DNA from: an uncultured Faecalicatena sp. | GTDB taxonomy: Bacteria; Bacillota; Clostridia; Lachnospirales; Lachnospiraceae | Length of the DNA: 64,000 nt | NCBI GenBank assembly: GCA_948468385.1 | Contig: CAOKHZ010000005.1 | Coordinates: 106,349-170,348 of the forward strand | Direction: 5' to 3' | Shown here: positions 1 to 64,000 of the stretch, piece by piece | Position numbering within the stretch: the stretch's first letter is position 1 | Layout of the letters: each line of letters begins with the position of its first letter | Notes under the pieces: generated by a model | Database searches by the model: none | What the model saw: the letters and a program-made list of their open reading frames with translations, nothing else | Told to the model about the DNA's origin: nothing | Made by a program: the position numbers and the translations under genes

Positions 1-1115
<1,115 letters not shown>

Positions 1116-1129
1116 GGAAAATCGTACGC

Positions 1130-1164
1130 AAAAAAAGAATGCCCGGCAAATTCCCGAACATTCT
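1130..1164 (-). terminator. Intrinsic terminator of the carbonic anhydrase gene
   Basis: Read on the minus strand, AGAATGTTCGG pairs with CCGGGCATTCT around a seven-base loop (11 pairs, two of them G-U), followed at once by seven T. It lies about 57 bases beyond the carbonic anhydrase stop codon. Confidence 0.85.
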
Positions 1165-1220
1165 GAAATCCGTCACCTTAGCGTCGGTGTACAGATGGCA
1201 ACACGAGAGAGTACTTGTTT

Positions 1221-1778
1221 TTAATCCAAGAATTCTACCTCGCCGCTCTCAATGTGGTAAATGGCTCCGCATACTTCCGTGCCGTTTTCGAGGTCAAGGC
1301 TTTCTTTTATAATGGACACGCTTCTTTTCACGTTCAGGCAGCAGGCTTTAAGCTCGTCTTTCTCGTCGCCGATGGCCTTGCGAATCTCGTCGGTTAAGTA
1401 CTTGATGTGGCCGCCTGGCTCGTCGTGCAAAGCCGCACCCACCGCGCCGCAGTGGTCATGTCCGAGTACGACTACCAAGGGGCTTCCCAAGTGCTCGGTC
1501 GCATACTCGACGCTGCCCAACTGGTGACGGTCCATGACGTTTCCCGCCACGCGGATTACGAATAGTTCTCCGATGCCCGCGGTGAAGATGGCTTCCGGAA
1601 TCACTCTGGAATCAGAGCAGGTTATGACGACCGCATAAGGGAATTGCCCCTCTTTGCAGGTCTGCTTTCTCAAATCCGGGGAGATGTCTCCCGAGTTCGT
1701 CGTTGCCTCAAGGTAACGTTGATTTCCTTCCTTTAATTTTTCCAGTGCCTGAGCGGCAGTTACAGATTGTTTGCTCAT
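1221..1778 (-). CDS. Beta-class carbonic anhydrase
   Basis: Zinc enzyme interconverting CO2 and bicarbonate in the cytoplasm. Length 185 residues, usual for compact bacterial beta-class enzymes. The zinc ligands are visible: Cys54 and Asp56 in CSDSR, then His107 and Cys110 in GHDHCGAV. Asp56-Arg58 forms the family's catalytic dyad. The chosen ATG (MSKQSVTAAQ) has GGAGG about nine bases upstream. A longer in-frame reading to 1859 overlaps the predicted promoter and is not used. It is transcribed alone, with its own promoter and terminator, and diverges from the patatin-like gene. Confidence 0.95.
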   Translation of the reverse strand: MSKQSVTAAQALEKLKEGNQRYLEATTNSGDISPDLRKQTCKEGQFPYAVVITCSDSRVIPEAIFTAGIGELFVIRVAGNVMDRHQLGSVEYATEHLGSPLVVVLGHDHCGAVGAALHDEPGGHIKYLTDEIRKAIGDEKDELKACCLNVKRSVSIIKESLDLENGTEVCGAIYHIESGEVEFLD

Positions 1779-1830
1779 TGTTTTTTTCCTCCGTTTCTGC
1801 AAGATGTTACGGGCTTTGCCCTTGGCGAAT

Positions 1831-1859
1831 AGTATATCATACATTTGAGCCATGTTCAA
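1831..1859 (-). promoter_or_regulatory. Predicted sigma-A promoter for carbonic anhydrase
   Basis: Minus strand TTGAAC, 17-base spacer, TATACT, about 50 bases upstream of the chosen start codon. Confidence 0.7.
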
Positions 1860-2021
1860 TTGGCAAAAAATTTAAACTTGGGGTTTTCGAAATGGGAAAA
1901 ACGGTTTATAATGGTAAAATGAGTTATTGCAAGTATGAGATGCGCTGACGGTTAAATTGGAGCGTGCAGGCGTGCTTGGCGGTAACTGGAAAAGTAATGA
2001 ATGGAAAGGACAGTGAGACAA

Positions 2022-2876
2022 ATGCACAAGGCAACGATGGTGCTGGAGGGCGGAGCCACCAGGGGCGTTTTCACGGCAGGTGCATTAGATTATCTGATGG
2101 AGCGAGATACGTACGTTTCCCATGTGATTGGCGTTTCCATGGGTTCATGCAACGCGGCGGATTACGTGTCAAGGCAGCCGGGGCGGACGCGGGACTGTTG
2201 CATACCGGAAAGCCGGGCCGCGGGGTACATTTATGGGCCTCGCAAACTGATAAAGGAAAGAAGCCTGATGAACATGGACATGATTTTTGACAAATATCCG
2301 AACGAATTGTATCCGTTTGACTATGAGACTTATTTCGGATCCGAGATGAAGTGTGACATCGTGGCGACGAACTGCCTGACGGGAAAGGCGGAGTTTTTGG
2401 ACGAGCGCGCCAATCGAGGGAGGTTGATGAAGATTTGCCGGGCATCCTGCAGCATGCCGCTTTTGACCCCGATTGTCAACGTGGACGGCGTGCCGTACCT
2501 GGACGGGGGAATCGCCGATTCCGTGCCGATAAGGAGGGCAGAAGAAATTGGAAATGAAAAAATCGTGGTCATACTGACTCGCAACAAGGGATATCGTAAA
2601 AAGCCTTTGCCGCGCGGCATAGAGCGATTGTACCGTCACCAGTACAAGTCATACCCTAACTTTATCCGCACGGCGGTGACGAGGAGCCTTTATTATAACA
2701 GGACCATGAACCATATTGACAGGCTGGAGCAGGAAGGAAGGATTTTCGTGCTTCGCCCCTTGGTGAAACCGGTTTCCCGGATGGAGCAAAACCGTGACAC
2801 GCTTCTGGCGTTTTATGATCATGGATACCATTTGATGGAGCGTGAGTACGAGCGTTTGATGAAATACTTGCAGTAA
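2022..2876 (+). CDS. Patatin-like phospholipase (YjjU/RssA-like)
   Basis: Serine lipid acyl hydrolase of the patatin fold, 284 residues. Oxyanion loop GGATRG at residues 10-15; nucleophile Ser39 in GVSMGS; catalytic Asp in the later YLDGGIADSVP motif. These make the Ser-Asp dyad. The N-terminus starts directly with the patatin strand and has no signal peptide, so the protein is probably cytoplasmic. Start: ATG of MHKATMVLEGG; another ATG lies seven codons upstream with a poorer ribosome site. A TATAAT hexamer lies at 1907-1912 without a good -35. Substrate unknown. Confidence 0.9.
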   Translation: MHKATMVLEGGATRGVFTAGALDYLMERDTYVSHVIGVSMGSCNAADYVSRQPGRTRDCCIPESRAAGYIYGPRKLIKERSLMNMDMIFDKYPNELYPFDYETYFGSEMKCDIVATNCLTGKAEFLDERANRGRLMKICRASCSMPLLTPIVNVDGVPYLDGGIADSVPIRRAEEIGNEKIVVILTRNKGYRKKPLPRGIERLYRHQYKSYPNFIRTAVTRSLYYNRTMNHIDRLEQEGRIFVLRPLVKPVSRMEQNRDTLLAFYDHGYHLMEREYERLMKYLQ

Positions 2877-2910
2877 GCGTGTCCGTTTAGGATAAAAATA
2901 TCAGTAGAAG

Positions 2911-2942
2911 AGGAAATCAATAGAAAAGGAAATCAATAGAAA
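2911..2942 (+). repeat. 16-bp direct repeat upstream of ppk1
   Basis: Two exact copies of AGGAAATCAATAGAAA plus the start of a third, ending a few bases before the ppk1 ribosome site. The repeat supplies extra AGGA elements. Confidence 0.8.
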
Positions 2943-2955
2943 AGGAATGTGAATA

Positions 2956-5097
2956 ATGGGAACGAATAAGGAAAATGTCACTTATACGCAAAATCGTGAG
3001 TTGTCGTGGCTTCGTTTTGACCAGCGCGTGTTGGAGGAGGCGCAGGACGAGAACGTGCCATTGTTGGAGCGGTTGAAATTCGTGTCAATTTTCACCAGTA
3101 ACCTGGACGAATTTTTCATGATTCGAGTGGGAAGCCTCTTTGATTTGGCGGCGGTGGATGACAAGAAGGTGGACAGTAAGTCGGGGATGACTCCGAGCGA
3201 GCAGCTTGGCGCCATTTACGAGGCGGTCGCGCCGCTTTACAAGGCCCGCGACAAGGTATATGGCGACATCAAGAAACAGTTGGTGCCGTACGGAATCAGC
3301 AGCCTCGGCATGAAGGACTTGGAGCAGCAGGAGAAAAAATATGTCAAAAAGTACTTCAAAGAACAAGTGTTGCCGGTATTGTCCCCGCAAATCGTGGATG
3401 CCAATCATCCGTTTCCTCATTTGTTGAACAAGGAAATTTACGCGGTGGCATGTTTGAAATACGAGAACCGTTCGATGTGGGGCATCGTTCCGGTGCCGAC
3501 GTTTTTACCGGAGGTATTGTACTTGCCTGGGAGCGACATCCGTTATATTCGTATGGAGAAAATTATCGTGGAATATCTGGAGTTGATTTTCGAGCAATAC
3601 CAGGTGTCGGATAAGAACTATATTTGCGTGACGCGCAACGCCGACATTTCCCCGGACGATGAAGCACATGCGGACAACGCCGACTTCCGTTACGTGATGA
3701 AAAAAGCTTTGCACAAGAGAAGAAAGATGGCGGTGGTGCGCCTGGAGGTGGCCAGCCCGTTAAGCAAGGAGATGGAAAAGTATTTTTGCGAAAAGTTCAA
3801 GATTGAACAGAAGTGCATTTTCCGTACGAAAATGCCGATGAAGCTGGGATACATTTTCCAGGTGATTGACAAGGCTCCGGCCGCGATGAAGCGAAGCCTC
3901 GTTGACAAACAGTTTACCCCGCAGCCGTCTTCTTCCGTGGCGGAGGGCAGCGTGATGGCCCAGGTCAAGCGGCGCGACATTTTGCTTTCCTACCCATATG
4001 AGAGCATGGAGCCGTTTTTGCAGTTGATCAAGGAAGCCGCTTACGATCCGAGCGTGATGACGATTAAGATTACCATTTACCGGATGGCGAAAAAAACGAG
4101 GCTCGTGGAGTATCTGTGCGCCGCGGCGGAAAACGGGAAAGAAGTGACGGCGTTGATTGAATTACGCGCGCGCTTTGACGAACAGAACAATATCGAGTGG
4201 TCGGAGCGCATGGAGGAAGCGGGATGCCGGGTGATTTACGGGTTCGAGGATTACAAGGTGCATTCCAAGGTCTGCCTGATTACGTATCGTAATCGCGGGG
4301 AAATCAAGTATGTCACGCAGGTGGGCACGGGAAATTATAACGAAAAGACGGCGAAAATGTACACCGATTATTGCCTGATTACGTCGAATCAGGCGATTGG
4401 CGAAGACGCGGCCGTATTTTTCAAAAACATGTCCATCGGCAACCTGGACGGTGTATACCAGCACTTGATCGTTTCTCCGACCAGCCTGAAGCAGAAGGTG
4501 CTGTCATTGATGGATGCGGAAATCCGCAAGGGCACCGGAGGACGGATTTTGATGAAAATGAATTCCGTGACGGACATTGACTTTATTCACAAAGTGGCGG
4601 AAGCCTCCAAGGCGGGCGTGAAGATCGACCTGATCGTGCGGGGAATTTGCTGCATCCTGCCGGGCGTGCCGGGCGAGACGGAAAACCTCAAGGTGCGAAG
4701 CATCGTGGGGAGGTATTTGGAGCATCCGCGGGTGTTCGTCTTTGGCGAGGGAAATGACGCGAAAGTGTACATCGGTTCGGCCGACATGATGACACGCAAT
4801 ACCGAGAAGCGGGTGGAGGTCGCCTGCCCGATTTATGACGCGTCCGTCCGGGCGCGGTTGATACGCGACCTGCAAATCATGCTGGCGGACAACGTGAAGG
4901 CCAGGCAGATGCAAAGTGACGGCACGTATTGCAAGATAGCGGTGGAAGGGAAGGCGGTTTGTGCGCAGGAAGAGTTCATGAAGCGCGCCATGCGGGCGGA
5001 AAGGCCAAAGCCGGAGCCGGAAAAGAAGAAGCTGTTGACGTCGCTTCGCAAGTGGGTGTACAAAAAGGGTGAAGCGGTTCGTTCCAGGAGACGGTGA
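2956..5097 (+). CDS. ppk1: Polyphosphate kinase 1
   Basis: Makes inorganic polyphosphate from ATP, reversibly, through a phosphohistidine. 713 residues, usual length. N-domain opens with ELSWLRFDQRVLEEA; the head domain carries HPFPHLLNKEIY. The two phospholipase-D-like C-domains are visible. The first has the reactive His in DYKVHSKVCLI followed by VGTGNYNEKTAKMYTDYCL. The second has YIGSADMMTRNTEKRVEVACPI. The ATG follows a GGAATG-rich leader containing direct repeats. galM begins 18 bases after its stop, so the two are likely co-transcribed, though not obviously linked in function. Confidence 0.97.
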   Translation: MGTNKENVTYTQNRELSWLRFDQRVLEEAQDENVPLLERLKFVSIFTSNLDEFFMIRVGSLFDLAAVDDKKVDSKSGMTPSEQLGAIYEAVAPLYKARDKVYGDIKKQLVPYGISSLGMKDLEQQEKKYVKKYFKEQVLPVLSPQIVDANHPFPHLLNKEIYAVACLKYENRSMWGIVPVPTFLPEVLYLPGSDIRYIRMEKIIVEYLELIFEQYQVSDKNYICVTRNADISPDDEAHADNADFRYVMKKALHKRRKMAVVRLEVASPLSKEMEKYFCEKFKIEQKCIFRTKMPMKLGYIFQVIDKAPAAMKRSLVDKQFTPQPSSSVAEGSVMAQVKRRDILLSYPYESMEPFLQLIKEAAYDPSVMTIKITIYRMAKKTRLVEYLCAAAENGKEVTALIELRARFDEQNNIEWSERMEEAGCRVIYGFEDYKVHSKVCLITYRNRGEIKYVTQVGTGNYNEKTAKMYTDYCLITSNQAIGEDAAVFFKNMSIGNLDGVYQHLIVSPTSLKQKVLSLMDAEIRKGTGGRILMKMNSVTDIDFIHKVAEASKAGVKIDLIVRGICCILPGVPGETENLKVRSIVGRYLEHPRVFVFGEGNDAKVYIGSADMMTRNTEKRVEVACPIYDASVRARLIRDLQIMLADNVKARQMQSDGTYCKIAVEGKAVCAQEEFMKRAMRAERPKPEPEKKKLLTSLRKWVYKKGEAVRSRRR

Positions 5098-5114
5098 AAG
5101 AGAGGACAAAAATC

Positions 5115-6167
5115 ATGAAAAAATTAGAGGTGAGGGAGTTTGGCAGTACTTCCTGGTATGAGAGCACGAAATTGTATACATTGACTTGCGAGGATGGCGC
5201 GTCTATCTCGGTCACGGATTTTGGAGCCACGCTGGTGGCCTTGCGCGTTCCGGACAAGGATGGAAATATGCGCGACGTCGTGCTCGGTTATGACGACGCG
5301 GCAGGTTACGAGAAGGGCGGCGTGTTTTTTGGCGCGGTCGTGGGAAGGTGCGCGAACCGGATAGGCGGGGCGGCATTTGAAATAAACGGCGTGACGTATA
5401 CGTTGGATAAGAATGACAACGGCAACAATTTGCACAGTGGGATGGATTTCACCCATTTGCGTCGGTGGGAAGTGAAGGAAAAAGCGGACGACCACGTCAC
5501 GTTTTCCTTGTTTAGCAAGGATGGCGACCAGGGGTATCCGGGAAACGTCGAGCTCATGGTGACATATGAATTGACCGAGGAGCACGAGGTTCGCTGTATT
5601 TATGACGCGGTGCCGGACGCGGACACGATTCTTAATCTGACGAACCACAGTTATTTTAATTTGGAGGGGCATGACGGCGGCGACGTTCTCGCCCACGCAG
5701 CACAGATTGACGCGGACTATTTTACGCGGGCGGACGCGGAGTCGATTCCGACGGGGGAACTTGTGCCGGTTTCGAAAACGCCGATGGATTTTCGTGATTG
5801 GCGCGTGATTGGCGAGGAGATTGACACGCCTTATGAGGCGCTTCGGTTCGGACAAGGGTATGACCACAATTGGGCGCTAAACGGTGCCGGAACGTATCGC
5901 AAGGTGGCGGGGCTGCGCGCGCCGAAGAGCGGAATTGAGATGGAGGTGTACACGGATTTACCGGGTATGCAGCTTTACAGTGGTAATTTTATCGTGAGCG
6001 AGCAGGGAAAGAAGGGAGCCGTTTATACCCGTCGGCATGGCATTTGTTATGAGACGCAGTATTTCCCGGACGCGGTTCATCATGAACGGTTTGAAAGCCC
6101 TATTTGCCGGGCTGGTGAGCGGTATCACACGCAGACCGCGTATCGGTTCGGCCGAAAGCAAGCTTAG
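5115..6167 (+). CDS. galM: Galactose mutarotase (aldose 1-epimerase)
   Basis: Interconverts alpha and beta anomers of galactose/glucose. 350 residues, family length. Diagnostic motifs: VVGRCANRIGGA, NNLHSG, LTNHSYFNLEGH with the catalytic His, GYDHNW with a sugar-binding Asp, and the late Glu in YETQYFPDAVHH that acts as base. Start is the ATG of MKKLEVREFGS with AGAGGA eight bases upstream. A GTG overlapping the ppk1 stop is in frame but has no site of its own. No other gal gene is nearby. Confidence 0.95.
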   Translation: MKKLEVREFGSTSWYESTKLYTLTCEDGASISVTDFGATLVALRVPDKDGNMRDVVLGYDDAAGYEKGGVFFGAVVGRCANRIGGAAFEINGVTYTLDKNDNGNNLHSGMDFTHLRRWEVKEKADDHVTFSLFSKDGDQGYPGNVELMVTYELTEEHEVRCIYDAVPDADTILNLTNHSYFNLEGHDGGDVLAHAAQIDADYFTRADAESIPTGELVPVSKTPMDFRDWRVIGEEIDTPYEALRFGQGYDHNWALNGAGTYRKVAGLRAPKSGIEMEVYTDLPGMQLYSGNFIVSEQGKKGAVYTRRHGICYETQYFPDAVHHERFESPICRAGERYHTQTAYRFGRKQA

Positions 6168-6224
6168 CGAAAAGCTCTTCCTTAATTGGCCGTTTAACAA
6201 AACTAGATGGAGAAGTAAGATTAT

Positions 6225-8411
6225 ATGGGGAAATTTGTGTACATAGCGGAAAAGCCGAGCGTGGCGCAGGAGTTTGCCAAGGCTTTGAAGCTAAAAACAA
6301 GACGCGGGGACGGCTTTCTGGAGTCGGAGGAGGCCATCGTCACTTGGTGCGTGGGGCATCTGGTGACGATGAGCTATCCAGAAGAGTATGACCCGGCGTT
6401 GAAAAGGTGGAGCCTTGCGACTCTGCCTTTTATACCGCGCGAATTTAAGTACGAGGTAATTCCGGCGGTGGAGAAGCAATTCAAAATTGTGAGCAATATA
6501 CTAAACCGTGAGGACGTGGAACGCATATATGTCTGTACGGACTCGGGGCGCGAGGGAGAATACATTTACCGGCTGGTCGAGCAGCAGGCGGGCGTTCGGG
6601 GAAAGGAGCGCCGCCGCGTGTGGATTGACTCGCAGACCGAGGAGGAAATTTTGCGCGGAATCCGTGAGGCGAAGGACTTGTCCGAGTATGACAACTTGAG
6701 CGCGTCAGCTTATTTGCGGGCGAAGGAAGATTATCTGATGGGGATTAATTTTTCCCGTCTCCTGACGCTAAAATATGGCGACAGCATTTCCAATTACCTG
6801 CATACGAAATATGCCGTCATTTCCGTGGGCCGGGTGATGACCTGCGTGCTTGGCATGGTGGTGCGCAGGGAGCGGGAAATCCGCGAGTTCGTAAAAACCC
6901 CGTTCTACCGCGTGATTGCCACACTGGACGCGGGGGGGAACTTGTTCGAGGGCGAGTGGCGGGTGGCGCCTGGCTCCCGCTATTTGGATTCTCCGAAGTT
7001 ATACAAGGAAAACGGCTTCAAGAAGAAGGAAACGGCGCAGGAATTAATTGAGGCTTTGTCACAGCCGCAGCCGGTGCAGGCGCAGATTTCCGTGATGGAA
7101 AAGAAGAAGGAAAAGAAGAACCCGCCGCTTTTGTACAATTTGGCAGAGTTGCAGAATGATTGTTCCAAACGGTTTAAAATCAGTCCCGACGAGACGCTTC
7201 GCATCGTGCAGGAATTGTATGAGAAAAAGTTGGTGACATACCCCCGTACTGACGCGCGCGTGTTGTCCACGGCGGTGGCAAAGGAAATCAGCCGCAATTT
7301 AAACGGACTGTCCAAATACCCGATGGCCGCGCCGTATCTGCAGGACATTTTGCAGTTTGGCTCGCACAAGGGATTGGCCAGAACGAGATATGTCAATGAC
7401 AAGCAGATTACCGACCATTATGCGATTATCCCGACGGGGCAGGGCTTGCCGGCGTTAAATTCCGTCTCCGTGACGGCGAAGAAGGTGTATGATTGCATCG
7501 TGAGGCGGTTTTTGAGTATCTTTTATCCTCCGGCGGTATACCAGAAGGTGTCGCTCACTTTGAAAATCAAGGAGGAAAGTTTTTTCGCGAACTTCAAGGT
7601 GCTGGCTGAGGAAGGGTATTTGAAGGTGGCCGGGGTGCCGCAGAAAAAAGTGGGCGCGGTTTCGGAAGCAGAAAGGGCGCAAGCGAAAGACGCAGGCGGC
7701 ACGATGCAAACGGATGACATGATGCAAGTGGGTGGGGCGATGCAGGTGGACGGCAGTGGCGCGGCGCGGCCAGGCGGCGGAGCGGAACTGCTTGCGGATG
7801 GCGACGGGGACGGCGCGCAAAATACGGACGCGCAGTTTTTCGCGGCGATACAGAAGCTTAAGAAGGGAATGGTACTTCCGGTACGTTCCCTGGAAATCAA
7901 GGAGGGCGAGACATCGCCGCCGAAGCGTTATAATTCTGGTTCGATGATTCTGGCGATGGAAAATGCCGGGCAACTGATTGAGGACGAGGAGTTGCGTGCG
8001 CAAATCAAGGGCAGCGGTATTGGTACGAGTGCCACCCGGGCGGAGATTTTGAAAAAGTTGTGTAATATTAAGTATCTTGCCTTGAACAAGAAGACGCAGG
8101 CCATTACCCCGACGTTACAAGGTGAGATGGTGTTTGACGTGGTAAACGGCTCGATTCGTTCGCTCTTAAATCCCGAGCTTACCGCGAGCTGGGAGAAGGG
8201 ACTGACTTACGTGGCCGAGGGAGACATCACGCCGGAGGAATATATGCAGAAGTTAAGCCATTTTATCGTGAGCCGCACGGAAGGGGTGCGGGGATTGAAC
8301 AATCAGTACCAGCTCAGGACTTGCTACGATAGGGCGGCGCAGTTTTATAAAAAAGAAAAGAGCGGCAACAAGACGGCGAAAAGCGTAAAAAAGAATGGAA
8401 ATGAAGAATAA
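6225..8411 (+). CDS. topB: DNA topoisomerase III (type IA)
   Basis: Single-strand passage topoisomerase. 728 residues. Toprim domain begins YIAEKPSVAQEFAKAL; its acidic loop reads TDSGREGEYI, so the second Asp of DxD is Gly, a variant also seen as DAGREGE in other TopB proteins. The toroid follows with SVGRVMT, and the catalytic Tyr is in LVTYPRTDARVL. GIGTSATRAEI closes the gate region. About residues 475-540 form a Gly/Ala/Asp/Met-rich insert with near-repeats (MQTDDMMQVGGAMQVDG) not expected in the fold. No C-terminal zinc fingers. The stop codon lies inside a 14-bp tandem repeat. Confidence 0.95.
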   Translation: MGKFVYIAEKPSVAQEFAKALKLKTRRGDGFLESEEAIVTWCVGHLVTMSYPEEYDPALKRWSLATLPFIPREFKYEVIPAVEKQFKIVSNILNREDVERIYVCTDSGREGEYIYRLVEQQAGVRGKERRRVWIDSQTEEEILRGIREAKDLSEYDNLSASAYLRAKEDYLMGINFSRLLTLKYGDSISNYLHTKYAVISVGRVMTCVLGMVVRREREIREFVKTPFYRVIATLDAGGNLFEGEWRVAPGSRYLDSPKLYKENGFKKKETAQELIEALSQPQPVQAQISVMEKKKEKKNPPLLYNLAELQNDCSKRFKISPDETLRIVQELYEKKLVTYPRTDARVLSTAVAKEISRNLNGLSKYPMAAPYLQDILQFGSHKGLARTRYVNDKQITDHYAIIPTGQGLPALNSVSVTAKKVYDCIVRRFLSIFYPPAVYQKVSLTLKIKEESFFANFKVLAEEGYLKVAGVPQKKVGAVSEAERAQAKDAGGTMQTDDMMQVGGAMQVDGSGAARPGGGAELLADGDGDGAQNTDAQFFAAIQKLKKGMVLPVRSLEIKEGETSPPKRYNSGSMILAMENAGQLIEDEELRAQIKGSGIGTSATRAEILKKLCNIKYLALNKKTQAITPTLQGEMVFDVVNGSIRSLLNPELTASWEKGLTYVAEGDITPEEYMQKLSHFIVSRTEGVRGLNNQYQLRTCYDRAAQFYKKEKSGNKTAKSVKKNGNEE

Positions 8412-8475
8412 AGCATAGTGAATAAAGTATAGTGAATAAAGTATAGGGAATAAAACATAGGGAATAAAGCATAGA
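8406..8475 (+). repeat. 14-bp tandem repeat, five copies
   Basis: Five consecutive units of GAATAAAGYATAGK (variants GAATAAAACATAGG and a last unit ending in A) cover the topB stop codon and run to the ribosome site of the next gene. Unit length is not a multiple of three. Confidence 0.9.
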
Positions 8476-8499
8476 AGAGATATGGAGGACATGGGTATT

Positions 8500-9177
8500 A
8501 TGGAAGGGATTAAAAAGGAATTGACGGTGCAGGAATTGTATGATTTGGACGAGACGATTGCGGGAAAACTGTTTGACGGCGCGACTTACCCGTGGGAGGT
8601 GCTTGCAAAAATCAGCGATTTTATACTGGAGCTGGGTGCGACCTTGAGTGAGGAAGAGTATGAGAAGCGCGGGGAAAACGTGTGGGTGGCCAAGTCGGCT
8701 ACCGTCGCGCCCACCGCTTACATTAACGGCCCGGCCATCATCGGAAAAAATGCGGAGGTGCGTCACTGCGCGTTTATCCGGGGCAATGCCATTGTCGGTG
8801 AGGGTGCGGTCGTGGGAAATTCCACGGAGTTGAAAAACGTGGTGTTGTTTAACAAGGTGCAGGTGCCGCATTATAATTACGTAGGGGATTCCATTTTGGG
8901 CTATAAGGCACACATGGGGGCAGGTTCGATTACGTCCAACGTGAAGTCGGATAAAAAGCTGGTGCTGGTGAAGACCCCGGACGGAAATATTGAAACGGGA
9001 CGCAAGAAATTCGGGGCGATGATTGGCGATAACGTGGAAGTCGGTTGTGGGAGCATCCTAAACCCGGGCTCCGTGATTGGCCGGGAGACAAACATTTATC
9101 CGCTTTCCTCCGTAAGAGGATATGTTCCGGCGGGCAGCATTTATAAAAAGCAAGGCGAAGTGGTAGAAAAGGTGTGA
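8500..9177 (+). CDS. Left-handed beta-helix protein, GlmU C-terminal-like / NDP-sugar acyltransferase-like
   Basis: 225 residues. An N-terminal helical segment (KELTVQELYDLDETIAGKLF) precedes hexapeptide-repeat turns from about residue 60 onward: VWVAKSATVAPTAYINGPAI, IIGKNAEVRHCAFIRGNAIV, then GAMIGDNVEVGCGSILNPGS and VIGRETNIYPLSSVRG. Such proteins form trimers of left-handed beta-helices and transfer acyl groups to sugar nucleotides. There is no N-terminal uridylyltransferase domain, so a full GlmU function is unlikely. Start chosen at the ATG of MEGIKKEL, 11 bases after GGAGG; two upstream in-frame ATGs lie before or on top of that site. Substrate not determinable. Confidence 0.8.
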   Translation: MEGIKKELTVQELYDLDETIAGKLFDGATYPWEVLAKISDFILELGATLSEEEYEKRGENVWVAKSATVAPTAYINGPAIIGKNAEVRHCAFIRGNAIVGEGAVVGNSTELKNVVLFNKVQVPHYNYVGDSILGYKAHMGAGSITSNVKSDKKLVLVKTPDGNIETGRKKFGAMIGDNVEVGCGSILNPGSVIGRETNIYPLSSVRGYVPAGSIYKKQGEVVEKV

Positions 9178-9250
9178 GATTGTTTTTCGGATTGGTAGAA
9201 AAAGAGAGCGGGTTGTCACGGTACAAAATCATGATTCTGTAAAAAATATG

Positions 9251-9279
9251 TTGACACGGGTCTATGTCCGTGTTAATAT
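9251..9279 (+). promoter_or_regulatory. Strong sigma-A promoter with built-in operator, upstream of the symporter gene
   Basis: TTGACA, exactly 17 bases, TAATAT. A perfect dyad ACACGG-N8-CCGTGT (9254-9273) begins inside the -35 and fills the spacer, a placement typical of a repressor site. Confidence 0.75.
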
Positions 9280-9365
9280 ATTCCCAATTCAATTTATCGC
9301 TTTAAAGCGTAACGGTTTAAAGTGGGAATGTCCGAGCGCGTACGATAGGCGATGAATGGAAAAGG

Positions 9366-9399
9366 ATAAATTCTAAAGAAAGAATAAATTCTAAAGAAA
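9366..9399 (+). repeat. 18-bp-period direct repeat in the symporter leader
   Basis: ATAAATTCTAAAGAAA occurs at 9366-9381 and again at 9384-9399, just before the GAGGAA ribosome site. Confidence 0.75.
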
Positions 9400-9412
9400 T
9401 GAGGAAAGAGTC

Positions 9413-10939
9413 ATGGGGATGAAAATTTTGTTACTAATCGTATTTTTCGCGGTCATGGTGGGCGTGGGATTTTATTCACGGAAGCACACGAAAAGCGTGG
9501 ACGGTTTCGTGCTAGGAGGCAGGAACGTGGGTCCGTGGCTGACGGCGTTTGCCTATGGGACTTCGTATTTCTCTGCGGTGGTGTTCGTCGGGTACGCGGG
9601 GCAGTTTGGATGGAAGTATGGTCTGGCCTCGACCTGGATTGGTCTGGGCAACGCCATTATCGGAAGCCTTTTGGCGTGGGCGGTTCTGGGAAGGCGCACG
9701 AGGGTCATGACGCAGCACCTGCAGTCGAAGACGATGCCGGAGTTTTTTGGACAGCGATTTAACAGCGAGATATTGAAGATTACGGCTTCTTTGATTGTAT
9801 TTATTTTCCTGATTCCATATACGGCCTCCGTGTACAATGGACTGTCAAGGTTGTTCGGGATGGCGTTTAACATTCCTTATGCGATATGCGTGATCGTGAT
9901 GGCGGTATTTACCGCGATTTATGTGATTCTTGGCGGTTACATGGCGACCGCGATTAATGATTTTATACAAGGAATCATCATGTTGTTCGGTATCGTGGCG
10001 GTAATTGGAGCTGTATTGAGCGGCCAAGGCGGATTTATCGAGGCGATTCGCACGATGGCGGAGATTCCCAGTGACGTGGCAGTCACGCAGGGACAGCCGG
10101 GAGCATTTACCTCTTTCTTTGGCCCGGATCCGCTCAATTTGCTGGGAGTCGTGATTTTGACCTCTCTTGGAACGTGGGGACTGCCGCAGATGGTTGGTAA
10201 GTTTTATGCCATCAAGGATGAAAAGTCGATCCAGACCGGTACCATTATTTCCACGTTGTTCGCGGTCGTGATTTCCGGCGGGTGCTATTTCCTCGGCGGA
10301 TTTGGCAGATTGTTTGACAATCCGGCCATTTACAATGGCGAGACGGGGACGGTCGTATATGATAGCATCATTCCGTACATGCTGTCCACCTTGCCGGACA
10401 TCCTGATTGGCATCGTGGTGGTATTGGTGCTTTCCGCATCCATGTCCACGCTGTCGTCGCTGGTTTTGACTTCGAGTTCGACGATGACGCTGGATTTGCT
10501 CAAGGGCCGCGTGATGAAAAACATGGATGAAAAGAAGCAGGTGGTCGTGATGCAGGTATTGATCGTATTTTTCATCGTGCTGTCCGTGGTCATCGCACTT
10601 AATCCACCGACCTTTATCGCGCAATTGATGGGAATTTCCTGGGGGGCGTTGGCCGGGGCGTTTTTGGCGCCGTTCATGTACGGTTTGTACTGGAAGGGCG
10701 TGACTAAGGCGGCCGTGTGGGCGAGTTTTGTCACGGGCGTGGGAATCACCGTGTCCAACATGTTCATCGGCTATATCGAGTCCCCGATTAATGCAGGTGC
10801 GATTGCCATGTTGGCGGGACTTATCGTGGTGCCGGTGGTAAGCCTTTTGACACCGAAGATGGATAAAAAGGAAGTGGAAGAGATTTTCGAGTGTTATGAT
10901 GAAAAAGTGGTGAGGACGAAGAAGCAGTCTTTGGAGTAA
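9413..10939 (+). CDS. Sodium:solute symporter (SSS family)
   Basis: Polytopic sodium-coupled transporter, 508 residues, about 13 membrane segments. Family signs: N-terminal helix followed by YSRKHTKSVDGFVLGGRNVGPWLTAFAYGTSYFSAVVFVGYAG (TM1-2 of the LeuT-like fold), the TMPEFFGQRF stretch after TM3, ILGGYMATAINDFIQG, and SASMSTLSSLVLTSSSTMTLDL near TM8, which in PutP/SglT carries Na2-site Ser/Thr residues. Probably an amino or organic acid carrier, but the substrate cannot be read. GAGGAA lies six bases before the ATG. It has its own promoter and a downstream hairpin. Confidence 0.92.
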   Translation: MGMKILLLIVFFAVMVGVGFYSRKHTKSVDGFVLGGRNVGPWLTAFAYGTSYFSAVVFVGYAGQFGWKYGLASTWIGLGNAIIGSLLAWAVLGRRTRVMTQHLQSKTMPEFFGQRFNSEILKITASLIVFIFLIPYTASVYNGLSRLFGMAFNIPYAICVIVMAVFTAIYVILGGYMATAINDFIQGIIMLFGIVAVIGAVLSGQGGFIEAIRTMAEIPSDVAVTQGQPGAFTSFFGPDPLNLLGVVILTSLGTWGLPQMVGKFYAIKDEKSIQTGTIISTLFAVVISGGCYFLGGFGRLFDNPAIYNGETGTVVYDSIIPYMLSTLPDILIGIVVVLVLSASMSTLSSLVLTSSSTMTLDLLKGRVMKNMDEKKQVVVMQVLIVFFIVLSVVIALNPPTFIAQLMGISWGALAGAFLAPFMYGLYWKGVTKAAVWASFVTGVGITVSNMFIGYIESPINAGAIAMLAGLIVVPVVSLLTPKMDKKEVEEIFECYDEKVVRTKKQSLE

Positions 10940-11000
10940 AGGCGAGGCTTCGGCCTGGGGCGCGGTGTGCGGTCACGAGACTCGCATCGCGTCACTTATA

Positions 11001-11042
11001 AAAGATGGAAGCGTCAGAATGACTTTTGACGCTTCCATCTTT
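11001..11042. terminator. Perfect 16-bp hairpin, bidirectional terminator
   Basis: AAAGATGGAAGCGTCA pairs perfectly with TGACGCTTCCATCTTT around a 10-base loop. It lies between the symporter gene (+) and the tRNA-Gly gene (-). The T tract is short on both strands. Confidence 0.8.
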
Positions 11043-11102
11043 GTACATAAAAATACCGGAAACCACGCATAAGCATAGAATCCGGCATCGAGGGGGGATA
11101 AC

Positions 11103-11173
11103 AGCAGATGACGGGAATCGAACCCGCCTCCCCAGCTTGGGAAGCTGGTGTTCTACCAATGAACTACATCTGC
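11103..11173 (-). tRNA. tRNA-Gly (anticodon CCC)
   Basis: Read on the minus strand it folds as a 71-base cloverleaf. Acceptor GCAGATG pairs with CATCTGC with a U discriminator. The anticodon stem CCAGC/GCTGG encloses TTCCCAA (anticodon CCC), and the T loop is GGTTCGATTCC. No CCA is encoded. The D arm is GTTCATTGGTAGAAC. It is a single gene with its own promoter. Confidence 0.96.
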
Positions 11174-11185
11174 ATGTCGTAGACT

Positions 11186-11215
11186 ATTATAATACCAATC
11201 CTACCCAAAATGCAA
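11186..11215 (-). promoter_or_regulatory. Predicted promoter of tRNA-Gly
   Basis: Minus strand TTGCAT, 18 bases, perfect TATAAT, ending about 13 bases before the mature tRNA. Confidence 0.75.
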
Positions 11216-11305
11216 TACCTAATTTAAAAAATTATGAAAAAAATTTTGGAACTGTTATCTTGAGTATTTTTGCCCATTTGCTGTCATTTATACATTGGTG
11301 TAAAG

Positions 11306-11314
11306 TTATCCACA
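11306..11314 (+). promoter_or_regulatory. DnaA box (TTATCCACA)
   Basis: Exact match to the consensus high-affinity DnaA nonamer. Two further boxes lie downstream in the same orientation. Confidence 0.5.
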
Positions 11315-11413
11315 TTTTCAACGTCGGGAAAGTCCCCGCATTATGCATCTTGCGATATGGCTACGCTCTTGTTTTAGAGATTGCGGTTGGCTGTTTATAA
11401 GGCGTAGAAACAT

Positions 11414-11422
11414 TTATTCACA
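11414..11422 (+). promoter_or_regulatory. DnaA box (TTATTCACA)
   Basis: Matches TTATNCACA; same orientation as the box at 11306. Confidence 0.45.
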
Positions 11423-11444
11423 TTTTTTCAACAAAAAACTTCCG

Positions 11445-11453
11445 TTATCAACA
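11445..11453 (+). promoter_or_regulatory. DnaA-box-like nonamer (TTATCAACA)
   Basis: One mismatch from TTATCCACA, 31 bases from the previous box, same orientation. Confidence 0.3.
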
Positions 11454-11518
11454 ATATACACTTTGATTTTTTCTACGGTGGTGTGTTATGATTTTTGTGT
11501 CGGAAATGAAATTTATGG

Positions 11519-11547
11519 TTGACATTTTACGGCAAGTATATTACTAT
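11519..11547 (+). promoter_or_regulatory. recA promoter
   Basis: TTGACA, 17-base spacer, TACTAT. The LexA box begins 14 bases past the -10, so it would cover the early transcribed region. Confidence 0.75.
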
Positions 11548-11560
11548 ATCAATTAGAAAA

Positions 11561-11574
11561 CGAACAATTGTTCG
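11561..11574 (+). promoter_or_regulatory. LexA/SOS box upstream of recA
   Basis: CGAACAATTGTTCG is a perfect palindrome and an exact fit to the Gram-positive SOS box CGAAC-N4-GTTCG. It is placed between the recA promoter and ribosome site, implying LexA repression and SOS induction. Confidence 0.92.
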
Positions 11575-11595
11575 TGTTTGGAGGAAAAAAAGACT

Positions 11596-12846
11596 ATGGC
11601 GAATGAAGGAAAAAAGGGCGTGTCAAACGTAGTGGAAGTGAAAAATGCGGAAGACAAGAAGAAAGCGCTTGATGCGGCGATTGCAAAGTTGGAGAAGGAT
11701 TTTGGCAAGGGGGCGGTGATGAAGCTTGGCGATTCTAGTGCCCGTGTGAACGTGGAGACGGTGCCGACCGGCTGTTTGAGCCTTGACCTGGCTCTGGGAC
11801 TAGGAGGCGTACCGAGGGGGCGCGTAGTGGAGATTTATGGGCCGGAGTCAAGTGGTAAGACGACGGTCGCGCTACATATGATAGCAGAAGTACAAAAGAG
11901 GGGCGGCATCGCCGGGTTCGTTGACGCTGAGCACGCTTTGGATCCGGTCTATGCGAAGAACATCGGCGTGGATATCGACGAACTTTACATTTCTCAGCCG
12001 GACAGCGGGGATCAGGGATTGGAGATTGCCGAGACGATGGTGCGTTCCGGGGCGATGGACATCATCGTTATCGACTCGGTGGCAGCGTTGGTGCCCAGGC
12101 AGGAGATTGAAGGAGACATGGGAGACAGCCATGTGGGACTGCAGGCGCGTTTGATGTCCCAGGCGCTTCGGAAGCTGACCCCGGTCATCAGCAAGTCAAA
12201 TTGCGTGGTTATCTTTATCAACCAGCTTCGCGAGAAAGTTGGCGTGATGTTTGGAAATCCCGAGACGACGACGGGAGGCCGCGCCCTGAAGTTTTATGCG
12301 TCCGTGCGCATGGACGTGCGCAAGACCGAGACGATCAAGCAGAGTGGGGAGATGGTGGGAAACCATGTCCGTGTCAAGGTCGTGAAGAACAAGATTGCGC
12401 CCCCGTTTAAAGAGGCGGAATTTGACATCATGTTCGGCAAGGGGATTTCAAGGTCTGGCGATATTCTTGACTTGGCGGCGAACATTGACGTGGTCAAGAA
12501 GAGTGGCGCGTGGTACGCATACGAGGGAGAGAAGATTGGCCAGGGAAGGGAGAATGCAAAGGCTTACCTGGAGTCGCATCCAGAGGCAATGGAGAAGATT
12601 GAGCAGAAGGTTCGGGCGTATTATCATCTGGATGGGACGGCGGAAGATGAGAAGTCAGATGATTTGAAATTGCAGCCCAAGGGGGCTAAAGAAAAGACGG
12701 ATACGAAGACCAAGGCAGGCGCAAAGGCAAAAGCGAACGCAGAGGCGGACTTGAAGTCGAGTACGAAAGCAGACACGAGATTGAATATGAAGTCCGATGA
12801 CAAGGCGGATATGGAATTGGATGACGGGATGGCAGAGGAGGTATGA
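11596..12846 (+). CDS. recA: Recombinase RecA
   Basis: DNA strand-exchange protein and LexA co-protease. 416 residues. Walker A GPESSGKT, Walker B VIDSVAAL, loop-2 and core motifs [31 protein letters not shown]. The core ends near residue 350. The last ~65 residues are a low-complexity Lys/Ala/Asp tail ([20 protein letters not shown]) longer than the usual acidic tail. Start is ATG (MANEGKKG) with GGAGG upstream; an in-frame TTG overlapping the GGAGG site is rejected. The gene is under a LexA box and is followed by recX. Confidence 0.98.
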
Positions 12847-12919
12847 AAAGGATAGGTCGAAGAAGCGAAAATGGGTGGCCTAAGATATGTAGGTACGTCA
12901 ATGGAAATGGAGTTTGTGT

Positions 12920-13534
12920 ATGCAGGTGACGGCGGTGGAGCCTTTAGGCAAGGCGAAGTGGAAAGTGGAATTGGATGGGCAATTTGCATTCGTGTTATAC
13001 AAGGGTGAGCTATCCCGCCATGGAATTTCGGAGGGGGAGGAACTTTCAGAGGAAGTCTGTGCGCGGATAAAGAAGGATGTCGTGTTGAGAAGGGCGAAGT
13101 TGCGGGCGATGCATTTGCTGACGGACATGGCTCGTACGGAGAGCGGACTTAGGGAGAAGCTCCGGCAAGGGATGTATGCGGAGGACATCGTGGAGCAGGC
13201 CATCGCCTACGTGAAGTCATTCGGCTATCTGGACGATTATAAATATGCCGAGCATTTTATCAACAGTCGCAAAAGTAGCAAGAGCGAGCGAGAAATCAGG
13301 TCGCTTTTAAAGAGCAAGGGGATTTCGCGGGAAGTGATAGACCGGGTGTTTGCAGACGTGTGGACGGACGAAGGGGAAGAGGAGGCCATCCGCGCGTTGA
13401 TTCGAAAAAGGCATGTCGATCCGCGTACCGCCACGGAGCAGGAATTGCGCAAATTGTACGGTTATCTGGCTCGCAAAGGGTTTCATTACGAGGATATCAG
13501 TCATGTAATACAAAATTATGAACAGAATGCTTGA
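12920..13534 (+). CDS. recX: Regulatory protein RecX
   Basis: Helical-repeat protein that binds RecA filaments and modulates them. 204 residues. A short N-terminal beta segment (MQVTAVEPLGKAKWKVELDG) precedes three-helix repeats, recognised by LTDMARTESGLREKLRQ, IAYVKSFGYLDDYKYAEHFI and KSSKSEREIRSLLKSKGIS. The ATG has GGAG seven bases upstream. It lies 73 bases after recA, the usual recA-recX pair, so it is expected to be SOS co-induced. The RNase Y promoter overlaps its stop codon. Confidence 0.93.
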   Translation: MQVTAVEPLGKAKWKVELDGQFAFVLYKGELSRHGISEGEELSEEVCARIKKDVVLRRAKLRAMHLLTDMARTESGLREKLRQGMYAEDIVEQAIAYVKSFGYLDDYKYAEHFINSRKSSKSEREIRSLLKSKGISREVIDRVFADVWTDEGEEEAIRALIRKRHVDPRTATEQELRKLYGYLARKGFHYEDISHVIQNYEQNA

Positions 13535-13559
13535 CAGAATTGTGAAAACAGTATAGAAT
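13531..13559 (+). promoter_or_regulatory. Promoter of RNase Y gene
   Basis: TTGACA, 17 bases, TAGAAT. The -35 overlaps the TGA stop of recX. Confidence 0.75.
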
Positions 13560-13614
13560 TGAAGTGTTGTATTTATATAATTTTTATATAAACATGTACA
13601 ATGAAAACTAAATA

Positions 13615-13627
13615 AGGAGGTGCTCCT
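13615..13627 (+). promoter_or_regulatory. Ribosome site of rny inside a small hairpin
   Basis: AGGAG-GTG-CTCCT: the Shine-Dalgarno bases form a perfect five-pair stem with the sequence just before the start codon, so the site may be partly masked. Confidence 0.5.
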
Positions 13628-13632
13628 GTGCG

Positions 13633-15177
13633 ATGTGGTATATAATCATTGCCGTGGCCCTCGCCGTGATAGCAAGTGTGATAACTTATTTTGTCACGGT
13701 CGCCAATCTGAAAAAGAATGCGGAATCAAAGATTGGCAGTGCCGAGACAAAAGCAAGGGAAATCATTGATGATGCCGTTAAAACTGCGGAAGCAAAGAAG
13801 AAGGAAGCTCTCTTGGAGGTCAAGGAAGAGTCGATTAAGACGAAGAACGAGTTGGAGAGAGAGACCAAGGAACGGAGAAACGAGCTGCAACGTTATGAGA
13901 AGCGGGTGCTTTCGAAAGAAGAGTCCGTGGACAAGCGCAGCGAGGCGATTTCACAGCGCGAGGCAAAGTTTACAGCAAGGGAAGAACAGCTCAAACACAA
14001 GGAACAAAAAGTGGAAGAGCTGAGTCAAAAAAGAGTACAGGAACTGGAGAGAATCTCAGGACTTACCTCCGAACAAGCAAAAGAATATCTGTTGAAAACT
14101 GTTGAAGATGATGTGAAGCATGACACGGCCAGGATGATTCGGGATATGGAGCTGCATGCGAAGGAAGACGCGGACAAGAAGGCGAAAGAGTACCTTGTTA
14201 GCGCGATTCAAAGATGTGCCGCCGATCATGTCGCCGAAACTACGATTTCCGTAGTGCAGCTTCCCAGCGATGAGATGAAAGGAAGGATTATCGGCAGGGA
14301 GGGACGTAACATTCGTACCCTGGAGACCCTGACGGGAGTGGAGTTGATCATTGACGATACCCCGGAGGCGGTCGTGCTGTCCGGTTTTGACCCGATTCGC
14401 AGGGAAGTCGCGAGAATTGCCCTTGAGAGGCTGATTGTGGACGGCAGAATCCACCCGGCCAGAATCGAGGAGATGGTGGAAAAGGCGCAGAAAGAAGTGG
14501 ACTCCATGATTCGGGAAGAAGGAGAGGCCGCCGCGCTTGAAGTGGGCGTGACGGGCATCCATCCGGAACTGGTTCGTCTGCTTGGGCGAATGAAGTTCCG
14601 TACAAGTTATGGTCAGAACGCGTTGAAGCATTCCATCGAGGTCGCGCAGCTTGCCGGGCTTTTGGCCGGTGAGATTGGTCTGGACGTTCGCATGGCGAAG
14701 CGTGCGGGCTTGTTGCATGACATCGGCAAATCCATTGACCATGACGTGGAGGGTTCCCACATCCAGATTGGTGTGGATCTTTGTAGGAAGTACAAGGAGT
14801 CCGCGACCATTATCAATGCGGTGGAAGCCCATCATGGGGACGTGGAGGCACAGACTTTGGTGGCATGTGTGGTTCAGGCGGCCGATACGATTTCGGCAGC
14901 CAGGCCGGGTGCCAGGAGAGAGACACTTGAAACATACACAAACAGATTAAAACAACTAGAGGAAATCACCAATCAGTTTAAAGGTGTGGATAAATCTTTT
15001 GCTATTCAGGCGGGTAGGGAGATTCGAGTAATGGTAGTTCCAGAGCAAGTATCTGATGATGATATGGTACTTATGGCCAGGGATATTGCCAAACGGATTG
15101 AGTTTGAACTGGAGTACCCAGGTCAGATTAAGGTAAATGTGATTCGGGAATCCCGGGTTACAGATTACGCGAAGTAA
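13633..15177 (+). CDS. rny: Ribonuclease Y
   Basis: Membrane-anchored endoribonuclease that starts mRNA decay. 514 residues. One N-terminal membrane helix ([20 protein letters not shown]), a long coiled coil to about residue 200 rich in Lys/Glu, a KH domain with [20 protein letters not shown], then the HD domain with [17 protein letters not shown] and AHHGDVEA. All domains are complete. Start is the ATG after AAGGAGG. A GTG five bases upstream is out of frame. It has its own promoter and a strong terminator. Confidence 0.98.
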
Positions 15178-15190
15178 CATTTTGCGAGGG

Positions 15191-15210
15191 ACATGCCATA
15201 AACGGCATGT
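15191..15210 (+). other. Stem-loop downstream of rny
   Basis: ACATGCC and GGCATGT form a perfect seven-pair stem with a six-base loop, between the rny stop and its terminator. Confidence 0.4.
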
Positions 15211-15235
15211 TGCAAAAATGGAACATGGAAATCCC

Positions 15236-15287
15236 AAGGAAAGTCTTAAAGCGAAAGCGTTTTTAAGACTTTCCTTATTTTTTTTCA
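15236..15287 (+). terminator. Intrinsic terminator of rny
   Basis: AAGGAAAGTCTTAAA pairs with TTTAAGACTTTCCTT (15 pairs) followed by A and nine T. Confidence 0.93.
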
Positions 15288-15332
15288 ATTGTGCGGTTGT
15301 TTTAGAAAAAAGGGAAGGAAAGGTGAAGAGCA

Positions 15333-15872
15333 ATGAGTGAAAAAATCAGGCGGATTAATCGGGAGTTGAAGTACAAAGGCGTCATCGTCGATTTTTATCA
15401 GGACACGATGGAGATTGACGGAAGCCATACCGCGGTGTGGGACTTTATCAAACATAAAGGGGCGGCGGCCGTGGTTCCGGTCACGGAGGATGGAAAGATT
15501 TTGATGGTCAGGCAGTATCGAAACGCGTTAGAACGCGAGACGTTGGAGATTCCGGCCGGGGCGCTGGATAGGGAGGACGAGCCGGGAATCGCTTGCGCGG
15601 GACGTGAACTGGAGGAGGAGACGGGGTATCGCTGCGAACGACTGGAGTGGCTGATTACGCTGCGCACGACGGTCGCGTTTTGTAACGAGCGCATCGAAGT
15701 GTACGTGGCAAGAAACCTGATTCCTTCCAAACAGCATTTGGACGAGGATGAGTTCATCGATCTTCAGGCTTTTACGATAGATGAGCTGAAGGAGAAGATA
15801 TTTGCCGGCGAGATTGAGGATGCCAAGACGGTTTCAGCGCTGATGGCTTACGCGGTAAAATATGATGTCTGA
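15333..15872 (+). CDS. nudF: Nudix ADP-ribose pyrophosphatase
   Basis: Hydrolyses ADP-ribose to AMP and ribose 5-phosphate. 179 residues. N-terminal strands (YKGVIVDFYQDTMEIDG), substrate loop VRQYRNALERETLEIPAGALD, then the Nudix box ending RELEEETGY. One extra residue separates the first Gly from the first Glu of the box. The C-terminal part (AFTIDELKEKIFAGEIEDAKT) matches ADP-ribose pyrophosphatases. The next gene is spoIIM; the nudF-spoIIM neighbourhood also occurs in Bacillus. Confidence 0.92.
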   Translation: MSEKIRRINRELKYKGVIVDFYQDTMEIDGSHTAVWDFIKHKGAAAVVPVTEDGKILMVRQYRNALERETLEIPAGALDREDEPGIACAGRELEEETGYRCERLEWLITLRTTVAFCNERIEVYVARNLIPSKQHLDEDEFIDLQAFTIDELKEKIFAGEIEDAKTVSALMAYAVKYDV

Positions 15873-15924
15873 AAAATTTGTCCCCGGCATATAATGAATT
15901 ACCGAAGCAATGGGGGGAATGTCC

Positions 15925-16464
15925 ATGAAGGTATTTCAGTCAAGGAAGCAGATGTTTGCTTTTTTCATGCCGGGGTTTTTGTTCGGTATTCTTTACATCA
16001 ACCTGACCGCTCAGAACACGTTTACGAATCCGGGAATATTTAGCGAGTCCTTTTTGCGGCAGTACGAGGCGGCCGAGGTGGCGGCGGGGATCTATTTGCT
16101 GTATCTGATTCGGGTTCGGGTTTTCCCGTTTTTGATGTTGATTGGATTGTCGTTCACCCGCATAAGAAAGTTTTCGGCGGGCGCGTTTCTGGCGTGGACG
16201 GGCTTGTCATGCGGAATCATTTTGTCCATGGCCGTGATGGAGATGGGGATCAAGGGAATTTTGTTCTGCATTGTCGGGGTGCTGCCGCAGTTTTTGCTGT
16301 ACATACCGTCCTACGTGGTAGTGCTATGGTATTGCTGGATTTATCCGCAGAATAAGTGGAATCGGGAAAAGACGGTTTTCGTGGTGGCCACGATGCTGGC
16401 CGGAATTCTTTTGGAGGCGTATGTAAATCCGGTGCTGGTAAAAGGAATACTGGGCATGTTTTAA
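15925..16464 (+). CDS. spoIIM: Stage II sporulation protein M-like membrane protein
   Basis: SpoIIM is part of the SpoIIDMP engulfment complex of sporulating Firmicutes. This 179-residue protein is of family length with about five membrane segments: FAFFMPGFLFGILYINL, a second region near AAGIYLLYLIRVRVFPFLM, a third at FLAWTGLSCGIILSMAVM, IKGILFCIVGVLPQFLLY, and a last helix near TVFVVATMLAGILLEAYV. The ATG used (MKVFQSRKQM) has GGGGGG seven bases upstream; an ATG five codons earlier has none. Position after nudF supports the call and implies a spore-forming lineage. Confidence 0.85.
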   Translation: MKVFQSRKQMFAFFMPGFLFGILYINLTAQNTFTNPGIFSESFLRQYEAAEVAAGIYLLYLIRVRVFPFLMLIGLSFTRIRKFSAGAFLAWTGLSCGIILSMAVMEMGIKGILFCIVGVLPQFLLYIPSYVVVLWYCWIYPQNKWNREKTVFVVATMLAGILLEAYVNPVLVKGILGMF

Positions 16465-16498
16465 GGGGGCAGGCGTAAGGCCTGCCATGACAAAAGGT

Positions 16499-16518
16499 AA
16501 AAAGGGACAAGCCTTTTT
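16499..16518 (+). terminator. Possible weak terminator after spoIIM
   Basis: AAAAAGG-GACAAG-CCTTTTT, a seven-pair stem rich in A-T whose 3' arm supplies the T tract. A GC-rich hairpin (GGCAGG/CCTGCC) lies just upstream. Confidence 0.35.
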
Positions 16519-16546
16519 GTTGAGGCATGATATAAGGAAGGGAAAG

Positions 16547-16587
16547 TAAAAATCCACCTTTGCCAACGAAAGGGGGCAAAGGCGGAT
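16547..16587 (-). terminator. Intrinsic terminator of the flippase gene
   Basis: On the minus strand ATCCGCCTTTGCC pairs with GGCAAAGGTGGAT with one mismatch, followed by five T; about 15 bases past the stop codon. Confidence 0.85.
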
Positions 16588-16599
16588 GGAGGGGCTTTG

Positions 16600-17928
16600 T
16601 CAGCGGGAGAGCTTACCGGACACGGCGCGCAGGATGACCATTCCGGATAATAGGCTGATGGCCAATTGGCTGGCCAGCAGTCCCCAAAGGTATCCCTGGA
16701 TGCCAAATTGGGGGATGGCGAAGAATACCCCGGCGATTCGTATTCCCAGTCCCAGCGTGTTGATGAGAAACGTCTGCGCGGTTTTTCCCAATCCGTTGAT
16801 GATGCTTAAGAAGGCGCTGTTCGTGTAAAGAAATGGACAAATCCAAGCCAGCGTGACGATGAATTGCCCTGCCATTTTGCTGTCAAACAAGGTGAGTCCG
16901 ATAAAAGGTCCCAAAAGAAGGAATATGAGACAACAAAACAATCCGAGGATAAAACAAGAACCGGCCACTTTCTTGATGATGAAGAGCATTTCCCGACGGT
17001 TGTCGGCGGCTTGTATTTCTGCCACGGTCGGCAGCAACATGACGGAAACCGCGTTGGTAACGGCGGACGGAAACAAGATGCAGGGCAGCGCCATTCCGTT
17101 TAATACGCCGTAAACACGAAGGGCTTCGGAAGAATCATTGTTAAAGCACTGGAGTTTGCCGGGAATGGAGACGGCCTCGATGCTTTGTAACAAGTTGATT
17201 AGTACCCGGTTGGCAGTCAGCGGCAGAGAGAGCCGCAAAAGTTCCGCGGTTCGCGCGGGAAACGTGCGCAAGGCGCGAAACGGCGCGATGGGCCGCATTT
17301 TCCCGGAAAGGGTCTGCAAGGTAAAAAGTGCGGAGACGAATTCTCCGGCCACCATCCCGCAAACCGCGATATGTATGGAGGCGGTTTCGCCGTTATGGGT
17401 GATGACGTAGTAGAGCAGGGCGACGGAGCAGATGCGGAAAGTTTGTTCCACAAGTTGTGCCAACGCCGGGATTTTCGTCTGTTTTAAGCCATAATAGTAT
17501 CCGCAAATGCAACTATGGACGGCACAACATGGTAACGAGTAGGAGAGGAGGGCAAGCAGCGGGGCACAGCGTTCGTCCCCGAGCAGCACGCTTGCGATAT
17601 AGACCGTGTTTTTCTGCAGGAAAAGGGCACATAGGCATGCCAGCAGGAAGGAGATGACCAGCCCGCAGGATAAAATCCCACGTGCCTCGTGTTCCTTTCC
17701 CAATGACATTTTGCGAGCCACCGTGCGGGAGATGGCGGTCTCGATTCCGGCCGTGGTCAGTGAATACCCGAGCGCGTAAACGGGGAAAATCAACTGATAG
17801 AGTCCCACCCCTTCCTCTCCGAACACGCGACTTAAGAAAATGCGGTAGAAAAATCCCATGAACCGGCTTAAAAAACCGGCCGCGGTCAGCACGAGAGTGC
17901 CTATGATGATTGTATTTTTCTTGGACAC
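16600..17928 (-). CDS. SpoVB-like oligosaccharide/lipid flippase (MOP superfamily)
   Basis: 442 residues with about 12-14 membrane segments. It opens TLVLTAAGFLSRFMGFFYRIFLSRVFGEEGVGLYQLIFPVYALGYSLTTAGIETAISRTVARK, the signature of SpoVB/YtgP-type proteins, which belong with MurJ and Wzx and move polyprenyl-linked sugars across the membrane. A later core motif is LPTVAEIQAADNRREM. Slightly shorter than Bacillus SpoVB (about 518). Starts with GTG, with GAGG seven bases upstream. It diverges from the cysteine desulfurase gene. Role in spore cortex formation is inference. Confidence 0.85.
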   Translation of the reverse strand: MSKKNTIIIGTLVLTAAGFLSRFMGFFYRIFLSRVFGEEGVGLYQLIFPVYALGYSLTTAGIETAISRTVARKMSLGKEHEARGILSCGLVISFLLACLCALFLQKNTVYIASVLLGDERCAPLLALLSYSLPCCAVHSCICGYYYGLKQTKIPALAQLVEQTFRICSVALLYYVITHNGETASIHIAVCGMVAGEFVSALFTLQTLSGKMRPIAPFRALRTFPARTAELLRLSLPLTANRVLINLLQSIEAVSIPGKLQCFNNDSSEALRVYGVLNGMALPCILFPSAVTNAVSVMLLPTVAEIQAADNRREMLFIIKKVAGSCFILGLFCCLIFLLLGPFIGLTLFDSKMAGQFIVTLAWICPFLYTNSAFLSIINGLGKTAQTFLINTLGLGIRIAGVFFAIPQFGIQGYLWGLLASQLAISLLSGMVILRAVSGKLSR

Positions 17929-17984
17929 GAAAAAACCTCGACAATAAATAATAACCTTTTTTTAATCATATTCATTCTGTGGAC

Positions 17985-18013
17985 TTGACAGAACATAAGA
18001 AAGGTAGTATTCT
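17985..18013 (+). promoter_or_regulatory. Promoter of the cysteine desulfurase-mnmA operon
   Basis: TTGACA, 17 bases, TATTCT, about 45 bases before the start codon. Confidence 0.65.
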
Positions 18014-18059
18014 ACAGAATAGAAAACCTAGTAAAACAATAGGAAAAGGGGAAATGAAA

Positions 18060-19247
18060 ATGGACAGATTCATCTATTTGGATAATGCGGCGACCACGAA
18101 GACGGCGCCGGAGGTCGTGGAGGCGATGCTGCCGTTTTTTTCCGGCCAGTTCGGGAATCCTTCGAGCGTTTACGGATTTGGCGCCGCCAATAAGGACATG
18201 ATTTCAAGACAAAGGGAAACAATCGCGCGGGCCTTGAAGGCCAAACCTTTTGAAATATATTTTACGGCGGGCGGGTCGGAGTCGGACAATTGGGCGTTGA
18301 AAGCCGCCGCGGAAGCGTATGCGGCGAAGGGAAGGCATATCATTACCAGCAGGATTGAGCACCATGCCATCTTGCATACATGTGAATATCTGGAAAAGCA
18401 AGGGTTTGAAGTGACATACCTTGACGTGGACGAAAACGGAATCGTTCGGTTGGACGAGCTTGAGGCGGCAATCCGTCCAGACACGATTCTAATTTCCGTA
18501 ATGTATGCCAATAATGAAATCGGCACGATTCAGCCGATTCGAGAGATTGGCGAGATTGCAAAAGCGAATGACGTTTTGTTTCATACGGACGCGGTGCAGG
18601 CCTTTGGCCAGATTCCCATTGACGTGGACGAGTGCCATGTCGACATGCTCAGTGCCAGCGGACATAAGTTGAACGGTCCGAAGGGAATCGGGTTCCTTTA
18701 CATCCGCAAAGGCGTGAAGATTCGTTCTTTTGTACATGGCGGGGCGCAGGAGCGAAAACGTCGTGCGGGCACGGAAAACGTGCCGGGCATCGTCGGTTTG
18801 GGGACGGCGGTGGAGCGCGCGATTCGCACGATGGAGGAACGAGCCGTACGTGAGAAGAAGCTTCGTGATTACCTGATTGGGCGCATTGAAAAGGAGATTC
18901 CTTATTGCCGTTTGAATGGGGATCGGGAAAAGCGTCTGCCTAATAATGTGAATTTTAGTTTTCGATTCATTGAGGGGGAGTCGCTTTTAATCATGTTGGA
19001 CGGCAAGGGCATATGCGCGTCCAGTGGGTCTGCTTGTACTTCTGGTTCGCTGGATCCGTCGCACGTGTTGCTGGCGATCGGCCTGCCGCATGAGATTGCC
19101 CATGGGTCGCTGCGCATGACTTTGAATGAAGAGGTGTCGGAGGAAGAATTGGACTACGTCGTGGACACCCTGAAGGAAATCGTGTCCCGTCTGCGGCAGA
19201 TGTCACCGCTGTATGAGGATTTTGTAAAACGAGGCGGCGCAAAATGA
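18060..19247 (+). CDS. Cysteine desulfurase (NifS/IscS type)
   Basis: PLP enzyme that takes sulfur from cysteine as a persulfide. 395 residues. Opens MDRFIYLDNAATTK; the PLP lysine is in SASGHKLNGPKGIGFLY; the mobile catalytic Cys is in CASSGSACTSGSLDPSHVLLAIG. An ATG two codons upstream is equally in frame; the one used has the better spacing to GGGG. It is followed by a NifU-like scaffold and mnmA, so the sulfur probably goes to Fe-S clusters and to tRNA 2-thiouridine. Confidence 0.95.
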   Translation: MDRFIYLDNAATTKTAPEVVEAMLPFFSGQFGNPSSVYGFGAANKDMISRQRETIARALKAKPFEIYFTAGGSESDNWALKAAAEAYAAKGRHIITSRIEHHAILHTCEYLEKQGFEVTYLDVDENGIVRLDELEAAIRPDTILISVMYANNEIGTIQPIREIGEIAKANDVLFHTDAVQAFGQIPIDVDECHVDMLSASGHKLNGPKGIGFLYIRKGVKIRSFVHGGAQERKRRAGTENVPGIVGLGTAVERAIRTMEERAVREKKLRDYLIGRIEKEIPYCRLNGDREKRLPNNVNFSFRFIEGESLLIMLDGKGICASSGSACTSGSLDPSHVLLAIGLPHEIAHGSLRMTLNEEVSEEELDYVVDTLKEIVSRLRQMSPLYEDFVKRGGAK

Positions 19248-19296
19248 GGGTTTCATGGGAATCAAAGTAAAAGCGATTGAAAGAGAGGTACGATAG

Positions 19297-19740
19297 ATGT
19301 ATTCGGAAAAGGTGATGGATCATTTCCAAAATCCAAGGAACGTGGGAGAGATTGAGAACGCCAGCGGCATGGGGACGGTTGGCAATGCAAAGTGCGGGGA
19401 CATCATGCGCATTTATCTGGATATTGATGAGAACCAGATAATCCGGGACGTGAAGTTCAAGACGTTTGGTTGTGGCGCCGCCGTGGCGACAAGCAGCATG
19501 GCGACGGAGCTTGTGAAAGGCAAGAGCGTGCAGGAGGCGATGCAGGTGACGAACAAGGCCGTGATGGAGGCGTTGGATGGCCTGCCGCCGGTGAAGGTGC
19601 ACTGTTCATTGCTTGCGGAAGAGGCAATCCACGCCGCCCTTTGGGATTACGCGAAGAAAAAGGGGATTCAAATCGAAGGCTTGGAAAAGCCGAAGTCGGA
19701 CATTCACGAAGGGGAAGAAGAGGACGAGGAGGAATACTGA
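19297..19740 (+). CDS. NifU-like iron-sulfur scaffold protein
   Basis: 147 residues. Accepts sulfur from the upstream desulfurase and assembles Fe-S clusters. The three scaffold cysteines are visible in [27 protein letters not shown] and [13 protein letters not shown], with the Asp next to the first. Opens [24 protein letters not shown], typical of clostridial NifU N-domains. The C-terminus is a very acidic tail ([11 protein letters not shown]). Its stop overlaps the mnmA start by one base (TGATG), so the two are translationally coupled. Confidence 0.94.
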
Positions 19741-20807
19741 TGAGCCGGGTGGTAGTGGGAATGTCGGGCGGCGTCGATTCTTCGGTGGCGGCGTATCTTT
19801 TAAAAGAACAAGGCCATGACGTAATCGGGGTGACCATGCAGATTTGGCCGGAAGCGGAGCATGAGGCACAATCGGAAGAGGGCTGTTGCGGGGCGGACGC
19901 GGCCTGTGACGCCCGCCGGGTTGCCATAAGCCTTGGCATTCCCCATTACGTGATGAACTTTCGCCGGGAGTTTCGGGAACACGTCATCGATTATTTCATG
20001 GAAGAATATTTACAAGGGCGTACGCCGAACCCATGCATTGCATGTAACCGCCGTGTGAAATGGGAGGCGTTGCTTGCGCGTGGCCGGGCAATTGGCGCGG
20101 ACTATCTCGCGACCGGGCATTATGCACGAATAGACAAGTTGGACAATGGGCGGTACGCGCTGAAGCGCGCCGCAGTGCCCGGGAAGGATCAGACTTATGC
20201 CTTGTATAACCTGACGCAGGAGCAGCTTTCGCACACGATGATGCCGGTCGGTGCATATTCGAAAGAAGAAATTCGTTCGATTGCGGAAAAAATCGGATTA
20301 CAAGTGGCGAAGAAGCCGGACAGCCAAGATATTTGTTTTGTGCCGGACGGGGATTATGCGGCATATATCGAGAAAAATGCAGGGAGGGAAATCCCGGATG
20401 GGAATTTCGTGTCAACGGATGGAAAGATTCTTGGCCGACACAAGGGAATCACGCATTATACGGTTGGACAGCGTAAAGGCTTGGGACTGGCATTGGGTTA
20501 TCCGGCGTTTGTTTTGGAAATCCGTCCGCGGACGAACGAAGTGGTCGTCGGGACGCATGAAGAGTCATTGGTTCATACATTGCGGGCGAACCAGTTGAAT
20601 TTTATGGCTTTGGAGGATATTACGAAGCCGCTTCGGGTATTTGCCAAAATCCGATACAATCACAAAGGTGCCTGGTGCACGGTGGAGAGAAGCGGGGAAG
20701 ACGAGGTGCATTGCACGTTCGACGAGGCGCAGAGGGCGGTGACTCCGGGGCAAGCGGTTGTTTTTTACGATGGTGACTACGTGGTCGGCGGAGGGACGAT
20801 TTTGTGA
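19740..20807 (+). CDS. mnmA: tRNA-specific 2-thiouridylase
   Basis: Thiolates U34 of Lys, Glu and Gln tRNAs using sulfur relayed from the desulfurase. 355 residues. PP-loop [12 protein letters not shown]; first catalytic Cys in [13 protein letters not shown]; second in [15 protein letters not shown]; then the tRNA-binding beta barrel from [14 protein letters not shown]. The ATG overlaps the scaffold stop codon. The frame stays open 270 bases upstream inside nifU, but that reading has no homology and is not used. Its own stop overlaps the next start as TGATG. Confidence 0.97.
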
Positions 20808-21640
20808 TGGGAAAGACAAAGGGGATACATTGTGACGCGCACGTGCACACGACCTTTTCCACGGACGGCGATGCCGCGGTGGAGGACGTGATTGAGGCGG
20901 CGGTTCAGAAAGGATTGGAGGCGGTTTGCGTCACGGATCATCTGGACTTGGATTTTCCGTTTTATGAGGATTTGGGGAAACATGCCTTTCTTTTTAATAT
21001 AGAAGAATATGTGCAAAAGCTGGACTCCTTGCGCGGGGAACATGCGGGCAGGCTGAAAGTGCGGACGGGAATCGAACTAGGGTTGCAGCCGCATTTGGCG
21101 GATGCTTGTCGAAGGTTGACAAAAAAACATCCATTTGACTTCGTGATTGGATCCGTGCATTTGGTGGATGGAAAAGACCCTTATTATCGGGAGTCGTTCG
21201 GGGAGATTGGCGACGAGGAGTTGTACCGCGCGGCGTTCGAGGCGACGCTTGAAAACGTGAAGGCGGTGGATTCATTTGACGTGCTGGGGCATGTGGATTA
21301 CGTGGTGCGGTATGGAAAGGGACAAGAGAGGGGGTATTCGTATCTGCAATATGCGGAGATTTTGGACGAAATCTTAAAGACGGTCATTGCAAAAGGCAAG
21401 GGAATCGAGCTCAATACGGCGGGGCTTCGGTACGGCCTGGGTTTTTGCAACCCGCATCCGGACGTTTTGCGGCGTTACCGCGAACTGGGCGGCGAGATTG
21501 TCACGGTGGGATCGGACGCACACAAAGTGGAACATGTCGCGTGGGAATTTGAACGGGCTGCCGAGATTTTGTTGGCGTGTGGATTTCGCCATTATACGGA
21601 GTTTGAAGCCAGAAAGCCAAACTTTGTCAGCCTTTGCTGA
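20807..21640 (+). CDS. PHP-family histidinol-phosphatase
   Basis: 277 residues. Metal-dependent PHP-domain phosphoesterase of the HisJ/HisK type, which removes phosphate from histidinol phosphate. Metal-binding motifs in order: DAHVHTTFSTDG, VCVTDHLDLDFPFYED, GIELGLQPHLAD, FVIGSVHLVDGKDPYYRE, VLGHVDYVVRYG, GIELNTAGLRYG and VTVGSDAHKVEHVAWEF. No other his gene is near, and it is coupled to mnmA by a one-base overlap, with GGAGGG upstream of its ATG. The coupling to tRNA thiolation is odd and may reflect chance operon structure. Confidence 0.88.
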   Translation: MGKTKGIHCDAHVHTTFSTDGDAAVEDVIEAAVQKGLEAVCVTDHLDLDFPFYEDLGKHAFLFNIEEYVQKLDSLRGEHAGRLKVRTGIELGLQPHLADACRRLTKKHPFDFVIGSVHLVDGKDPYYRESFGEIGDEELYRAAFEATLENVKAVDSFDVLGHVDYVVRYGKGQERGYSYLQYAEILDEILKTVIAKGKGIELNTAGLRYGLGFCNPHPDVLRRYRELGGEIVTVGSDAHKVEHVAWEFERAAEILLACGFRHYTEFEARKPNFVSLC

Positions 21641-21806
21641 CACGTATGGGTAGTGATTGAGGTGAAATGTTGATTTTTTCACGTTTTGTGGGTTCTCGCG
21701 GCAAACCGCGCGGCCGTGAAAGAGGCCGTATGTGCGGAAATTGACGTGAATCTGAAAGGCATGCGCGCATAATCAACAACAAAATGGATAAAAATGTATT
21801 TAGGAC

Positions 21807-21835
21807 TTGAATTTTTGTCTCCGTTTTAGTACAAT
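21807..21835 (+). promoter_or_regulatory. Promoter of the glycolytic operon
   Basis: TTGAAT, 17 bases, TACAAT, about 105 bases before the gap start codon. Confidence 0.75.
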
Positions 21836-21857
21836 AGTTTCTAGTTGATGAAAGTTT

Positions 21858-21879
21858 AACAAGCAAGGACGAGCTTGTT
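21858..21879 (+). promoter_or_regulatory. 5' leader stem-loop of gap mRNA
   Basis: AACAAGC pairs perfectly with GCTTGTT, eight-base loop, close to the expected transcript start. It may stabilise the abundant gap transcript (inference). Confidence 0.4.
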
Positions 21880-21939
21880 CCTTCATCCGACATGGACTGG
21901 TCACAGTTCTAGGAAATAAAACTTTAGGAGGAATTGATC

Positions 21940-22959
21940 ATGGCAGTAAAAGTAGCGATTAATGGGTTTGGACGTATCGGACGTCTTGCATTCAGGCAGA
22001 TGTTTGGCGCGGAAGGGTACGAGATTGTTGCAATCAACGATTTGACTTCCCCGAAGATGTTGGCTCATCTGTTGAAGTATGATTCAACACAAGGAAGATA
22101 CGCGTTGGCTGACAAGGTAAGCGCAGGCGAGAATTCCATCACCGTTGACGGAAAGGAAATCACCATTTATGCAGAGGCGAAGGCAGAGAACCTTCCGTGG
22201 GGAGAACTCGGAGTAGACGTTGTTCTGGAGTGTACGGGATTCTATACCTCCAAGGCAAAGGCACAAGCTCATATCGACGCGGGCGCGAAGCACGTTATTA
22301 TTTCCGCTCCGGCAGGAAATGACCTTCCGACCATCGTTTACAATGTAAACCACGATAAGCTGACGAAGGATGACAAGATTATTTCTGCCGCATCTTGTAC
22401 GACGAACTGCTTGGCACCGATGGCGAAAGCCCTCAATGACCTGGCTCCGATTAAGTCTGGTATCATGTGCACGATTCATGCGTACACGGGCGACCAGATG
22501 ACTTTGGATGGACCGCAGAGAAAGGGTGACTTGAGAAGGTCTCGCGCGGCGGCAGTGAATATCGTTCCGAACAGCACGGGTGCTGCAAAGGCAATCGGTC
22601 TGGTTATTCCGGAACTGAACGGCAAGCTGATCGGCGCGGCACAGCGTGTTCCGACCCCGACGGGTTCTACGACGATTTTGACGGCGGTAGTAGAGGGAAC
22701 GGTTTCTGTTGACGAGATTAATGCGGCTATGAAAGCGGCATCCAATGAGTCTTTCGGTTACAACGTGGATGAAATCGTATCCAGCGACATTGTCGGCATG
22801 AGATTTGGATCTCTGTTTGATTCTACCCAGACGATGGCCATGCCGCTTGACAACGGAACCACGGAGGTTCAGGTTGTTTCTTGGTATGACAACGAGAATT
22901 CTTACACGAGCCAGATGGTAAGGACGATCAAACATTTTGGAACGTTGCTGGGGGCTTGA
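21940..22959 (+). CDS. gap: Glyceraldehyde-3-phosphate dehydrogenase, type I
   Basis: Oxidises glyceraldehyde 3-phosphate to 1,3-bisphosphoglycerate with NAD. 339 residues. Rossmann motif [18 protein letters not shown], where Asp after the second strand favours NAD over NADP; catalytic Cys in [12 protein letters not shown]; His in [12 protein letters not shown]-terminal [19 protein letters not shown] with AGGAGG eight bases upstream. First gene of gap-pgk-tpiA-gpmI, but a terminator hairpin follows it, giving higher gap expression than the rest. Confidence 0.98.
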
Positions 22960-23000
22960 GTCGATAAGAGACTTTAAGATTATCTGGAAATAGACTCATA

Positions 23001-23035
23001 AAAGGGTCCGGTCTAGGTTGGACCGAACCCTTTTT
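23001..23035 (+). terminator. Terminator or attenuating hairpin after gap
   Basis: AAAGGGT-C-CGGTC pairs with GACCG-A-ACCCTTT (12 pairs, one internal mismatch) and ends in a T tract. Partial read-through would feed pgk. Confidence 0.85.
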
Positions 23036-23102
23036 AAATGAAAAATAGTTGCCATTTGCATTTTGTGACCGCGGATGGTGACCTAAAATAGGAGATGAGA
23101 CG

Positions 23103-24296
23103 ATGCTTAACAAAAAATCAGTAGATGATATTAATGTAAAAGGACAAAAGGTATTGGTAAGATGTGACTTCAACGTACCGTTGATTGACGGAAAGATTAC
23201 GGATGAGAACCGTTTGGTTGCCGCATTGCCGACGATTAAGAAATTAGTGGCCGACGGCGGCAAGATTATTCTCTGCTCACATCTTGGAAAACCGAAGGGA
23301 GTCGCAAAGCCGGAACTGTCATTGGCACCGGTGGCGGCAAGGCTGTCAGAGTTGCTTGGCCAGGAAGTGAAATTTGCGGCGGATCCGGAAGTGGTCGGCC
23401 CGAACGCGAAGGCGGCCGTGGAAGCCATGAAGGACGGGGAAATCGTGCTTCTTGAGAATACCCGTTATAGGGCGGAAGAAACGAAGAACGGGGAGGCACT
23501 TAGCAAGGAACTGGCCTCTCTTTGTGACGTATTTGTAAATGACGCGTTTGGTACCGCCCATCGGGCACACTGCTCCAACGTTGGCGTGACGCAGTATGTT
23601 GACACGGCGGTGGTAGGTTATTTGATGCAGAAAGAAATTGATTTCCTCGGAAACGCGGTGAACAATCCGGAGCGCCCGTTCGTGGCCATCCTTGGCGGGG
23701 CGAAGGTATCGAGCAAAATCTCTGTAATCGAGAACTTGCTTGAGAAGGTGGATACCCTGATTATTGGCGGCGGCATGGCTTATACGTTCGCGAAAGCCCA
23801 GGGCGGCACCGTGGGAGAGTCTCTTTTGGAAGCCGATTACTGCGAGTATGCGCTGAACATGATTCAGAAGGCGAAGGACAAGGGCGTGAAGTTGCTTCTT
23901 CCGGTTGACAATGTCATCGCGGATGAGTTTTCCAATGATGCAAACACAAAGATTGTATCTTGCGGGGAGATTCCGGATGGCTGGCAGGGACTTGACATCG
24001 GGCCGGAGACGGCGAAGATATATGCGGATGCCGTGAAAGAGGCGAAGACCGTAGTATGGAACGGACCGATGGGATGCTTCGAGATGCCGAATTTTGCGGC
24101 AGGTACGGAGGCGGTTGCCAAAGCACTTGCAGAGACGGACGCGGTGACAATCATCGGCGGCGGCGACTCTGCGGCGGCTGTCAATCAGCTTGGATATGGC
24201 GACAAGATGACCCATATTTCGACGGGCGGCGGCGCGTCCTTGGAATTTTTGGAAGGAAAAGAGTTGCCGGGCGTGGCGGCGGCTAACGATAAGTAA
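23103..24296 (+). CDS. pgk: Phosphoglycerate kinase
   Basis: Transfers phosphate from 1,3-bisphosphoglycerate to ADP. 397 residues, family length. N-domain [21 protein letters not shown] with the substrate-binding basic patch, [24 protein letters not shown]; hinge and nucleotide domain with [17 protein letters not shown] and the C-terminal [14 protein letters not shown]...[22 protein letters not shown] lies upstream of the ATG. It lies 143 bases from gap and 22 bases from tpiA. Confidence 0.98.
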
Positions 24297-24318
24297 AACG
24301 ATAGAAGGAGAGATAATC

Positions 24319-25068
24319 ATGGGAAGAAAGAAAATTATCGCGGGTAACTGGAAAATGAACAAGACTCCGAGCGAGGCGGTCGCCCTGGTAGAAGAATTGA
24401 AGCCGTTAGTGGCAAACGAGGAAGTTGACGTCGTGTTTTGTGTTCCGGCCATTGACATTATCCCGGTCGTGGAAGCCGTTTGGGGTACTAATATCAAAGT
24501 AGGCGCGGAGAACATGTATTATCAGGAAAGCGGTGCCTATACCGGGGAAATTTCGCCGGACATGCTTGTGGACGCGGGAGTAAAATATGTCGTTTTGGGA
24601 CATTCTGAGAGAAGAGAGTATTTTGGCGAGACGAACGAGGACGTGAACAAGAAGGTTTTGAAAGCCATCGAGCATGGAATTACGCCAATCATGTGCTGTG
24701 GTGAGACGCTTGAGCAGAGGGAGCAGGGCGTGACGATGGATTTCATTCGCCAACAAGTGAAGGTAGGCTATCAAAACGTGACGGCGGATCAGGCAAAGAA
24801 TACGGTTATCGCGTACGAGCCAATCTGGGCGATTGGAACCGGCAAGACCGCGACCACGGCGCAGGCGGAAGAGGTTTGCGCGGGAATCCGTGCCTGCATC
24901 GAGGAGATTTATGATAAGGCGACTGCGGAAGCCATCCGCATTCAGTACGGTGGATCCGTAAACGCGTCAAACGCGGCGGAACTGTTCGCACAGCCGGACA
25001 TCGATGGCGGTTTGGTTGGCGGCGCGTCCTTGAAAGCGGATTTCGGAAAGATTGTCTGCTATAAGTAA
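24319..25068 (+). CDS. tpiA: Triosephosphate isomerase
   Basis: Interconverts dihydroxyacetone phosphate and glyceraldehyde 3-phosphate. 249 residues. Asn-Lys of the active site in AGNWKMNKT, catalytic His in [11 protein letters not shown], catalytic Glu in [16 protein letters not shown], and the phosphate loop in [14 protein letters not shown]. It lies 22 bases after pgk and 12 before gpmI, clearly the same operon. Confidence 0.98.
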
Positions 25069-25080
25069 GGAGAAGTAGTG

Positions 25081-26619
25081 ATGAGCAAAAAACCAACCGT
25101 ATTAATGATTCTGGATGGATATGGACTGAATGACAAGACAAAAGGCAACGCGATTGCGCAGGCGGCTACTCCGGTGATGGATCAATTGATGGCGGAGTAC
25201 CCGTTCGTGAAGGGGAACGCAAGTGGAATGGCGGTCGGCCTGCCAAACGGGCAGATGGGCAATTCCGAGGTCGGGCATCTGAACATGGGAGCCGGACGCA
25301 TTGTCTATCAAGATTTGACAAAGATTACAAAAGCCATCCAGGACGGAGATTTCTTCGAAAACAAGGCACTTTTGTCAGCGTGTGAAAATGTCAAGGCCAA
25401 CGACTCTTCCCTTCATTTGATGGGACTGGTTTCGGACGGCGGCGTACACAGCCACAACGAGCACATTTATGGCCTGCTCGAGCTGGCAAAGAGGCAGGGG
25501 ATTGAAAAGGTCTACGTACATTGCTTTTTGGACGGGCGCGACACCCCGCCGGCATCGGGAAAAGGCTACGTGGAAGAGCTGGAAGCGAAGATGCAGGAAA
25601 TCGGCGTCGGTGCCGTGGCGAGCGTGATGGGACGTTATTACGTCATGGACAGGGACAATCGTTGGGACAGAGTCGAGAAAGCATATATGGCGTTGACGAA
25701 GGGAATCGGCGAGACGGCCGCGTCCGGACCGGAAGGCATTCAGGCATCCTATGACAAGGATGCGACCGACGAGTTCGTGTTGCCGACCGTCGTGATGAAA
25801 GACGGGGTTCCGGTGGCTACGATAAAAGAAAATGATTCTATCATTTTCTATAATTTCCGACCAGACCGTGCAAGGGAGATTACGAGGACGTTTTGTGATG
25901 ACGAGTTTAATGGGTTTGAGCGGGGCGAGCGGATTAAGACGACGTTCGTGTGCTTTACGGAGTACGACGTGACGATTGCCAACAAGCAGGTGGCGTTCGT
26001 GAAGGAAAAAATCACCAACACGTTTGGCGAATTTTTGGCGGCGAAGGGGTTGAAACAAGCTCGTATTGCGGAGACGGAAAAATACGCGCATGTCACGTTC
26101 TTCTTCAATGGCGGTGTGGAAAAGCCAAACGAGGGCGAAGACCGGATTCTAGTGAATTCACCAAAAGTGGCGACTTATGACTTGAAGCCGGAAATGAGCG
26201 CATATGAAGTGTGTGACAAGTTGGTCGGAGCCATCAAGTCGGGCGATTATGACGTGATTATCATTAATTTCGCCAATCCGGACATGGTGGGCCATACAGG
26301 CGTGCAGGAGGCAGCCATCAAAGCCATCGAGGCGGTGGACGAATGCGTTGGAAAGGCCGTCGCGGCCTTGAAGGAGGTAGACGGGCAGATGTTCCTCTGC
26401 GCCGATCATGGAAACGCGGAGCAATTGATTGACGAGGAGACGGGCGCGCCGTTTACCGCGCATACCACGAATCCGGTTCCGTTTATTTTGATTAATGCCG
26501 ACCCGGCTTACAAGTTGCGCGAGGGCGGTTGTCTGGCCGACATTGCTCCGACGTTGATTGAGATGATGGGCATGGAACAGCCGGCCGAGATGAGCGGAAA
26601 GTCATTGCTGGTACGTTAG
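25081..26619 (+). CDS. gpmI: Phosphoglycerate mutase, cofactor-independent
   Basis: Manganese-dependent, alkaline-phosphatase-fold enzyme interconverting 3- and 2-phosphoglycerate. 512 residues. DGYGLND, phosphorylated Ser in MGNSEVGHLNMGAGR, HCFLDGRDTPP, NFRPDRAREITR, NFANPDMVGHTG and CADHGNAEQLID show the metal and substrate ligands. Start is ATG with AAGGAG eight bases upstream; a GTG one codon earlier is possible but closer to the site. Last gene of the glycolytic operon; enolase is not here. Confidence 0.98.
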   Translation: MSKKPTVLMILDGYGLNDKTKGNAIAQAATPVMDQLMAEYPFVKGNASGMAVGLPNGQMGNSEVGHLNMGAGRIVYQDLTKITKAIQDGDFFENKALLSACENVKANDSSLHLMGLVSDGGVHSHNEHIYGLLELAKRQGIEKVYVHCFLDGRDTPPASGKGYVEELEAKMQEIGVGAVASVMGRYYVMDRDNRWDRVEKAYMALTKGIGETAASGPEGIQASYDKDATDEFVLPTVVMKDGVPVATIKENDSIIFYNFRPDRAREITRTFCDDEFNGFERGERIKTTFVCFTEYDVTIANKQVAFVKEKITNTFGEFLAAKGLKQARIAETEKYAHVTFFFNGGVEKPNEGEDRILVNSPKVATYDLKPEMSAYEVCDKLVGAIKSGDYDVIIINFANPDMVGHTGVQEAAIKAIEAVDECVGKAVAALKEVDGQMFLCADHGNAEQLIDEETGAPFTAHTTNPVPFILINADPAYKLREGGCLADIAPTLIEMMGMEQPAEMSGKSLLVR

Positions 26620-26686
26620 TAAGGTGAATTTTGCCTTTGGCTAATTGTTGAATGTCAGTTCTTTAGTGCATAATAAAGGAAAGAGA

Positions 26687-26720
26687 GGGTGTCGCAAGGT
26701 CATATGGCGGCATCCTTTTT
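26687..26720 (+). terminator. Terminator of the glycolytic operon
   Basis: GGGTGTCGC pairs with GCGGCATCC (nine pairs, two G-U) around an 11-base loop, followed by five T. Confidence 0.85.
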
Positions 26721-26963
26721 GCGTTATGGGAAAATACGTTGGGAATGGCATGAGATATTCGGTTTCTTTTCTCTTGGGGGGCGTTTATTTGTGCCATGAA
26801 AAGTAACATGAAAAGACAATATATATCAGAAAAGGATATTTTTGCTTGCGAAGAAGAGCATAATATGATATCATACTAAACATATAGGAAAAGAGTGTAG
26901 AAAACAGTATAGAGAATAAGTAGATAAATAGTATAGATAAATAAAATGGGAGGAGAGGCGGAC

Positions 26964-27437
26964 ATGAAAATTTCGACAAAAGGGCGTTATGCGCTTCGAA
27001 TGATGATAGATTTGGCGGAACATGATGACGGCGGATATATTCGTTTAAAAGATATTGCCATGCGTCAGGGGATTACGTTGAAATATTTGGAACAGATTAT
27101 TCCGCAGCTGGCCAGAAGCGGGCTTGTCAGGAGTTGTCGGGGAAACAATGGCGGATACATGCTGACACGTGAACCGGAGGAATACACGGTGGGAGAGATT
27201 ATAAGGGCACTAGAAGGCAGTCTTGCTCCCGTGGCTTGTATTACTGAGAACCCGAATCGATGTCCAAGACAAGAGGAGTGTGCCACGTTGGAATTTTGGG
27301 AGGGGCTGTGGCGCGTCGTGAATGAGTACATGGATGGGGTGACCCTGGCCGACTTGACGGAAAAACATGCTTGTCGGACGCAACAAGACGAGGAGGGGCG
27401 GGATGCAGGATTGGTACGTGGCACGAAGACAATTTGA
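26964..27437 (+). CDS. Rrf2-family transcription regulator
   Basis: 157 residues. Winged helix MKISTKGRYALRMMIDLAEHDDGGYIRLKDIAMRQGITLKYLEQIIPQLARSGLVRSCRGNNGGYML is typical of IscR/CymR/NsrR proteins. Three cysteines in CITENPNRCPRQEEC sit where IscR holds a 2Fe-2S cluster, so it may sense Fe-S or cysteine status. It lies upstream of cysK and of an E1-like enzyme, which favours control of cysteine metabolism (inference). ATG chosen with GGAGGAGAGG upstream; an ATG six codons earlier overlaps that site. The leader is A-rich and repetitive. Confidence 0.9.
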   Translation: MKISTKGRYALRMMIDLAEHDDGGYIRLKDIAMRQGITLKYLEQIIPQLARSGLVRSCRGNNGGYMLTREPEEYTVGEIIRALEGSLAPVACITENPNRCPRQEECATLEFWEGLWRVVNEYMDGVTLADLTEKHACRTQQDEEGRDAGLVRGTKTI

Positions 27438-28251
27438 GAGAACGGAAATGTTGATTGGCGGGGCGGGAATGGAGAGACTCGGAAAGGCTCGGGTCGCCGT
27501 CTTTGGAATCGGCGGTGTTGGCGGTTATGTGGTGGAAGCGCTTGCGCGCAGTGGCGTCGGGAGTCTGGATTTGATTGATGACGACAAGGTGGCATGGTCA
27601 AACCTCAACCGGCAGATTATCGCTACCGTAAAAACCGTCGGGCGTTATAAGGTAGACGTGGCAAAGGAGCGGATTTTGGAAATTAATCCAGAGGCGGAAG
27701 TTGTGACGCACAAAGTATTTTATATGCCGGACACGGCATGCCAGTTTGACTTTTCGAGATATGACTATGTCGTGGACGCGATTGACACGGTGAGCGGGAA
27801 ATTGGAACTGGTGGAGCGGGCGTATCGGGCGGGAACCAGGATCATCAGTTCCATGGGGGCGGGAAACAAGATGGATGCGTCCTCATTTTTGGTGGCGGAC
27901 ATTTATGAAACGTCGGTCTGTCCTTTGGCGCGGGTCATGCGCCGGGAATTGAAAAAACGTGGTATTCCAAGGTTGAAGGTCGTATATTCTCAAGAGAAAC
28001 CGCTGGATCCGCATCAGGTCGAGGTAGCCTCATCGTCCTGGTACACGGGAAAAGAAGCATTGCCGTTTTCGCATTCGATCGAGGAAATGCCGTCCTCGCA
28101 TTCGATCGAGGAAATGCCGTCCTCGCGTCCGACCGAGGAAATGCCGATGTCGCATCCGAAAAGGCAGACACCGGGCAGCAATGCTTTCGTCCCTTCCGTC
28201 GTGGGATTGATTATCGCTGGAGAGGTGGTTAGGGATTTGACGGGAGTATGA
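27403..28251 (+). CDS. tcdA: E1-like enzyme, tRNA threonylcarbamoyladenosine dehydratase (TcdA) type
   Basis: ThiF/HesA-fold ATP-dependent enzyme; the family cyclises t6A37 of tRNA to ct6A. 282 residues. FERTEMLIGGAGMERL, Rossmann loop GIGGVGGYVVEAL, DDDKVAWSNLNRQI, DYVVDAIDTVSGKLEL, GAGNKMDASSFLVADI and CPLARVMRRELKKRG are family features. Near residues 223-252 there is a repeat insert (HSIEEMPSS units) just before PGSNAFVPSVVGLIIAGEVV, where homologues have a short loop. The ATG lies inside rrf2 (35-base overlap) with GAGGAGGGG upstream, implying coupled translation. Confidence 0.88.
   Translation: MQDWYVARRQFERTEMLIGGAGMERLGKARVAVFGIGGVGGYVVEALARSGVGSLDLIDDDKVAWSNLNRQIIATVKTVGRYKVDVAKERILEINPEAEVVTHKVFYMPDTACQFDFSRYDYVVDAIDTVSGKLELVERAYRAGTRIISSMGAGNKMDASSFLVADIYETSVCPLARVMRRELKKRGIPRLKVVYSQEKPLDPHQVEVASSSWYTGKEALPFSHSIEEMPSSHSIEEMPSSRPTEEMPMSHPKRQTPGSNAFVPSVVGLIIAGEVVRDLTGV
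28069..28158 (+). repeat. 27-bp in-frame tandem repeat inside tcdA-like gene
   Basis: Units at 28069-28095, 28096-28122 (identical) and 28123-28149 (diverged), plus a partial fourth. Each encodes S-H-S-I-E-E-M-P-S or a variant. The length keeps frame. Confidence 0.93.
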
Positions 28252-28365
28252 GCCTTGTGGAATCATATGTATGGAAGAACATAGAATATCATGGACATGC
28301 GATTGGTTTGTCGTCATTCTCATGCCGACAGTCAAAAATAAAACAATGAAAGAAGGAAATGAGTC

Positions 28366-29301
28366 ATGTCAGGAAGAATTTATAAGGGAGCACTGGAATT
28401 GATTGGAAATACGCCGCTCGTGGAGCTTGGGAACGTGAAGAGGGAGCTTGGTCTGAACGCAACGGTGTTGGTGAAGCTGGAATATTTCAATCCGGCGGGC
28501 AGCGTGAAAGATCGGGTTGCCAAGGCAATGATTGAGGACGCGGAGGAGAAAGGCGTTTTAAAGGAAGGGGCCGTCATCATTGAGCCAACTTCGGGAAATA
28601 CGGGGATTGGGCTTGCCTCCATCGCGGCGGTCAAGGGTTATCGGCTGATTTTGACGATGCCGGAGACGATGAGCGTGGAGAGAAGAAATATTTTAAAAGC
28701 ATACGGTGCGGAGTTGGTATTGACAGAAGGAAGTCAAGGCATGAAGGGCGCGATTGCAAGGGCAGAAGAACTTGCGAGGGAGATTCCGGGAAGTTTTTTG
28801 GCGGGACAGTTCATAAATCCGGCAAACCCGGCGGCACATCTTTCTACGACCGGGCCGGAAATCTGGAGAGACACGGAAGGAAACGTGGACGTGTTCGTGG
28901 CAGGCGTCGGCACGGGCGGGACAATCACCGGTGTTGGAACTTATTTGAAATCGCAGAATCCAAACGTCAAGGTCGTGGCGGTCGAACCGTCGGATTCACC
29001 GGTACTTTCCCAGGGAAAGAGCGGGCCTCATAAAATTCAGGGAATTGGGGCTGGCTTCGTACCCGAGGTATTGAATACGGAGATTTATGACGAAATTATG
29101 CCAATCGAGGGTGATGACGCATTCGCGGCGGCCAAATTGCTGGCAAAGAAAGAGGGCGTGCTGGTCGGCATTTCGTCGGGAGCGGCACTTCATGCCGCGA
29201 TTACTTTGGCAGGGAGAGAGGAGAACAAGGGGAAGACAATCGTGGCTTTGTTGCCGGACAGCGGCGACCGTTACTATTCCACGCCGCTATTTGCGGAATG
29301 A
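28366..29301 (+). CDS. cysK: Cysteine synthase A (O-acetylserine sulfhydrylase)
   Basis: PLP enzyme making cysteine from O-acetylserine and sulfide. 311 residues. [13 protein letters not shown] Lys in [15 protein letters not shown], substrate loop [13 protein letters not shown], phosphate-binding [12 protein letters not shown] and the C-terminal [19 protein letters not shown] precedes the ATG. It follows the Rrf2 regulator and TcdA-like gene by 114 bases. A hairpin with a short T run follows. Confidence 0.97.
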
Positions 29302-29331
29302 ATTGCAGGATGGTTTTGTTGGATTTCATGG

Positions 29332-29355
29332 AGGCATGCGCTTTGTCGCATGCCT
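29332..29355 (+). terminator. Hairpin downstream of cysK
   Basis: AGGCATGCG pairs perfectly with CGCATGCCT (nine pairs, six-base loop); only two T follow the stem, so termination is likely but not certain. Confidence 0.6.
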
Positions 29356-29395
29356 TTGATGCCTCACCGTAGGCGATTTTAAATGGCCGAATGCC

Positions 29396-29429
29396 GTTAC
29401 TATCGCGGCCGCAGGCCGTGAAAAGTAAC
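29396..29429 (+). other. Structured stem-loop upstream of lysA
   Basis: Outer stem GTTACT/AGTAAC and inner stem CGGCC-GCA-GGCCG. It lies before the lysA promoter, so it belongs to the cysK 3' side or is a repeat element. No lysine riboswitch signature is seen here. Confidence 0.4.
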
Positions 29430-29468
29430 CATGAATCACAATTATTTTATGAGTTTTGGGATTAATGG

Positions 29469-29497
29469 TTGACTTTTACGCGGTAAAGTAGCATAAT
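29469..29497 (+). promoter_or_regulatory. Promoter of lysA
   Basis: TTGACT, 17 bases, CATAAT, about 40 bases before the lysA start. Confidence 0.65.
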
Positions 29498-29535
29498 GTC
29501 CGTGACGAGACGATGAAGAAAAGGGAGGCTGTACG

Positions 29536-30804
29536 ATGAAGAAAGTACCATTTGTGACAAAGGAACAGTTGGAAGAGATTGCGAAAGTCTATCCGACTCC
29601 GTTTCATTTGTACGACGAGAAGGGGATCCGGGCGAATGCAAAGGCGCTTAGGGAGGCGTTTTCCTGGAATCCGGGCTATAAGGAATATTTTGCGGTGAAG
29701 GCGACGCCGAACCCGTTTTTGATGGAGATATTGAAAGAAGAAGGCTGCGGCTGCGACTGTTCTTCCTATACGGAATTAATGTTGTCGGATGCCGTCGGGG
29801 TGAACGGCCACGACATCATGTTTTCGTCCAATGACACGCCGGAAGAGGATTTTAAACTGGCGGACAAGCTGGGGGCGATCATTAATCTGGACGACATCAC
29901 GCATATTGATTTTTTGGAGAAGACGATTGGGCACATTCCGGAGACGATTAGCTGCCGTTTTAATCCAGGCGGTGTGTTTTTGATTAGCAACGGCATCATG
30001 GACAATCCGGGTGATGCCAAGTATGGCATGACGACGGAGCAGCTTTCGGAGGCGTTTCGCATATTGAAGGAAAAAGGAGCGAAAGTATTTGGCATTCACG
30101 CGTTTTTGGCGAGCAATACGGTGACGAATGAGTATTATCCGGTGCTGGCGAAGATTTTGTTTGAACAAGCGGTGAAGTTAAAACAAGAGACGGGCGTGCA
30201 CATTGGCTTTATCAATTTGTCTGGCGGCATCGGCATTCCCTATAGGCCGGAGCAGGAGCAAAATGACATTTACGCAATTGGCGAAGGGGTTCGCCGCGTG
30301 TATGAAGAAGTGTTGGTTCCCGCGGGGATGGGCGACGTGGCCATTTATACCGAACTCGGCCGTTATATGACGGGGCCGTACGGATGCCTGGTGACGAAGG
30401 CCATTCACGAAAAGCATACGCACAAGGAGTACGTCGGGGTGGACGCGTGCGCGGTCAACCTGATGCGTCCGGCCATGTATGGGGCGTATCATCACATTAC
30501 CGTTGCGGGAAAGGAAAACGAGCCGTGCGACCACATGTATGACGTTGCAGGTTCCTTGTGTGAGAACAATGACAAGTTTGCCATCGACCGAATGCTGCCC
30601 GAGATTGAAAAGGGGGATTATCTGGTGATTCATGACACGGGCGCGCATGGTTTTTCCATGGGGTATAATTATAATGGAAAGTTGAAATCAGCGGAGCTGT
30701 TGCTCTGCAAGGACGGAGGCGTGAAGCTGATTCGGCGTGCCGAGACCCCGGCAGATTATTTTGCCACGTTTGACTGTTTCGAGGTCGGGAAGAAGCTGAT
30801 ATAA
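29536..30804 (+). CDS. lysA: Diaminopimelate decarboxylase
   Basis: PLP enzyme of fold III that makes lysine from meso-diaminopimelate. 422 residues. PLP Lys in YKEYFAVKATPNPFLM; GCDCSSYTELMLS; substrate loop INLSGGIGIPYRPEQEQNDIYAIGEGVRRVYEE; ELGRYMTGPYGCLVTK; the acid/base Cys in AGSLCENNDKFA. The conserved C-terminal HDTGAHGFSMGYNYNGK is also present. Ornithine or carboxynorspermidine decarboxylases are related, but the residue pattern fits LysA best. ATG preceded by GGGAGG. Monocistronic, followed by a structured repeat. Confidence 0.9.
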   Translation: MKKVPFVTKEQLEEIAKVYPTPFHLYDEKGIRANAKALREAFSWNPGYKEYFAVKATPNPFLMEILKEEGCGCDCSSYTELMLSDAVGVNGHDIMFSSNDTPEEDFKLADKLGAIINLDDITHIDFLEKTIGHIPETISCRFNPGGVFLISNGIMDNPGDAKYGMTTEQLSEAFRILKEKGAKVFGIHAFLASNTVTNEYYPVLAKILFEQAVKLKQETGVHIGFINLSGGIGIPYRPEQEQNDIYAIGEGVRRVYEEVLVPAGMGDVAIYTELGRYMTGPYGCLVTKAIHEKHTHKEYVGVDACAVNLMRPAMYGAYHHITVAGKENEPCDHMYDVAGSLCENNDKFAIDRMLPEIEKGDYLVIHDTGAHGFSMGYNYNGKLKSAELLLCKDGGVKLIRRAETPADYFATFDCFEVGKKLI

Positions 30805-30837
30805 TATAGAAATGTTTAGAACGATTTTATGATATTG

Positions 30838-30960
30838 AGAGGGCGGGCTTTTCGGACTCTCGCGCCGGAGCGCGGCTGCGTTAGCAGCCATTTTCCTTAG
30901 GCGTGAGGTGCGCATCCCCCGGAGGGTTTTGTGTCATAGGGAACGAAGTTTCCTATGACA
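30838..30960 (-). repeat. Structured intergenic repeat element, copy 1
   Basis: About 120 bases packed with stems: GCGC-CGGA-GCGC, GGCTGC-GTTA-GCAGCC, and a 13-pair stem TGTCATAGGGAAC/GTTTCCTATGACA at 30932-30960. Its minus strand ATAGGAAACTT...TCCCTAT...CAAAACCCT.CGGG matches 47940-47985 closely. Confidence 0.65.
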
Positions 30961-30961
30961 T

Positions 30962-30997
30962 AAAAAACTAACCATTACGACATATCGTAATGGTTAG
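30962..30997 (-). terminator. Terminator of tRNA-Leu
   Basis: CTAACCATTACGA pairs perfectly with TCGTAATGGTTAG around a four-base loop; on the minus strand six T follow. It begins four bases past the tRNA 3' end. Confidence 0.92.
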
Positions 30998-31000
30998 TAA

Positions 31001-31083
31001 TGCGGATGATGGGACTTGAACCCATACGTAGTCACCTACGCAAGATTTTGAGTCTTGTGCGTCTGCCATTCCGCCACATCCGC
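31001..31083 (-). tRNA. tRNA-Leu (anticodon CAA)
   Basis: Minus-strand cloverleaf of 83 bases with a long variable arm. Acceptor GCGGATG/CATCCGC with A discriminator, anticodon stem CAAGA/TCTTG around CTCAAAA (anticodon CAA), variable stem GCGTAGGTGACTACGT, T loop GGTTCAAGTCC. No encoded CCA. Single gene with promoter and terminator. Confidence 0.96.
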
Positions 31084-31123
31084 AAAGGTTCTACAAAATG
31101 TAACACTCCTTGAACCGATGTTT

Positions 31124-31152
31124 ATCTTACCATATTTATTCCTGATTTGCAA
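31124..31152 (-). promoter_or_regulatory. Promoter of tRNA-Leu
   Basis: Minus strand TTGCAA, 17 bases, TAAGAT, about 40 bases before the mature tRNA. Confidence 0.7.
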
Positions 31153-31360
31153 TACTATTTTTGATTTTTGCGAGTTTTTGTGCGTTTTCCAATAAAATTC
31201 AGTTAGAATACATGGATTTTTTGACGTTTTTACCAAACAAGAATATGCGGACGTTCCTTAAATGTAAACCGTTTTCTATTCTACATTGATTTTTGTCAGG
31301 CCGTGAGCAATAGTGACAAATAAAAACAATAAAATGTCTTTTTTTTCGGCAAAAATCTAA

Positions 31361-31388
31361 TTGTGCTTTGTAGAAAAGGTGCTATAAT
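31361..31388 (+). promoter_or_regulatory. Promoter of trkA-trkH
   Basis: TTGTGC, 16 bases, perfect TATAAT, about 85 bases before trkA. Confidence 0.6.
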
Positions 31389-31474
31389 TAGTAGCGGGCA
31401 GGAAAGTTTATGAAAATGATGTCGAGTCATTTTTCTTGCATTAGGAAAAATACGCTTGGCCCAGGAGGATTATC

Positions 31475-32833
31475 GTGAAAATCATTATAGCGGGCGGGGG
31501 CAAGGTGGGCGCGAAGCTGACGCGCATGCTTTCCGCAGAGGAACATGAGATTGTCTTGATTGATTCTAAGAGCAAGGTCGCGGGGGAGACGGTGAATCAG
31601 TTTGACGTGATGACTGTGCAGGGAAACTGTGCCTCCGTGGAAGTACTTGAGCGTGCAAACGTGGAGGAAGCCGAGCTTCTGATTGCGGTGACGGGCACCG
31701 ATGAGGTGAACCTTCTTTGTTGCCTGACGGCGCATTACATGAACAAGGAGATTCATACGATTGCCCGTATCCGCAGTCCCGAGTATAGCGGGCAGATATC
31801 CCGTATGCGGGGGACGTTCGCCTTGTCCATGGTGGTAAACCCGGAACTGCAGGCGGCGCGGGAAATTGACCGGTTGCTTCGGTTTCCGGGATTTTTAAAG
31901 CGGGACACGTTTGCCAGGAACCGAGTGGAAATCGTGGAGTTAAGGGTAAACGAGGATAGCGTCCTGGATGGTCTTTCCTTGAGCAACTTGGAGAACGTGG
32001 CCAAGTGCAAGGTGTTGGTCTGCACGGTATTGCGCAACGGAAATGCCGTGGCGCCGGACGGAAGCTTCGTCTTGAAAGAGGGGGACCGCATTTTTGTTAC
32101 CGCTCCCACGTACAACCTTTCGCTTCTTTTGAAAAACCTGGACATTTTGCCGAGGAAGGTTAAAAAGGTGATGGTTTGCGGCGGCGGCCGTTTGAGTTAT
32201 TACCTGACGCAGATGCTGCAAAAGAGCGGGATGGGCGTGAAAATCGTGGAAAAGGATCATGGGCGTAGCGTGCAGCTGGCCGAACAATTGCCAAAAGCGG
32301 AAATCGTTTGCGGGGATGCCACGGACTGGTCCTTTTTGGAGAGCGAGGGCGTGTCGCATTACGACGCAATCGTGGCATTGACTGGTATGGACGAGATGAA
32401 CATGGTGATTTCGTTGTATGGTGGAAAAAGCGGCGTGTCGCAGGTGATTACCAAGCTGGTACACATGCAGAGCAACGTACTGAGCGATTTGCCTCTTGGC
32501 AGCATCATTGATCCGAAGGAATTGTGTAGTAGCCTTATCGTGAAGTACGTGCGCTCCCTGACCAACCAGGACTGCGCGGCCATCACGGTGCATTCGATTG
32601 CGGACGGGCAGGCGGAGGCGGAAGAGTTTCGGATAGATAAGACTTCCAGGTTTTGCCGGGTACCTTTAAAAGACTTGAATTTGAAGAAGAACGTGTTGAT
32701 TGCCTGCATCAACCATGGCGCGGAATTGGTGATTCCGAACGGCGACTCTTGTTATGAGCAGGGTGACACGGTCATCGTGGTGAACAGCCGCCAGGAGGTC
32801 ATAAGCCAGTTTAACGACATTTTTGAATCTTAA
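31475..32833 (+). CDS. trkA: Trk potassium uptake regulatory subunit TrkA
   Basis: Cytoplasmic gating ring subunit that binds NAD(H) and nucleotides. 452 residues in two tandem RCK halves. The first Rossmann unit is IIIAGGGKVGAKLTRMLSAEEHEIVLIDSK; the second is VMVCGGGRLSYYLTQMLQKSGMGVKIVEKD, with GGGRLS replacing the usual GxGxxG end. Each half has a C-terminal RCK_C segment. AGGAGG precedes the start. trkH follows 28 bases after its stop, so the two are co-transcribed. Confidence 0.95.
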   Translation: MKIIIAGGGKVGAKLTRMLSAEEHEIVLIDSKSKVAGETVNQFDVMTVQGNCASVEVLERANVEEAELLIAVTGTDEVNLLCCLTAHYMNKEIHTIARIRSPEYSGQISRMRGTFALSMVVNPELQAAREIDRLLRFPGFLKRDTFARNRVEIVELRVNEDSVLDGLSLSNLENVAKCKVLVCTVLRNGNAVAPDGSFVLKEGDRIFVTAPTYNLSLLLKNLDILPRKVKKVMVCGGGRLSYYLTQMLQKSGMGVKIVEKDHGRSVQLAEQLPKAEIVCGDATDWSFLESEGVSHYDAIVALTGMDEMNMVISLYGGKSGVSQVITKLVHMQSNVLSDLPLGSIIDPKELCSSLIVKYVRSLTNQDCAAITVHSIADGQAEAEEFRIDKTSRFCRVPLKDLNLKKNVLIACINHGAELVIPNGDSCYEQGDTVIVVNSRQEVISQFNDIFES

Positions 32834-32861
32834 AAATACTTTGTTTTCGGGGATTAAGGGC

Positions 32862-34316
32862 ATGAACTATAAAGTGATAGGAAAATATGTCGGTCATATT
32901 TTGCTGATTGAATCCATTTTGATGATTCCGTCCTTGGTCATTAGTTTGGCCGAGGGGCAAGGGCGGGCGGTCATGGGATTTCTCGTGGCAATTTGTGCAT
33001 CTTTCGCGACGGCGATGGTTTTACAAGTTCTCTGCCGGAACACGAAAAAAACATTTTATGCCAGGGAGGGAATGGTGTGCGTCGGCTTGTGTTGGATCGT
33101 GCTGAGTTTGTTCGGTTGCCTGCCGTTTTATCTCTCGGGCGAGATTCCGCATTTCGTGGACGCGTTGTTTGAGACGGTTTCAGGCTTTACGACGACGGGC
33201 GCGTCCATCTTGCCGGAAGTGGAACCGCTCTCCAACGGGATTTTGTTCTGGAGAAGCTTTACCCACTGGGTGGGAGGCATGGGAGTGCTTGTATTTTTGT
33301 TGGCCATGGCTCCGGGAAAGGAGCGGGGAAGCGGCTTTACCATGCACCTCTTGCGGGCGGAAAGCCCGGGGCCGGACGTTGGCAAGCTGGTACCGCACAT
33401 CAAGGAGACGGCGAAGATTCTTTATCTTTTGTATATCGTGCTGACTGTCGTGAACGTCGTTTTTCTGTTGATAGGGGGGATGCCGCTGTTTGATGCCCTC
33501 TGTACGGCGTTTGGCACGGCGGGAACCGGCGGCTTTGGCATTAAAAATGACAGCATCGCCGGGTACGGCCCGTACCTGCAGAACGTCTGTACGGTGTTCA
33601 TGTTGCTGTTTGGCGTGAACTTCAGTTGTTATTATTTGCTTTTGATGCGGAACGTGAAAAACGTGTTCAAGGACGAGGAGCTTCGTCTTTATTTTGGAAT
33701 CGTGGTGGGAAGTGTATTGTTGGTCGCGTGGAACATCAGGGACATGTATGCGACGGTCGGAGAGACGTTTCGGCATGCCGCGTTCCAGGTGGCAAGCATC
33801 ATCACGACGACCGGTTTTGCCACGACGGATTTTGACTTGTGGCCAAGTCTCTCCAAGGCCATCTTGCTCAGCCTGATGGTGGTGGGGGCGTGTGCGGGAA
33901 GTACTGGCGGCGGTCTGAAGTGCGGGCGGCTTTTGCTTGTGTTTAAGAGCCTGCGGCGCAACGTGCACCAGGTTTTGCAGCCACATAAGATCCAGGTGGT
34001 GCGCAACAATGGCAGGCCGGTGGACGAGCAGGTGCTGGCCAACGTGAACGCCTACCTTGCGGCCTACGTGCTGATTGGGATATTGAGCTTCGTGCTCATT
34101 TCCGTGGACGGTCTTGGCGTGACGACGAACCTTTCGGCGATGCTGGCCTGCTTCAACAATATCGGCCCGGGGTTGGAGGCGGTCGGCCCCGTCTGCAATT
34201 ATTCCGTGTACGGCACGTTTTCCAAACTGGTTTTGATTGTTGACATGTTGGCGGGAAGGTTGGAAATCTTTCCGATATTGGCGCTTTGTACGCGGAGCGG
34301 GTGGAAGAGAAGATAG
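32862..34316 (+). CDS. trkH: Trk potassium transporter membrane subunit TrkH
   Basis: Potassium channel-like transporter, 484 residues, about 10-12 membrane segments. Four pore loops carry filter glycines: VSGFTTTGASIL, FGTAGTGGFGIK, SIITTTGFATTDF and NNIGPGLEAVG. The TAGTGGFG and TTTGFATTD loops are the clearest. Start is the ATG of MNYKVIGKYV; an in-frame TTG overlapping the trkA end is less likely. Pairs with TrkA directly upstream. Confidence 0.95.
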   Translation: MNYKVIGKYVGHILLIESILMIPSLVISLAEGQGRAVMGFLVAICASFATAMVLQVLCRNTKKTFYAREGMVCVGLCWIVLSLFGCLPFYLSGEIPHFVDALFETVSGFTTTGASILPEVEPLSNGILFWRSFTHWVGGMGVLVFLLAMAPGKERGSGFTMHLLRAESPGPDVGKLVPHIKETAKILYLLYIVLTVVNVVFLLIGGMPLFDALCTAFGTAGTGGFGIKNDSIAGYGPYLQNVCTVFMLLFGVNFSCYYLLLMRNVKNVFKDEELRLYFGIVVGSVLLVAWNIRDMYATVGETFRHAAFQVASIITTTGFATTDFDLWPSLSKAILLSLMVVGACAGSTGGGLKCGRLLLVFKSLRRNVHQVLQPHKIQVVRNNGRPVDEQVLANVNAYLAAYVLIGILSFVLISVDGLGVTTNLSAMLACFNNIGPGLEAVGPVCNYSVYGTFSKLVLIVDMLAGRLEIFPILALCTRSGWKRR

Positions 34317-34370
34317 TGCATGCCCCGATTTTAATAAAACAGAAACAAATTTGCATGGGGGTTTTTCGGC

Positions 34371-35144
34371 ATGAAGCATAGGAAGGGCATCTTGGTCGTG
34401 AGTATTGGAACTAGCCACATGGATACGTTGGAGAATGCCATCGGGGCAATCGAGCGGACGGTGGCGGAACGTTTCCCGGAATACCGGGTGTACCGTGCGT
34501 TTACGAGCCGAATGATTATTCAGAAACTGAAACGCGCGAAAGGGATTGGGATACAGACCGTGCCGGAGGCGTTGGAGAGAATGTCGGCGGATGGGGTTGA
34601 GACCGTGCTGGTGCAGCCGACGCATATAATTAATGGTATTGAAAATGATTCCATGTTGGAGGAAGTGTTGGAGCATGCCAGGCATTTTCAAAGGGTGCGG
34701 GTCGGAAAGCCGTTGCTTAGCAGCCCGGACGATTACAAGAAGGTCGTGCACGCGGTGATGGAGGAGGTAGGCCTGACGGCGGGCGAGGCCCTTGTCCTGA
34801 TGGGGCATGGGACGCGGCATTATGCCAATTCCGCTTATCCGACGTTGGAATACACGTTTCACCTGCTTGGATATCAGCAAGTGCTGGTGGGCACCATGGA
34901 AGGATTTCCAAGCCTATCGGACGTTATGGGCAAGCTGGCGATGTCGGATTGCCGCAAGGTGCGTTTGATGCCGTTCATGGTGGTGGCAGGCGGCCACGCG
35001 AAAAGGGACATGGCGGGCGAGGAAGGTTCGTGGAAATGTGAGTTGGAAGAGGCCGGGTACGAGGTGGACGTGTTGGCGAAGGGGCTTGGAGAATTGGAAG
35101 GGATTCGCAGGATTTTTCTGGAGCATTTGGAGGAAATTCGATAA
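34371..35144 (+). CDS. cbiK: Anaerobic cobalt chelatase / sirohydrochlorin cobaltochelatase CbiK
   Basis: Inserts Co2+ into sirohydrochlorin or factor II in the oxygen-independent cobalamin pathway. 257 residues, class II chelatase fold. Metal-binding residues are visible: His in LVLMGHGTRHYANSAY, Glu in VGTMEGFPSLSDV and His in VVAGGHAKRDMAGEE. ILVVSIGTSHMDTLENAI at the start is also family-typical. No other cobalamin or siroheme gene is in the window, so the metal and pathway here are inferred from the family only. Confidence 0.9.
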   Translation: MKHRKGILVVSIGTSHMDTLENAIGAIERTVAERFPEYRVYRAFTSRMIIQKLKRAKGIGIQTVPEALERMSADGVETVLVQPTHIINGIENDSMLEEVLEHARHFQRVRVGKPLLSSPDDYKKVVHAVMEEVGLTAGEALVLMGHGTRHYANSAYPTLEYTFHLLGYQQVLVGTMEGFPSLSDVMGKLAMSDCRKVRLMPFMVVAGGHAKRDMAGEEGSWKCELEEAGYEVDVLAKGLGELEGIRRIFLEHLEEIR

Positions 35145-35200
35145 AGGCGTTCGACATGACCGTGCAAGGGGAAAATGGACTTTAAGGAGGAAATATAAAA

Positions 35201-35422
35201 ATGGACATTGGCAATATGATGAAGATGACGATGGCATGGAACACGTTTCAGAAAAACCATCCCAAATTCCCGGCATTTTGTCAGGCAGTGTTAAACAAAG
35301 GAGTACGGGTGGACAGCATAATCGAGATTGCGGTCACCACCCCGGAGGGGGAGCGGATTGAGACGAACCTAAAGGTGAAGCAGGGAGACTTGGACTTGCT
35401 TAATAGCCTGAAAAACAAGTAA
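35201..35422 (+). CDS. Small conserved-looking protein, function unknown
   Basis: 73 residues, not recognised. Strong ribosome site (AAGGAGG, then ten bases) supports translation. The sequence opens MDIGNMMKMTMAWNTFQKNHPKFPAFCQAV (helical, amphipathic) and ends in a mixed strand/helix segment with KVKQGDLDLLNSLKNK. No membrane helix, no signal peptide, one Cys. Directly followed by a terminator hairpin. It lies 56 bases after cbiK and may share its transcript. Confidence 0.75.
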   Translation: MDIGNMMKMTMAWNTFQKNHPKFPAFCQAVLNKGVRVDSIIEIAVTTPEGERIETNLKVKQGDLDLLNSLKNK

Positions 35423-35452
35423 GGGTCGGCAAAGCCGACCCCATTTTATTTT
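35423..35452. terminator. Hairpin terminator between convergent genes
   Basis: GGGTCGGC-AAA-GCCGACCC, eight perfect pairs, then CATTTTATTTT. It starts right after the stop of the 73-residue gene; the antiporter ends at 35446 on the other strand. Confidence 0.85.
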
Positions 35453-36771
35453 CTGTTCTTCAAAGTGGATCCGATCGGATCCAAATTCTCAATCGCCTCC
35501 GAGTGTATGGACATGTTGCGGGCGGTTCCCTCCTGCGCATGTTTTGCGTTCTTAAACATCAATTTCAAGAGAATCGGGCAGAGGACGGAGCTGATGACGA
35601 TTAAGAAAATGGTGGCGACCAGCGGGTCGATACCAGCCAGTTTCCCATTTTCATAATAAATCAGGTTTTGCCCGGTCGCGTATACGGCGAGTGCCACCTC
35701 GCCCCGCGCGATCATGCCGCAGCCGATGGCCGCGCAGTCTCTCGTCTTGTATCCGAACGGTTTTGCCGCCGCTCCGCAGCCGATGATCTTGGTGAGGATT
35801 CCGATGCCCACGAAGGTCAGCGCGAATATCAGGCCGCCTGCCTGGAAGTTGCTAAAATCAGCGCTGATGCCGATGTGGGCAAAGAACATCGGCGTAAATA
35901 TCATGTAGCCGCTGACGATGACCTTGCGATCCACGAAGGAAGCGTCATCTAAGCCGCTTAAAATCAGTCCTGCCATATATGCGCCGGTAATGGAGGCCAC
36001 GTCGAAAAATTCTTCCGCGCAGTATGCAAATAGAAAGCACATGGCGAAGGCGAAAATGCTTGTGCGTCGCTTGTGCGGGTAATTTAGAATCAGCCAGCGG
36101 AAACATTTTCGCAACAATAGTCCGACCAGGGCACTTAACACGAGGAAAGCCGCGACTTTCGCCAAGGTGAGAAGGATGCTTCCCCCGCCGCCGATGCTGG
36201 TGATGACGCTTAGCACGATGATGCCGAGCACGTCATCAATGATGGCCGCGCCGAGGATGGTGGTACCTATCCGCGTGTTCAGCTTGCCTAACTCGCGCAA
36301 TGTCTCGACCGTGATGCCGACGCTGGTGGCGGCGAGAATCGTGCCGACAAACAAGGCGTTCATCAATATGGCCGGGTTGGAGGCCTGCGACGGGCCACCC
36401 ATGAACATGAGCGCGCCAAACGTACCGGCAATTACCGGGAGCGCCACCCCGACGGCAGCGACCACCGTGGCGGTGATTCCGACATGCTTTAATTCTTTGA
36501 CGTCCGTTTCCAAGCCGCTGGAGAACAAGATGAAAATCACGCCAATCTGGGAAAAGCTGTCCAAAACGTACATCTCCGCCTCGGTAGGATGGATGATGCC
36601 CGGAAAGCCGATTCCTAACCGTCCCACGATGGCGGGGCCGATCAAAAGCCCTGCCAGAATCATCCCGACCACTTGTGGCAACCCGATCTTTCGTGCTCCC
36701 ATGCCAAGTAACTTGGTGGCAAGCAGGATAATTGCACAGTCGTATACAATGTTCATTACGTCAAATTCCAA
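35446..36771 (-). CDS. Cation:proton antiporter, CPA2 family (Kef/NapA-like)
   Basis: 441 residues, about 12-13 membrane helices. KIGLPQVVGMILAGLLIGPAIVG is the conserved first-repeat motif; LDSFSQIGVIFILFSSGLETDVKEL and GTTILGAAIIDDVLGIIVLSVI with the paired acidic residues of the ion site are typical, as is GMIARGEVALAVYATG. No RCK or TrkA-N domain at the C-terminus. Exports Na+ or K+ for H+. A TTG start is preceded by GAGGGGG; an ATG five codons later (MNIVYDC) has a poorer site. It lies next to the Trk genes, both in ion balance. Confidence 0.9.
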   Translation of the reverse strand: MEFDVMNIVYDCAIILLATKLLGMGARKIGLPQVVGMILAGLLIGPAIVGRLGIGFPGIIHPTEAEMYVLDSFSQIGVIFILFSSGLETDVKELKHVGITATVVAAVGVALPVIAGTFGALMFMGGPSQASNPAILMNALFVGTILAATSVGITVETLRELGKLNTRIGTTILGAAIIDDVLGIIVLSVITSIGGGGSILLTLAKVAAFLVLSALVGLLLRKCFRWLILNYPHKRRTSIFAFAMCFLFAYCAEEFFDVASITGAYMAGLILSGLDDASFVDRKVIVSGYMIFTPMFFAHIGISADFSNFQAGGLIFALTFVGIGILTKIIGCGAAAKPFGYKTRDCAAIGCGMIARGEVALAVYATGQNLIYYENGKLAGIDPLVATIFLIVISSVLCPILLKLMFKNAKHAQEGTARNMSIHSEAIENLDPIGSTLKNRK

Positions 36772-36815
36772 TATAAAGACCCCCTCTTTGTTTCTTATAG
36801 TCGTTCGATGATTGT

Positions 36816-36837
36816 TGATGCTTGCATCAGAATTATA
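36816..36837 (-). promoter_or_regulatory. Possible antiporter -10 and operator
   Basis: On the minus strand a TATAAT (36832-36837) is followed two bases later by the palindrome TGATGC-AA-GCATCA. No good -35 was found. Confidence 0.35.
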
Positions 36838-37087
36838 AATAGATTAAAAAGAGAAATCAACAGGCATTTTCAACGAAGAAAAGAAAATAATAGTCGCCGT
36901 AACCCGGAAAATGCCTAAAAAGTTCATTCTCTCCATTTTTTCGATAAACGAGAGGAGTGCTTCCTTCGCATGCCTTGAATAGGTTGAGAAATATGGTAAT
37001 GGCTTCTATGGCAAAGCATTTGTTGAGAATTTTTTTCGGCCATGATACCATAATGTCAAAATAAGGCAAAACACATCAAAATCGTGC

Positions 37088-37116
37088 TTGTCGGAAAAGG
37101 TGTTTTCCACTAAAAT
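37088..37116 (+). promoter_or_regulatory. Promoter of the first AraC-family gene, with dyad in spacer
   Basis: TTGTCG, 17 bases, TAAAAT. The spacer contains GGAAAA-GGTG-TTTTCC. Confidence 0.6.
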
Positions 37117-37119
37117 GGC

Positions 37120-37138
37120 AGCAACGAATTTCGTTGCT
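37120..37138 (+). promoter_or_regulatory. Palindrome AGCAACGAA-T-TTCGTTGCT
   Basis: Perfect nine-base arms around one base, placed at the expected transcription start of the AraC gene. It may be an operator or a 5' mRNA hairpin. Confidence 0.5.
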
Positions 37139-37170
37139 ACCTGAAAGATGTAAATCGGGAGGTAGAAGAA

Positions 37171-38403
37171 ATGCCAGAAAAAGAAAGACTATTAGAGACT
37201 TTTTTGATTTTGAAGAATTGCTGTTATCTGATGTGGAGTTGGGAGCTTGACAATGAACTTCAGGTGAAGAAAACAGATTGTCCGGATGCCGACCTATATC
37301 AGAAGCTGTTCCAGCTGCAAGAATGCAGGGATGCCGTGAAGGAGCACATGAAAGTGAGCCGGATGCCGATGATTTGCAGTGCCGGGACGATGCTTTCCTG
37401 GATACTCGCTTTCGAGGATGAGGACGGGGAAAAAGAGAAAGGCGCGAACAAAATCATTGTGATAGGTCCATTTTTTAGCGGTTACAAGGATGAGGAAAAC
37501 TGCAGGGTGATTTTTCAGATGCTAAAACTTGACGATGAGGAACAAAGACGCATGGAGCGAACCATGCGGAGAATTCCGATGGTGACTTCGTCGAGCATGA
37601 TGCAGGATGCCCTGATGCTGCATTATTGTGTCCGTCAGGAAAAAATCAAGATAAAGAACATAAAGATGTGTAACATCAGGCTTCCGCATAAAAAACTGCG
37701 TGGACGGGTTCGGACGGATCAGTTTGATGACAGCAGCGGATATTGGAAAGTGGAACAGATTTTACTTGACAAGGTGAGAAATGGCGACATGAGTGTTTCG
37801 TCGTTTGCAGACAGAGTCTCGCTCATTGCGCCGGATCAGTATAAATCCTATTCCAATAATCAGGAGAAGTACAAGCTTAGCTTGAACGTGTTGCTGACCT
37901 TGATTTCGCGGGCGGCGGTGGAGGGGGGATTGTCGCGTAAGACTGCCTTTTCCCTGGTGACGGATTATCGGGAAAAAATCAGCAATTGTAAGAATATCAA
38001 TGAGTTGCACGCTTTAAGCCTAAATATTATGACAGATTACACACAACGGGTGCATCGGGCGAAGGAAACGCTACATTGTTCCACAAAGATTCGTCTGTGC
38101 TGTGAATATATTGACACGCATCCGGACGAAAAAATAACCTTGCAGATGTTGGCGGACAAATCCGGCTATGCCGTGTCGCATTTGTCACGGAAGTTCAAGG
38201 CGGAGGTCGGTTGCCGTGTGATGGATTACATTCAAAAAAGCAAGGTGGAGTATGCCAGGACGCTTTTGGAAACTTCCGAGGAGGAAATAGAGAAAATCAG
38301 CGGGGAACTGGGATTTGAGAGCAGCAGTTATTTTAGCAGGATGTTTCGAAAATGGACGGGGGAATCGCCGACGGATTATCGGGCGAGGCACCGGATTATA
38401 TAA
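37171..38403 (+). CDS. AraC-family transcription regulator (carbohydrate locus, left)
   Basis: 410 residues. C-terminal ~100 residues are a clear AraC/XylS double helix-turn-helix: EKITLQMLADKSGYAVSHLSRKFKAEVGCRVMDYIQKSKVEYARTLL, then EEIEKISGELGFESSSYFSRMFRKWTGESPTDYR. The ~300-residue N-terminal part is not a cupin; it includes an Ile/Val-rich IIVIGPFFSGY segment with several Cys and may be a ligand-sensing domain. GGGAGG precedes the ATG. The next gene, same strand, encodes a glycoside-hydrolase-like protein, the probable target. Confidence 0.9.
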   Translation: MPEKERLLETFLILKNCCYLMWSWELDNELQVKKTDCPDADLYQKLFQLQECRDAVKEHMKVSRMPMICSAGTMLSWILAFEDEDGEKEKGANKIIVIGPFFSGYKDEENCRVIFQMLKLDDEEQRRMERTMRRIPMVTSSSMMQDALMLHYCVRQEKIKIKNIKMCNIRLPHKKLRGRVRTDQFDDSSGYWKVEQILLDKVRNGDMSVSSFADRVSLIAPDQYKSYSNNQEKYKLSLNVLLTLISRAAVEGGLSRKTAFSLVTDYREKISNCKNINELHALSLNIMTDYTQRVHRAKETLHCSTKIRLCCEYIDTHPDEKITLQMLADKSGYAVSHLSRKFKAEVGCRVMDYIQKSKVEYARTLLETSEEEIEKISGELGFESSSYFSRMFRKWTGESPTDYRARHRII

Positions 38404-38453
38404 GGCGGGAAATGAAGCTGCCTGGTAAAACAAAAAGGAAAAGCAGAATGCTC

Positions 38454-38544
38454 AAATAGAACGAATAAATAGAGCGGATAAATAGGACGAATAAATAGAG
38501 CGGATAAATAGAACGGATAAATAGGACGAATAAATAGGACGGAG
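38454..38544 (+). repeat. 13-bp tandem repeat, seven copies
   Basis: Seven units of AAATAGRRCGRAT (last ends GGAG) in direct succession, ending at the GGAGGAGG ribosome site of the next gene. Reading stays open in all frames, which creates spurious long frames on the other strand. Confidence 0.95.
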
Positions 38545-38565
38545 AAAAAGGAGGAGGCCGTAAAC

Positions 38566-40548
38566 ATGCACTGGTGGGAGAATTACCCGTGGAGGATGAT
38601 TCAGACGAATCTGCGGGAAATCGACATGGAGGACATTGACGCAAAAAAATACGTGAAGGATTTGAAGGACTTTGGGGCGACGGTAGTGACGTTAAATACT
38701 GCCGGAATTATCGCGAGTTATGACACGGATTTGGAGTATCACAAGAAAAGCGATTACCTGCACGGGGATGGTTTGGGTACCATCATCGACGAATGCCACA
38801 AGGCGGGCATCAAGGTGATTGCCCGGATGGATTTTTCCAAGGTACGCTACGAGGTGTACGAAAAGCATCCCGAGTGGGCGTACCGCCGGGCGGACGGGCA
38901 GATCGTCAATTATAATGGTGACGTACATACTTGTCCGAACAGCGATTACCAGCAGAAGTATGCGTTGGAAATCGTGAGAGAGGCACTCACGAAATTTCCG
39001 TTTGATGGCGTATTTTGCAACATGAGTGGATTTTTAGTGGTGGATTATAGCGGAAATTATCATGGCCCGTGTCACTGTGAAAACTGTCAGAGGCTGTTTC
39101 GGGAAAAATACGGGGCGGAAATTCCGGTCAAGGATGACTCCAGGGATCCGGCTTATAAGAAATATACGATGTTTAAGTCGGAGTGTTCAAAAACGCAAAA
39201 GAGAAACTTGCACAAGACCATTCGCGACATCAGCCCGGAAATCGCCATTGACGGCGTGGATTATGTGCGAATCGAGTCCGGCACGGAAATCGGTTATAAG
39301 ACGTGGATATATAGCGCGTCGTCCAATGCCCGTAAAATCATTGGACCAGATCGCAGGCGTCCGGTGGATGGCGCGGTAGTCGACTTCTTGGGATTTCGTT
39401 ATCGGGACACGTCCTCGTCGCCGGCTCAGATGGAGCTTCGGCAATGGCAGAATCTGGCCAATTCGGGTTCGACGAGCCTCTACATCATGGGGCGTTTGGA
39501 TAACCACAAGGACGTTTCCTGCTACGAGGGCACGAGGAAGGTGTTCCAGTTCCATAAAGAGCACGAGGAATTGTATATGGGCGTTGCGTCAGGGGCGGAA
39601 GTGGTGTTGCTACACAAGAACCTATTGGCCAGATATGACGAGGAAACATATGGATGGATACGCGCGCTGACGGAGAGCCATGTTCCGTTTGATGAGCTTA
39701 AACAGGCAGACTTTGAAAATTTGGAACAACTTGCCGGAAAGAAGATTATTATTTTGAGCGATGCGAAAATGCTGAATGGGGTACAAGCGGAACTTTTGGA
39801 CAAATTTGCCGAGGAAGGCGGCACGGTAGTCGCGACCGGAGAGAGTGGATTATATGGCAAGGGATTCGTGCCGCAGGAGGCGCTTTCGCTGAAATGCATG
39901 GGTGTCAAGAGGATTTTGGAAAAGCGGACGAAACAGATGTCTTCCGTCTTTCTTGTAAATGACGGGGAGAAAGGCGTGTTTTCACATTGTGCAAAAGCGC
40001 CGTACATCCCGTTTGGCGAGGAGCTTTTGATGGCGGAATTCGAGGAGGGCACACAAAAATATTTGAGCCTGATTCCCGAGCATCCGTTTGGACCGCCGGA
40101 GCGTTGCTATTACACCGAGGTGACGGAGCATCCGGGCGTGACGGTACATTCTTATGGAAAAGGAAGGGGCGTGTACATTCCGTGGCTGGTTGGAACGTTT
40201 TATTATAACGAGGGATTCCAGAACACGCTGAACCTTATGCAGGATGTTTTGTATCACTTGTGTGACGTGGCACAGATTGCCCCGGGGCTGACACCGATGG
40301 TGGAGGTTTGCCTGGGTCGGAAGGAGGGAAAGACGATCGTACAGCTCGTGAACGCGTCGGGATGCTTTTCAAATAGCTTCTTTGACCCGATTCCGGTTTG
40401 TGACATCGAGCTTCGACTGCCGGGAGCAAAAGCGGCAGGGGCGGCGACGGCCTACAACGGCGGGACGGCGAGCGCAGAAACCGAGGGCGATGTTTGTGTC
40501 GTTCGTTTGGATAAACTAAAAGAATATGAAATCATTGTCATAGAGTAA
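38566..40548 (+). CDS. Glycoside-hydrolase-like protein (GHL6 / beta-galactosidase-trimerisation type)
   Basis: 660 residues, no signal peptide, so cytoplasmic. Residues ~10-350 look like a (beta/alpha)8 barrel of the hypothetical glycosyl hydrolase 6 group: MIQTNLREIDMEDIDAKKYV, GADVVTLN-like VVTLNTAGIIASY, GIKVIARMDFSKV, FDGVFCNMSGF and CHCENCQRLFREKYG, the last a four-Cys/His cluster. From ~380 a Rossmann-like segment (KKIIILSDAKMLNGVQAELLDKFAEEGGTVVATG) matches the trimerisation domain of GH42 enzymes. Substrate unknown; neighbours suggest intracellular cleavage of an imported glycoside. Confidence 0.75.
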   Translation: MHWWENYPWRMIQTNLREIDMEDIDAKKYVKDLKDFGATVVTLNTAGIIASYDTDLEYHKKSDYLHGDGLGTIIDECHKAGIKVIARMDFSKVRYEVYEKHPEWAYRRADGQIVNYNGDVHTCPNSDYQQKYALEIVREALTKFPFDGVFCNMSGFLVVDYSGNYHGPCHCENCQRLFREKYGAEIPVKDDSRDPAYKKYTMFKSECSKTQKRNLHKTIRDISPEIAIDGVDYVRIESGTEIGYKTWIYSASSNARKIIGPDRRRPVDGAVVDFLGFRYRDTSSSPAQMELRQWQNLANSGSTSLYIMGRLDNHKDVSCYEGTRKVFQFHKEHEELYMGVASGAEVVLLHKNLLARYDEETYGWIRALTESHVPFDELKQADFENLEQLAGKKIIILSDAKMLNGVQAELLDKFAEEGGTVVATGESGLYGKGFVPQEALSLKCMGVKRILEKRTKQMSSVFLVNDGEKGVFSHCAKAPYIPFGEELLMAEFEEGTQKYLSLIPEHPFGPPERCYYTEVTEHPGVTVHSYGKGRGVYIPWLVGTFYYNEGFQNTLNLMQDVLYHLCDVAQIAPGLTPMVEVCLGRKEGKTIVQLVNASGCFSNSFFDPIPVCDIELRLPGAKAAGAATAYNGGTASAETEGDVCVVRLDKLKEYEIIVIE

Positions 40549-40576
40549 GAAATAAAAAGAGAAGGAGGAAGGGACA

Positions 40577-41458
40577 ATGAAGATTGGATTTATCGGACTT
40601 GGCATCATGGGAAAGCCGATGTCAAAAAACTTGCTGAAGGCGGGGTATGAGTTGTTCGTGCTTGACCGTAATCCGGCAAGTGTGGAGGAAGTGGTGGCAG
40701 CAGGCGCGAAGACCGCGGATTATGTGGCAATCGCCGCGGAATGCGAGGTGGTCATCACGATGCTTCCCAATTCCCCGCAGGTAAAGGAAGTCATGTGCGG
40801 TGAGGAAGGACTGGGTGCCTTGATGCACGAGGGACAGATTTTTGTCGACATGAGTTCCATCAACCCGACGGCCAGTCGGGAAATTTCGGCAGAGCTGGCA
40901 AAGAAAGGGGTCAAAATGCTGGACGCGCCAGTATCCGGCGGAGAGCCGAAGGCCATCGACGGCACGCTTAGCATCATGGTCGGCGGAGACAAAGACGTGT
41001 TTGAGCAGATGAAGGAAATGCTTCTCGTCATGGGCGGTTCTGCCGTGTATTGCGGCGCGGTCGGAGCGGGGAACACGACCAAGCTGGCGAACCAAATCAT
41101 CGTGGCATGTAACATTCAGGCGTTGGCCGAGGCCATGACGTTGGCACAGAAGGCGGGTGTTGATCCTCGGCTTGTATTTGAGGCCATTCGGGGTGGATTG
41201 GCAGGTTCCACCGTCATGGAGGCGAAGGCACCGATGATGATAGCCGGAAATGACAAGCCGGGATTCAAGATTGACTTGCATATCAAGGATTTGAACAACG
41301 CACTTGATTGCGCCCACAGCGTAGGTGCGCCGGTGCCGATGACCGCGGCGGTGCAGGAGGTGCTGCAATGGCTGCATAATCACGAGGGCGGACAGAAGGA
41401 TCACAGTGCGATTGCACAGTATTATGAATATTTAGCGGACATTCAAATCGGAAGATAA
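40577..41458 (+). CDS. garR: 2-hydroxy-3-oxopropionate (tartronate semialdehyde) reductase-like
   Basis: Beta-hydroxyacid dehydrogenase, 293 residues. Rossmann loop GFIGLGIMGKPMSKNLLKAG, substrate motif DAPVSGGEPKAIDGTL, catalytic Lys in GAGNTTKLANQIIV, and the C-terminal helical domain with LHIKDLNNALD. GarR reduces tartronate semialdehyde to glycerate in galactarate/glucarate breakdown; related enzymes use other beta-hydroxyacids. No galactarate dehydratase or aldolase is beside it, so the natural substrate is open. It starts 29 bases after the hydrolase-like gene, same operon. Confidence 0.85.
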   Translation: MKIGFIGLGIMGKPMSKNLLKAGYELFVLDRNPASVEEVVAAGAKTADYVAIAAECEVVITMLPNSPQVKEVMCGEEGLGALMHEGQIFVDMSSINPTASREISAELAKKGVKMLDAPVSGGEPKAIDGTLSIMVGGDKDVFEQMKEMLLVMGGSAVYCGAVGAGNTTKLANQIIVACNIQALAEAMTLAQKAGVDPRLVFEAIRGGLAGSTVMEAKAPMMIAGNDKPGFKIDLHIKDLNNALDCAHSVGAPVPMTAAVQEVLQWLHNHEGGQKDHSAIAQYYEYLADIQIGR

Positions 41459-41488
41459 AAGGGGAAAAGGAAAGGGAGGACGTTATTC

Positions 41489-42997
41489 ATGGATATGAAA
41501 AAAATCATCGCCGGGGCAAAGGGAAGCCAGAATGGCACGTACCGTACGGCCAGTCCGATTTCCATGATATTTGCCAGTGCGACGAGCGGCGGAAAAAACG
41601 TGTTTTACGTGCTGATGATGTATGCGGGATATATGGCGAACGAAGGTTATGGAATCGCGGTGGCGGTGACGGGAATCATCATGACGGTCAAGACGATTTT
41701 TGACGGGGCGTGCGACCCGATTGTGGCGGCGGTCTTTGACCGGATGCCGGTTGGAAAGCTGGGAAAGATGCGCAAGTTTTTGCTGATAGGGTACGCGACA
41801 ACGTCATTGGCGGCTTTGCTGATGTTTAAGCTGTTGGCGGGGAAAATGGACGGGGTGGCCGGGCTGATTGTATTTTGTGTAATTTTTGCCTTGTTCGTCG
41901 TGGGATATACGATTCTTAGTATCGGCGGAACTTCAATCCCAACCATTTTGACAAACGATCCGAAGCAAAGGCCGTTTTTGAACTTCACGGCCACCGTGTA
42001 TCAGTATGTCGCGCCATTGCTGCTGAACACGATTCTGGCCTTCCGCATTTTGCCGGCGCATAATAACAGATATGATGCCGCCTGCCTGGCGGAGGCGTGC
42101 CTTGTATATATCGTGATTGCCGTAGTGTTTATGTTGTTGTCCTTTATCGGGCTGGCACCGGTGGACAATGAGGAAGTGCTGGGTGAATTGATGTCCATCA
42201 ATGGGAAGAATAAGAAAGTCGGCTTTAAGGACATGTGGAACATGCTAAAGAGTAATAAGCCGCTGCGTTGCTACATCGTCACGGGTACGACGGACAAGAT
42301 TGCCAGCAAGATGAGCACGGACTCCATCGTCATGGTCATGATGAGCGGTATTTTGATTGCCAATTACCAGGCATCCACGATGATTAACAATGCAGGTATG
42401 TTGATTGGCTTGGTATTTGCCTTTCTCGGGGGCGCGTTCATCGCGAAATACGGCGTGAAGACGTCCACGGTCGTATGGTCGTATGCAAATATCCTTCTTG
42501 CCGCAGTGCTGTTCGTATTTTGTTTGATTCTCGGACCGACCGGGATGTCAAAGATTGGCGTGGGGGGATTTCCGATGATGCTGTACGTGGCACTTATGAT
42601 GGGAAAGAATGCGGCTTCCATGATTTTAAATACGGCGGAGGGGATGATGCGCGCCGACATTGCGGATTACGAGCTTGACCGCAGTGGAAATTTCATGCCG
42701 GGTACGGTCGGGGCGTGCTATACATTTATTGAGAAATGTGTCTCCTCGTTCGGCTCCACGATTGCGGCGTTCGCAGTGGCGTTGATCGGTTACACGACCG
42801 TGATGCCGCAGATGGGCGATGAGGCGACCTGGCCGATTTTCTGGGTGACGATGATCCTGGCGAACGGCATGCCGATACTGGGATGGATTTGCAACATCAT
42901 CGCCATGAAGTTTTATGAGCTGGATCGGGAGCGCATGGTAGAGATTCAGAAGAACATTGGAGAAAAGAAGAAAGCCGCGAGGGCGCAGGCAAAATAG
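41489..42997 (+). CDS. Sugar:cation symporter, GPH/MelB family
   Basis: 502 residues, 12 membrane helices, MFS-type glycoside-pentoside-hexuronide carrier. Early motif IFDGACDPIVAAVFDRM is the family's Asp-rich cation region (TM2 and loop 2-3); KNVFYVLMMYAGYM forms TM1. A second-half hallmark is GMMRADIADYELDRSGNFMPGTVGACYTFIEKCVSSFGS. Brings a small glycoside into the cell with Na+ or H+. AGGGAGGA precedes the ATG by eight bases. It follows garR by 30 bases. Confidence 0.92.
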   Translation: MDMKKIIAGAKGSQNGTYRTASPISMIFASATSGGKNVFYVLMMYAGYMANEGYGIAVAVTGIIMTVKTIFDGACDPIVAAVFDRMPVGKLGKMRKFLLIGYATTSLAALLMFKLLAGKMDGVAGLIVFCVIFALFVVGYTILSIGGTSIPTILTNDPKQRPFLNFTATVYQYVAPLLLNTILAFRILPAHNNRYDAACLAEACLVYIVIAVVFMLLSFIGLAPVDNEEVLGELMSINGKNKKVGFKDMWNMLKSNKPLRCYIVTGTTDKIASKMSTDSIVMVMMSGILIANYQASTMINNAGMLIGLVFAFLGGAFIAKYGVKTSTVVWSYANILLAAVLFVFCLILGPTGMSKIGVGGFPMMLYVALMMGKNAASMILNTAEGMMRADIADYELDRSGNFMPGTVGACYTFIEKCVSSFGSTIAAFAVALIGYTTVMPQMGDEATWPIFWVTMILANGMPILGWICNIIAMKFYELDRERMVEIQKNIGEKKKAARAQAK

Positions 42998-43043
42998 TAC
43001 ATAAAAAGTAGAAAAATCAAATGAATCAAGGAGGAAAGAAAAG

Positions 43044-43493
43044 ATGAAGAAAAAAATGTTATGTTTCGTATTGGCAATTGTGGTATGTTTGGGAATGCTG
43101 GCAGGATGCGGCGCGGACAACGCGGATAAAAAGGATGACGCTTCCCAGCAAGAGGTTCAAAGTGACAAGACGGATGATAAAACGGATGATACGGCAGATG
43201 CGGAGAAAGGCGATGCGGACGGTGGAGAAATTACGGAAACGGTTACCTTGTCAGGGACATATTATAGTGGACAAGTTATGATTATGCTGGAATTAAATCC
43301 AGATGGAACGATAAGCGGCGAAGCCAACGGGGAGACGTTGGAAGGCACATGGGGCGAGAGCGACGAAGCGGACATCGAAGCAATTGGCACGGCGGGAAGC
43401 AACGAAATGAAATTTTTGGTCACTAGGGAGTCGGACGGAAGTTACTCTGCGACGGTAGATTTGGTCGCGGGCATGGTGTTGACCGGAAAGTAG
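43044..43493 (+). CDS. Small lipoprotein of unknown function
   Basis: 149 residues. Signal peptide KKKMLCFVLAIVVCLGMLAGC with a lipobox (LAGC) predicts lipid attachment at Cys22. A ~45-residue Asp/Lys-rich spacer (DDKTDDTADAEKGDADGG) leads to a ~75-residue beta-rich domain (VTLSGTYYSGQVMIMLELNPDGTISGEANGE). It resembles small exported beta proteins but no family is recognised. AAGGAGG lies upstream. It lies 46 bases after the symporter gene, last of that transcript. Confidence 0.85.
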   Translation: MKKKMLCFVLAIVVCLGMLAGCGADNADKKDDASQQEVQSDKTDDKTDDTADAEKGDADGGEITETVTLSGTYYSGQVMIMLELNPDGTISGEANGETLEGTWGESDEADIEAIGTAGSNEMKFLVTRESDGSYSATVDLVAGMVLTGK

Positions 43494-43510
43494 AATAGTA
43501 AGTTGAGAAA

Positions 43511-43542
43511 CAATTCACCTTGCATTGGCGTGAAGTGAATTG
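43511..43542 (+). other. Stem-loop after the lipoprotein gene
   Basis: CAATTCAC pairs with GTGAATTG around a 16-base loop. There is no T tract, so termination is uncertain. Confidence 0.4.
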
Positions 43543-43585
43543 TAATTAAATAGATAAAAAAATGAACACTAAGTACGAAAATTAG

Positions 43586-43615
43586 TTGTCCGCCTTGAGA
43601 AGGTTTTCTTACAAT
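43586..43615 (+). promoter_or_regulatory. Promoter of solute-binding protein gene 1
   Basis: TTGTCC, 18 bases, TACAAT. The surrounding ~80 bases closely resemble those upstream of the second copy, including ACAATGATGAA and TTGAAAAAAGGAGGAAAA. Confidence 0.7.
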
Positions 43616-43668
43616 GATGAAGAAAGTTTCAGCATGTCTGAAAATGCATTGAAAAAAGGAGGAAAAGT

Positions 43669-45645
43669 ATGAGAAACAAATTTGTGAAGAAAATCCTGAC
43701 GCTTGGTCTTGTAGCAGCCACGGCACTTACGATGATTGTCGGTTGCGGCGGCAAGGGAGATTCAGGTGACAAGGGAGGTGACGGTGCCGTGACGGACGAG
43801 TTCGCCGGAAAGGACAGCAATTTTACTTGGTGGATTTACAAGACGGACGGCGAAGGCCAGTTTTATGAGAACTATGAGGAATGCGCGGTCGCGCAATATC
43901 TCAATGCGCAGTACTGGGACGTGCAAAATGGCGGCATCGGTACGGAAGAAACGGGAAGAAAGATTAATTTCTCTTATCTGGTGCCGATTACCGGATCCGA
44001 GAATGAGAACTTCAATACGATGATTGGCACTGGAGAATATCCTGAATTGATTGACTTGGTTGCGTCATCGGAGAGTCCGCAGGCTTTGTATGAAAATGGA
44101 ATTCTTATGGATATCACGGAATATGTGGAAAAGTATATGCCGAATTATGTGGCGTATCTGGATGCCAATCCAGAGTTGAAACCACTCGTTCAGGTAAAAG
44201 AAGATGACGGAAGTATTCATTATTATGCACTTTATGAATTGGTAGAAGGTATAATGGAACCATGGCAGGGAACCGGTTATCGCCGCGACTGGGTAGCCAA
44301 GTATGCAGAGCCGACCGAGTATGTGTGGGATTGGGAAAGTGATTATGTAAAAGAAAACGGACATCCGGCAGTAACCCCGCTTGCCAAGGCAGTGGAGGAG
44401 GACAATATGGAAGGCTGGAAGGAAAATGACGTGACGTCCTTTACTTATGATTATAATGCGAACAATGAACTTGGTTATGAGGATAATATCATTTTCCCGA
44501 GCGGTACGTCCGACCCGCTGACCATCAGCGACTGGGAATGGATGTTTGAGGCGTTTGCAAAGGCGATTGACGAGAGGGGATGGGCAAATGACAGCACCGC
44601 GTACTGTACGACCGTGTTTTATCAAGGGTTTATGCAGACCGGCGATTTGGTATCCTCTTTTGGCGGCGGGACAGGTCAGTATTATGTAAAAGATGGCGTG
44701 GTTTCTTTTGACGGAGATTCTGATAACTTCAAGGCCTATCTGGAATGCATGAATGCATGGTATGAAAAAGGATGGTTGGATACGGAATTTAATACTCGTG
44801 CCAATGATATGTTCTTTAATATTAACTCTGCGGGTATCGCACAAGGAAAGGTTGGCTTGTGGGATTCGCAAGGTAGCAGGATAGGCACGTCTATCCGCAC
44901 AACTTGTCAAAACGAGGAGGATATGAAAGATGCTTTTGTAATGGGTGCGGCTTTGCCAATTAATGATGTCTATGGCGGGGAGAAGCAAATGTACAAGGAG
45001 CCGGACGCATTGTATCAGGCAAGTCGTAAGGGTGCTACGCTGGGGATTACGAACAAGGCAGAGGATAAGGATTTGGCAGTATTGTTTACGTTCCTTGACT
45101 GGACCTATACGCATGAGGGAGGACTTACGTTGCGGAATGGCTTGAGTGAGGAGCAGTATGAGTCGGTTGAGCTGAATCCGGATTTTTATGTGGAGCAGAA
45201 TCTCAAGAGTGGATATGTGGTAGAAACGGACGAGGAAGGAAGAACTGTTTACAAGAGAAGCATGGATTCTTCTAATCCGGCGATTAATGCTTTGAACGGA
45301 CAGAGGATGGCGGTTGGTTTAAATATGCAAAATTCGGATGAGTATTGGATAGATACCGGAATTCCAGAGCTTAACCGTGCGGCAAATGAACAGTGGACAA
45401 AATATTTAAACACGGGTAGCGTGTTGGATTATACTGGTTTGTTAAATGTGGAGGAAAGCGAGGCGTACAACAAGGTTTCCACGGCGGTAATGGATTACCA
45501 GAACCAGAACGTGCCGAACGTGATCAAGGGTACGTTGTCATGGGATGACTATGTAAAGGGATTGGATAGTATTAATCCGGATTCCGCGGTGGAATATCTG
45601 CAAAAGTATGTGGATTTGGCGAACACGGCGAGAACGACGAAATAG
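43669..45645 (+). CDS. Large extracellular solute-binding lipoprotein, copy 1 (ABC sugar type)
   Basis: 658 residues. Signal peptide and lipobox around ALTMIVGCGGKG. The body matches family 1 solute-binding proteins of the LipO/LplA kind: NFTWWIYKTDGEGQFYENYEE, a split lobe with FNTMIGTGEYPELIDLV, GYRRDWVAKYAEPTEYVWDWESDY, and a C-terminal lobe TFLDWTYTHEGGLTLRNG. Such proteins feed oligosaccharides or uronates to ABC importers, but no permease or ATPase gene is present here. The next gene is a close paralogue. Has its own promoter and terminator. Confidence 0.88.
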   Translation: MRNKFVKKILTLGLVAATALTMIVGCGGKGDSGDKGGDGAVTDEFAGKDSNFTWWIYKTDGEGQFYENYEECAVAQYLNAQYWDVQNGGIGTEETGRKINFSYLVPITGSENENFNTMIGTGEYPELIDLVASSESPQALYENGILMDITEYVEKYMPNYVAYLDANPELKPLVQVKEDDGSIHYYALYELVEGIMEPWQGTGYRRDWVAKYAEPTEYVWDWESDYVKENGHPAVTPLAKAVEEDNMEGWKENDVTSFTYDYNANNELGYEDNIIFPSGTSDPLTISDWEWMFEAFAKAIDERGWANDSTAYCTTVFYQGFMQTGDLVSSFGGGTGQYYVKDGVVSFDGDSDNFKAYLECMNAWYEKGWLDTEFNTRANDMFFNINSAGIAQGKVGLWDSQGSRIGTSIRTTCQNEEDMKDAFVMGAALPINDVYGGEKQMYKEPDALYQASRKGATLGITNKAEDKDLAVLFTFLDWTYTHEGGLTLRNGLSEEQYESVELNPDFYVEQNLKSGYVVETDEEGRTVYKRSMDSSNPAINALNGQRMAVGLNMQNSDEYWIDTGIPELNRAANEQWTKYLNTGSVLDYTGLLNVEESEAYNKVSTAVMDYQNQNVPNVIKGTLSWDDYVKGLDSINPDSAVEYLQKYVDLANTARTTK

Positions 45646-45678
45646 TTTTGCATTTATTTTAGATGAATGAGATATTTG

Positions 45679-45718
45679 AAAAAGGATGGGAGCCTTGTTT
45701 TGGGCAACCATCCTTTTT
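45679..45718 (+). terminator. Terminator of solute-binding protein gene 1
   Basis: AAAAAGGATGG pairs perfectly with CCATCCTTTTT (11 pairs, 18-base loop). Confidence 0.85.
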
Positions 45719-45763
45719 GTGAAAAAAATTGACAAAAAAAAGAACATGAAGTATAAAAATAAG

Positions 45764-45792
45764 TTGTCTGTTTTAGAAAAAGCTGTTACAAT
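45764..45792 (+). promoter_or_regulatory. Promoter of solute-binding protein gene 2
   Basis: TTGTCT, 17 bases, TACAAT; homologous to the promoter of copy 1. Confidence 0.7.
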
Positions 45793-45843
45793 GATGAAAA
45801 ATTCAACACTTTTGAAAAAGCGTTGAAAAAAGGAGGAAAAAGC

Positions 45844-47835
45844 ATGAAAAACAAATTCGTGAAACGAATCTTGACGCTTGGCCTTGTGGCAGCTATGGCG
45901 GTTACGATGATAGCGGGCTGCGGTGGAAAGGGAGATTCCGGTGACAAGGGAAGTGACGGCGCGGCCGGGGATGGCGGCACGACGGACGAGTTTGCCGGTA
46001 AGAGCACTGATTTCGGCTGGTGGATTTACAAGACGGACGGCGAAGGACAGTATTATGAGAATTATGAGGATTGCGTGGTGGCGCAGTGGATTCGGGCGCA
46101 GAGCTGGGACGTGGAAAATGGCGGCATCAGCGAGGAAGATACGGGAAGAAAGCTTAATTTTTCCTATATCGTGCCGATTAGCGGTTCGGAGAACGAGAAC
46201 TTTAACACAATGATTGGTACCGGGGAATATCCGGAATTGCTTGACTTGGTCGCGTCGACGGAAAGTCCGCAGGCCATGCATGCAAACGGGGTTTTGATGG
46301 ACATTACGGAGTATGTGGAAAAATATATGCCGAATTACTTGGCGTATTTGGATGCAAATCCAGAACTCAAGCCGCTCGTGCAGGTAAAGGAAGATGACGG
46401 GAGCATCCATTACTATGCGCTTTATGGATTGTTGGAAGGCATGGAAGATCCTTGGCAGGGAACCTGCTACCGCAGGGATTGGGTTGCGAAGTATGCCGAG
46501 CCGACCGAATATGTGTGGGATTGGGAGAGCGATTACGTGCAGGAAAATGGCCACCCGGCTGTGACCCCGCTTGAGAAGGCGGTGGAAGAGAAGAACATGG
46601 AAGGCTGGAAGGAGAATGAAGTCACTTCCTTTACCTATGATTATAATGCGGATAATGAACTTGGATACGAGGATAACATTATTTTCCCGAGCGGTAAGTC
46701 GGATCCGCTGACCATCAGTGACTGGGAGTGGATGTTCGAGGCGTTTGAGAAGGCGATTGACGAGAGAGGTTGGTCAAATGACAGCAGTTCCTATAGCACG
46801 ACCGTGTATTATCCGGGATTTTTATCGACGGGTTCTTTGGTGTCTTCTTTTGGTGGCGGTACCGGAAGTTATTATGTGAAGGATGGCGAGGTTTCCTTTG
46901 ACGGGGATTCTGAGAATTTCAAGACCTATTTGGAATGTATGAATGCGTGGCATGAAAAGGGTTGGTTGGATTCTGAGTTTAATACCAGGGCATCAGACAT
47001 GTTCTTTAGAATCAACACGGCGGGGGTTACGCAGGGTAAGGTTGGTTTGTGGAACGGTTCAAGCAGCAATATCGGAACGGCTCTTCGTCCTACTTGTCAG
47101 GATGCGTCGGATGCGGCAGATTCGTTCGTGATGGGAGCAGCTTTACCGATTAATGACGTATATGGCGGAGAAGAACAGATGTACAAAGAGCCGGATGCAC
47201 TGTACCAGTCCAGCCGTAAAGGGTCGGCTCTGGGAATTACGAACAAGGCGGAAGATAAGGATTTGGCGGCATTGTTCACGTTTTTGGATTGGACTTATAC
47301 ACATGAGGGTGGAATGGTGATTCGAAACGGACTGAACGAGGAACAGTATGCGTCGATGGAATTTAATCCAGACTTTTATGCGGAGAGAAATCTGACGAGT
47401 GCGTATACGATTTCCACGGATGAGGATGGCAGAACCGTCTATACGAGAAATATTGACCCGTCTGATCCGGCCACGAATGCTTTGAACGCGCAGAGAATGG
47501 ATGTCGGTTTGAAAATGCAGTATACTGATGAGTATCGTCTGGACACGGGGGCTCCGGCTATTAACCGTGCGGCGTATGAACAGTGGAATCTGTATGTAAA
47601 TACCGGAAGTGTGTTGGATTATACTGGATTGTTAAACGTTGAGGAGGCGGAAACGTATAGCAAGATTTCTACGGCGGTCACGGATTATCAGAACCAGAAC
47701 GTGCCGAACGTCATCAAGGGTGCGATGTCTTGGGATGACTATGTGAAAGGATTTGATAACATTGATCCGGATTCGGCGGTGGAATACCTGCAGAAGTACG
47801 TAGATTTGGCAAATACGGCGAGGACGACGAAGTAA
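45844..47835 (+). CDS. Large extracellular solute-binding lipoprotein, copy 2
   Basis: 663 residues, high identity with copy 1 over the whole length. Lipobox near VTMIAGCGGKG, then GGWWIYKTDGEGQYYENYEDC-type N-lobe and the same C-terminal YLQKYVDLANTARTTK. It differs more in ligand-region segments such as the stretch after SSFGGGTG (SYYVKDGEVSF against QYYVKDGVVSF) and after GLWNGSSSNIGT. The ATG has AGGAGG upstream; an in-frame TTG seven codons earlier precedes that site. Own promoter and terminator. A duplication with possible divergence of specificity (inference). Confidence 0.88.
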   Translation: MKNKFVKRILTLGLVAAMAVTMIAGCGGKGDSGDKGSDGAAGDGGTTDEFAGKSTDFGWWIYKTDGEGQYYENYEDCVVAQWIRAQSWDVENGGISEEDTGRKLNFSYIVPISGSENENFNTMIGTGEYPELLDLVASTESPQAMHANGVLMDITEYVEKYMPNYLAYLDANPELKPLVQVKEDDGSIHYYALYGLLEGMEDPWQGTCYRRDWVAKYAEPTEYVWDWESDYVQENGHPAVTPLEKAVEEKNMEGWKENEVTSFTYDYNADNELGYEDNIIFPSGKSDPLTISDWEWMFEAFEKAIDERGWSNDSSSYSTTVYYPGFLSTGSLVSSFGGGTGSYYVKDGEVSFDGDSENFKTYLECMNAWHEKGWLDSEFNTRASDMFFRINTAGVTQGKVGLWNGSSSNIGTALRPTCQDASDAADSFVMGAALPINDVYGGEEQMYKEPDALYQSSRKGSALGITNKAEDKDLAALFTFLDWTYTHEGGMVIRNGLNEEQYASMEFNPDFYAERNLTSAYTISTDEDGRTVYTRNIDPSDPATNALNAQRMDVGLKMQYTDEYRLDTGAPAINRAAYEQWNLYVNTGSVLDYTGLLNVEEAETYSKISTAVTDYQNQNVPNVIKGAMSWDDYVKGFDNIDPDSAVEYLQKYVDLANTARTTK

Positions 47836-47895
47836 GTCAAAAGCTTATGAGTTGTGATAGGACTTAAGTTGCGAAAAAGTATATCAGCTAAAAAT

Positions 47896-47934
47896 GGGAT
47901 GGCGGTCACAAAACTTGGCTTGCCATCCCGTTTT
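47896..47934 (+). terminator. Terminator of solute-binding protein gene 2
   Basis: GGGATGGC pairs with GCCATCCC, 18-base loop, then GTTTT. May also serve the convergent AraC gene. Confidence 0.75.
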
Positions 47935-47939
47935 ACACG

Positions 47940-47985
47940 ATAGGAAACTTTGCTCCCTATAAGGCAAAACCCTTCGGGTGGATTG
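47940..47985 (+). repeat. Structured intergenic repeat element, copy 2 (short)
   Basis: ATAGGAAACTT, TCCCTAT, CAAAACCCT and CGGG blocks align, in order and spacing, with the minus strand of 30838-30960. Ends close to the AraC stop codon. Confidence 0.6.
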
Positions 47986-47994
47986 GTCATGGCA

Positions 47995-48834
47995 TCACTG
48001 GTTTTCCAATCGATATTGGGACGGCGTGACCCCGTATTCGTTCTTAAATGCCCGAATGAAATTTTCTGGATTGTCGTAGCCGACTTGTTCGCTGATGGCA
48101 GAAATACTTTTGTTCGTGGTCGTAAGCATCAGGGTCGCCACATAGAAGCGGCAGCTTTTCATGAGGCTGGAAAACGAGATTCCGGTCAGCTTTTTTACAT
48201 AGCGCGAGGCATAGGAGGGCGCGATAAAAAATTGTTTCGCAATGTCATCTAAGGTAAGCCGAAAATTGCTCCTCGTGATATAATTGTACAATTCATAGCC
48301 TTCCGCCGTTAAAGGGGAGGGAACGTCCTGCACGACATGCGTCTTGTGACGGCGGATGAGTTCTGTCATCAATAAAATGAAGCGATGCTGGAGGGCGAAT
48401 TCAAAAAACTCTTTTTCTTGTCGGGATTCCTCTAAAAGTTCAAAAAATAAATTTCGAATCAATGCATCATCCCCGGTTGAGATTACGCAATAAGTTTGGT
48501 GATTGCTGTTTGAGACTGGCTTGGAGGCGTTTTTTCCCAATGTTCGCTGGAAGAGAAAGCGGGTGATGTCATTCTGGGAGAATAAAAGCGGTCCAAGAAA
48601 CTCGTCGGTCTTGCGCTCGTCAAGTTGGAGAAAGAGCAGCTTTGCGCCGTCACTTTTTTCCGGCAAGGGCACATTTGGGGAGGGGGAGAGCAATAATACA
48701 TCGCCGGTTTGCAAGGGAATGGTTTCTTCGAAAAGACGAAGGATGGAACTGCCGTTTGCAACATAATAAATTTTCAGGTAGAGGGGGGACGGGTGGATTA
48801 GAGGCTCGTCGGATATCAATAAAAAGGGATTCAT
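47995..48834 (-). CDS. AraC-family transcription regulator (carbohydrate locus, right)
   Basis: 279 residues. N-terminal cupin-like sensing domain (YVANGSSILRLFEETIPLQTGDVLLLSP), C-terminal double helix-turn-helix: FRLTLDDIAKQFFIAPSYASRYVKKLTGISFSSLMKSCRFYVATLML, then KSISAISEQVGYDNPENFIRAFKNEYGVTPSQYR. Typical sugar-responsive activator. Start ATG (MNPFLLIS) has AAGGAG seven bases upstream; the frame stays open for 41 more codons across the promoter and that is not used. Convergent with the solute-binding genes, which it may control. Confidence 0.93.
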   Translation of the reverse strand: MNPFLLISDEPLIHPSPLYLKIYYVANGSSILRLFEETIPLQTGDVLLLSPSPNVPLPEKSDGAKLLFLQLDERKTDEFLGPLLFSQNDITRFLFQRTLGKNASKPVSNSNHQTYCVISTGDDALIRNLFFELLEESRQEKEFFEFALQHRFILLMTELIRRHKTHVVQDVPSPLTAEGYELYNYITRSNFRLTLDDIAKQFFIAPSYASRYVKKLTGISFSSLMKSCRFYVATLMLTTTNKSISAISEQVGYDNPENFIRAFKNEYGVTPSQYRLENQ

Positions 48835-48868
48835 CAGGGTTCTCCTTTGTTTGGTTAAGATATAAACC

Positions 48869-48897
48869 ACTATACTGTGGCGGCGGTAAAAAGTCAA
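48869..48897 (-). promoter_or_regulatory. Promoter of the right-hand AraC gene
   Basis: Minus strand TTGACT, 17 bases, TATAGT, 35 bases before the start codon. Confidence 0.75.
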
Positions 48898-49034
48898 GTT
48901 CCAGCAAATTATTTGTTGCCATCCGCGTGTCATTGTGCTAATATAATCGCGAAGCATGTCATGGTACGGAGAGAAAAGGGAGCGGCAGAAGGATTATGCT
49001 GGCGTGGGCAAATGCTTGGGTATTGTAAAGACAC

Positions 49035-49063
49035 TGGACATTTTGATGAAATCGGAGTATGAT
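49035..49063 (+). promoter_or_regulatory. Promoter of the folate operon
   Basis: TGGACA, 17 bases, TATGAT, 61 bases before the folC start. Confidence 0.65.
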
Positions 49064-49123
49064 ATTATCGTTTTAGAAGATAACGAAAATGGCGTAATGG
49101 CAAAAAATAAAAGGGGATAAAAG

Positions 49124-50452
49124 GTGACCTATAAAGAAGCAAGGGTATATTTGGACAATGTGTCGAAATACGGAAGTGTACTTGGCTTGGATACGATTCG
49201 GGATTTGCTAAGGGAATTGGGAAATCCGCAGGATGAGTTGCAATTCATCCATATCGCGGGGACGAATGGGAAAGGCTCCATTCTGGCCTATGTGTCCACC
49301 ATATTGAGCGAGGCGGGGTTCGCGGTAGGGCGATACGTTTCTCCGACGGTGGTTTCTTATCGGGAAAGAATCCAGGTGGATGGCAGTTGGATTGGAGAAG
49401 ACGAGTTCGCGGCATTGGTAGAAAAAGTGCAAAAGGCAGTTGCGTGTATGGAGACAAGCGGAAGGGGATGCCCTACCGTGTTTGAGATGGAAACCGCAAT
49501 GGCCTTTTTGTATTTCCGTGACAAGAAATGCGACTACGTGGTATTGGAGACGGGGCTTGGCGGCAAATTGGATGCCACAAACATTGTAAAGAATACGGTT
49601 TTGGCTGTCTTTTCCACGATTAGTCGGGATCACATGGGCGTTTTGGGTGACACGCTAACGGAAATTGCCCGGGAAAAGGCGGGAATTATCAAGCCGGGAT
49701 GCATGGTGGTGTCGGCGGCACAAAGACCGGAGGTACGCGCGGTATTAGAAGAGGAGGCGGCAAGGAATAGTTGTCCGCTCGTTTTTGCCGGGCCGGAGGA
49801 TATACATATGATAGAAGAAACGGTTCGGGGTCAGGCATTTTCTTATAAGGAAATGCGGAATTTAAAAATACATCTGGCAGGAACCTACCAGATTGAAAAT
49901 GCGGTGACGGCGTTGGAGGCGGTGCAGGCTTTACGCGCCGTGGGACACAAAAAAATAGGGATTACCGACGAAGCAGTCCACCGGGGACTTGCGAGGACTG
50001 TTTGGGACGGGCGGTTTACCTGCGTCGGCGAGCGGCCGCTTTTTATCGTGGACGGCGCGCACAACGAGGACGCGGCATGGCAGCTTCGAAAGACGTTGGA
50101 GACCTATTTTCCAGGGAAACGACTGATTTATCTCATAGGCGTATTCAAGGACAAGGAGTATGAAAAAATCGTGGAAATCATGGCACCATTGGCGGCAAAG
50201 GTTTATACCGTGAATTTGCCGGATATGGGGCGGACGTTGGATGCGCGGACTCTAAAGGAAGCATTTGACACGGTGTATTGCAAAGGTCGTGTGACAGTGT
50301 CAGAAGATTACGTCGTGGCGGTCGGCGATATCGGGCAGGCCATTCGGTTGGCGTTGGAAGAAGCCAAGGAAGAGGACGTGATTTTGGCGTTTGGATCGCT
50401 GTCATATCTTGGACGGGTAATGGAACTCGTGAAAAAAGAGACAGAGTTTTGA
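49124..50452 (+). CDS. folC: Dihydrofolate synthase / folylpolyglutamate synthase
   Basis: Adds glutamate to dihydropteroate and to folates. 442 residues, Mur-ligase fold. FIHIAGTNGKGSILAYVSTIL is the ATP loop; SPTVVSYRERIQVDG, YVVLETGLGGKLDATN, STISRDHMGVLGDTLTEIAREKAGII and VDGAHNEDAAWQLRKTLE are the conserved blocks. Starts with GTG, preceded by AAGGGG. First gene of the folC-folE-HD-folP-folBK operon. Confidence 0.95.
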   Translation: MTYKEARVYLDNVSKYGSVLGLDTIRDLLRELGNPQDELQFIHIAGTNGKGSILAYVSTILSEAGFAVGRYVSPTVVSYRERIQVDGSWIGEDEFAALVEKVQKAVACMETSGRGCPTVFEMETAMAFLYFRDKKCDYVVLETGLGGKLDATNIVKNTVLAVFSTISRDHMGVLGDTLTEIAREKAGIIKPGCMVVSAAQRPEVRAVLEEEAARNSCPLVFAGPEDIHMIEETVRGQAFSYKEMRNLKIHLAGTYQIENAVTALEAVQALRAVGHKKIGITDEAVHRGLARTVWDGRFTCVGERPLFIVDGAHNEDAAWQLRKTLETYFPGKRLIYLIGVFKDKEYEKIVEIMAPLAAKVYTVNLPDMGRTLDARTLKEAFDTVYCKGRVTVSEDYVVAVGDIGQAIRLALEEAKEEDVILAFGSLSYLGRVMELVKKETEF

Positions 50453-50536
50453 CAGACATGAAAAGGTTGCCGGAGGATAAAATTTTGTCGGCGGCAGGCG
50501 GAATCGCAGGAAGAGAAAATAAAAGGGATGGATATC

Positions 50537-51094
50537 ATGGTAGATCAGGAAAAAATCAGGCAGGCGGTGCGTCTTTTGTTGGAGGGTATCGGGGAAGATA
50601 TAAGCAGGGAAGGGCTTTTGGAAACTCCAGACCGCGTGGCCAGGATGTATACGGAGCTTTATGGCGGGATGGAAGAGGACGCGGCATTTCATTTAAGTAA
50701 GCGGTTTCCAGTGCAGGACAATGGGATGGTGGTTGAGAAGGACATTACGTTTTATTCCACATGCGAGCATCATATGCTGCCATTCTATGGAAAGGTTCAT
50801 ATTGCCTATATACCGAACGGCGAGGTGGCGGGGCTTAGCAAGTTGGCCCGCACGGTGGAGGTGTATGCCCGCAGACTGCAGCTTCAGGAGCGTCTTACCG
50901 CCCAGGTTGCCGACGCGTTGATGGAAAATCTGCATCCGCAGGGTGTGCTTGTCATGGTGGAGGCGGAGCATATGTGCATGACGATGCGGGGAATCAAAAA
51001 GCCTGGCAGCCAGACGGTGACACTGACAAAGCGCGGCGTGTTTTCGGAAGACCAGGCACTGACGGATACCTTTTTTCGAATGATTGGGAGGTAG
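50537..51094 (+). CDS. folE: GTP cyclohydrolase I
   Basis: Converts GTP to 7,8-dihydroneopterin triphosphate, first step of folate synthesis. 185 residues. Zinc ligands: Cys and His in [21 protein letters not shown] and a later Cys in [34 protein letters not shown] is diagnostic. Start is the ATG of MVDQEKIRQ; another ATG three codons earlier abuts the AAGGG site and is less likely. Nine bases separate it from the HD gene. Confidence 0.97.
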
Positions 51095-51103
51095 TGGGAG
51101 GGC

Positions 51104-51595
51104 ATGGAGATTATCGAGCAAATCCGCAGACATCCGTTGTATCAGGAATACTATGACAAGTTGGAAAAATTAGAGGAAAAGAGGACTTTTTGCCGGCATC
51201 AGATGGGACATTTTTTGGACGTGGCGCGTATAGCCTACATTCACAACCTGGAGTCAGAGTATGGCATTCGCAAAGAGGTGATTTACGCGGCGGCATTGCT
51301 GCACGATATCGGAAAGGCCAGGCAGTATACGGAGGGAATTGCGCACGAGGAAGCATCGGCAGAAATTGCCGGGCGCATTTTATGGGACGTGTCACGCGAA
51401 GGGGATTTTTCCGAAGAGGAGCGGCAGGAGATTTTGCGAGCCATTTTGGGACATCGAAAGAAAAGGGAGGGGATGTCGGAGTTGGAGGAGCTTTTGTACA
51501 CTAGCGACAAGCAGTCCCGTCCTTGTTTTATGTGTCCGGCAGAGAGGGAATGCAATTGGAATATACAAAAGAAAAATCTTGAGGTGGAGATATGA
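51104..51595 (+). CDS. HD-domain hydrolase within the folate operon
   Basis: 163 residues. HD-superfamily metal phosphohydrolase: His in FCRHQMGHFLDVARIA, the His-Asp pair in AALLHDIGKARQY, His in GIAHEEASAEIAG, and Asp in LYTSDKQSR. The tail has RPCFMCPAERECNW, three cysteines that could bind metal. It lies between folE and folP, overlapping folP by four bases (ATGA), so it is firmly in the folate operon. Function unproven; removal of phosphates from dihydroneopterin triphosphate is a reasonable guess because no such enzyme is otherwise in the operon. Confidence 0.85.
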   Translation: MEIIEQIRRHPLYQEYYDKLEKLEEKRTFCRHQMGHFLDVARIAYIHNLESEYGIRKEVIYAAALLHDIGKARQYTEGIAHEEASAEIAGRILWDVSREGDFSEEERQEILRAILGHRKKREGMSELEELLYTSDKQSRPCFMCPAERECNWNIQKKNLEVEI

Positions 51596-52401
51596 TAATA
51601 GGCGGGAAGGCATTTGATACAAGGAAGCATACTTACATTATGGGAATTTTGAACGTGACCCCTGATTCGTTTTCGGACGGCGGCAAATTTGATTCGTTGG
51701 ATGCGGCACTATACCATGCGCAGGAAATGGTGTCGGAAGGGGCGGACGTTCTGGACGTGGGCGGGGAGTCTACAAGACCTGGCCATGTTCAGATTGGAAC
51801 GGAAGAGGAAATGCATCGGGTCGTTCCGATAATCGAGGCATTGAAAAAAAGGTTTGACACGCCCGTTTCGGTGGACACCTACAAAGCAACGGTGGCGCAG
51901 GCGGCGGTGGACGCGGGTGCGGACTTGATTAATGATATCTGGGGCTTAAAATATGATGAAAAAATGGCAAATGTAATTGCCGATTCTGGCGTCGCCTGCT
52001 GTCTGATGCACAATCGGGAAAAGACGGAATATGAAGATTTTTGGGCAGACGTAAAAAAGGACTTGGAGGAAACGATTGGGTTGGCAGAGGGAGCGGGGAT
52101 TTCCCGGGATAAAATCATACTCGACCCGGGTGTCGGGTTTGGGAAGACCTATGAAATGAATCTGGAAGTGTTAAGAAATTTACACTTTCTGCATTCGTTT
52201 AATTTGCCGCTCCTTTTGGGGGCTTCGCGGAAATCGGTCATCGGGCTGACACTGGACTTGCCGGTTACCGAGAGGCTGGAAGGAACGCTGGTGACGACAA
52301 TGCTGGCAGTGGAAAGCGGTTATTCCTTCGTGCGGATACATGACGTGAAGGAAAATTTGCGGGTCGTGAAAATGATGGCAGCCATTCGGGAACGCGGATA
52401 G
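51592..52401 (+). CDS. folP: Dihydropteroate synthase
   Basis: Joins hydroxymethyl-dihydropterin diphosphate with p-aminobenzoate; target of sulfonamides. 269 residues, TIM barrel. IMGILNVTPDSFSDGGKF, DVGGESTRPGHV, the SVDTYKATVA and LINDIWGL strands, ILDPGVGFGKT and LLLGASRKSVIG, ending FVRIHDVKENLRVVKMM. Its ATG overlaps the HD gene stop (ATGA). Confidence 0.97.
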   Translation: MIIGGKAFDTRKHTYIMGILNVTPDSFSDGGKFDSLDAALYHAQEMVSEGADVLDVGGESTRPGHVQIGTEEEMHRVVPIIEALKKRFDTPVSVDTYKATVAQAAVDAGADLINDIWGLKYDEKMANVIADSGVACCLMHNREKTEYEDFWADVKKDLEETIGLAEGAGISRDKIILDPGVGFGKTYEMNLEVLRNLHFLHSFNLPLLLGASRKSVIGLTLDLPVTERLEGTLVTTMLAVESGYSFVRIHDVKENLRVVKMMAAIRERG

Positions 52402-52471
52402 ATGTTACAATTCACTCTTGTACCGCGGTATGCGAGAACAAATGAAAAGCATGAATATGAGGAGGAACGGC

Positions 52472-53281
52472 ATGGACAAAATAAAAATTGAAAATCTGGA
52501 AGTGTTTGCCAATCATGGGGTTTTTCCAGAGGAAAATCGTCTGGGACAAAAATTTTTGGTATCTGCGGTTTTGTATACGGATACGAGGAAGGCGGGACAA
52601 ACAGACGACCTGAGTGCTTCCATTGATTATGGAGAGATCTGCCGGTTCTTTGATTCGTACATGAAAAAACAGACTTACCAATTGCTTGAACGGGCGGCGG
52701 AAACCCTGGCGGAAGAATTGCTTTTGAAGACACCGAATTTGAGAAAAGTAAAATTGGAGATAAAAAAGCCGTGGGCGCCCATTGGACTGCCGCTTGAGTC
52801 CGTGTCGGTCAAGATTACGCGGTCGTGGCACACGGCGTATATCGCGCTGGGTTCGAATATGGGAAATAAGGAGGAATTTTTAAGTCGTGCCGTAAGTGAA
52901 CTGAGTGATTTGCATGGTTGTGAGGTGAAGAAAATTTCTTCTTGGATAGAGACGAAGGCTTATGGAGTGACGGATCAGCCGGATTTTTTGAATGGTTGCT
53001 TAAAGCTACGGACATTGCTTACTCCGCAGGAGTTACTTGATGAGTTGCATCGGATTGAACAAGACGCCGGGCGCGTGCGCAAGGTGCATTGGGGGCCGAG
53101 AACGTTGGATTTGGACATTATTTTTTATGATGACCTCGTATTACAGAGCGAGGAATTGTGCATTCCCCATGTGGACATGCACAACCGGAGATTTGTTTTG
53201 GAGCCGCTATGTGAAATCGCTCCTTACATGCGGCATCCGGTGTATGGTTGGACGATGATGGAAGGGCTTGGGCTGCTTTAA
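52472..53281 (+). CDS. folK: Fused dihydroneopterin aldolase / HPPK (FolB-FolK)
   Basis: 269 residues, two enzymes in one chain. Residues 1-~115 are FolB (KIKIENLEVFANHGVFPEENRLGQKF, TDDLSASIDYGEICRF), which cleaves dihydroneopterin. Residues ~118-269 are FolK (TAYIALGSNMGNKEEFLSRAV, QPDFLNGCLKLRTLLTPQELL, GPRTLDLDIIFYDDLVLQSEELCIPHVDMHNRRFVLEPL), which transfers diphosphate to the product. Start is ATG after GAGGAGGAAC. The last codons run into a perfect palindrome that also ends aroA; stop codons overlap by four bases. Confidence 0.96.
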   Translation: MDKIKIENLEVFANHGVFPEENRLGQKFLVSAVLYTDTRKAGQTDDLSASIDYGEICRFFDSYMKKQTYQLLERAAETLAEELLLKTPNLRKVKLEIKKPWAPIGLPLESVSVKITRSWHTAYIALGSNMGNKEEFLSRAVSELSDLHGCEVKKISSWIETKAYGVTDQPDFLNGCLKLRTLLTPQELLDELHRIEQDAGRVRKVHWGPRTLDLDIIFYDDLVLQSEELCIPHVDMHNRRFVLEPLCEIAPYMRHPVYGWTMMEGLGLL

Positions 53282-53289
53282 AGCAGCCC
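53270..53289. terminator. Perfect 20-bp palindrome shared by convergent gene ends
   Basis: GGGCTGCTTTAAAGCAGCCC contains the stop codons of folBK (53279-53281) and of aroA on the other strand (53278-53280). A flanking GAAGGGC/GCCCTTC pair (53261-53267 with 53286-53292) offers an alternative stem. No T tract. Confidence 0.7.
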
Positions 53290-54603
53290 TTCAAACGTAT
53301 CATAAAAGGTCGGATAGGACACGTCCACGCAATGGCTGTCTAAAATCTTTGTCGTCCCTTCCGCAACCAGCGCGGCGATGGAAAATGCCATGGCAATCCG
53401 GTGATCTAAGAGCGTGTGAATCGTTGCGCCTTGTAAGGGGTGTCCGCCATGGATGACCATGCCGTCTTCTGTCGGGGCGACATCGCACCCCATTGCGTTT
53501 AAATTATCCGTGACCGTCTCAATGCGGTCGGTTTCTTTTACCTTTAATTCTGCCGCATCTTTAATCGTGGTCGTGCCATCGGCCATGGCGGCCATCACGG
53601 CAATGACCGGAATCTCGTCAATCAAGGTCGGGATGATGCCGCCCTCTATCGTGGTGCCATGTAGCTGGCTCGTGCGCACGAGGATGTCGGCAACCGGTTC
53701 GCCACCAACGCACCGTTCGTTCAGAAGGGCGATGTCGCCGCCCATGTCCTTGCATACTTGCAGCATCCCGGCTCTCGTCGGATTGACCCCGACATTTTGA
53801 ATCAAAATTTCCGAATCAGGTACTAAAAGCCCGGCGGCGATAAAGTAGGCGGCGGAAGAAATGTCTCCCGGCACCATGATTTTCTGACCGTATAACTCCT
53901 TGCAGGGGCGGATGGAGGCGGTCGCACAGATTTTCTCGTTTTCTGCAGAAACATGCGCGGACGATTTCATATTTCCCACGAAAGAGCGGATGTCGGCACC
54001 GAATTCCTTTAACATCAGTTCGGTATGATTGCGGGAGAGTGAGGGTTCCGTCACCGTGGTTGTGCCCTCGGCATATAATCCGGCCAGTAAGATACAAGAC
54101 TTGACCTGGGCGGAGGCCACCGGGGAGGAATAGTCGATGCCGTGCAAATGCCCCGGCGTAATGTAGAGCGGGGCGCAGTCATTCCTAAGGACGCTGGAAA
54201 TGTTGGCGCCCATCTGTGTCAAAGGCTCCATGATGCGCCGCATCGGACGCGAATTGAGAGAGTCGTCGCCCGAAAGCTTACTCTCAAAGGGCTGTCCGGC
54301 CAAAATGCCGGAAATCAGCCGGGTGGTCGTTCCACTGTTGCCGACCTCGAGCGTCAGGGAAGGTGAGCGAAGGCCGTGTAGTCCCCGTCCGTGAATCAGG
54401 ACGGAGGTTTCGCTTTGCTCTATTTCAATGCCCATCCTGCGGAAACAGTCGATGGTCGCAAGACAGTCCGCTCCCGGAAGAAAATTTGTCACCTCGGTGA
54501 GACCGCTGGCAATCGAGCCAAACATCACACAACGGTGAGAAATGGACTTGTCACCGGGGACGGTGATTTCCCCGCGAAGCCCGCTGATATTTGTGAGTTC
54601 CAT
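53278..54603 (-). CDS. aroA: 3-phosphoshikimate 1-carboxyvinyltransferase (EPSP synthase)
   Basis: Adds the enolpyruvyl group of PEP to shikimate 3-phosphate. 441 residues, two-domain inside-out barrel. VPGDKSISHRCVMFGSIASG, LEVGNSGTTTRLISGILAGQPF, GDDSLNSRPMRRIMEPL, and the C-terminal DEIPVIAVMAAMADGTT, ELKVKETDRIETVTDNL and DHRIAMAFSIAAL. Start ATG (MELTNISGLRG) has AGGA upstream; the frame stays open 12 codons earlier. Lies downstream of tyrA. Ends inside the palindrome shared with folBK. Confidence 0.97.
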   Translation of the reverse strand: MELTNISGLRGEITVPGDKSISHRCVMFGSIASGLTEVTNFLPGADCLATIDCFRRMGIEIEQSETSVLIHGRGLHGLRSPSLTLEVGNSGTTTRLISGILAGQPFESKLSGDDSLNSRPMRRIMEPLTQMGANISSVLRNDCAPLYITPGHLHGIDYSSPVASAQVKSCILLAGLYAEGTTTVTEPSLSRNHTELMLKEFGADIRSFVGNMKSSAHVSAENEKICATASIRPCKELYGQKIMVPGDISSAAYFIAAGLLVPDSEILIQNVGVNPTRAGMLQVCKDMGGDIALLNERCVGGEPVADILVRTSQLHGTTIEGGIIPTLIDEIPVIAVMAAMADGTTTIKDAAELKVKETDRIETVTDNLNAMGCDVAPTEDGMVIHGGHPLQGATIHTLLDHRIAMAFSIAALVAEGTTKILDSHCVDVSYPTFYDTFEGLL

Positions 54604-54722
54604 AAAGATGATCCTTTCTGGTGTTATTTGCAGCCGCATAAAAGTTGGAAAGTAGATTATTAAACGTGTTTGTAAGATACTACTTTCAGACCTTCATATG
54701 GCCCTAGGTGGTAACTTTTTTC

Positions 54723-55820
54723 TTAGATTTCATATACGATATAACGATATTTTCGCAACAATGCCGCTGCCTTTTTGGAGGAATCCTCCTCGTAAAATTC
54801 AATCCGCAGCACGCCTTCCTCGAATTCGCGGTTATGGATGATGCCGATGTTTTTGATACTGATGTTGTTGCTTGCCAGTATCGTGGCAATCGTGGCAATC
54901 CCGCCGGCCTCGTCGACGATGTCGCAGTAAAGGGCGGATTGTTTTTTGATTGGCCCGGCCGAGCCGTCCGGCATGGAATCCCGGTAATCCTTGGACGATT
55001 CAAACATGGAATAAAGCTTTGACTCGTCACTTTGGTCAATCAGTTCTTTTGAATGCTGTAAGAATTCGATGAATTCCCCGAGGATGCGGGAAATATTATC
55101 CTTATTTTTTAAGCAGATTTGCTGCCACATGACCGGAGAGGAGGAGGCGATACGCGTGATATCCTTAAATCCTCCGGCGGCCAGCCGTTTCATAATCTCT
55201 TCGGCGTTATCACTGTCTTTGACGAAATTGACAAGGCTGCTGGCGAGAATGTGCGGTAGATGGCTAATCGTGCCGGTAAAAGCGTCATGCTCGCGATAAT
55301 TCAAAATGATGGGCAATGCTTTTAGAGATTCTACAAAATTTTTATAAGCTTCCACCTTTTCGGCGGAAACCTCGTCCGAGGGCGTGAGGACGTAGTACGC
55401 GTTTTCAATTAAGTGTGGTTTGGCATTGATGAAGCCGCTCTTTTCCGAACCGGCCATCGGATGCCCGCCGATAAAATATTTTCCAAGTCCCAGCGCGGCG
55501 GCCTCCTCGCAAATCGCCGTCTTTACGCTGCCAACGTCCGTCAGGATACAGTTTTCCCCGACATAGAGCTTCAATTGGCTTAGGTAAGCGTTATTATAAG
55601 AAATGGGCGCGCAGAGGAAAATATAGGCGCAGCCCTGAAAGTTGTCGTCAATCGAGGAGCAGGCCGTGTGGATTACGTCCTCCTGAACGGCGAGTGCCAG
55701 CGTCTCCTTGTTTTTGTCAAATGCAATGAGTTCGTAGTCCGGGTAATACTGGCGGATTGCCTTGGCAATCGAGCCGCCGATGAGTCCCAGACCGACAAAA
55801 CCAATTTTGGTGGTGTTCAT
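54723..55820 (-). CDS. tyrA: Prephenate dehydrogenase with ACT domain
   Basis: Converts prephenate to hydroxyphenylpyruvate for tyrosine. 365 residues. NAD loop IGFVGLGLIGGSIAKAIRQ, YIFLCAPISYN, LTDVGSVKTAI, the HPMAGSEKSGF catalytic loop, then helical domain with TISHLPHILASSLV, and a C-terminal ACT domain (GIATIATILASNNISIKNIGIIHNREFEEGVLRIEF) for feedback by tyrosine. ATG preceded by GAGG. It lies 120 bases upstream of aroA and 20 bases downstream of the Rpn gene. Confidence 0.95.
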   Translation of the reverse strand: MNTTKIGFVGLGLIGGSIAKAIRQYYPDYELIAFDKNKETLALAVQEDVIHTACSSIDDNFQGCAYIFLCAPISYNNAYLSQLKLYVGENCILTDVGSVKTAICEEAAALGLGKYFIGGHPMAGSEKSGFINAKPHLIENAYYVLTPSDEVSAEKVEAYKNFVESLKALPIILNYREHDAFTGTISHLPHILASSLVNFVKDSDNAEEIMKRLAAGGFKDITRIASSSPVMWQQICLKNKDNISRILGEFIEFLQHSKELIDQSDESKLYSMFESSKDYRDSMPDGSAGPIKKQSALYCDIVDEAGGIATIATILASNNISIKNIGIIHNREFEEGVLRIEFYEEDSSKKAAALLRKYRYIVYEI

Positions 55821-55839
55821 GATTTTAACCTCGGTTCTT

Positions 55840-56937
55840 TTAAGATTGGTTTTCAATTTCTTTTAAATGTTTCATGACATCGTTAGAATCGTAAGTTGGC
55901 GAAAATTTTTGGGCAATATCGCAAATTCGTCGGACGATATTTTCATCTTCCTCCAACATGTCGGCAATCTCTGATACACTACAATTTTTAGCCAGTTTTT
56001 TGCAGATTTGGAAAGTTAATTTTTCAATCTGGCCCTCTGCCCGACCTTCTGCCCGACCTTCTGCCCGGCCTTCTGCCCGACCTTCCGCCCGGCCCTTTAC
56101 CCGACCTTCTGCCCGGCCCTCTGCTAATCCGGCTTCTCTGGCGAGCTTACGTTCTTCTCGGATATGTTTTTCCTCGTCATATTCATATAAACATCGACAC
56201 ATGTTTTTGGCCTCCACACTGTGTTTTTTCAAGAAATCAGTCAGGACATCTTGTTTTATGCATTCAGCAATTGCTTGTTCTGCCGCCTCCTCCGGGGACA
56301 TTATTTTTGAATAATCACGCATTTTCTGGACGAAAAATGCATAATCGTGCAGAACCTTGCAGGCTTTCATCAGCTTTTTGTTTTTACCTAAGTTGATATT
56401 TACAACTGTTACAACTAACTCCAATTCGGGATTATCTGTTGGCTGCTGAAACGCTTCGGATAAACGTAGCTCCCACTTTTCGGGTTTTTCTTCTATCCCA
56501 TTGTAAAATACCATGAACTTTGGTGTGGGTATTTTCTTTAGTGCGGAACTGTATAAATCCTCATTCCTCGTGATATCTTGCAGGATTTCTGAAACATAAA
56601 ATAAGTCTCGAAGCGGCATGTTTGGATTGACGCTTGATTGGTGCTCGTACAAATATAATTGCAGGTTGATCACAAAAGAAATGTCATTTTTATAGCCCAG
56701 ATAAATGGCATGTTCGAGCGTGTTCATTACCAAGTCATTCGTATTTGTGTAATCTGTTCCGTTGATTGCATTGTAAAGGCTTAAAAGATTTTCTTTTTCT
56801 TTGAAAATCATTCGGAACATGGTGTCCTTATAAGTCCTTGTTACTTTAGGAATGCTTTTCTTTTGAGAGATGTTCCTTGTCTTAACTTTTTTTGTTTTGC
56901 TTACCTTTCTATTGGCTTTTTGTTTTACTGTTCTCAT
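55840..56937 (-). CDS. Rpn/PD-(D/E)XK nuclease family protein (recombination-promoting nuclease-like) with AEGR repeats
   Basis: 365 residues. Lys/Arg-rich N-terminus, then KDTMFRMIFKEKENLLSLYNAINGTDYT, DISFVINLQLYLYEHQSSVNPNMPLRDLFYVSEIL and PTPKFMVFYNGIEEKPE, the conserved core of the transposase/Rpn nuclease group. Near residues 270-302 eight tandem AEGR-type units are followed by a Lys/Ile-rich C-terminal helix pair resembling a small DNA-binding domain (CSVSEIADMLEEDENIVRRI). Its stop is 20 bases before tyrA; whether it drives tyrA-aroA expression is unclear. Function in this cell unknown. Confidence 0.85.
   Translation of the reverse strand: MRTVKQKANRKVSKTKKVKTRNISQKKSIPKVTRTYKDTMFRMIFKEKENLLSLYNAINGTDYTNTNDLVMNTLEHAIYLGYKNDISFVINLQLYLYEHQSSVNPNMPLRDLFYVSEILQDITRNEDLYSSALKKIPTPKFMVFYNGIEEKPEKWELRLSEAFQQPTDNPELELVVTVVNINLGKNKKLMKACKVLHDYAFFVQKMRDYSKIMSPEEAAEQAIAECIKQDVLTDFLKKHSVEAKNMCRCLYEYDEEKHIREERKLAREAGLAEGRAEGRVKGRAEGRAEGRAEGRAEGRAEGQIEKLTFQICKKLAKNCSVSEIADMLEEDENIVRRICDIAQKFSPTYDSNDVMKHLKEIENQS
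56031..56126 (-). repeat. 12-bp tandem repeat, eight units, in the Rpn gene
   Basis: Consecutive 12-base units coding A/V-E/K-G-R on the minus strand with few changes. The 12-base period keeps frame, so copy number can change without frameshift. Confidence 0.93.
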
Positions 56938-56965
56938 TCGTTATTCGTTCTCCTCCTTGTACTAT

Positions 56966-56999
56966 GGCAGGAGGGCTTATCTAATCAGAATCTCCTGCC
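56966..56999 (-). promoter_or_regulatory. Leader stem-loop of the Rpn gene, possible SD switch
   Basis: On the minus strand GGCAGGAG pairs with CTCCTGCC (eight pairs). The CTCCT arm could instead pair with the AAGGAGGAG ribosome site just downstream. On the plus strand it is followed by TTTGTTTT. Confidence 0.4.
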
Positions 57000-57237
57000 T
57001 TTGTTTTGATGGTGTAGTGAAAAGCATGGATTTTCTGATTTTTTGAATTACGGAAAGCTTTAAAAGCCTGGAATTGTTCATAAACGAAAATATGCTTTGA
57101 AATTATACTAGCACAAGAAAAGAAAGATGGCAATAAAGAATTTTCGGGATTTTTTGTGTTGATTTGTGATAAAATGGGATATGGTCGAAAATTTTTAAGT
57201 CAATCACAAAAAAATCTGTGAAAAATGTATAAAATGG

Positions 57238-57266
57238 TTGTAATACTCCCAGATATTTAGTACAAT
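57238..57266 (+). promoter_or_regulatory. Promoter of the EF-G paralogue
   Basis: TTGTAA, 17 bases, TACAAT, about 115 bases before the start codon. Confidence 0.7.
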
Positions 57267-57381
57267 ATTTACATGGTGTGCGTAGGGACAAGAATTGGAT
57301 TGTGATGCAAGGTCAATGGCTGTGCATGATAATAGGTTCGGCAGCCCTATGCAGAAAAGACACACAAGGAGGCAACTAAGT

Positions 57382-59457
57382 ATGAAGGTTTACAGAACAG
57401 ATGAGATTAGAAACGTGGTTTTGCTCGGACATGGCGGCAGCGGGAAGACTAGCCTGGTGGAAGCGATGTTGTACGTTTCCGGCGCGACGAGCCGTATGGG
57501 CAAGGTGGCAGACGGCAGCGCGGTCAGCGACTTTGACAAGGAAGAGCAGAAGCGCGGGTTCTCAATCAGCACCAGCGTCGTGCCGATTGAGTGGGAAAAG
57601 GCAAAGATTAATATTCTGGACACGCCGGGATATTTTGATTTTGTTGGCGAAGTGGAAGAGGCGGTCAGTGCCGCGGACGCGGCCGTCATCGTGGTATCCG
57701 GAAAGGCCGGCGTACAAGTCGGTACGGAGAAGGCATGGGAGTTGTGTGACAAGTACAACCTGCCGCGTATGATTTACGTGACGGAGATGGACGTGGACGA
57801 TGCCAGTTTCCGCCAAGTGGTGGAAGATTTGACCGAGCGTTACGGCAAAAAGATTGCCCCGCATTTCCAGCCGATTCGCGAGAACGAAAAGCTGGTCGGA
57901 TACATCAACGTGATTAAGAACGCCGGAAGACGCTATACCGGTATCGGCCAGAGGGAGGAGTGCGAAATTCCCGAGTACTGTCTGCCGAACTTAGAGACGC
58001 TTCGCAGTTCCCTTATGGAGGCGGTCGCCGAGACGAGCGAGGAGTTTATGGATCGCTATTTCGAGGGCGAGGAGTTCTCCGTGGAGGAGATTCGGGCGGC
58101 CATGCGTACCGAGGTGATGGACGGCTCCATCGTGCCGGTGGCCATGGGTTCGAACATCCAGGCGCAGGGCGTGGCCAATCTGTTGTCCGACATCGTGCGT
58201 TTCTTCCCAAGTCCGGACAAGAAGACGTGCGTCGGCATCAAGCGTGCCACGAACGAGATGTTCGAGGCGAATTACGATTTCTCCAAGGCGAAGAGCGCAT
58301 ACGTGTTCAAGACGATGGTGGATCCGTTTATCGGAAAGTATTCGTTTGTCAAGGTGTGCTCCGGCGTTTTGAAAGGCGACGACGTGTTGTATAATGCGGC
58401 TTCGGATGCGGAGGAGAAGCCGGGTAAGCTGTACGTGATGTCGGGCAACAAACCATCCGAAGTCAGTGAGCTGTTCGCGGGCGACATCGGCGCAATTGCC
58501 AAATTGACAAATACCCGTACGGGCGACACGCTGTCCACGAAGAACACGCAAATTTTGTTCACGAAGACGGATTATTCCGTGCCTTATACATATATGAAGT
58601 ATTCCGTGAAAAATAAAGGCGACGAGGACAAGGTGTCCCAGGCTCTGGGCCGGATGATGGCAGAGGACATGACGCTTCGGGTGGTCAGCGACGGCGAGAA
58701 CCGCCAGTCCCTCTTGTATGGCATGGGCGACCAGCATTTGGAGATTGTGGCCAGCAAGCTGGCGGCAAGATATAAAGTGGAGATTACGTTGGAGATGCCG
58801 AAGGTGGCATTTCGCGAGACCATCCGCAAGAATTCTGACGTGGATACCAAGTATAAGAAGCAGTCCGGCGGACATGGCCAGTATGGGCACGTCAAGATGA
58901 AGTTCGAGCCGTCCGGCGATTTGAGCACGCCGTACGTGTTTGAAGAAATGGTAGTCGGCGGCGCGGTGCCGAAGAACTACTTCCCGGCCGTGGAAAAAGG
59001 ACTTCAGGATTCCGTAGTAAAGGGACCGTTGGCCGGATATCCGGTAGTCGGCGTGAAGGCCACTCTTTATGATGGCTCTTACCATCCGGTGGATTCTTCG
59101 GAAATGGCATTCAAGACGGCGACGATTCAGGCGTTTAAGAAAGGCTTCATGGAGGCTTCGCCGGTATTGCTTGAGCCTATTGCTTCTTTGAAGGTGACGG
59201 TTCCGGACAGCTACACCGGTGACGTGATGGGGGACTTGAACAAGAGACGCGGACGCGTGCTCGGCATGAACCCGATTGCCGGCGGCAAGCAGGTAATCGA
59301 GGCTGACATCCCGATGACGGGATTGTTCGGGTACTGTACCATCCTTCGTTCCATGACGGGCGGCAGAGGTACTTATGAGTACGCTTTCGCCCGATACGAG
59401 CAGGCACCGTCCGACGTGCAGGAGAAAGAAATCGCGGCACGCTCGGCGGAGGAGTGA
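57382..59457 (+). CDS. EF-G-like translational GTPase (paralogue with altered G4)
   Basis: 691 residues, all five EF-G domains. G1 GHGGSGKTSLVEA; switch region DKEEQKRGFSISTSVV, where EF-G has RGITI; G3 ILDTPGYFDF; G4 reads VTEMDVD instead of NKxD, so Asn and Lys are missing. Domain IV follows from REICIRKNS-like FRETIRKNSDVDTKYKKQSGGHGQYGHVKM, then GAVPKNYFPAVEKGLQD, and the C-terminal VMGDLNKRRGRVLGM and FGYCTILRSMTGGRGTY. Probably the EF-G-like class beside the housekeeping fusA, which is not here. AGGAGG lies nine bases before the ATG. Confidence 0.88.
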   Translation: MKVYRTDEIRNVVLLGHGGSGKTSLVEAMLYVSGATSRMGKVADGSAVSDFDKEEQKRGFSISTSVVPIEWEKAKINILDTPGYFDFVGEVEEAVSAADAAVIVVSGKAGVQVGTEKAWELCDKYNLPRMIYVTEMDVDDASFRQVVEDLTERYGKKIAPHFQPIRENEKLVGYINVIKNAGRRYTGIGQREECEIPEYCLPNLETLRSSLMEAVAETSEEFMDRYFEGEEFSVEEIRAAMRTEVMDGSIVPVAMGSNIQAQGVANLLSDIVRFFPSPDKKTCVGIKRATNEMFEANYDFSKAKSAYVFKTMVDPFIGKYSFVKVCSGVLKGDDVLYNAASDAEEKPGKLYVMSGNKPSEVSELFAGDIGAIAKLTNTRTGDTLSTKNTQILFTKTDYSVPYTYMKYSVKNKGDEDKVSQALGRMMAEDMTLRVVSDGENRQSLLYGMGDQHLEIVASKLAARYKVEITLEMPKVAFRETIRKNSDVDTKYKKQSGGHGQYGHVKMKFEPSGDLSTPYVFEEMVVGGAVPKNYFPAVEKGLQDSVVKGPLAGYPVVGVKATLYDGSYHPVDSSEMAFKTATIQAFKKGFMEASPVLLEPIASLKVTVPDSYTGDVMGDLNKRRGRVLGMNPIAGGKQVIEADIPMTGLFGYCTILRSMTGGRGTYEYAFARYEQAPSDVQEKEIAARSAEE

Positions 59458-59538
59458 TAGGCAGCAATGACACGGGTGACAGAGGAGTAATACGAACCGT
59501 GGCGCGGACGATAGAAGTGCAATAGGATGAACAAGGAG

Positions 59539-59572
59539 AAGAGTCGGTGGAGAAAATTCATCGGCTCTTTTT
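59539..59572 (+). terminator. Terminator of the EF-G paralogue
   Basis: AAGAGTCGGTG pairs with CATCGGCTCTT (11 pairs, two G-U), nine-base loop, then three more T. Confidence 0.85.
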
Positions 59573-59623
59573 GATATGAAGATGGGTGGTGGAAATGAAG
59601 AGCTGAATGAAGAAAAAATAAAC

Positions 59624-59652
59624 TTGACAGTGGCATATGTTGGATGTATAAC
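59624..59652 (+). promoter_or_regulatory. Promoter of the response regulator, operator over -10
   Basis: TTGACA, 17 bases, TATAAC. The dyad GGATGT-ATA-ACATCC (59642-59656) covers the -10, a position suited to repression or autoregulation. Confidence 0.7.
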
Positions 59653-59923
59653 ATCCGATGACAATATGGAAATGCCAGTGATAATGAAAATCGCAATGGA
59701 ATTAGATTTAAAGTGACCTGCACAATTAGAATATGGTCTGAGAGATAGTTTTCTGTCCTAATTGCCAAGTCGTGCGTGTGGTTTTACTCTATAATTGCGT
59801 ATAAAAGCAGTTGTTTGGAATGGAAAACTATGGTAACATTATATACGATTTGCGCGGCGGTCTGCCCATCATTTATGGGGGCAAAGTGTTTTTATACGGT
59901 TCCTGAAAATGGTGGGAGCATAC

Positions 59924-60847
59924 ATGAGAGAAGGTGCGGTTTTGGATACGAAGAGAGTTTTGATCGTGGAGGATGAGGCGGAAGTTAGGAACGAGTATAA
60001 AAGGCTGTTGAAGGAGAAACATCCTGGATTGTGCCTGGCGGGGGAGACGGAAAACCGAAGGGATGCTCTTTCATTGTTGCAGGCTACCTCCGTGGACGTG
60101 GTCATCCTTGATTTGGAACTGCAGGGAGATAATGGAATTGTATTATTGAAAGAATTGCAAAAATTACCGATAGAGAAGCCGCTTATCATAGTGGTTACCA
60201 AGGTCGTTTCCGCTTCGTTGATGGAAGTGATTCGCAATATGGGAGTGGATACGTTTTGTGCGAAAAGTGGTAAAGGGTTTACGTTTGACGAACCGCTTAC
60301 CCTTGCCGAAATAGCGGGAGGGTTTCGAAAAGAGAAAAGCGGTGCAGGCAAGAAGCGTTTGATGGACGAGGCATTACGGGCGGACGAGGCGAGACTTCAA
60401 AATGGGACATGTCGAGCAGGCGGCACGAGTTTGCCGAATGGAACATTTCCATCCGATGAAACGAGCTTGCCGCATGAAACGTTTACGTCAGACGAGGCGG
60501 ACTCGTGGAAAGCGGAACTTCGAAAGGAAATTGAAGCCGCATTGAAAGCTATTGGATTTCCGTCGGAAAAACGTGGGACGAACCAATGTGTGGAAGCAAT
60601 TCTTTTCATGGTGTTGTCAGGGAAGAAATTCATTAGCCTTTCGAAGGAGGTGTACCCGCATGTCGCGCGTGTATGCGATACCGGGGAAAAGAGCGTGGAG
60701 AAAAATATTCGGCGTGTCATCGAGGAAGTCTGGTCGCAAGACGACATGGCAAGATTTCGCCGGATGTACTCATATAGTCGATTCGGCATTCAGAAAAAGC
60801 CGACAAATGCGGAGTTCCTCACTCATATGGCTCAAAGGTGGATGTGA
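59924..60847 (+). CDS. Response regulator with Spo0A-type C-terminal domain
   Basis: 307 residues. Receiver at ~9-125: acidic pocket in VLIVEDEAEVRNEY, phospho-Asp in VVILDLELQGDNG, Thr in IIVVTKVV and Lys in FCAKSGKG. A ~70-residue linker has near-repeats (TSLPNGTFPSDE / TSLPHETFTSDE). The last ~110 residues match the Spo0A DNA-binding fold, with KEVYPHVARVCDTGEKSVEKNIRRVIEEVWSQ at the recognition region. It is a paralogue, not Spo0A: the linker is long and the Spo0A core is divergent. ATG has GGTGGGAG upstream. A peptide gene and sensor kinase follow. Confidence 0.85.
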   Translation: MREGAVLDTKRVLIVEDEAEVRNEYKRLLKEKHPGLCLAGETENRRDALSLLQATSVDVVILDLELQGDNGIVLLKELQKLPIEKPLIIVVTKVVSASLMEVIRNMGVDTFCAKSGKGFTFDEPLTLAEIAGGFRKEKSGAGKKRLMDEALRADEARLQNGTCRAGGTSLPNGTFPSDETSLPHETFTSDEADSWKAELRKEIEAALKAIGFPSEKRGTNQCVEAILFMVLSGKKFISLSKEVYPHVARVCDTGEKSVEKNIRRVIEEVWSQDDMARFRRMYSYSRFGIQKKPTNAEFLTHMAQRWM

Positions 60848-60914
60848 GAAGTTTGCTGTGGTGAGGATGAACTTAAGATAAATGGCGAAATAAATCGAAT
60901 TCGTCCGACTGGCT

Positions 60915-60944
60915 TTGACAGAATTTTTCCCTCCAAAATGATAT
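60915..60944 (+). promoter_or_regulatory. Possible promoter of the peptide-kinase pair
   Basis: TTGACA with an 18-base spacer to a weak TGATAT. It would start transcription close to 60950, after the CCCTCC that can mask the peptide ribosome site. Confidence 0.45.
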
Positions 60945-60972
60945 GTTGTGTGAAAACATTTCAAAGGAGGGA
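60928..60972 (+). promoter_or_regulatory. SD-masking pair upstream of the peptide gene
   Basis: TCCCTCC (60928-60934) is perfectly complementary to GGAGGGA (60966-60972), the ribosome site of the small peptide. The stem would form only on transcripts that read through from the response regulator. Confidence 0.45.
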
Positions 60973-60977
60973 TTCGG

Positions 60978-61022
60978 ATGACCTTTATAGAATGGCTTAA
61001 GTATTTATTTAAACGTGGGTGA
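60978..61022 (+). CDS. 14-residue amphipathic peptide, candidate signal
   Basis: ATG to TGA, product MTFIEWLKYLFKRG. The ribosome site AAAGGAGGG is one of the best in the window, with spacing of seven to eight bases. The peptide is amphipathic: aromatic and aliphatic residues (F3, I4, W6, L7, Y9, L10, F11) alternate with charges (E5, K8, K12, R13), net positive. No signal peptide, no Cys, no AgrB-like processing gene nearby. It sits between a response regulator and a sensor kinase. Could be a secreted or membrane-active signal, or a short leader whose translation affects the kinase gene. Too short to judge by homology. Confidence 0.55.
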   Translation: MTFIEWLKYLFKRG

Positions 61023-61078
61023 ATTGCAAAAATCGGGCGGCAAGAGAGTTTGTCGCTCGTTTTTTAGGAGGAGAACAG

Positions 61079-62380
61079 ATGATAATCAGTATAGCAATAG
61101 AATGGATGCGAATGATGGTGGTTTTGGCGAGCTTCTTTGCATTGGCAGGGGAGCGGTTTTTAGCGCAGGAGCGGAAACAACGGGTTGTAGTAATAATTTT
61201 GATAATGATTTGTGTTTTATTGAGAATCATTTCTTTGCCAGGGGTAATTGTACGTTTTGTATGTGAGATGGAGTTATTGGTTTTTTACATATTGATTTGC
61301 TATAAAAAGGAACGATGGCTCCATCTGATGTATATGTCCATGGCATATGTGGCACTGGATGTGGCATATGTTCCGATTGCTTGGGTAACTTATCGTTTGA
61401 CTAATATTTTTCCAGAGAGAAGCTATCCGATTATAGGTGATACAATAATACTGGTATTATATACCGGATTGATTTTTATATATCCCAAAGTGATGAGATG
61501 GTTGCGACATTGGATTGGAAATATCACTTCCACGTTTTTTAGTGTAGGAGTTACGATTATTTTAACCTTTGTAAAGGGTGCTACTTTGGCGTTTATCAGG
61601 AATGATGACAATAGCATCGAAACCAGTCTTATTTATTTGTTCTTGGCCGTATTTGCATTTGCCATTTGTTGCTTTTGGATAGCTGATAAGTTAAAAGAAA
61701 ATGACAAAATCCAAGATTTCATAAGGTACGAACACCGCACACGCGAGCTGGTTCCCGCGATGGGAAGGGCGGTAAAAAAGTTGGACATTTTGCCCAAGGA
61801 ATCGGAGGAAGCGGATAAAATCAGGAAGGAAGTGCAGGAAATCTGTGACACGGACGAAAAACTGACGCAGGAGGAAGTGCTTGCCGCCAAAATGTTTGCA
61901 ACAACGGGATATGCCGTGTTGGACGGCATGCTGGAGCGATATCTGCAGGAGGCAATGCAACAAGGGATAGATTTGAAGATTATCGTACGAACTTCGTTGA
62001 AACACATTGTAGAAGAACAGAAAATAGAAATTGGCTTGGTTTTACAGATGATTGGAGACATTTACCGCAATGCTTATAAGGTGGTCTTGGAGCGAGGTGG
62101 CGAGGGCAGAATCGTGCTTTGCATGGGCTATAACCAAAATGAATATGAGGTGTCCGTGCTTGACAATGGGCGGCCGTTTTCGGCGTACGTGCTGAAACGT
62201 TTGGGGAAACGGGGCGTGACGACGGGAGGTACGGGACACGGCTTGGCCGACGTGTTTGAGATTGCGGATAAGTATCAAATAAGCTTTGTATTGAAACAAG
62301 ACTTTCCGTCAGATCACATGTTCTCAAAATCGGTAAGTTTGGTATTTGACGGGAAGGGAAGACGGGAAATAGATAGATGA
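61079..62380 (+). CDS. GHKL-type sensor histidine kinase (AgrC-like)
   Basis: 433 residues. About six membrane helices in the first ~200 residues (MIISIAIEWMRMMVVLASF; VVVIILIMICVLLRIISL; LLVFYILICY; ALDVAYVPIAWV; TIILVLYTGLIFIY; LIYLFLAVFAFAICCFW), then IRYEHRTRELVPAMGRAVKKL with a candidate phospho-His. The ATPase part has N-box IGDIYRNAYKVV, G1 SVLDNGRPFSAYV and G2 TTGGTGHGLADVF. Such GHKL kinases read peptide signals at the membrane. ATG has AGGAGGAG upstream; an in-frame GTG overlaps the peptide stop codon. The adjoining regulator is its likely partner. Confidence 0.88.
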   Translation: MIISIAIEWMRMMVVLASFFALAGERFLAQERKQRVVVIILIMICVLLRIISLPGVIVRFVCEMELLVFYILICYKKERWLHLMYMSMAYVALDVAYVPIAWVTYRLTNIFPERSYPIIGDTIILVLYTGLIFIYPKVMRWLRHWIGNITSTFFSVGVTIILTFVKGATLAFIRNDDNSIETSLIYLFLAVFAFAICCFWIADKLKENDKIQDFIRYEHRTRELVPAMGRAVKKLDILPKESEEADKIRKEVQEICDTDEKLTQEEVLAAKMFATTGYAVLDGMLERYLQEAMQQGIDLKIIVRTSLKHIVEEQKIEIGLVLQMIGDIYRNAYKVVLERGGEGRIVLCMGYNQNEYEVSVLDNGRPFSAYVLKRLGKRGVTTGGTGHGLADVFEIADKYQISFVLKQDFPSDHMFSKSVSLVFDGKGRREIDR

Positions 62381-62807
62381 AGATAAATGCGGAATGCCCT
62401 CGCCTTTATAGGCGGCGAGTAACTTATAGTAACAAGATTCAATCCCCGTCTGGGATGCCTCCGGCAGATGGTGGGTGCGCGAAGTTGTTGTTGCCAGCAA
62501 GCCAATCCGCGCACCGCCGTAAGAATGCCGAGGCGTTCTTGAATAAAGATGTCGAAAGAAAAATGAAAAAAGTCGAAAGAAAAAAGCATAAAGTCGAAAA
62601 AGGTCGAAAAAGGTCGAAAAAGGTCGAGCGAAAACGCGCAGAATCCAAAAAAATCCTTGTAAAACATGGACTTTTCGAGGTTGAATGAAGGTCGAAAAAA
62701 GTCGAAAAAAGTTGAATGAAATTCCCTTGTTTCCTTGTTATAATATAAGAAGATATGAATGGAATAAATTTCTATTGCGTATTACATTTACAAAGGATAT
62801 AATTTGC
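62381..62807. other. Repeat-rich region between sensor kinase and HerA fragment
   Basis: A frame with Lys/Arg/Glu-rich coding (VERK-type) spans part of it but is set by the 10-bp repeat and is not credible. The first ~150 bases hold a hairpin-like CTCGCC-TTTATA-GGCGGCGAG; the rest is the GTCGAA array. No ribosome site was seen. Confidence 0.5.
62552..62716 (+). repeat. Phased array of GTCGAA motifs (Spo0A-box-like)
   Basis: GTCGAA begins at 62552, 62573, 62593, 62603, 62613, then GTCGAG at 62623; a second block has GTTGAA 62680, GTCGAA 62691 and 62701, GTTGAA 62711. Spacing is about 10, 20 or 21 bases, one orientation. The first copy is an exact TGTCGAA, the Spo0A box core. A 10-base period is not coding. 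Confidence 0.85.
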
Positions 62808-63896
62808 AACGAAAAAGGCGGCTTGTACATTCCCTTGTGGTTTTTCAATTATGAGGAAATTCATTCCTTGTTTGTGGAATCGTCGGAGGGAACGTCAACA
62901 AACCAGAGGGCGGCAGTCATCCATTACATTTTGCAGCACAAGAAGCAATACATCAAAGACAAGATGAATTCTGTATCGGAAGAAATCGTTACCGCGGACA
63001 CGCCGGCGCCATTTTCCGCAAAAGGGTTGGTGGAGTACTTGGAAGCACAGAATATTCTGGAAGTCAAGACGGGAGAGATATACAAATCAACCGAGAAAAA
63101 AGGGCAAGTTAAGACAAAGCAGGGGCAATATTATAACAAGTTGACAAACCTGATTACCCGATTGAAGACAAAAATGGATGACAAGAAATATGGTTTTGTC
63201 TTTAATGAAAATGATACGGGCGATGTCGCTTACCTCAACCAATTTGCCACCAGAATCATGAGGAATGGAGGGCACAAGATAAAGGTCATTGATTTGTCCG
63301 AAGTTCCGTCGGACATGCTGGCAATCGTCATCGGCATCGTGACACGACTGGTATACGACATCCAGTTCTGGATGAATCCGACAAAAGACGAGGTGAGGCA
63401 TCCGCTGGTTCTGGTGTGTGATGAGGCCCACATTTACATGGCAAACGACATGTCAAAAATGAAGGCGGTAAAAAGAAAATCGCTGGAGATTTTTGAAAGG
63501 ATTGCCAAAAAGGGCAGGAAGTACGGGCTTGGCCTTCTGATTGTGTCGCAACGGCCGGCCGAACTAAACACCACCATTTTGTCCCAATGTAATAATATCA
63601 TCAGCCTCAAAATGACGAACAACAAGGATAAATCCGCCGTGGCGGCGATGTTGACGGACTCGCTGGTCGGCATTGTGGAGATGTTGCCAAACCTGGACGT
63701 GGGAGAGTGCGTGGCGGTGGGCGACGCAATCATGTTGCCATCAAAGATCATTCTGGATGAGCCGGAGGAAAGGCCAAAAAGCGCGACCATCGACTTCTGG
63801 GATAGGTGGTATGATGGGGAACGGACGGTGTTCGACGTGGAGGAGGCAATTCTGAATTTGATACGACAGATGAGGGGGAGAGGTGAAAAATTATAA
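62808..63896 (+). pseudogene. Truncated HerA-type ATPase, N-terminal half missing
   Basis: From about EKGGLYIPLWFFNYEEIHSLF onward the reading matches the C-terminal two-thirds of HerA-like bacterial ATPases: LKTKQGQYYNKLTNLITRLKTKMD-type segment, KVIDLSEVPSDMLAIVIGIVTRLVYDIQFWMNP, Walker B LVLVCDEAHIYMAND, GLGLLIVSQRPAELNTTILSQCNNIISLKMTN and LPNLDVGECVAVGDAIMLPSKI. Walker A and the barrel domain are absent: upstream of 62808 the frame continues into repeat DNA without homology or ribosome site. Remaining reading is uninterrupted for ~362 codons. Likely a decaying remnant. Confidence 0.7.
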
Positions 63897-64000
63897 ATCA
63901 TGTGGTATAAAGATGGTTTACGGTTTGAAAAAGAGGGATGTTTATATGGATAATTGATAGTTATCCGTTAGTTTTAGATAGCGAATTAAGTAATAGATAA

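What the first reader, a model, noticed from the sequence alone, without database searches (positions are those of the whole stretch)
59624..62380. Possible peptide signalling module: Spo0A-domain regulator, 14-residue peptide, GHKL kinase
The order is a response regulator whose C-terminal domain is of Spo0A type, then a 45-base gene for MTFIEWLKYLFKRG with a near-perfect ribosome site, then an AgrC-like GHKL kinase. Known quorum systems with GHKL kinases usually carry AgrB/AgrD; neither is here. If the peptide is exported or acts at the membrane, this would be a cell-density or stress circuit that ends on Spo0A-box-like DNA instead of LytTR sites. The alternative is that the peptide is only a translated leader for the kinase.
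Basis: partly seen in the sequence, partly recalled or inferred. Interest (0 to 1): 0.78.

Follow-up and report, generated by a model that had tools for sequence, protein, structure and literature searches.

The report
Tiny helical peptide gene in signalling module
In gut Clostridia, a gene for a short, mostly tryptophan-rich peptide of 12 to 19 residues sits again and again beside a membrane sensor kinase and a Spo0A-type regulator, which points to an undescribed peptide-signalling circuit that has not yet been tested in the laboratory.

Summary
In detail: regulator with Spo0A effector domain, 14-codon ORF MTFIEWLKYLFKRG, terminator, GHKL kinase. On the window alone the short ORF would prove little; comparison makes it convincing. 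Of 53 loci fetched by kinase similarity, 38 have a 10-20-codon ORF with a ribosome site and two or more Trp in the regulator-kinase gap; dinucleotide shuffles give 0.15 on average (maximum 2). A DNA search for the peptide in 84,980 species genomes gave 36 stretches; 21 are free-standing ORFs, 17 of them between such a regulator and kinase. The 59 peptides compared are amphipathic helices (z=12.9; 25 non-redundant z=9.2). A kinase leader is unlikely: 42 of 48 same-strand genes end in a terminator, and 11 of the 59 lie on the opposite strand. Upstream regions show 10-bp-phased repeats (z=12.9), fitting a Spo0A-type regulator. In this genome the exact triple box array follows the two module kinases and was found nowhere else; the paralogue's array precedes a giant RHS-repeat gene. 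Most likely: a leaderless amphipathic peptide sensed at the membrane, with feedback on its own gene. Translation, export, sensing and sign of feedback are untested.

The parts
59909..60847 (+). Response regulator with receiver domain and Spo0A-type DNA-binding domain (likely start ATG 59924)
   Evidence: Pfam Response_reg 58.7 bits and Spo0A_C 78.5 bits; best solved relatives of the family profile are Spo0A 1fc3 and 1lq1
60895..60919 (+). Three box-like elements TCGAA, CCGAC, TTGAC at exact 10-bp steps just upstream of the peptide gene
   Evidence: Alignment of five relatives: G invariant at 60897, 60907 and 60917; the region's overall lag-10 score is weak (16 of 30)
60915..60947 (+). Candidate promoter: TTGACA (60915-60920) and TATGTT (60942-60947), 21 bases apart; the scan instead pairs TTGACA with AATGAT ending at 60942
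   Evidence: TATGTT conserved in five relatives; scan, where such sites are no commoner than in shuffles
60928..60972 (+). Inverted repeat TCCCTCC (60928-60934) / GGAGGGA (60966-60972) that could hide the peptide's ribosome site in a longer transcript
   Evidence: Fold; for the window 5 of 40 shuffles pair as well; across loci 24 of 59 have at most 2 of 40
60978..61022 (+). Peptide gene, MTFIEWLKYLFKRG, SD AAAGGAGGGA
   Evidence: Direct reading; relatives
61034..61065 (+). Intrinsic terminator after the peptide gene
   Evidence: a terminator follows 42 of 48 same-strand peptide genes
61079..62380 (+). GHKL-type membrane histidine kinase, 433 aa, about 6 hydrophobic segments, invariant His in YEHRTREL (likely phospho-acceptor, inferred)
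62551..62707 (+). Cluster of GTCGAAA repeats, core at 10-bp period (0A-box-like; consensus recalled)
   Evidence: the only lag-10 array of this strength in the 64 kb; exact triple TCGAA array at two places in the genome, both behind module kinases
62685..63896 (+). Piece of a HerA-like helicase gene where a target gene would be expected; only the C-terminal half matches
   Evidence: Pfam DUF87, NCBIfam HerA_antiphage_2 positions 310-562 of 576

Best explanation
The 14-codon ORF is a real gene and the third part of a compact signalling module. It makes a leaderless amphipathic helix (coding shown by comparison, translation inferred) that settles in the membrane surface (inferred) and is sensed by the neighbouring polytopic GHKL kinase (inferred), which phosphorylates the Spo0A-type regulator (inferred from gene pairing and conserved residues). 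The regulator binds tandem boxes spaced by one helical turn (repeats shown, binding inferred) upstream of the peptide gene, giving feedback on the signal. In the window's clade it also acts on an array behind the kinase (inferred), which in the paralogue precedes a giant RHS-repeat gene. I think the peptide acts as an autoinducer between cells; action inside the producing cell's own membrane is the main alternative.
For: Gap ORFs with two or more Trp in 38 of 53 kinase-fetched loci, shuffle mean 0.15, maximum 2 of 53 in 100 shuffles; only 6 of the 38 begin MSFWEW, the motif of the DNA search. DNA search: 36 stretches, 21 free-standing, 17 of 21 with regulator and kinase on either side, 2 cut by the end of the stretch, 2 with kinase only. 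Amphipathic helix: z=12.9 for 59 peptides, 9.2 for 25 non-redundant, 4.9 for 11 inverted. Own terminator in 42 of 48. 10-bp periodicity: best-local z=12.9, lags 9 and 11 z=0.5 (56 regions); against 50 upstream regions of other genes p=2e-5. Spo0A-type effector. In three genomes the dense array was found only at the module(s). Arrays before the regulator gene and before an RHS-repeat gene in L125 and L126. Weak full-length similarity of the L049 kinase to AgrC.
Against: No exporter, protease or other gene besides kinase, regulator and (9 loci) an XRE gene is shared by more than 3 of 21 loci, so release from the cell is unexplained. Peptide similarity follows the kinase's catalytic half rather than its membrane half (partial correlations 0.37 and -0.14). 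In G160 and G247 the array was found only at the module, so a wider regulon is not shown there. The window's own peptide promoter has a weak lag-10 score. 8 of 53 loci gave no Trp-bearing ORF, and some kinase relatives have none (L003, L005). The kinase profile was built mainly from loci found through the peptide, so the 53 are not wholly independent of it. No structure could be predicted.
Confidence: 0.6

Rival explanations
1. The peptide works inside the producing cell only: a membrane microprotein that sets the activity of its neighbouring kinase (a built-in brake or activator), with no communication between cells.
For: No exporter or processing enzyme is shared by the loci; an amphipathic helix without signal peptide can sit on the inner membrane face (inference); phased repeats at the peptide gene allow a closed feedback loop either way.
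Against: The peptide gene is a separately terminated unit with a strong ribosome site and its sequence varies widely, as pheromones often do; neither point excludes this reading.
Confidence: 0.25
2. The peptide is the output: a membrane-active weapon or surfactant whose synthesis is induced through the kinase and regulator.
For: Trp-rich amphipathic helices are typical of membrane-active peptides (general knowledge); in G160 and G247 the box array was found only at the module.
Against: Net charge is zero or negative in 46 of 59 peptides, unlike most antimicrobial peptides (general knowledge); no immunity or export gene is shared by the loci.
Confidence: 0.12
3. The ORF is only a translated leader that controls read-through of a terminator into the kinase gene.
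For: In the window a terminator lies between the ORF and the kinase, and most of the peptides are rich in Trp.
Against: 11 of the 59 compared loci, one clade, and L027 carry the ORF on the other strand; L015 has two copies in a row; several loci have a promoter-like TTGATT-17-TATAAT before the kinase (read by eye); amphipathicity and an acidic residue near the N-terminus (55 of 59) are kept, not just Trp codons.
Confidence: 0.03

Closest known systems
Agr quorum sensing (AgrBDCA)
   Same: Polytopic GHKL kinase; the L049 kinase aligns over most of its length with the AgrC model, weakly (E 7e-4, 18.8 bits against a cut-off of 500); signal gene next to kinase gene.
   Different: No AgrB at the loci: in 47 module-bearing genomes AgrB is absent from 11 and, in the other 36, lies on other contigs than the module or (G742) about 52 kb away; peptide of 12-19 residues, Cys 0.5% of residues; regulator with a Spo0A effector, not LytTR (recalled for AgrA).
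Plantaricin A / PlnB (bacteriocin induction)
   Same: An amphiphilic helical peptide pheromone that acts by way of the membrane on a histidine kinase (passages of PMC6543913).
   Different: Plantaricin A has charge +5 and is cut from a double-glycine precursor (recalled); here mostly neutral or acidic, no leader, and a Spo0A-type regulator.
Phenol-soluble modulins
   Same: Leaderless short amphipathic helices (recalled).
   Different: Not paired with a dedicated kinase (recalled); here the peptide gene sits between one regulator and one kinase gene in most loci.
Spo0A and 0A-box promoters
   Same: Effector domain matches Spo0A 1fc3 and 1lq1; some boxes resemble TGTCGAA (recalled consensus), at 10-bp steps.
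   Different: Three loci that look like ordinary spo0A have no matching kinase and no such peptide gene beside them; here regulator and kinase genes are paired.

Membership tests
Agr system | AgrB protease next to the signal gene | tested here: not met
   AgrB profile: own genome one copy on C22, modules on C5 and C35; 36 of 47 other module genomes have AgrB, on other contigs or (G742) about 52 kb away, 11 have none
Agr system | AgrD-like precursor with Cys/Ser lactone core, leader and tail (recalled) | tested here: not met
   Peptides of 12-19 aa, Cys 0.5% of residues; window peptide has no Cys or Ser
Agr system | LytTR response regulator | tested here: not met
   Spo0A_C instead
Agr system | AgrC-like polytopic GHKL kinase | tested here: inconclusive
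   4 to 8 hydrophobic segments, 6 in the window; weak AgrC model hit for L049, none for the window kinase
Spo0A (sporulation master regulator itself) | Equivalog score and gene setting | tested here: not met
   TIGR02875 86.2 bits against a cut-off of 200; kinase-paired setting unlike three spo0A-like loci
Spo0A effector-domain superfamily | Spo0A_C domain above cut-off | tested here: met
   78.5 and 62.6 bits against 25
Peptide-kinase-regulator signalling systems in general | Dedicated peptide gene linked to a kinase-regulator pair | tested here: met
Peptide-kinase-regulator signalling systems in general | Peptide released and sensed from outside | not testable with these tools
   Needs experiment
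Leader peptide / attenuator | ORF upstream of, and on the same strand as, the regulated gene in all members | tested here: not met
   Opposite strand in 11 of 59 compared loci and in L027

The most novel reading that the evidence does not exclude
Gut Clostridia carry a large undescribed class of autoinducers: genetically minimal, leaderless, unprocessed amphipathic helices of 12-19 residues, each read at the membrane by its own GHKL kinase and wired through a Spo0A-like regulator to 10-bp-phased box arrays, in some species including arrays before giant RHS-repeat genes.
Probability: 0.5. Interest if true: 0.9.

Novelty: new variant of a known kind. Interest (0 to 1): 0.83.

Why it matters
Genes this short are usually missed by gene callers (general knowledge), so a class of signals may be hidden in abundant, little-studied gut bacteria. 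The module seems to need only three small genes and no maturation enzyme beside it, which makes it easy to test in a laboratory host. It also shows a Spo0A-type DNA-binding domain in a dedicated kinase-regulator pair.

Tried and rejected
Leader or attenuator: disfavoured. Chance ORF: rejected on shuffles and the genome search. Agr membership: not met. Plasmid or phage carriage: no plasmid match to the window kinase; 8 'phage' records hold a similar regulator, I fetched 3 and they look like ordinary spo0A loci in unverified scaffolds; the 6 viral-contig hits to the peptide pattern begin ORFs of 25 or more residues. Sensor-peptide co-evolution: not supported. The pattern in 299 genomes of the family hit 4, of which only the own-genome paralogue was a module and 3 lay inside genes. 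Spread beyond the class: only the own genome matched among 398 of a phylum draw, with at most 4 candidates scored in the genomes listed. Structure prediction was not accepted, so no fold search was made. Literature: seven searches bearing on novelty listed no description of these peptides or this gene set; for 26, 49, 60 and 73 I saw only the top rows of longer lists (20 of 179, 12 of 480, 8 of 133, 10 of 25). The strings MSFWEW, FWEWL and SFWEWL occur in no held paper. The library lacks bioRxiv and most subscription journals. Two more searches were for Spo0A promoters and plantaricin A. Papers: listings only, except passages of PMC8895600 and PMC6543913.

Rows and biases: the kinase profile A1 has 16 rows, most from loci found by the peptide pattern, and some of the 53 loci are the same places as pattern hits (for example L066, L078, L079, L080). 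In one search the 8 without a Trp-bearing ORF are L069, L070, L074, L075, L104, L110, L117, L118; L069 and L104 are misses of my gap borders (their peptides are seen), L070 and L074 lie at contig ends, L110 has an ORF without Trp. For some searches I took 43 of the 53 (left out those without an ORF, plus L075, L077 = window, L113, L099; L113 would be a twelfth inverted locus) and added 16 first-round or pattern loci, 59 in all. In one search, 62 regions were cut to 56 by similarity. The 50 control regions come from the pattern-found loci; 26 are mostly intergenic. Amino-acid alignment favours synonymous counts somewhat.
Full report
What is there. The window holds a regulator gene (59909-60847; likely start 59924), a 14-codon ORF (60978-61022), an intrinsic terminator (61034-61065), a kinase gene (61079-62380) and a cluster of GTCGAAA repeats (62551-62707). 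The regulator has receiver and Spo0A_C domains above the Pfam cut-offs; the kinase's ATPase domain scores just under its cut-off. The kinase shows 6 hydrophobic segments, its relatives 4 to 8.

The ORF on its own. Ribosome-site-like motifs before an ATG are as common in this window as chance predicts (14 against 13.4, a pattern that does not fit this peptide's own spacing). A 14-codon ORF with a good site is therefore not convincing without comparison.

First comparison. Kinase matches were found in 10 of 61 related genomes, own included. The nearest carry MTFWEWLRYLLRRG, MSFWEWLKYFLGNI, MSFWEWMKYFLGHL (a second module in this genome, contig C35), MSFWEWILGILQRGS and MSWEGFWQWFLYAIKR in the same place. 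Not every relative has one: L003, a second kinase in G001, and L005 have none.

DNA search for the peptide. GGAGN{5,12}ATGASYTTYTGGGARTGG matches 36 stretches in 84,980 species genomes. 21 are free-standing ORFs of 12-15 codons, 15 are starts or insides of other genes. Of the 21, 17 have both a regulator and a kinase beside the ORF (in L054 the kinase is in two frames, in L027 the ORF is inverted), 2 (L030, L036) are cut by the end of the stretch, and 2 (L041, L053) have the kinase but an FtsH gene in place of the regulator. This search is biased to its own motif: it shows linkage, not the range of the peptides.

Kinase-fetched set. A kinase profile (A1) matched 11 of 391 genomes of the class, 42 of 145 of another family, 15 of 250 of the own family, and only the own genome among 398 of the phylum. 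In the 53 loci examined, 38 have in the regulator-kinase gap a 10-20-codon ORF with a ribosome site and two or more Trp, and 45 have one or more; shuffled gaps give 0.15 (maximum 2) and 1.56 (maximum 6). Only 6 of the 38 begin MSFWEW, so the rest could not have come from the pattern. The profile itself was built mostly from pattern-found loci. Examples: MANWWDWWWRTVAGGH, MWDFWEALRWLTGIF, MEEWFDALWQWVSKWL, MWKAILEYLVELVAY. Three spo0A-like loci that turned up in phage records have no matching kinase; the one Trp-bearing short ORF seen there lies inside the regulator gene.

What the peptides are. Across 59 peptides the hydrophobic moment peaks at 95-105 degrees, the pitch of an alpha helix (z=12.9 at 100); in 25 non-redundant peptides z=9.2 and in 11 inverted ones z=4.9, no shuffle of 500 reaching either. 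Trp makes up 18% of residues, Cys 0.5%; net charge is zero in 23, negative in 23, positive in 13. The synonymous excess is modest: 30 synonymous and 87 nonsynonymous codon differences in 16 kinase-matched pairs, 0.256 against 0.148 simulated.

Not a leader. In 11 of the 59 loci the gene lies on the opposite strand; these form one clade of the kinase tree (support 100/96). L027, found by the pattern, is inverted too. L015 has two peptide genes in a row. A terminator of -10 kcal/mol or better follows 42 of 48 same-strand genes against 2.1% of shuffles, and 5 of 11 inverted genes against 10%. In several loci a TTGATT-17-TATAAT pair lies before the kinase (read by eye).

The DNA repeats. In 56 regions upstream of peptide genes, self-similarity peaks at lag 10 (z=12.9) and lag 20 (z=12.6), with lags 9 and 11 at z=0.5. 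Fifty regions upstream of other genes in the pattern-found loci do not show it (p=2e-5). In the window's clade three boxes with invariant G at 60897, 60907 and 60917 lie before the peptide gene, though by the lag-10 score this region is weak. From memory, Spo0A binds TGTCGAA boxes and activates spoIIG from sites over a widely spaced promoter; the 21-base spacing here recalls that, untested.

Targets. The exact triple TCGAA array at 10-bp steps was found in this genome (94% complete) only behind the two module kinases. In the paralogue it precedes a gene, cut by the contig end, for more than 2,300 residues with 33 RHS repeats; in G008 contig C28 a homologous RHS-repeat gene follows. Both modules also have a looser array before the regulator gene. 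In the window the array is followed by a piece of a HerA-like gene, so the target may have been lost here. In G160 and G247 the dense array was found only at the module.

A second layer. Upstream sequences able to pair with the peptide's ribosome site are strong in 24 of 59 loci (at most 2 of 40 shuffles as strong); the window is not one of them (5 of 40). They could keep the peptide untranslated on read-through transcripts. This is only a suggestion.

Neighbours. Around 21 pattern-found loci, apart from kinase, regulator and, in 9, a divergent XRE-type gene, no gene family of 90 or more residues is shared by more than 3 loci. AgrB exists on contig C22 of this genome and in 36 of 47 other module-bearing genomes; it lies on other contigs than the modules, or about 52 kb away in G742, and 11 genomes, several nearly complete, have none. 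So AgrB is not a part of the module, though a helper elsewhere in the genome cannot be excluded where it exists.

Mechanism and limits. Shown: a conserved, mostly separately terminated peptide gene, amphipathic coding, linkage to one kinase and one regulator, phased repeats. Inferred: translation, membrane action, sensing, binding of the repeats by the regulator, direction of feedback. The peptide does not track the kinase's membrane half more than its catalytic half.

Comparison with the known. It works most like plantaricin A, an amphiphilic helical pheromone acting through the membrane on a kinase (passages of PMC6543913), but without precursor or dedicated exporter nearby. It fails three defining features of Agr. 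Seven literature searches listed no description (four of them seen only in part).

Noticed in passing
62685-63896: A HerA-like helicase gene of which only the C-terminal half matches sits directly behind the box array, perhaps a recombination scar of a defence locus.
   Followed up: partly
L016 (G008 contig C16), 1463-1608: What looks like a decayed module: a few codons like a regulator start run into the last codons of a kinase, with GTCGAA-type repeats before and after.
   Followed up: no
L046 (G001 contig C321): A second kinase without a peptide ORF in front lies right behind an EF-G-like gene (by eye), upstream of the module; the window's module also follows an EF-G gene.
   Followed up: no
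L024, L035, L042, L043, L049, L050, L051, L054, L059: A divergently oriented XRE-type gene of about 105 residues stands before the regulator gene in 9 loci.
   Followed up: partly
L024 and L054 (contig CALXVD010000004.1): Two modules with different peptides lie on the same contig; a protein that looks like an NRPS condensation protein (not searched) follows one of them.
   Followed up: no
L024, L049, L050 and other kinases in A1: Where relatives have the Asn of the kinase N-box (as in RNAY of the window), several Clostridia kinases read Asp (for example GDHIRDAI in L049).
   Followed up: no
MT835504.1, MT835781.1, MT835718.1 (L130-L132): Unverified 'phage' records carry what look like ordinary bacterial spo0A loci, probably contamination.
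   Followed up: partly
55840-56937 (minus strand): An ORF with a run of GRAEGRAEGR repeats in its C-terminal third.
   Followed up: no
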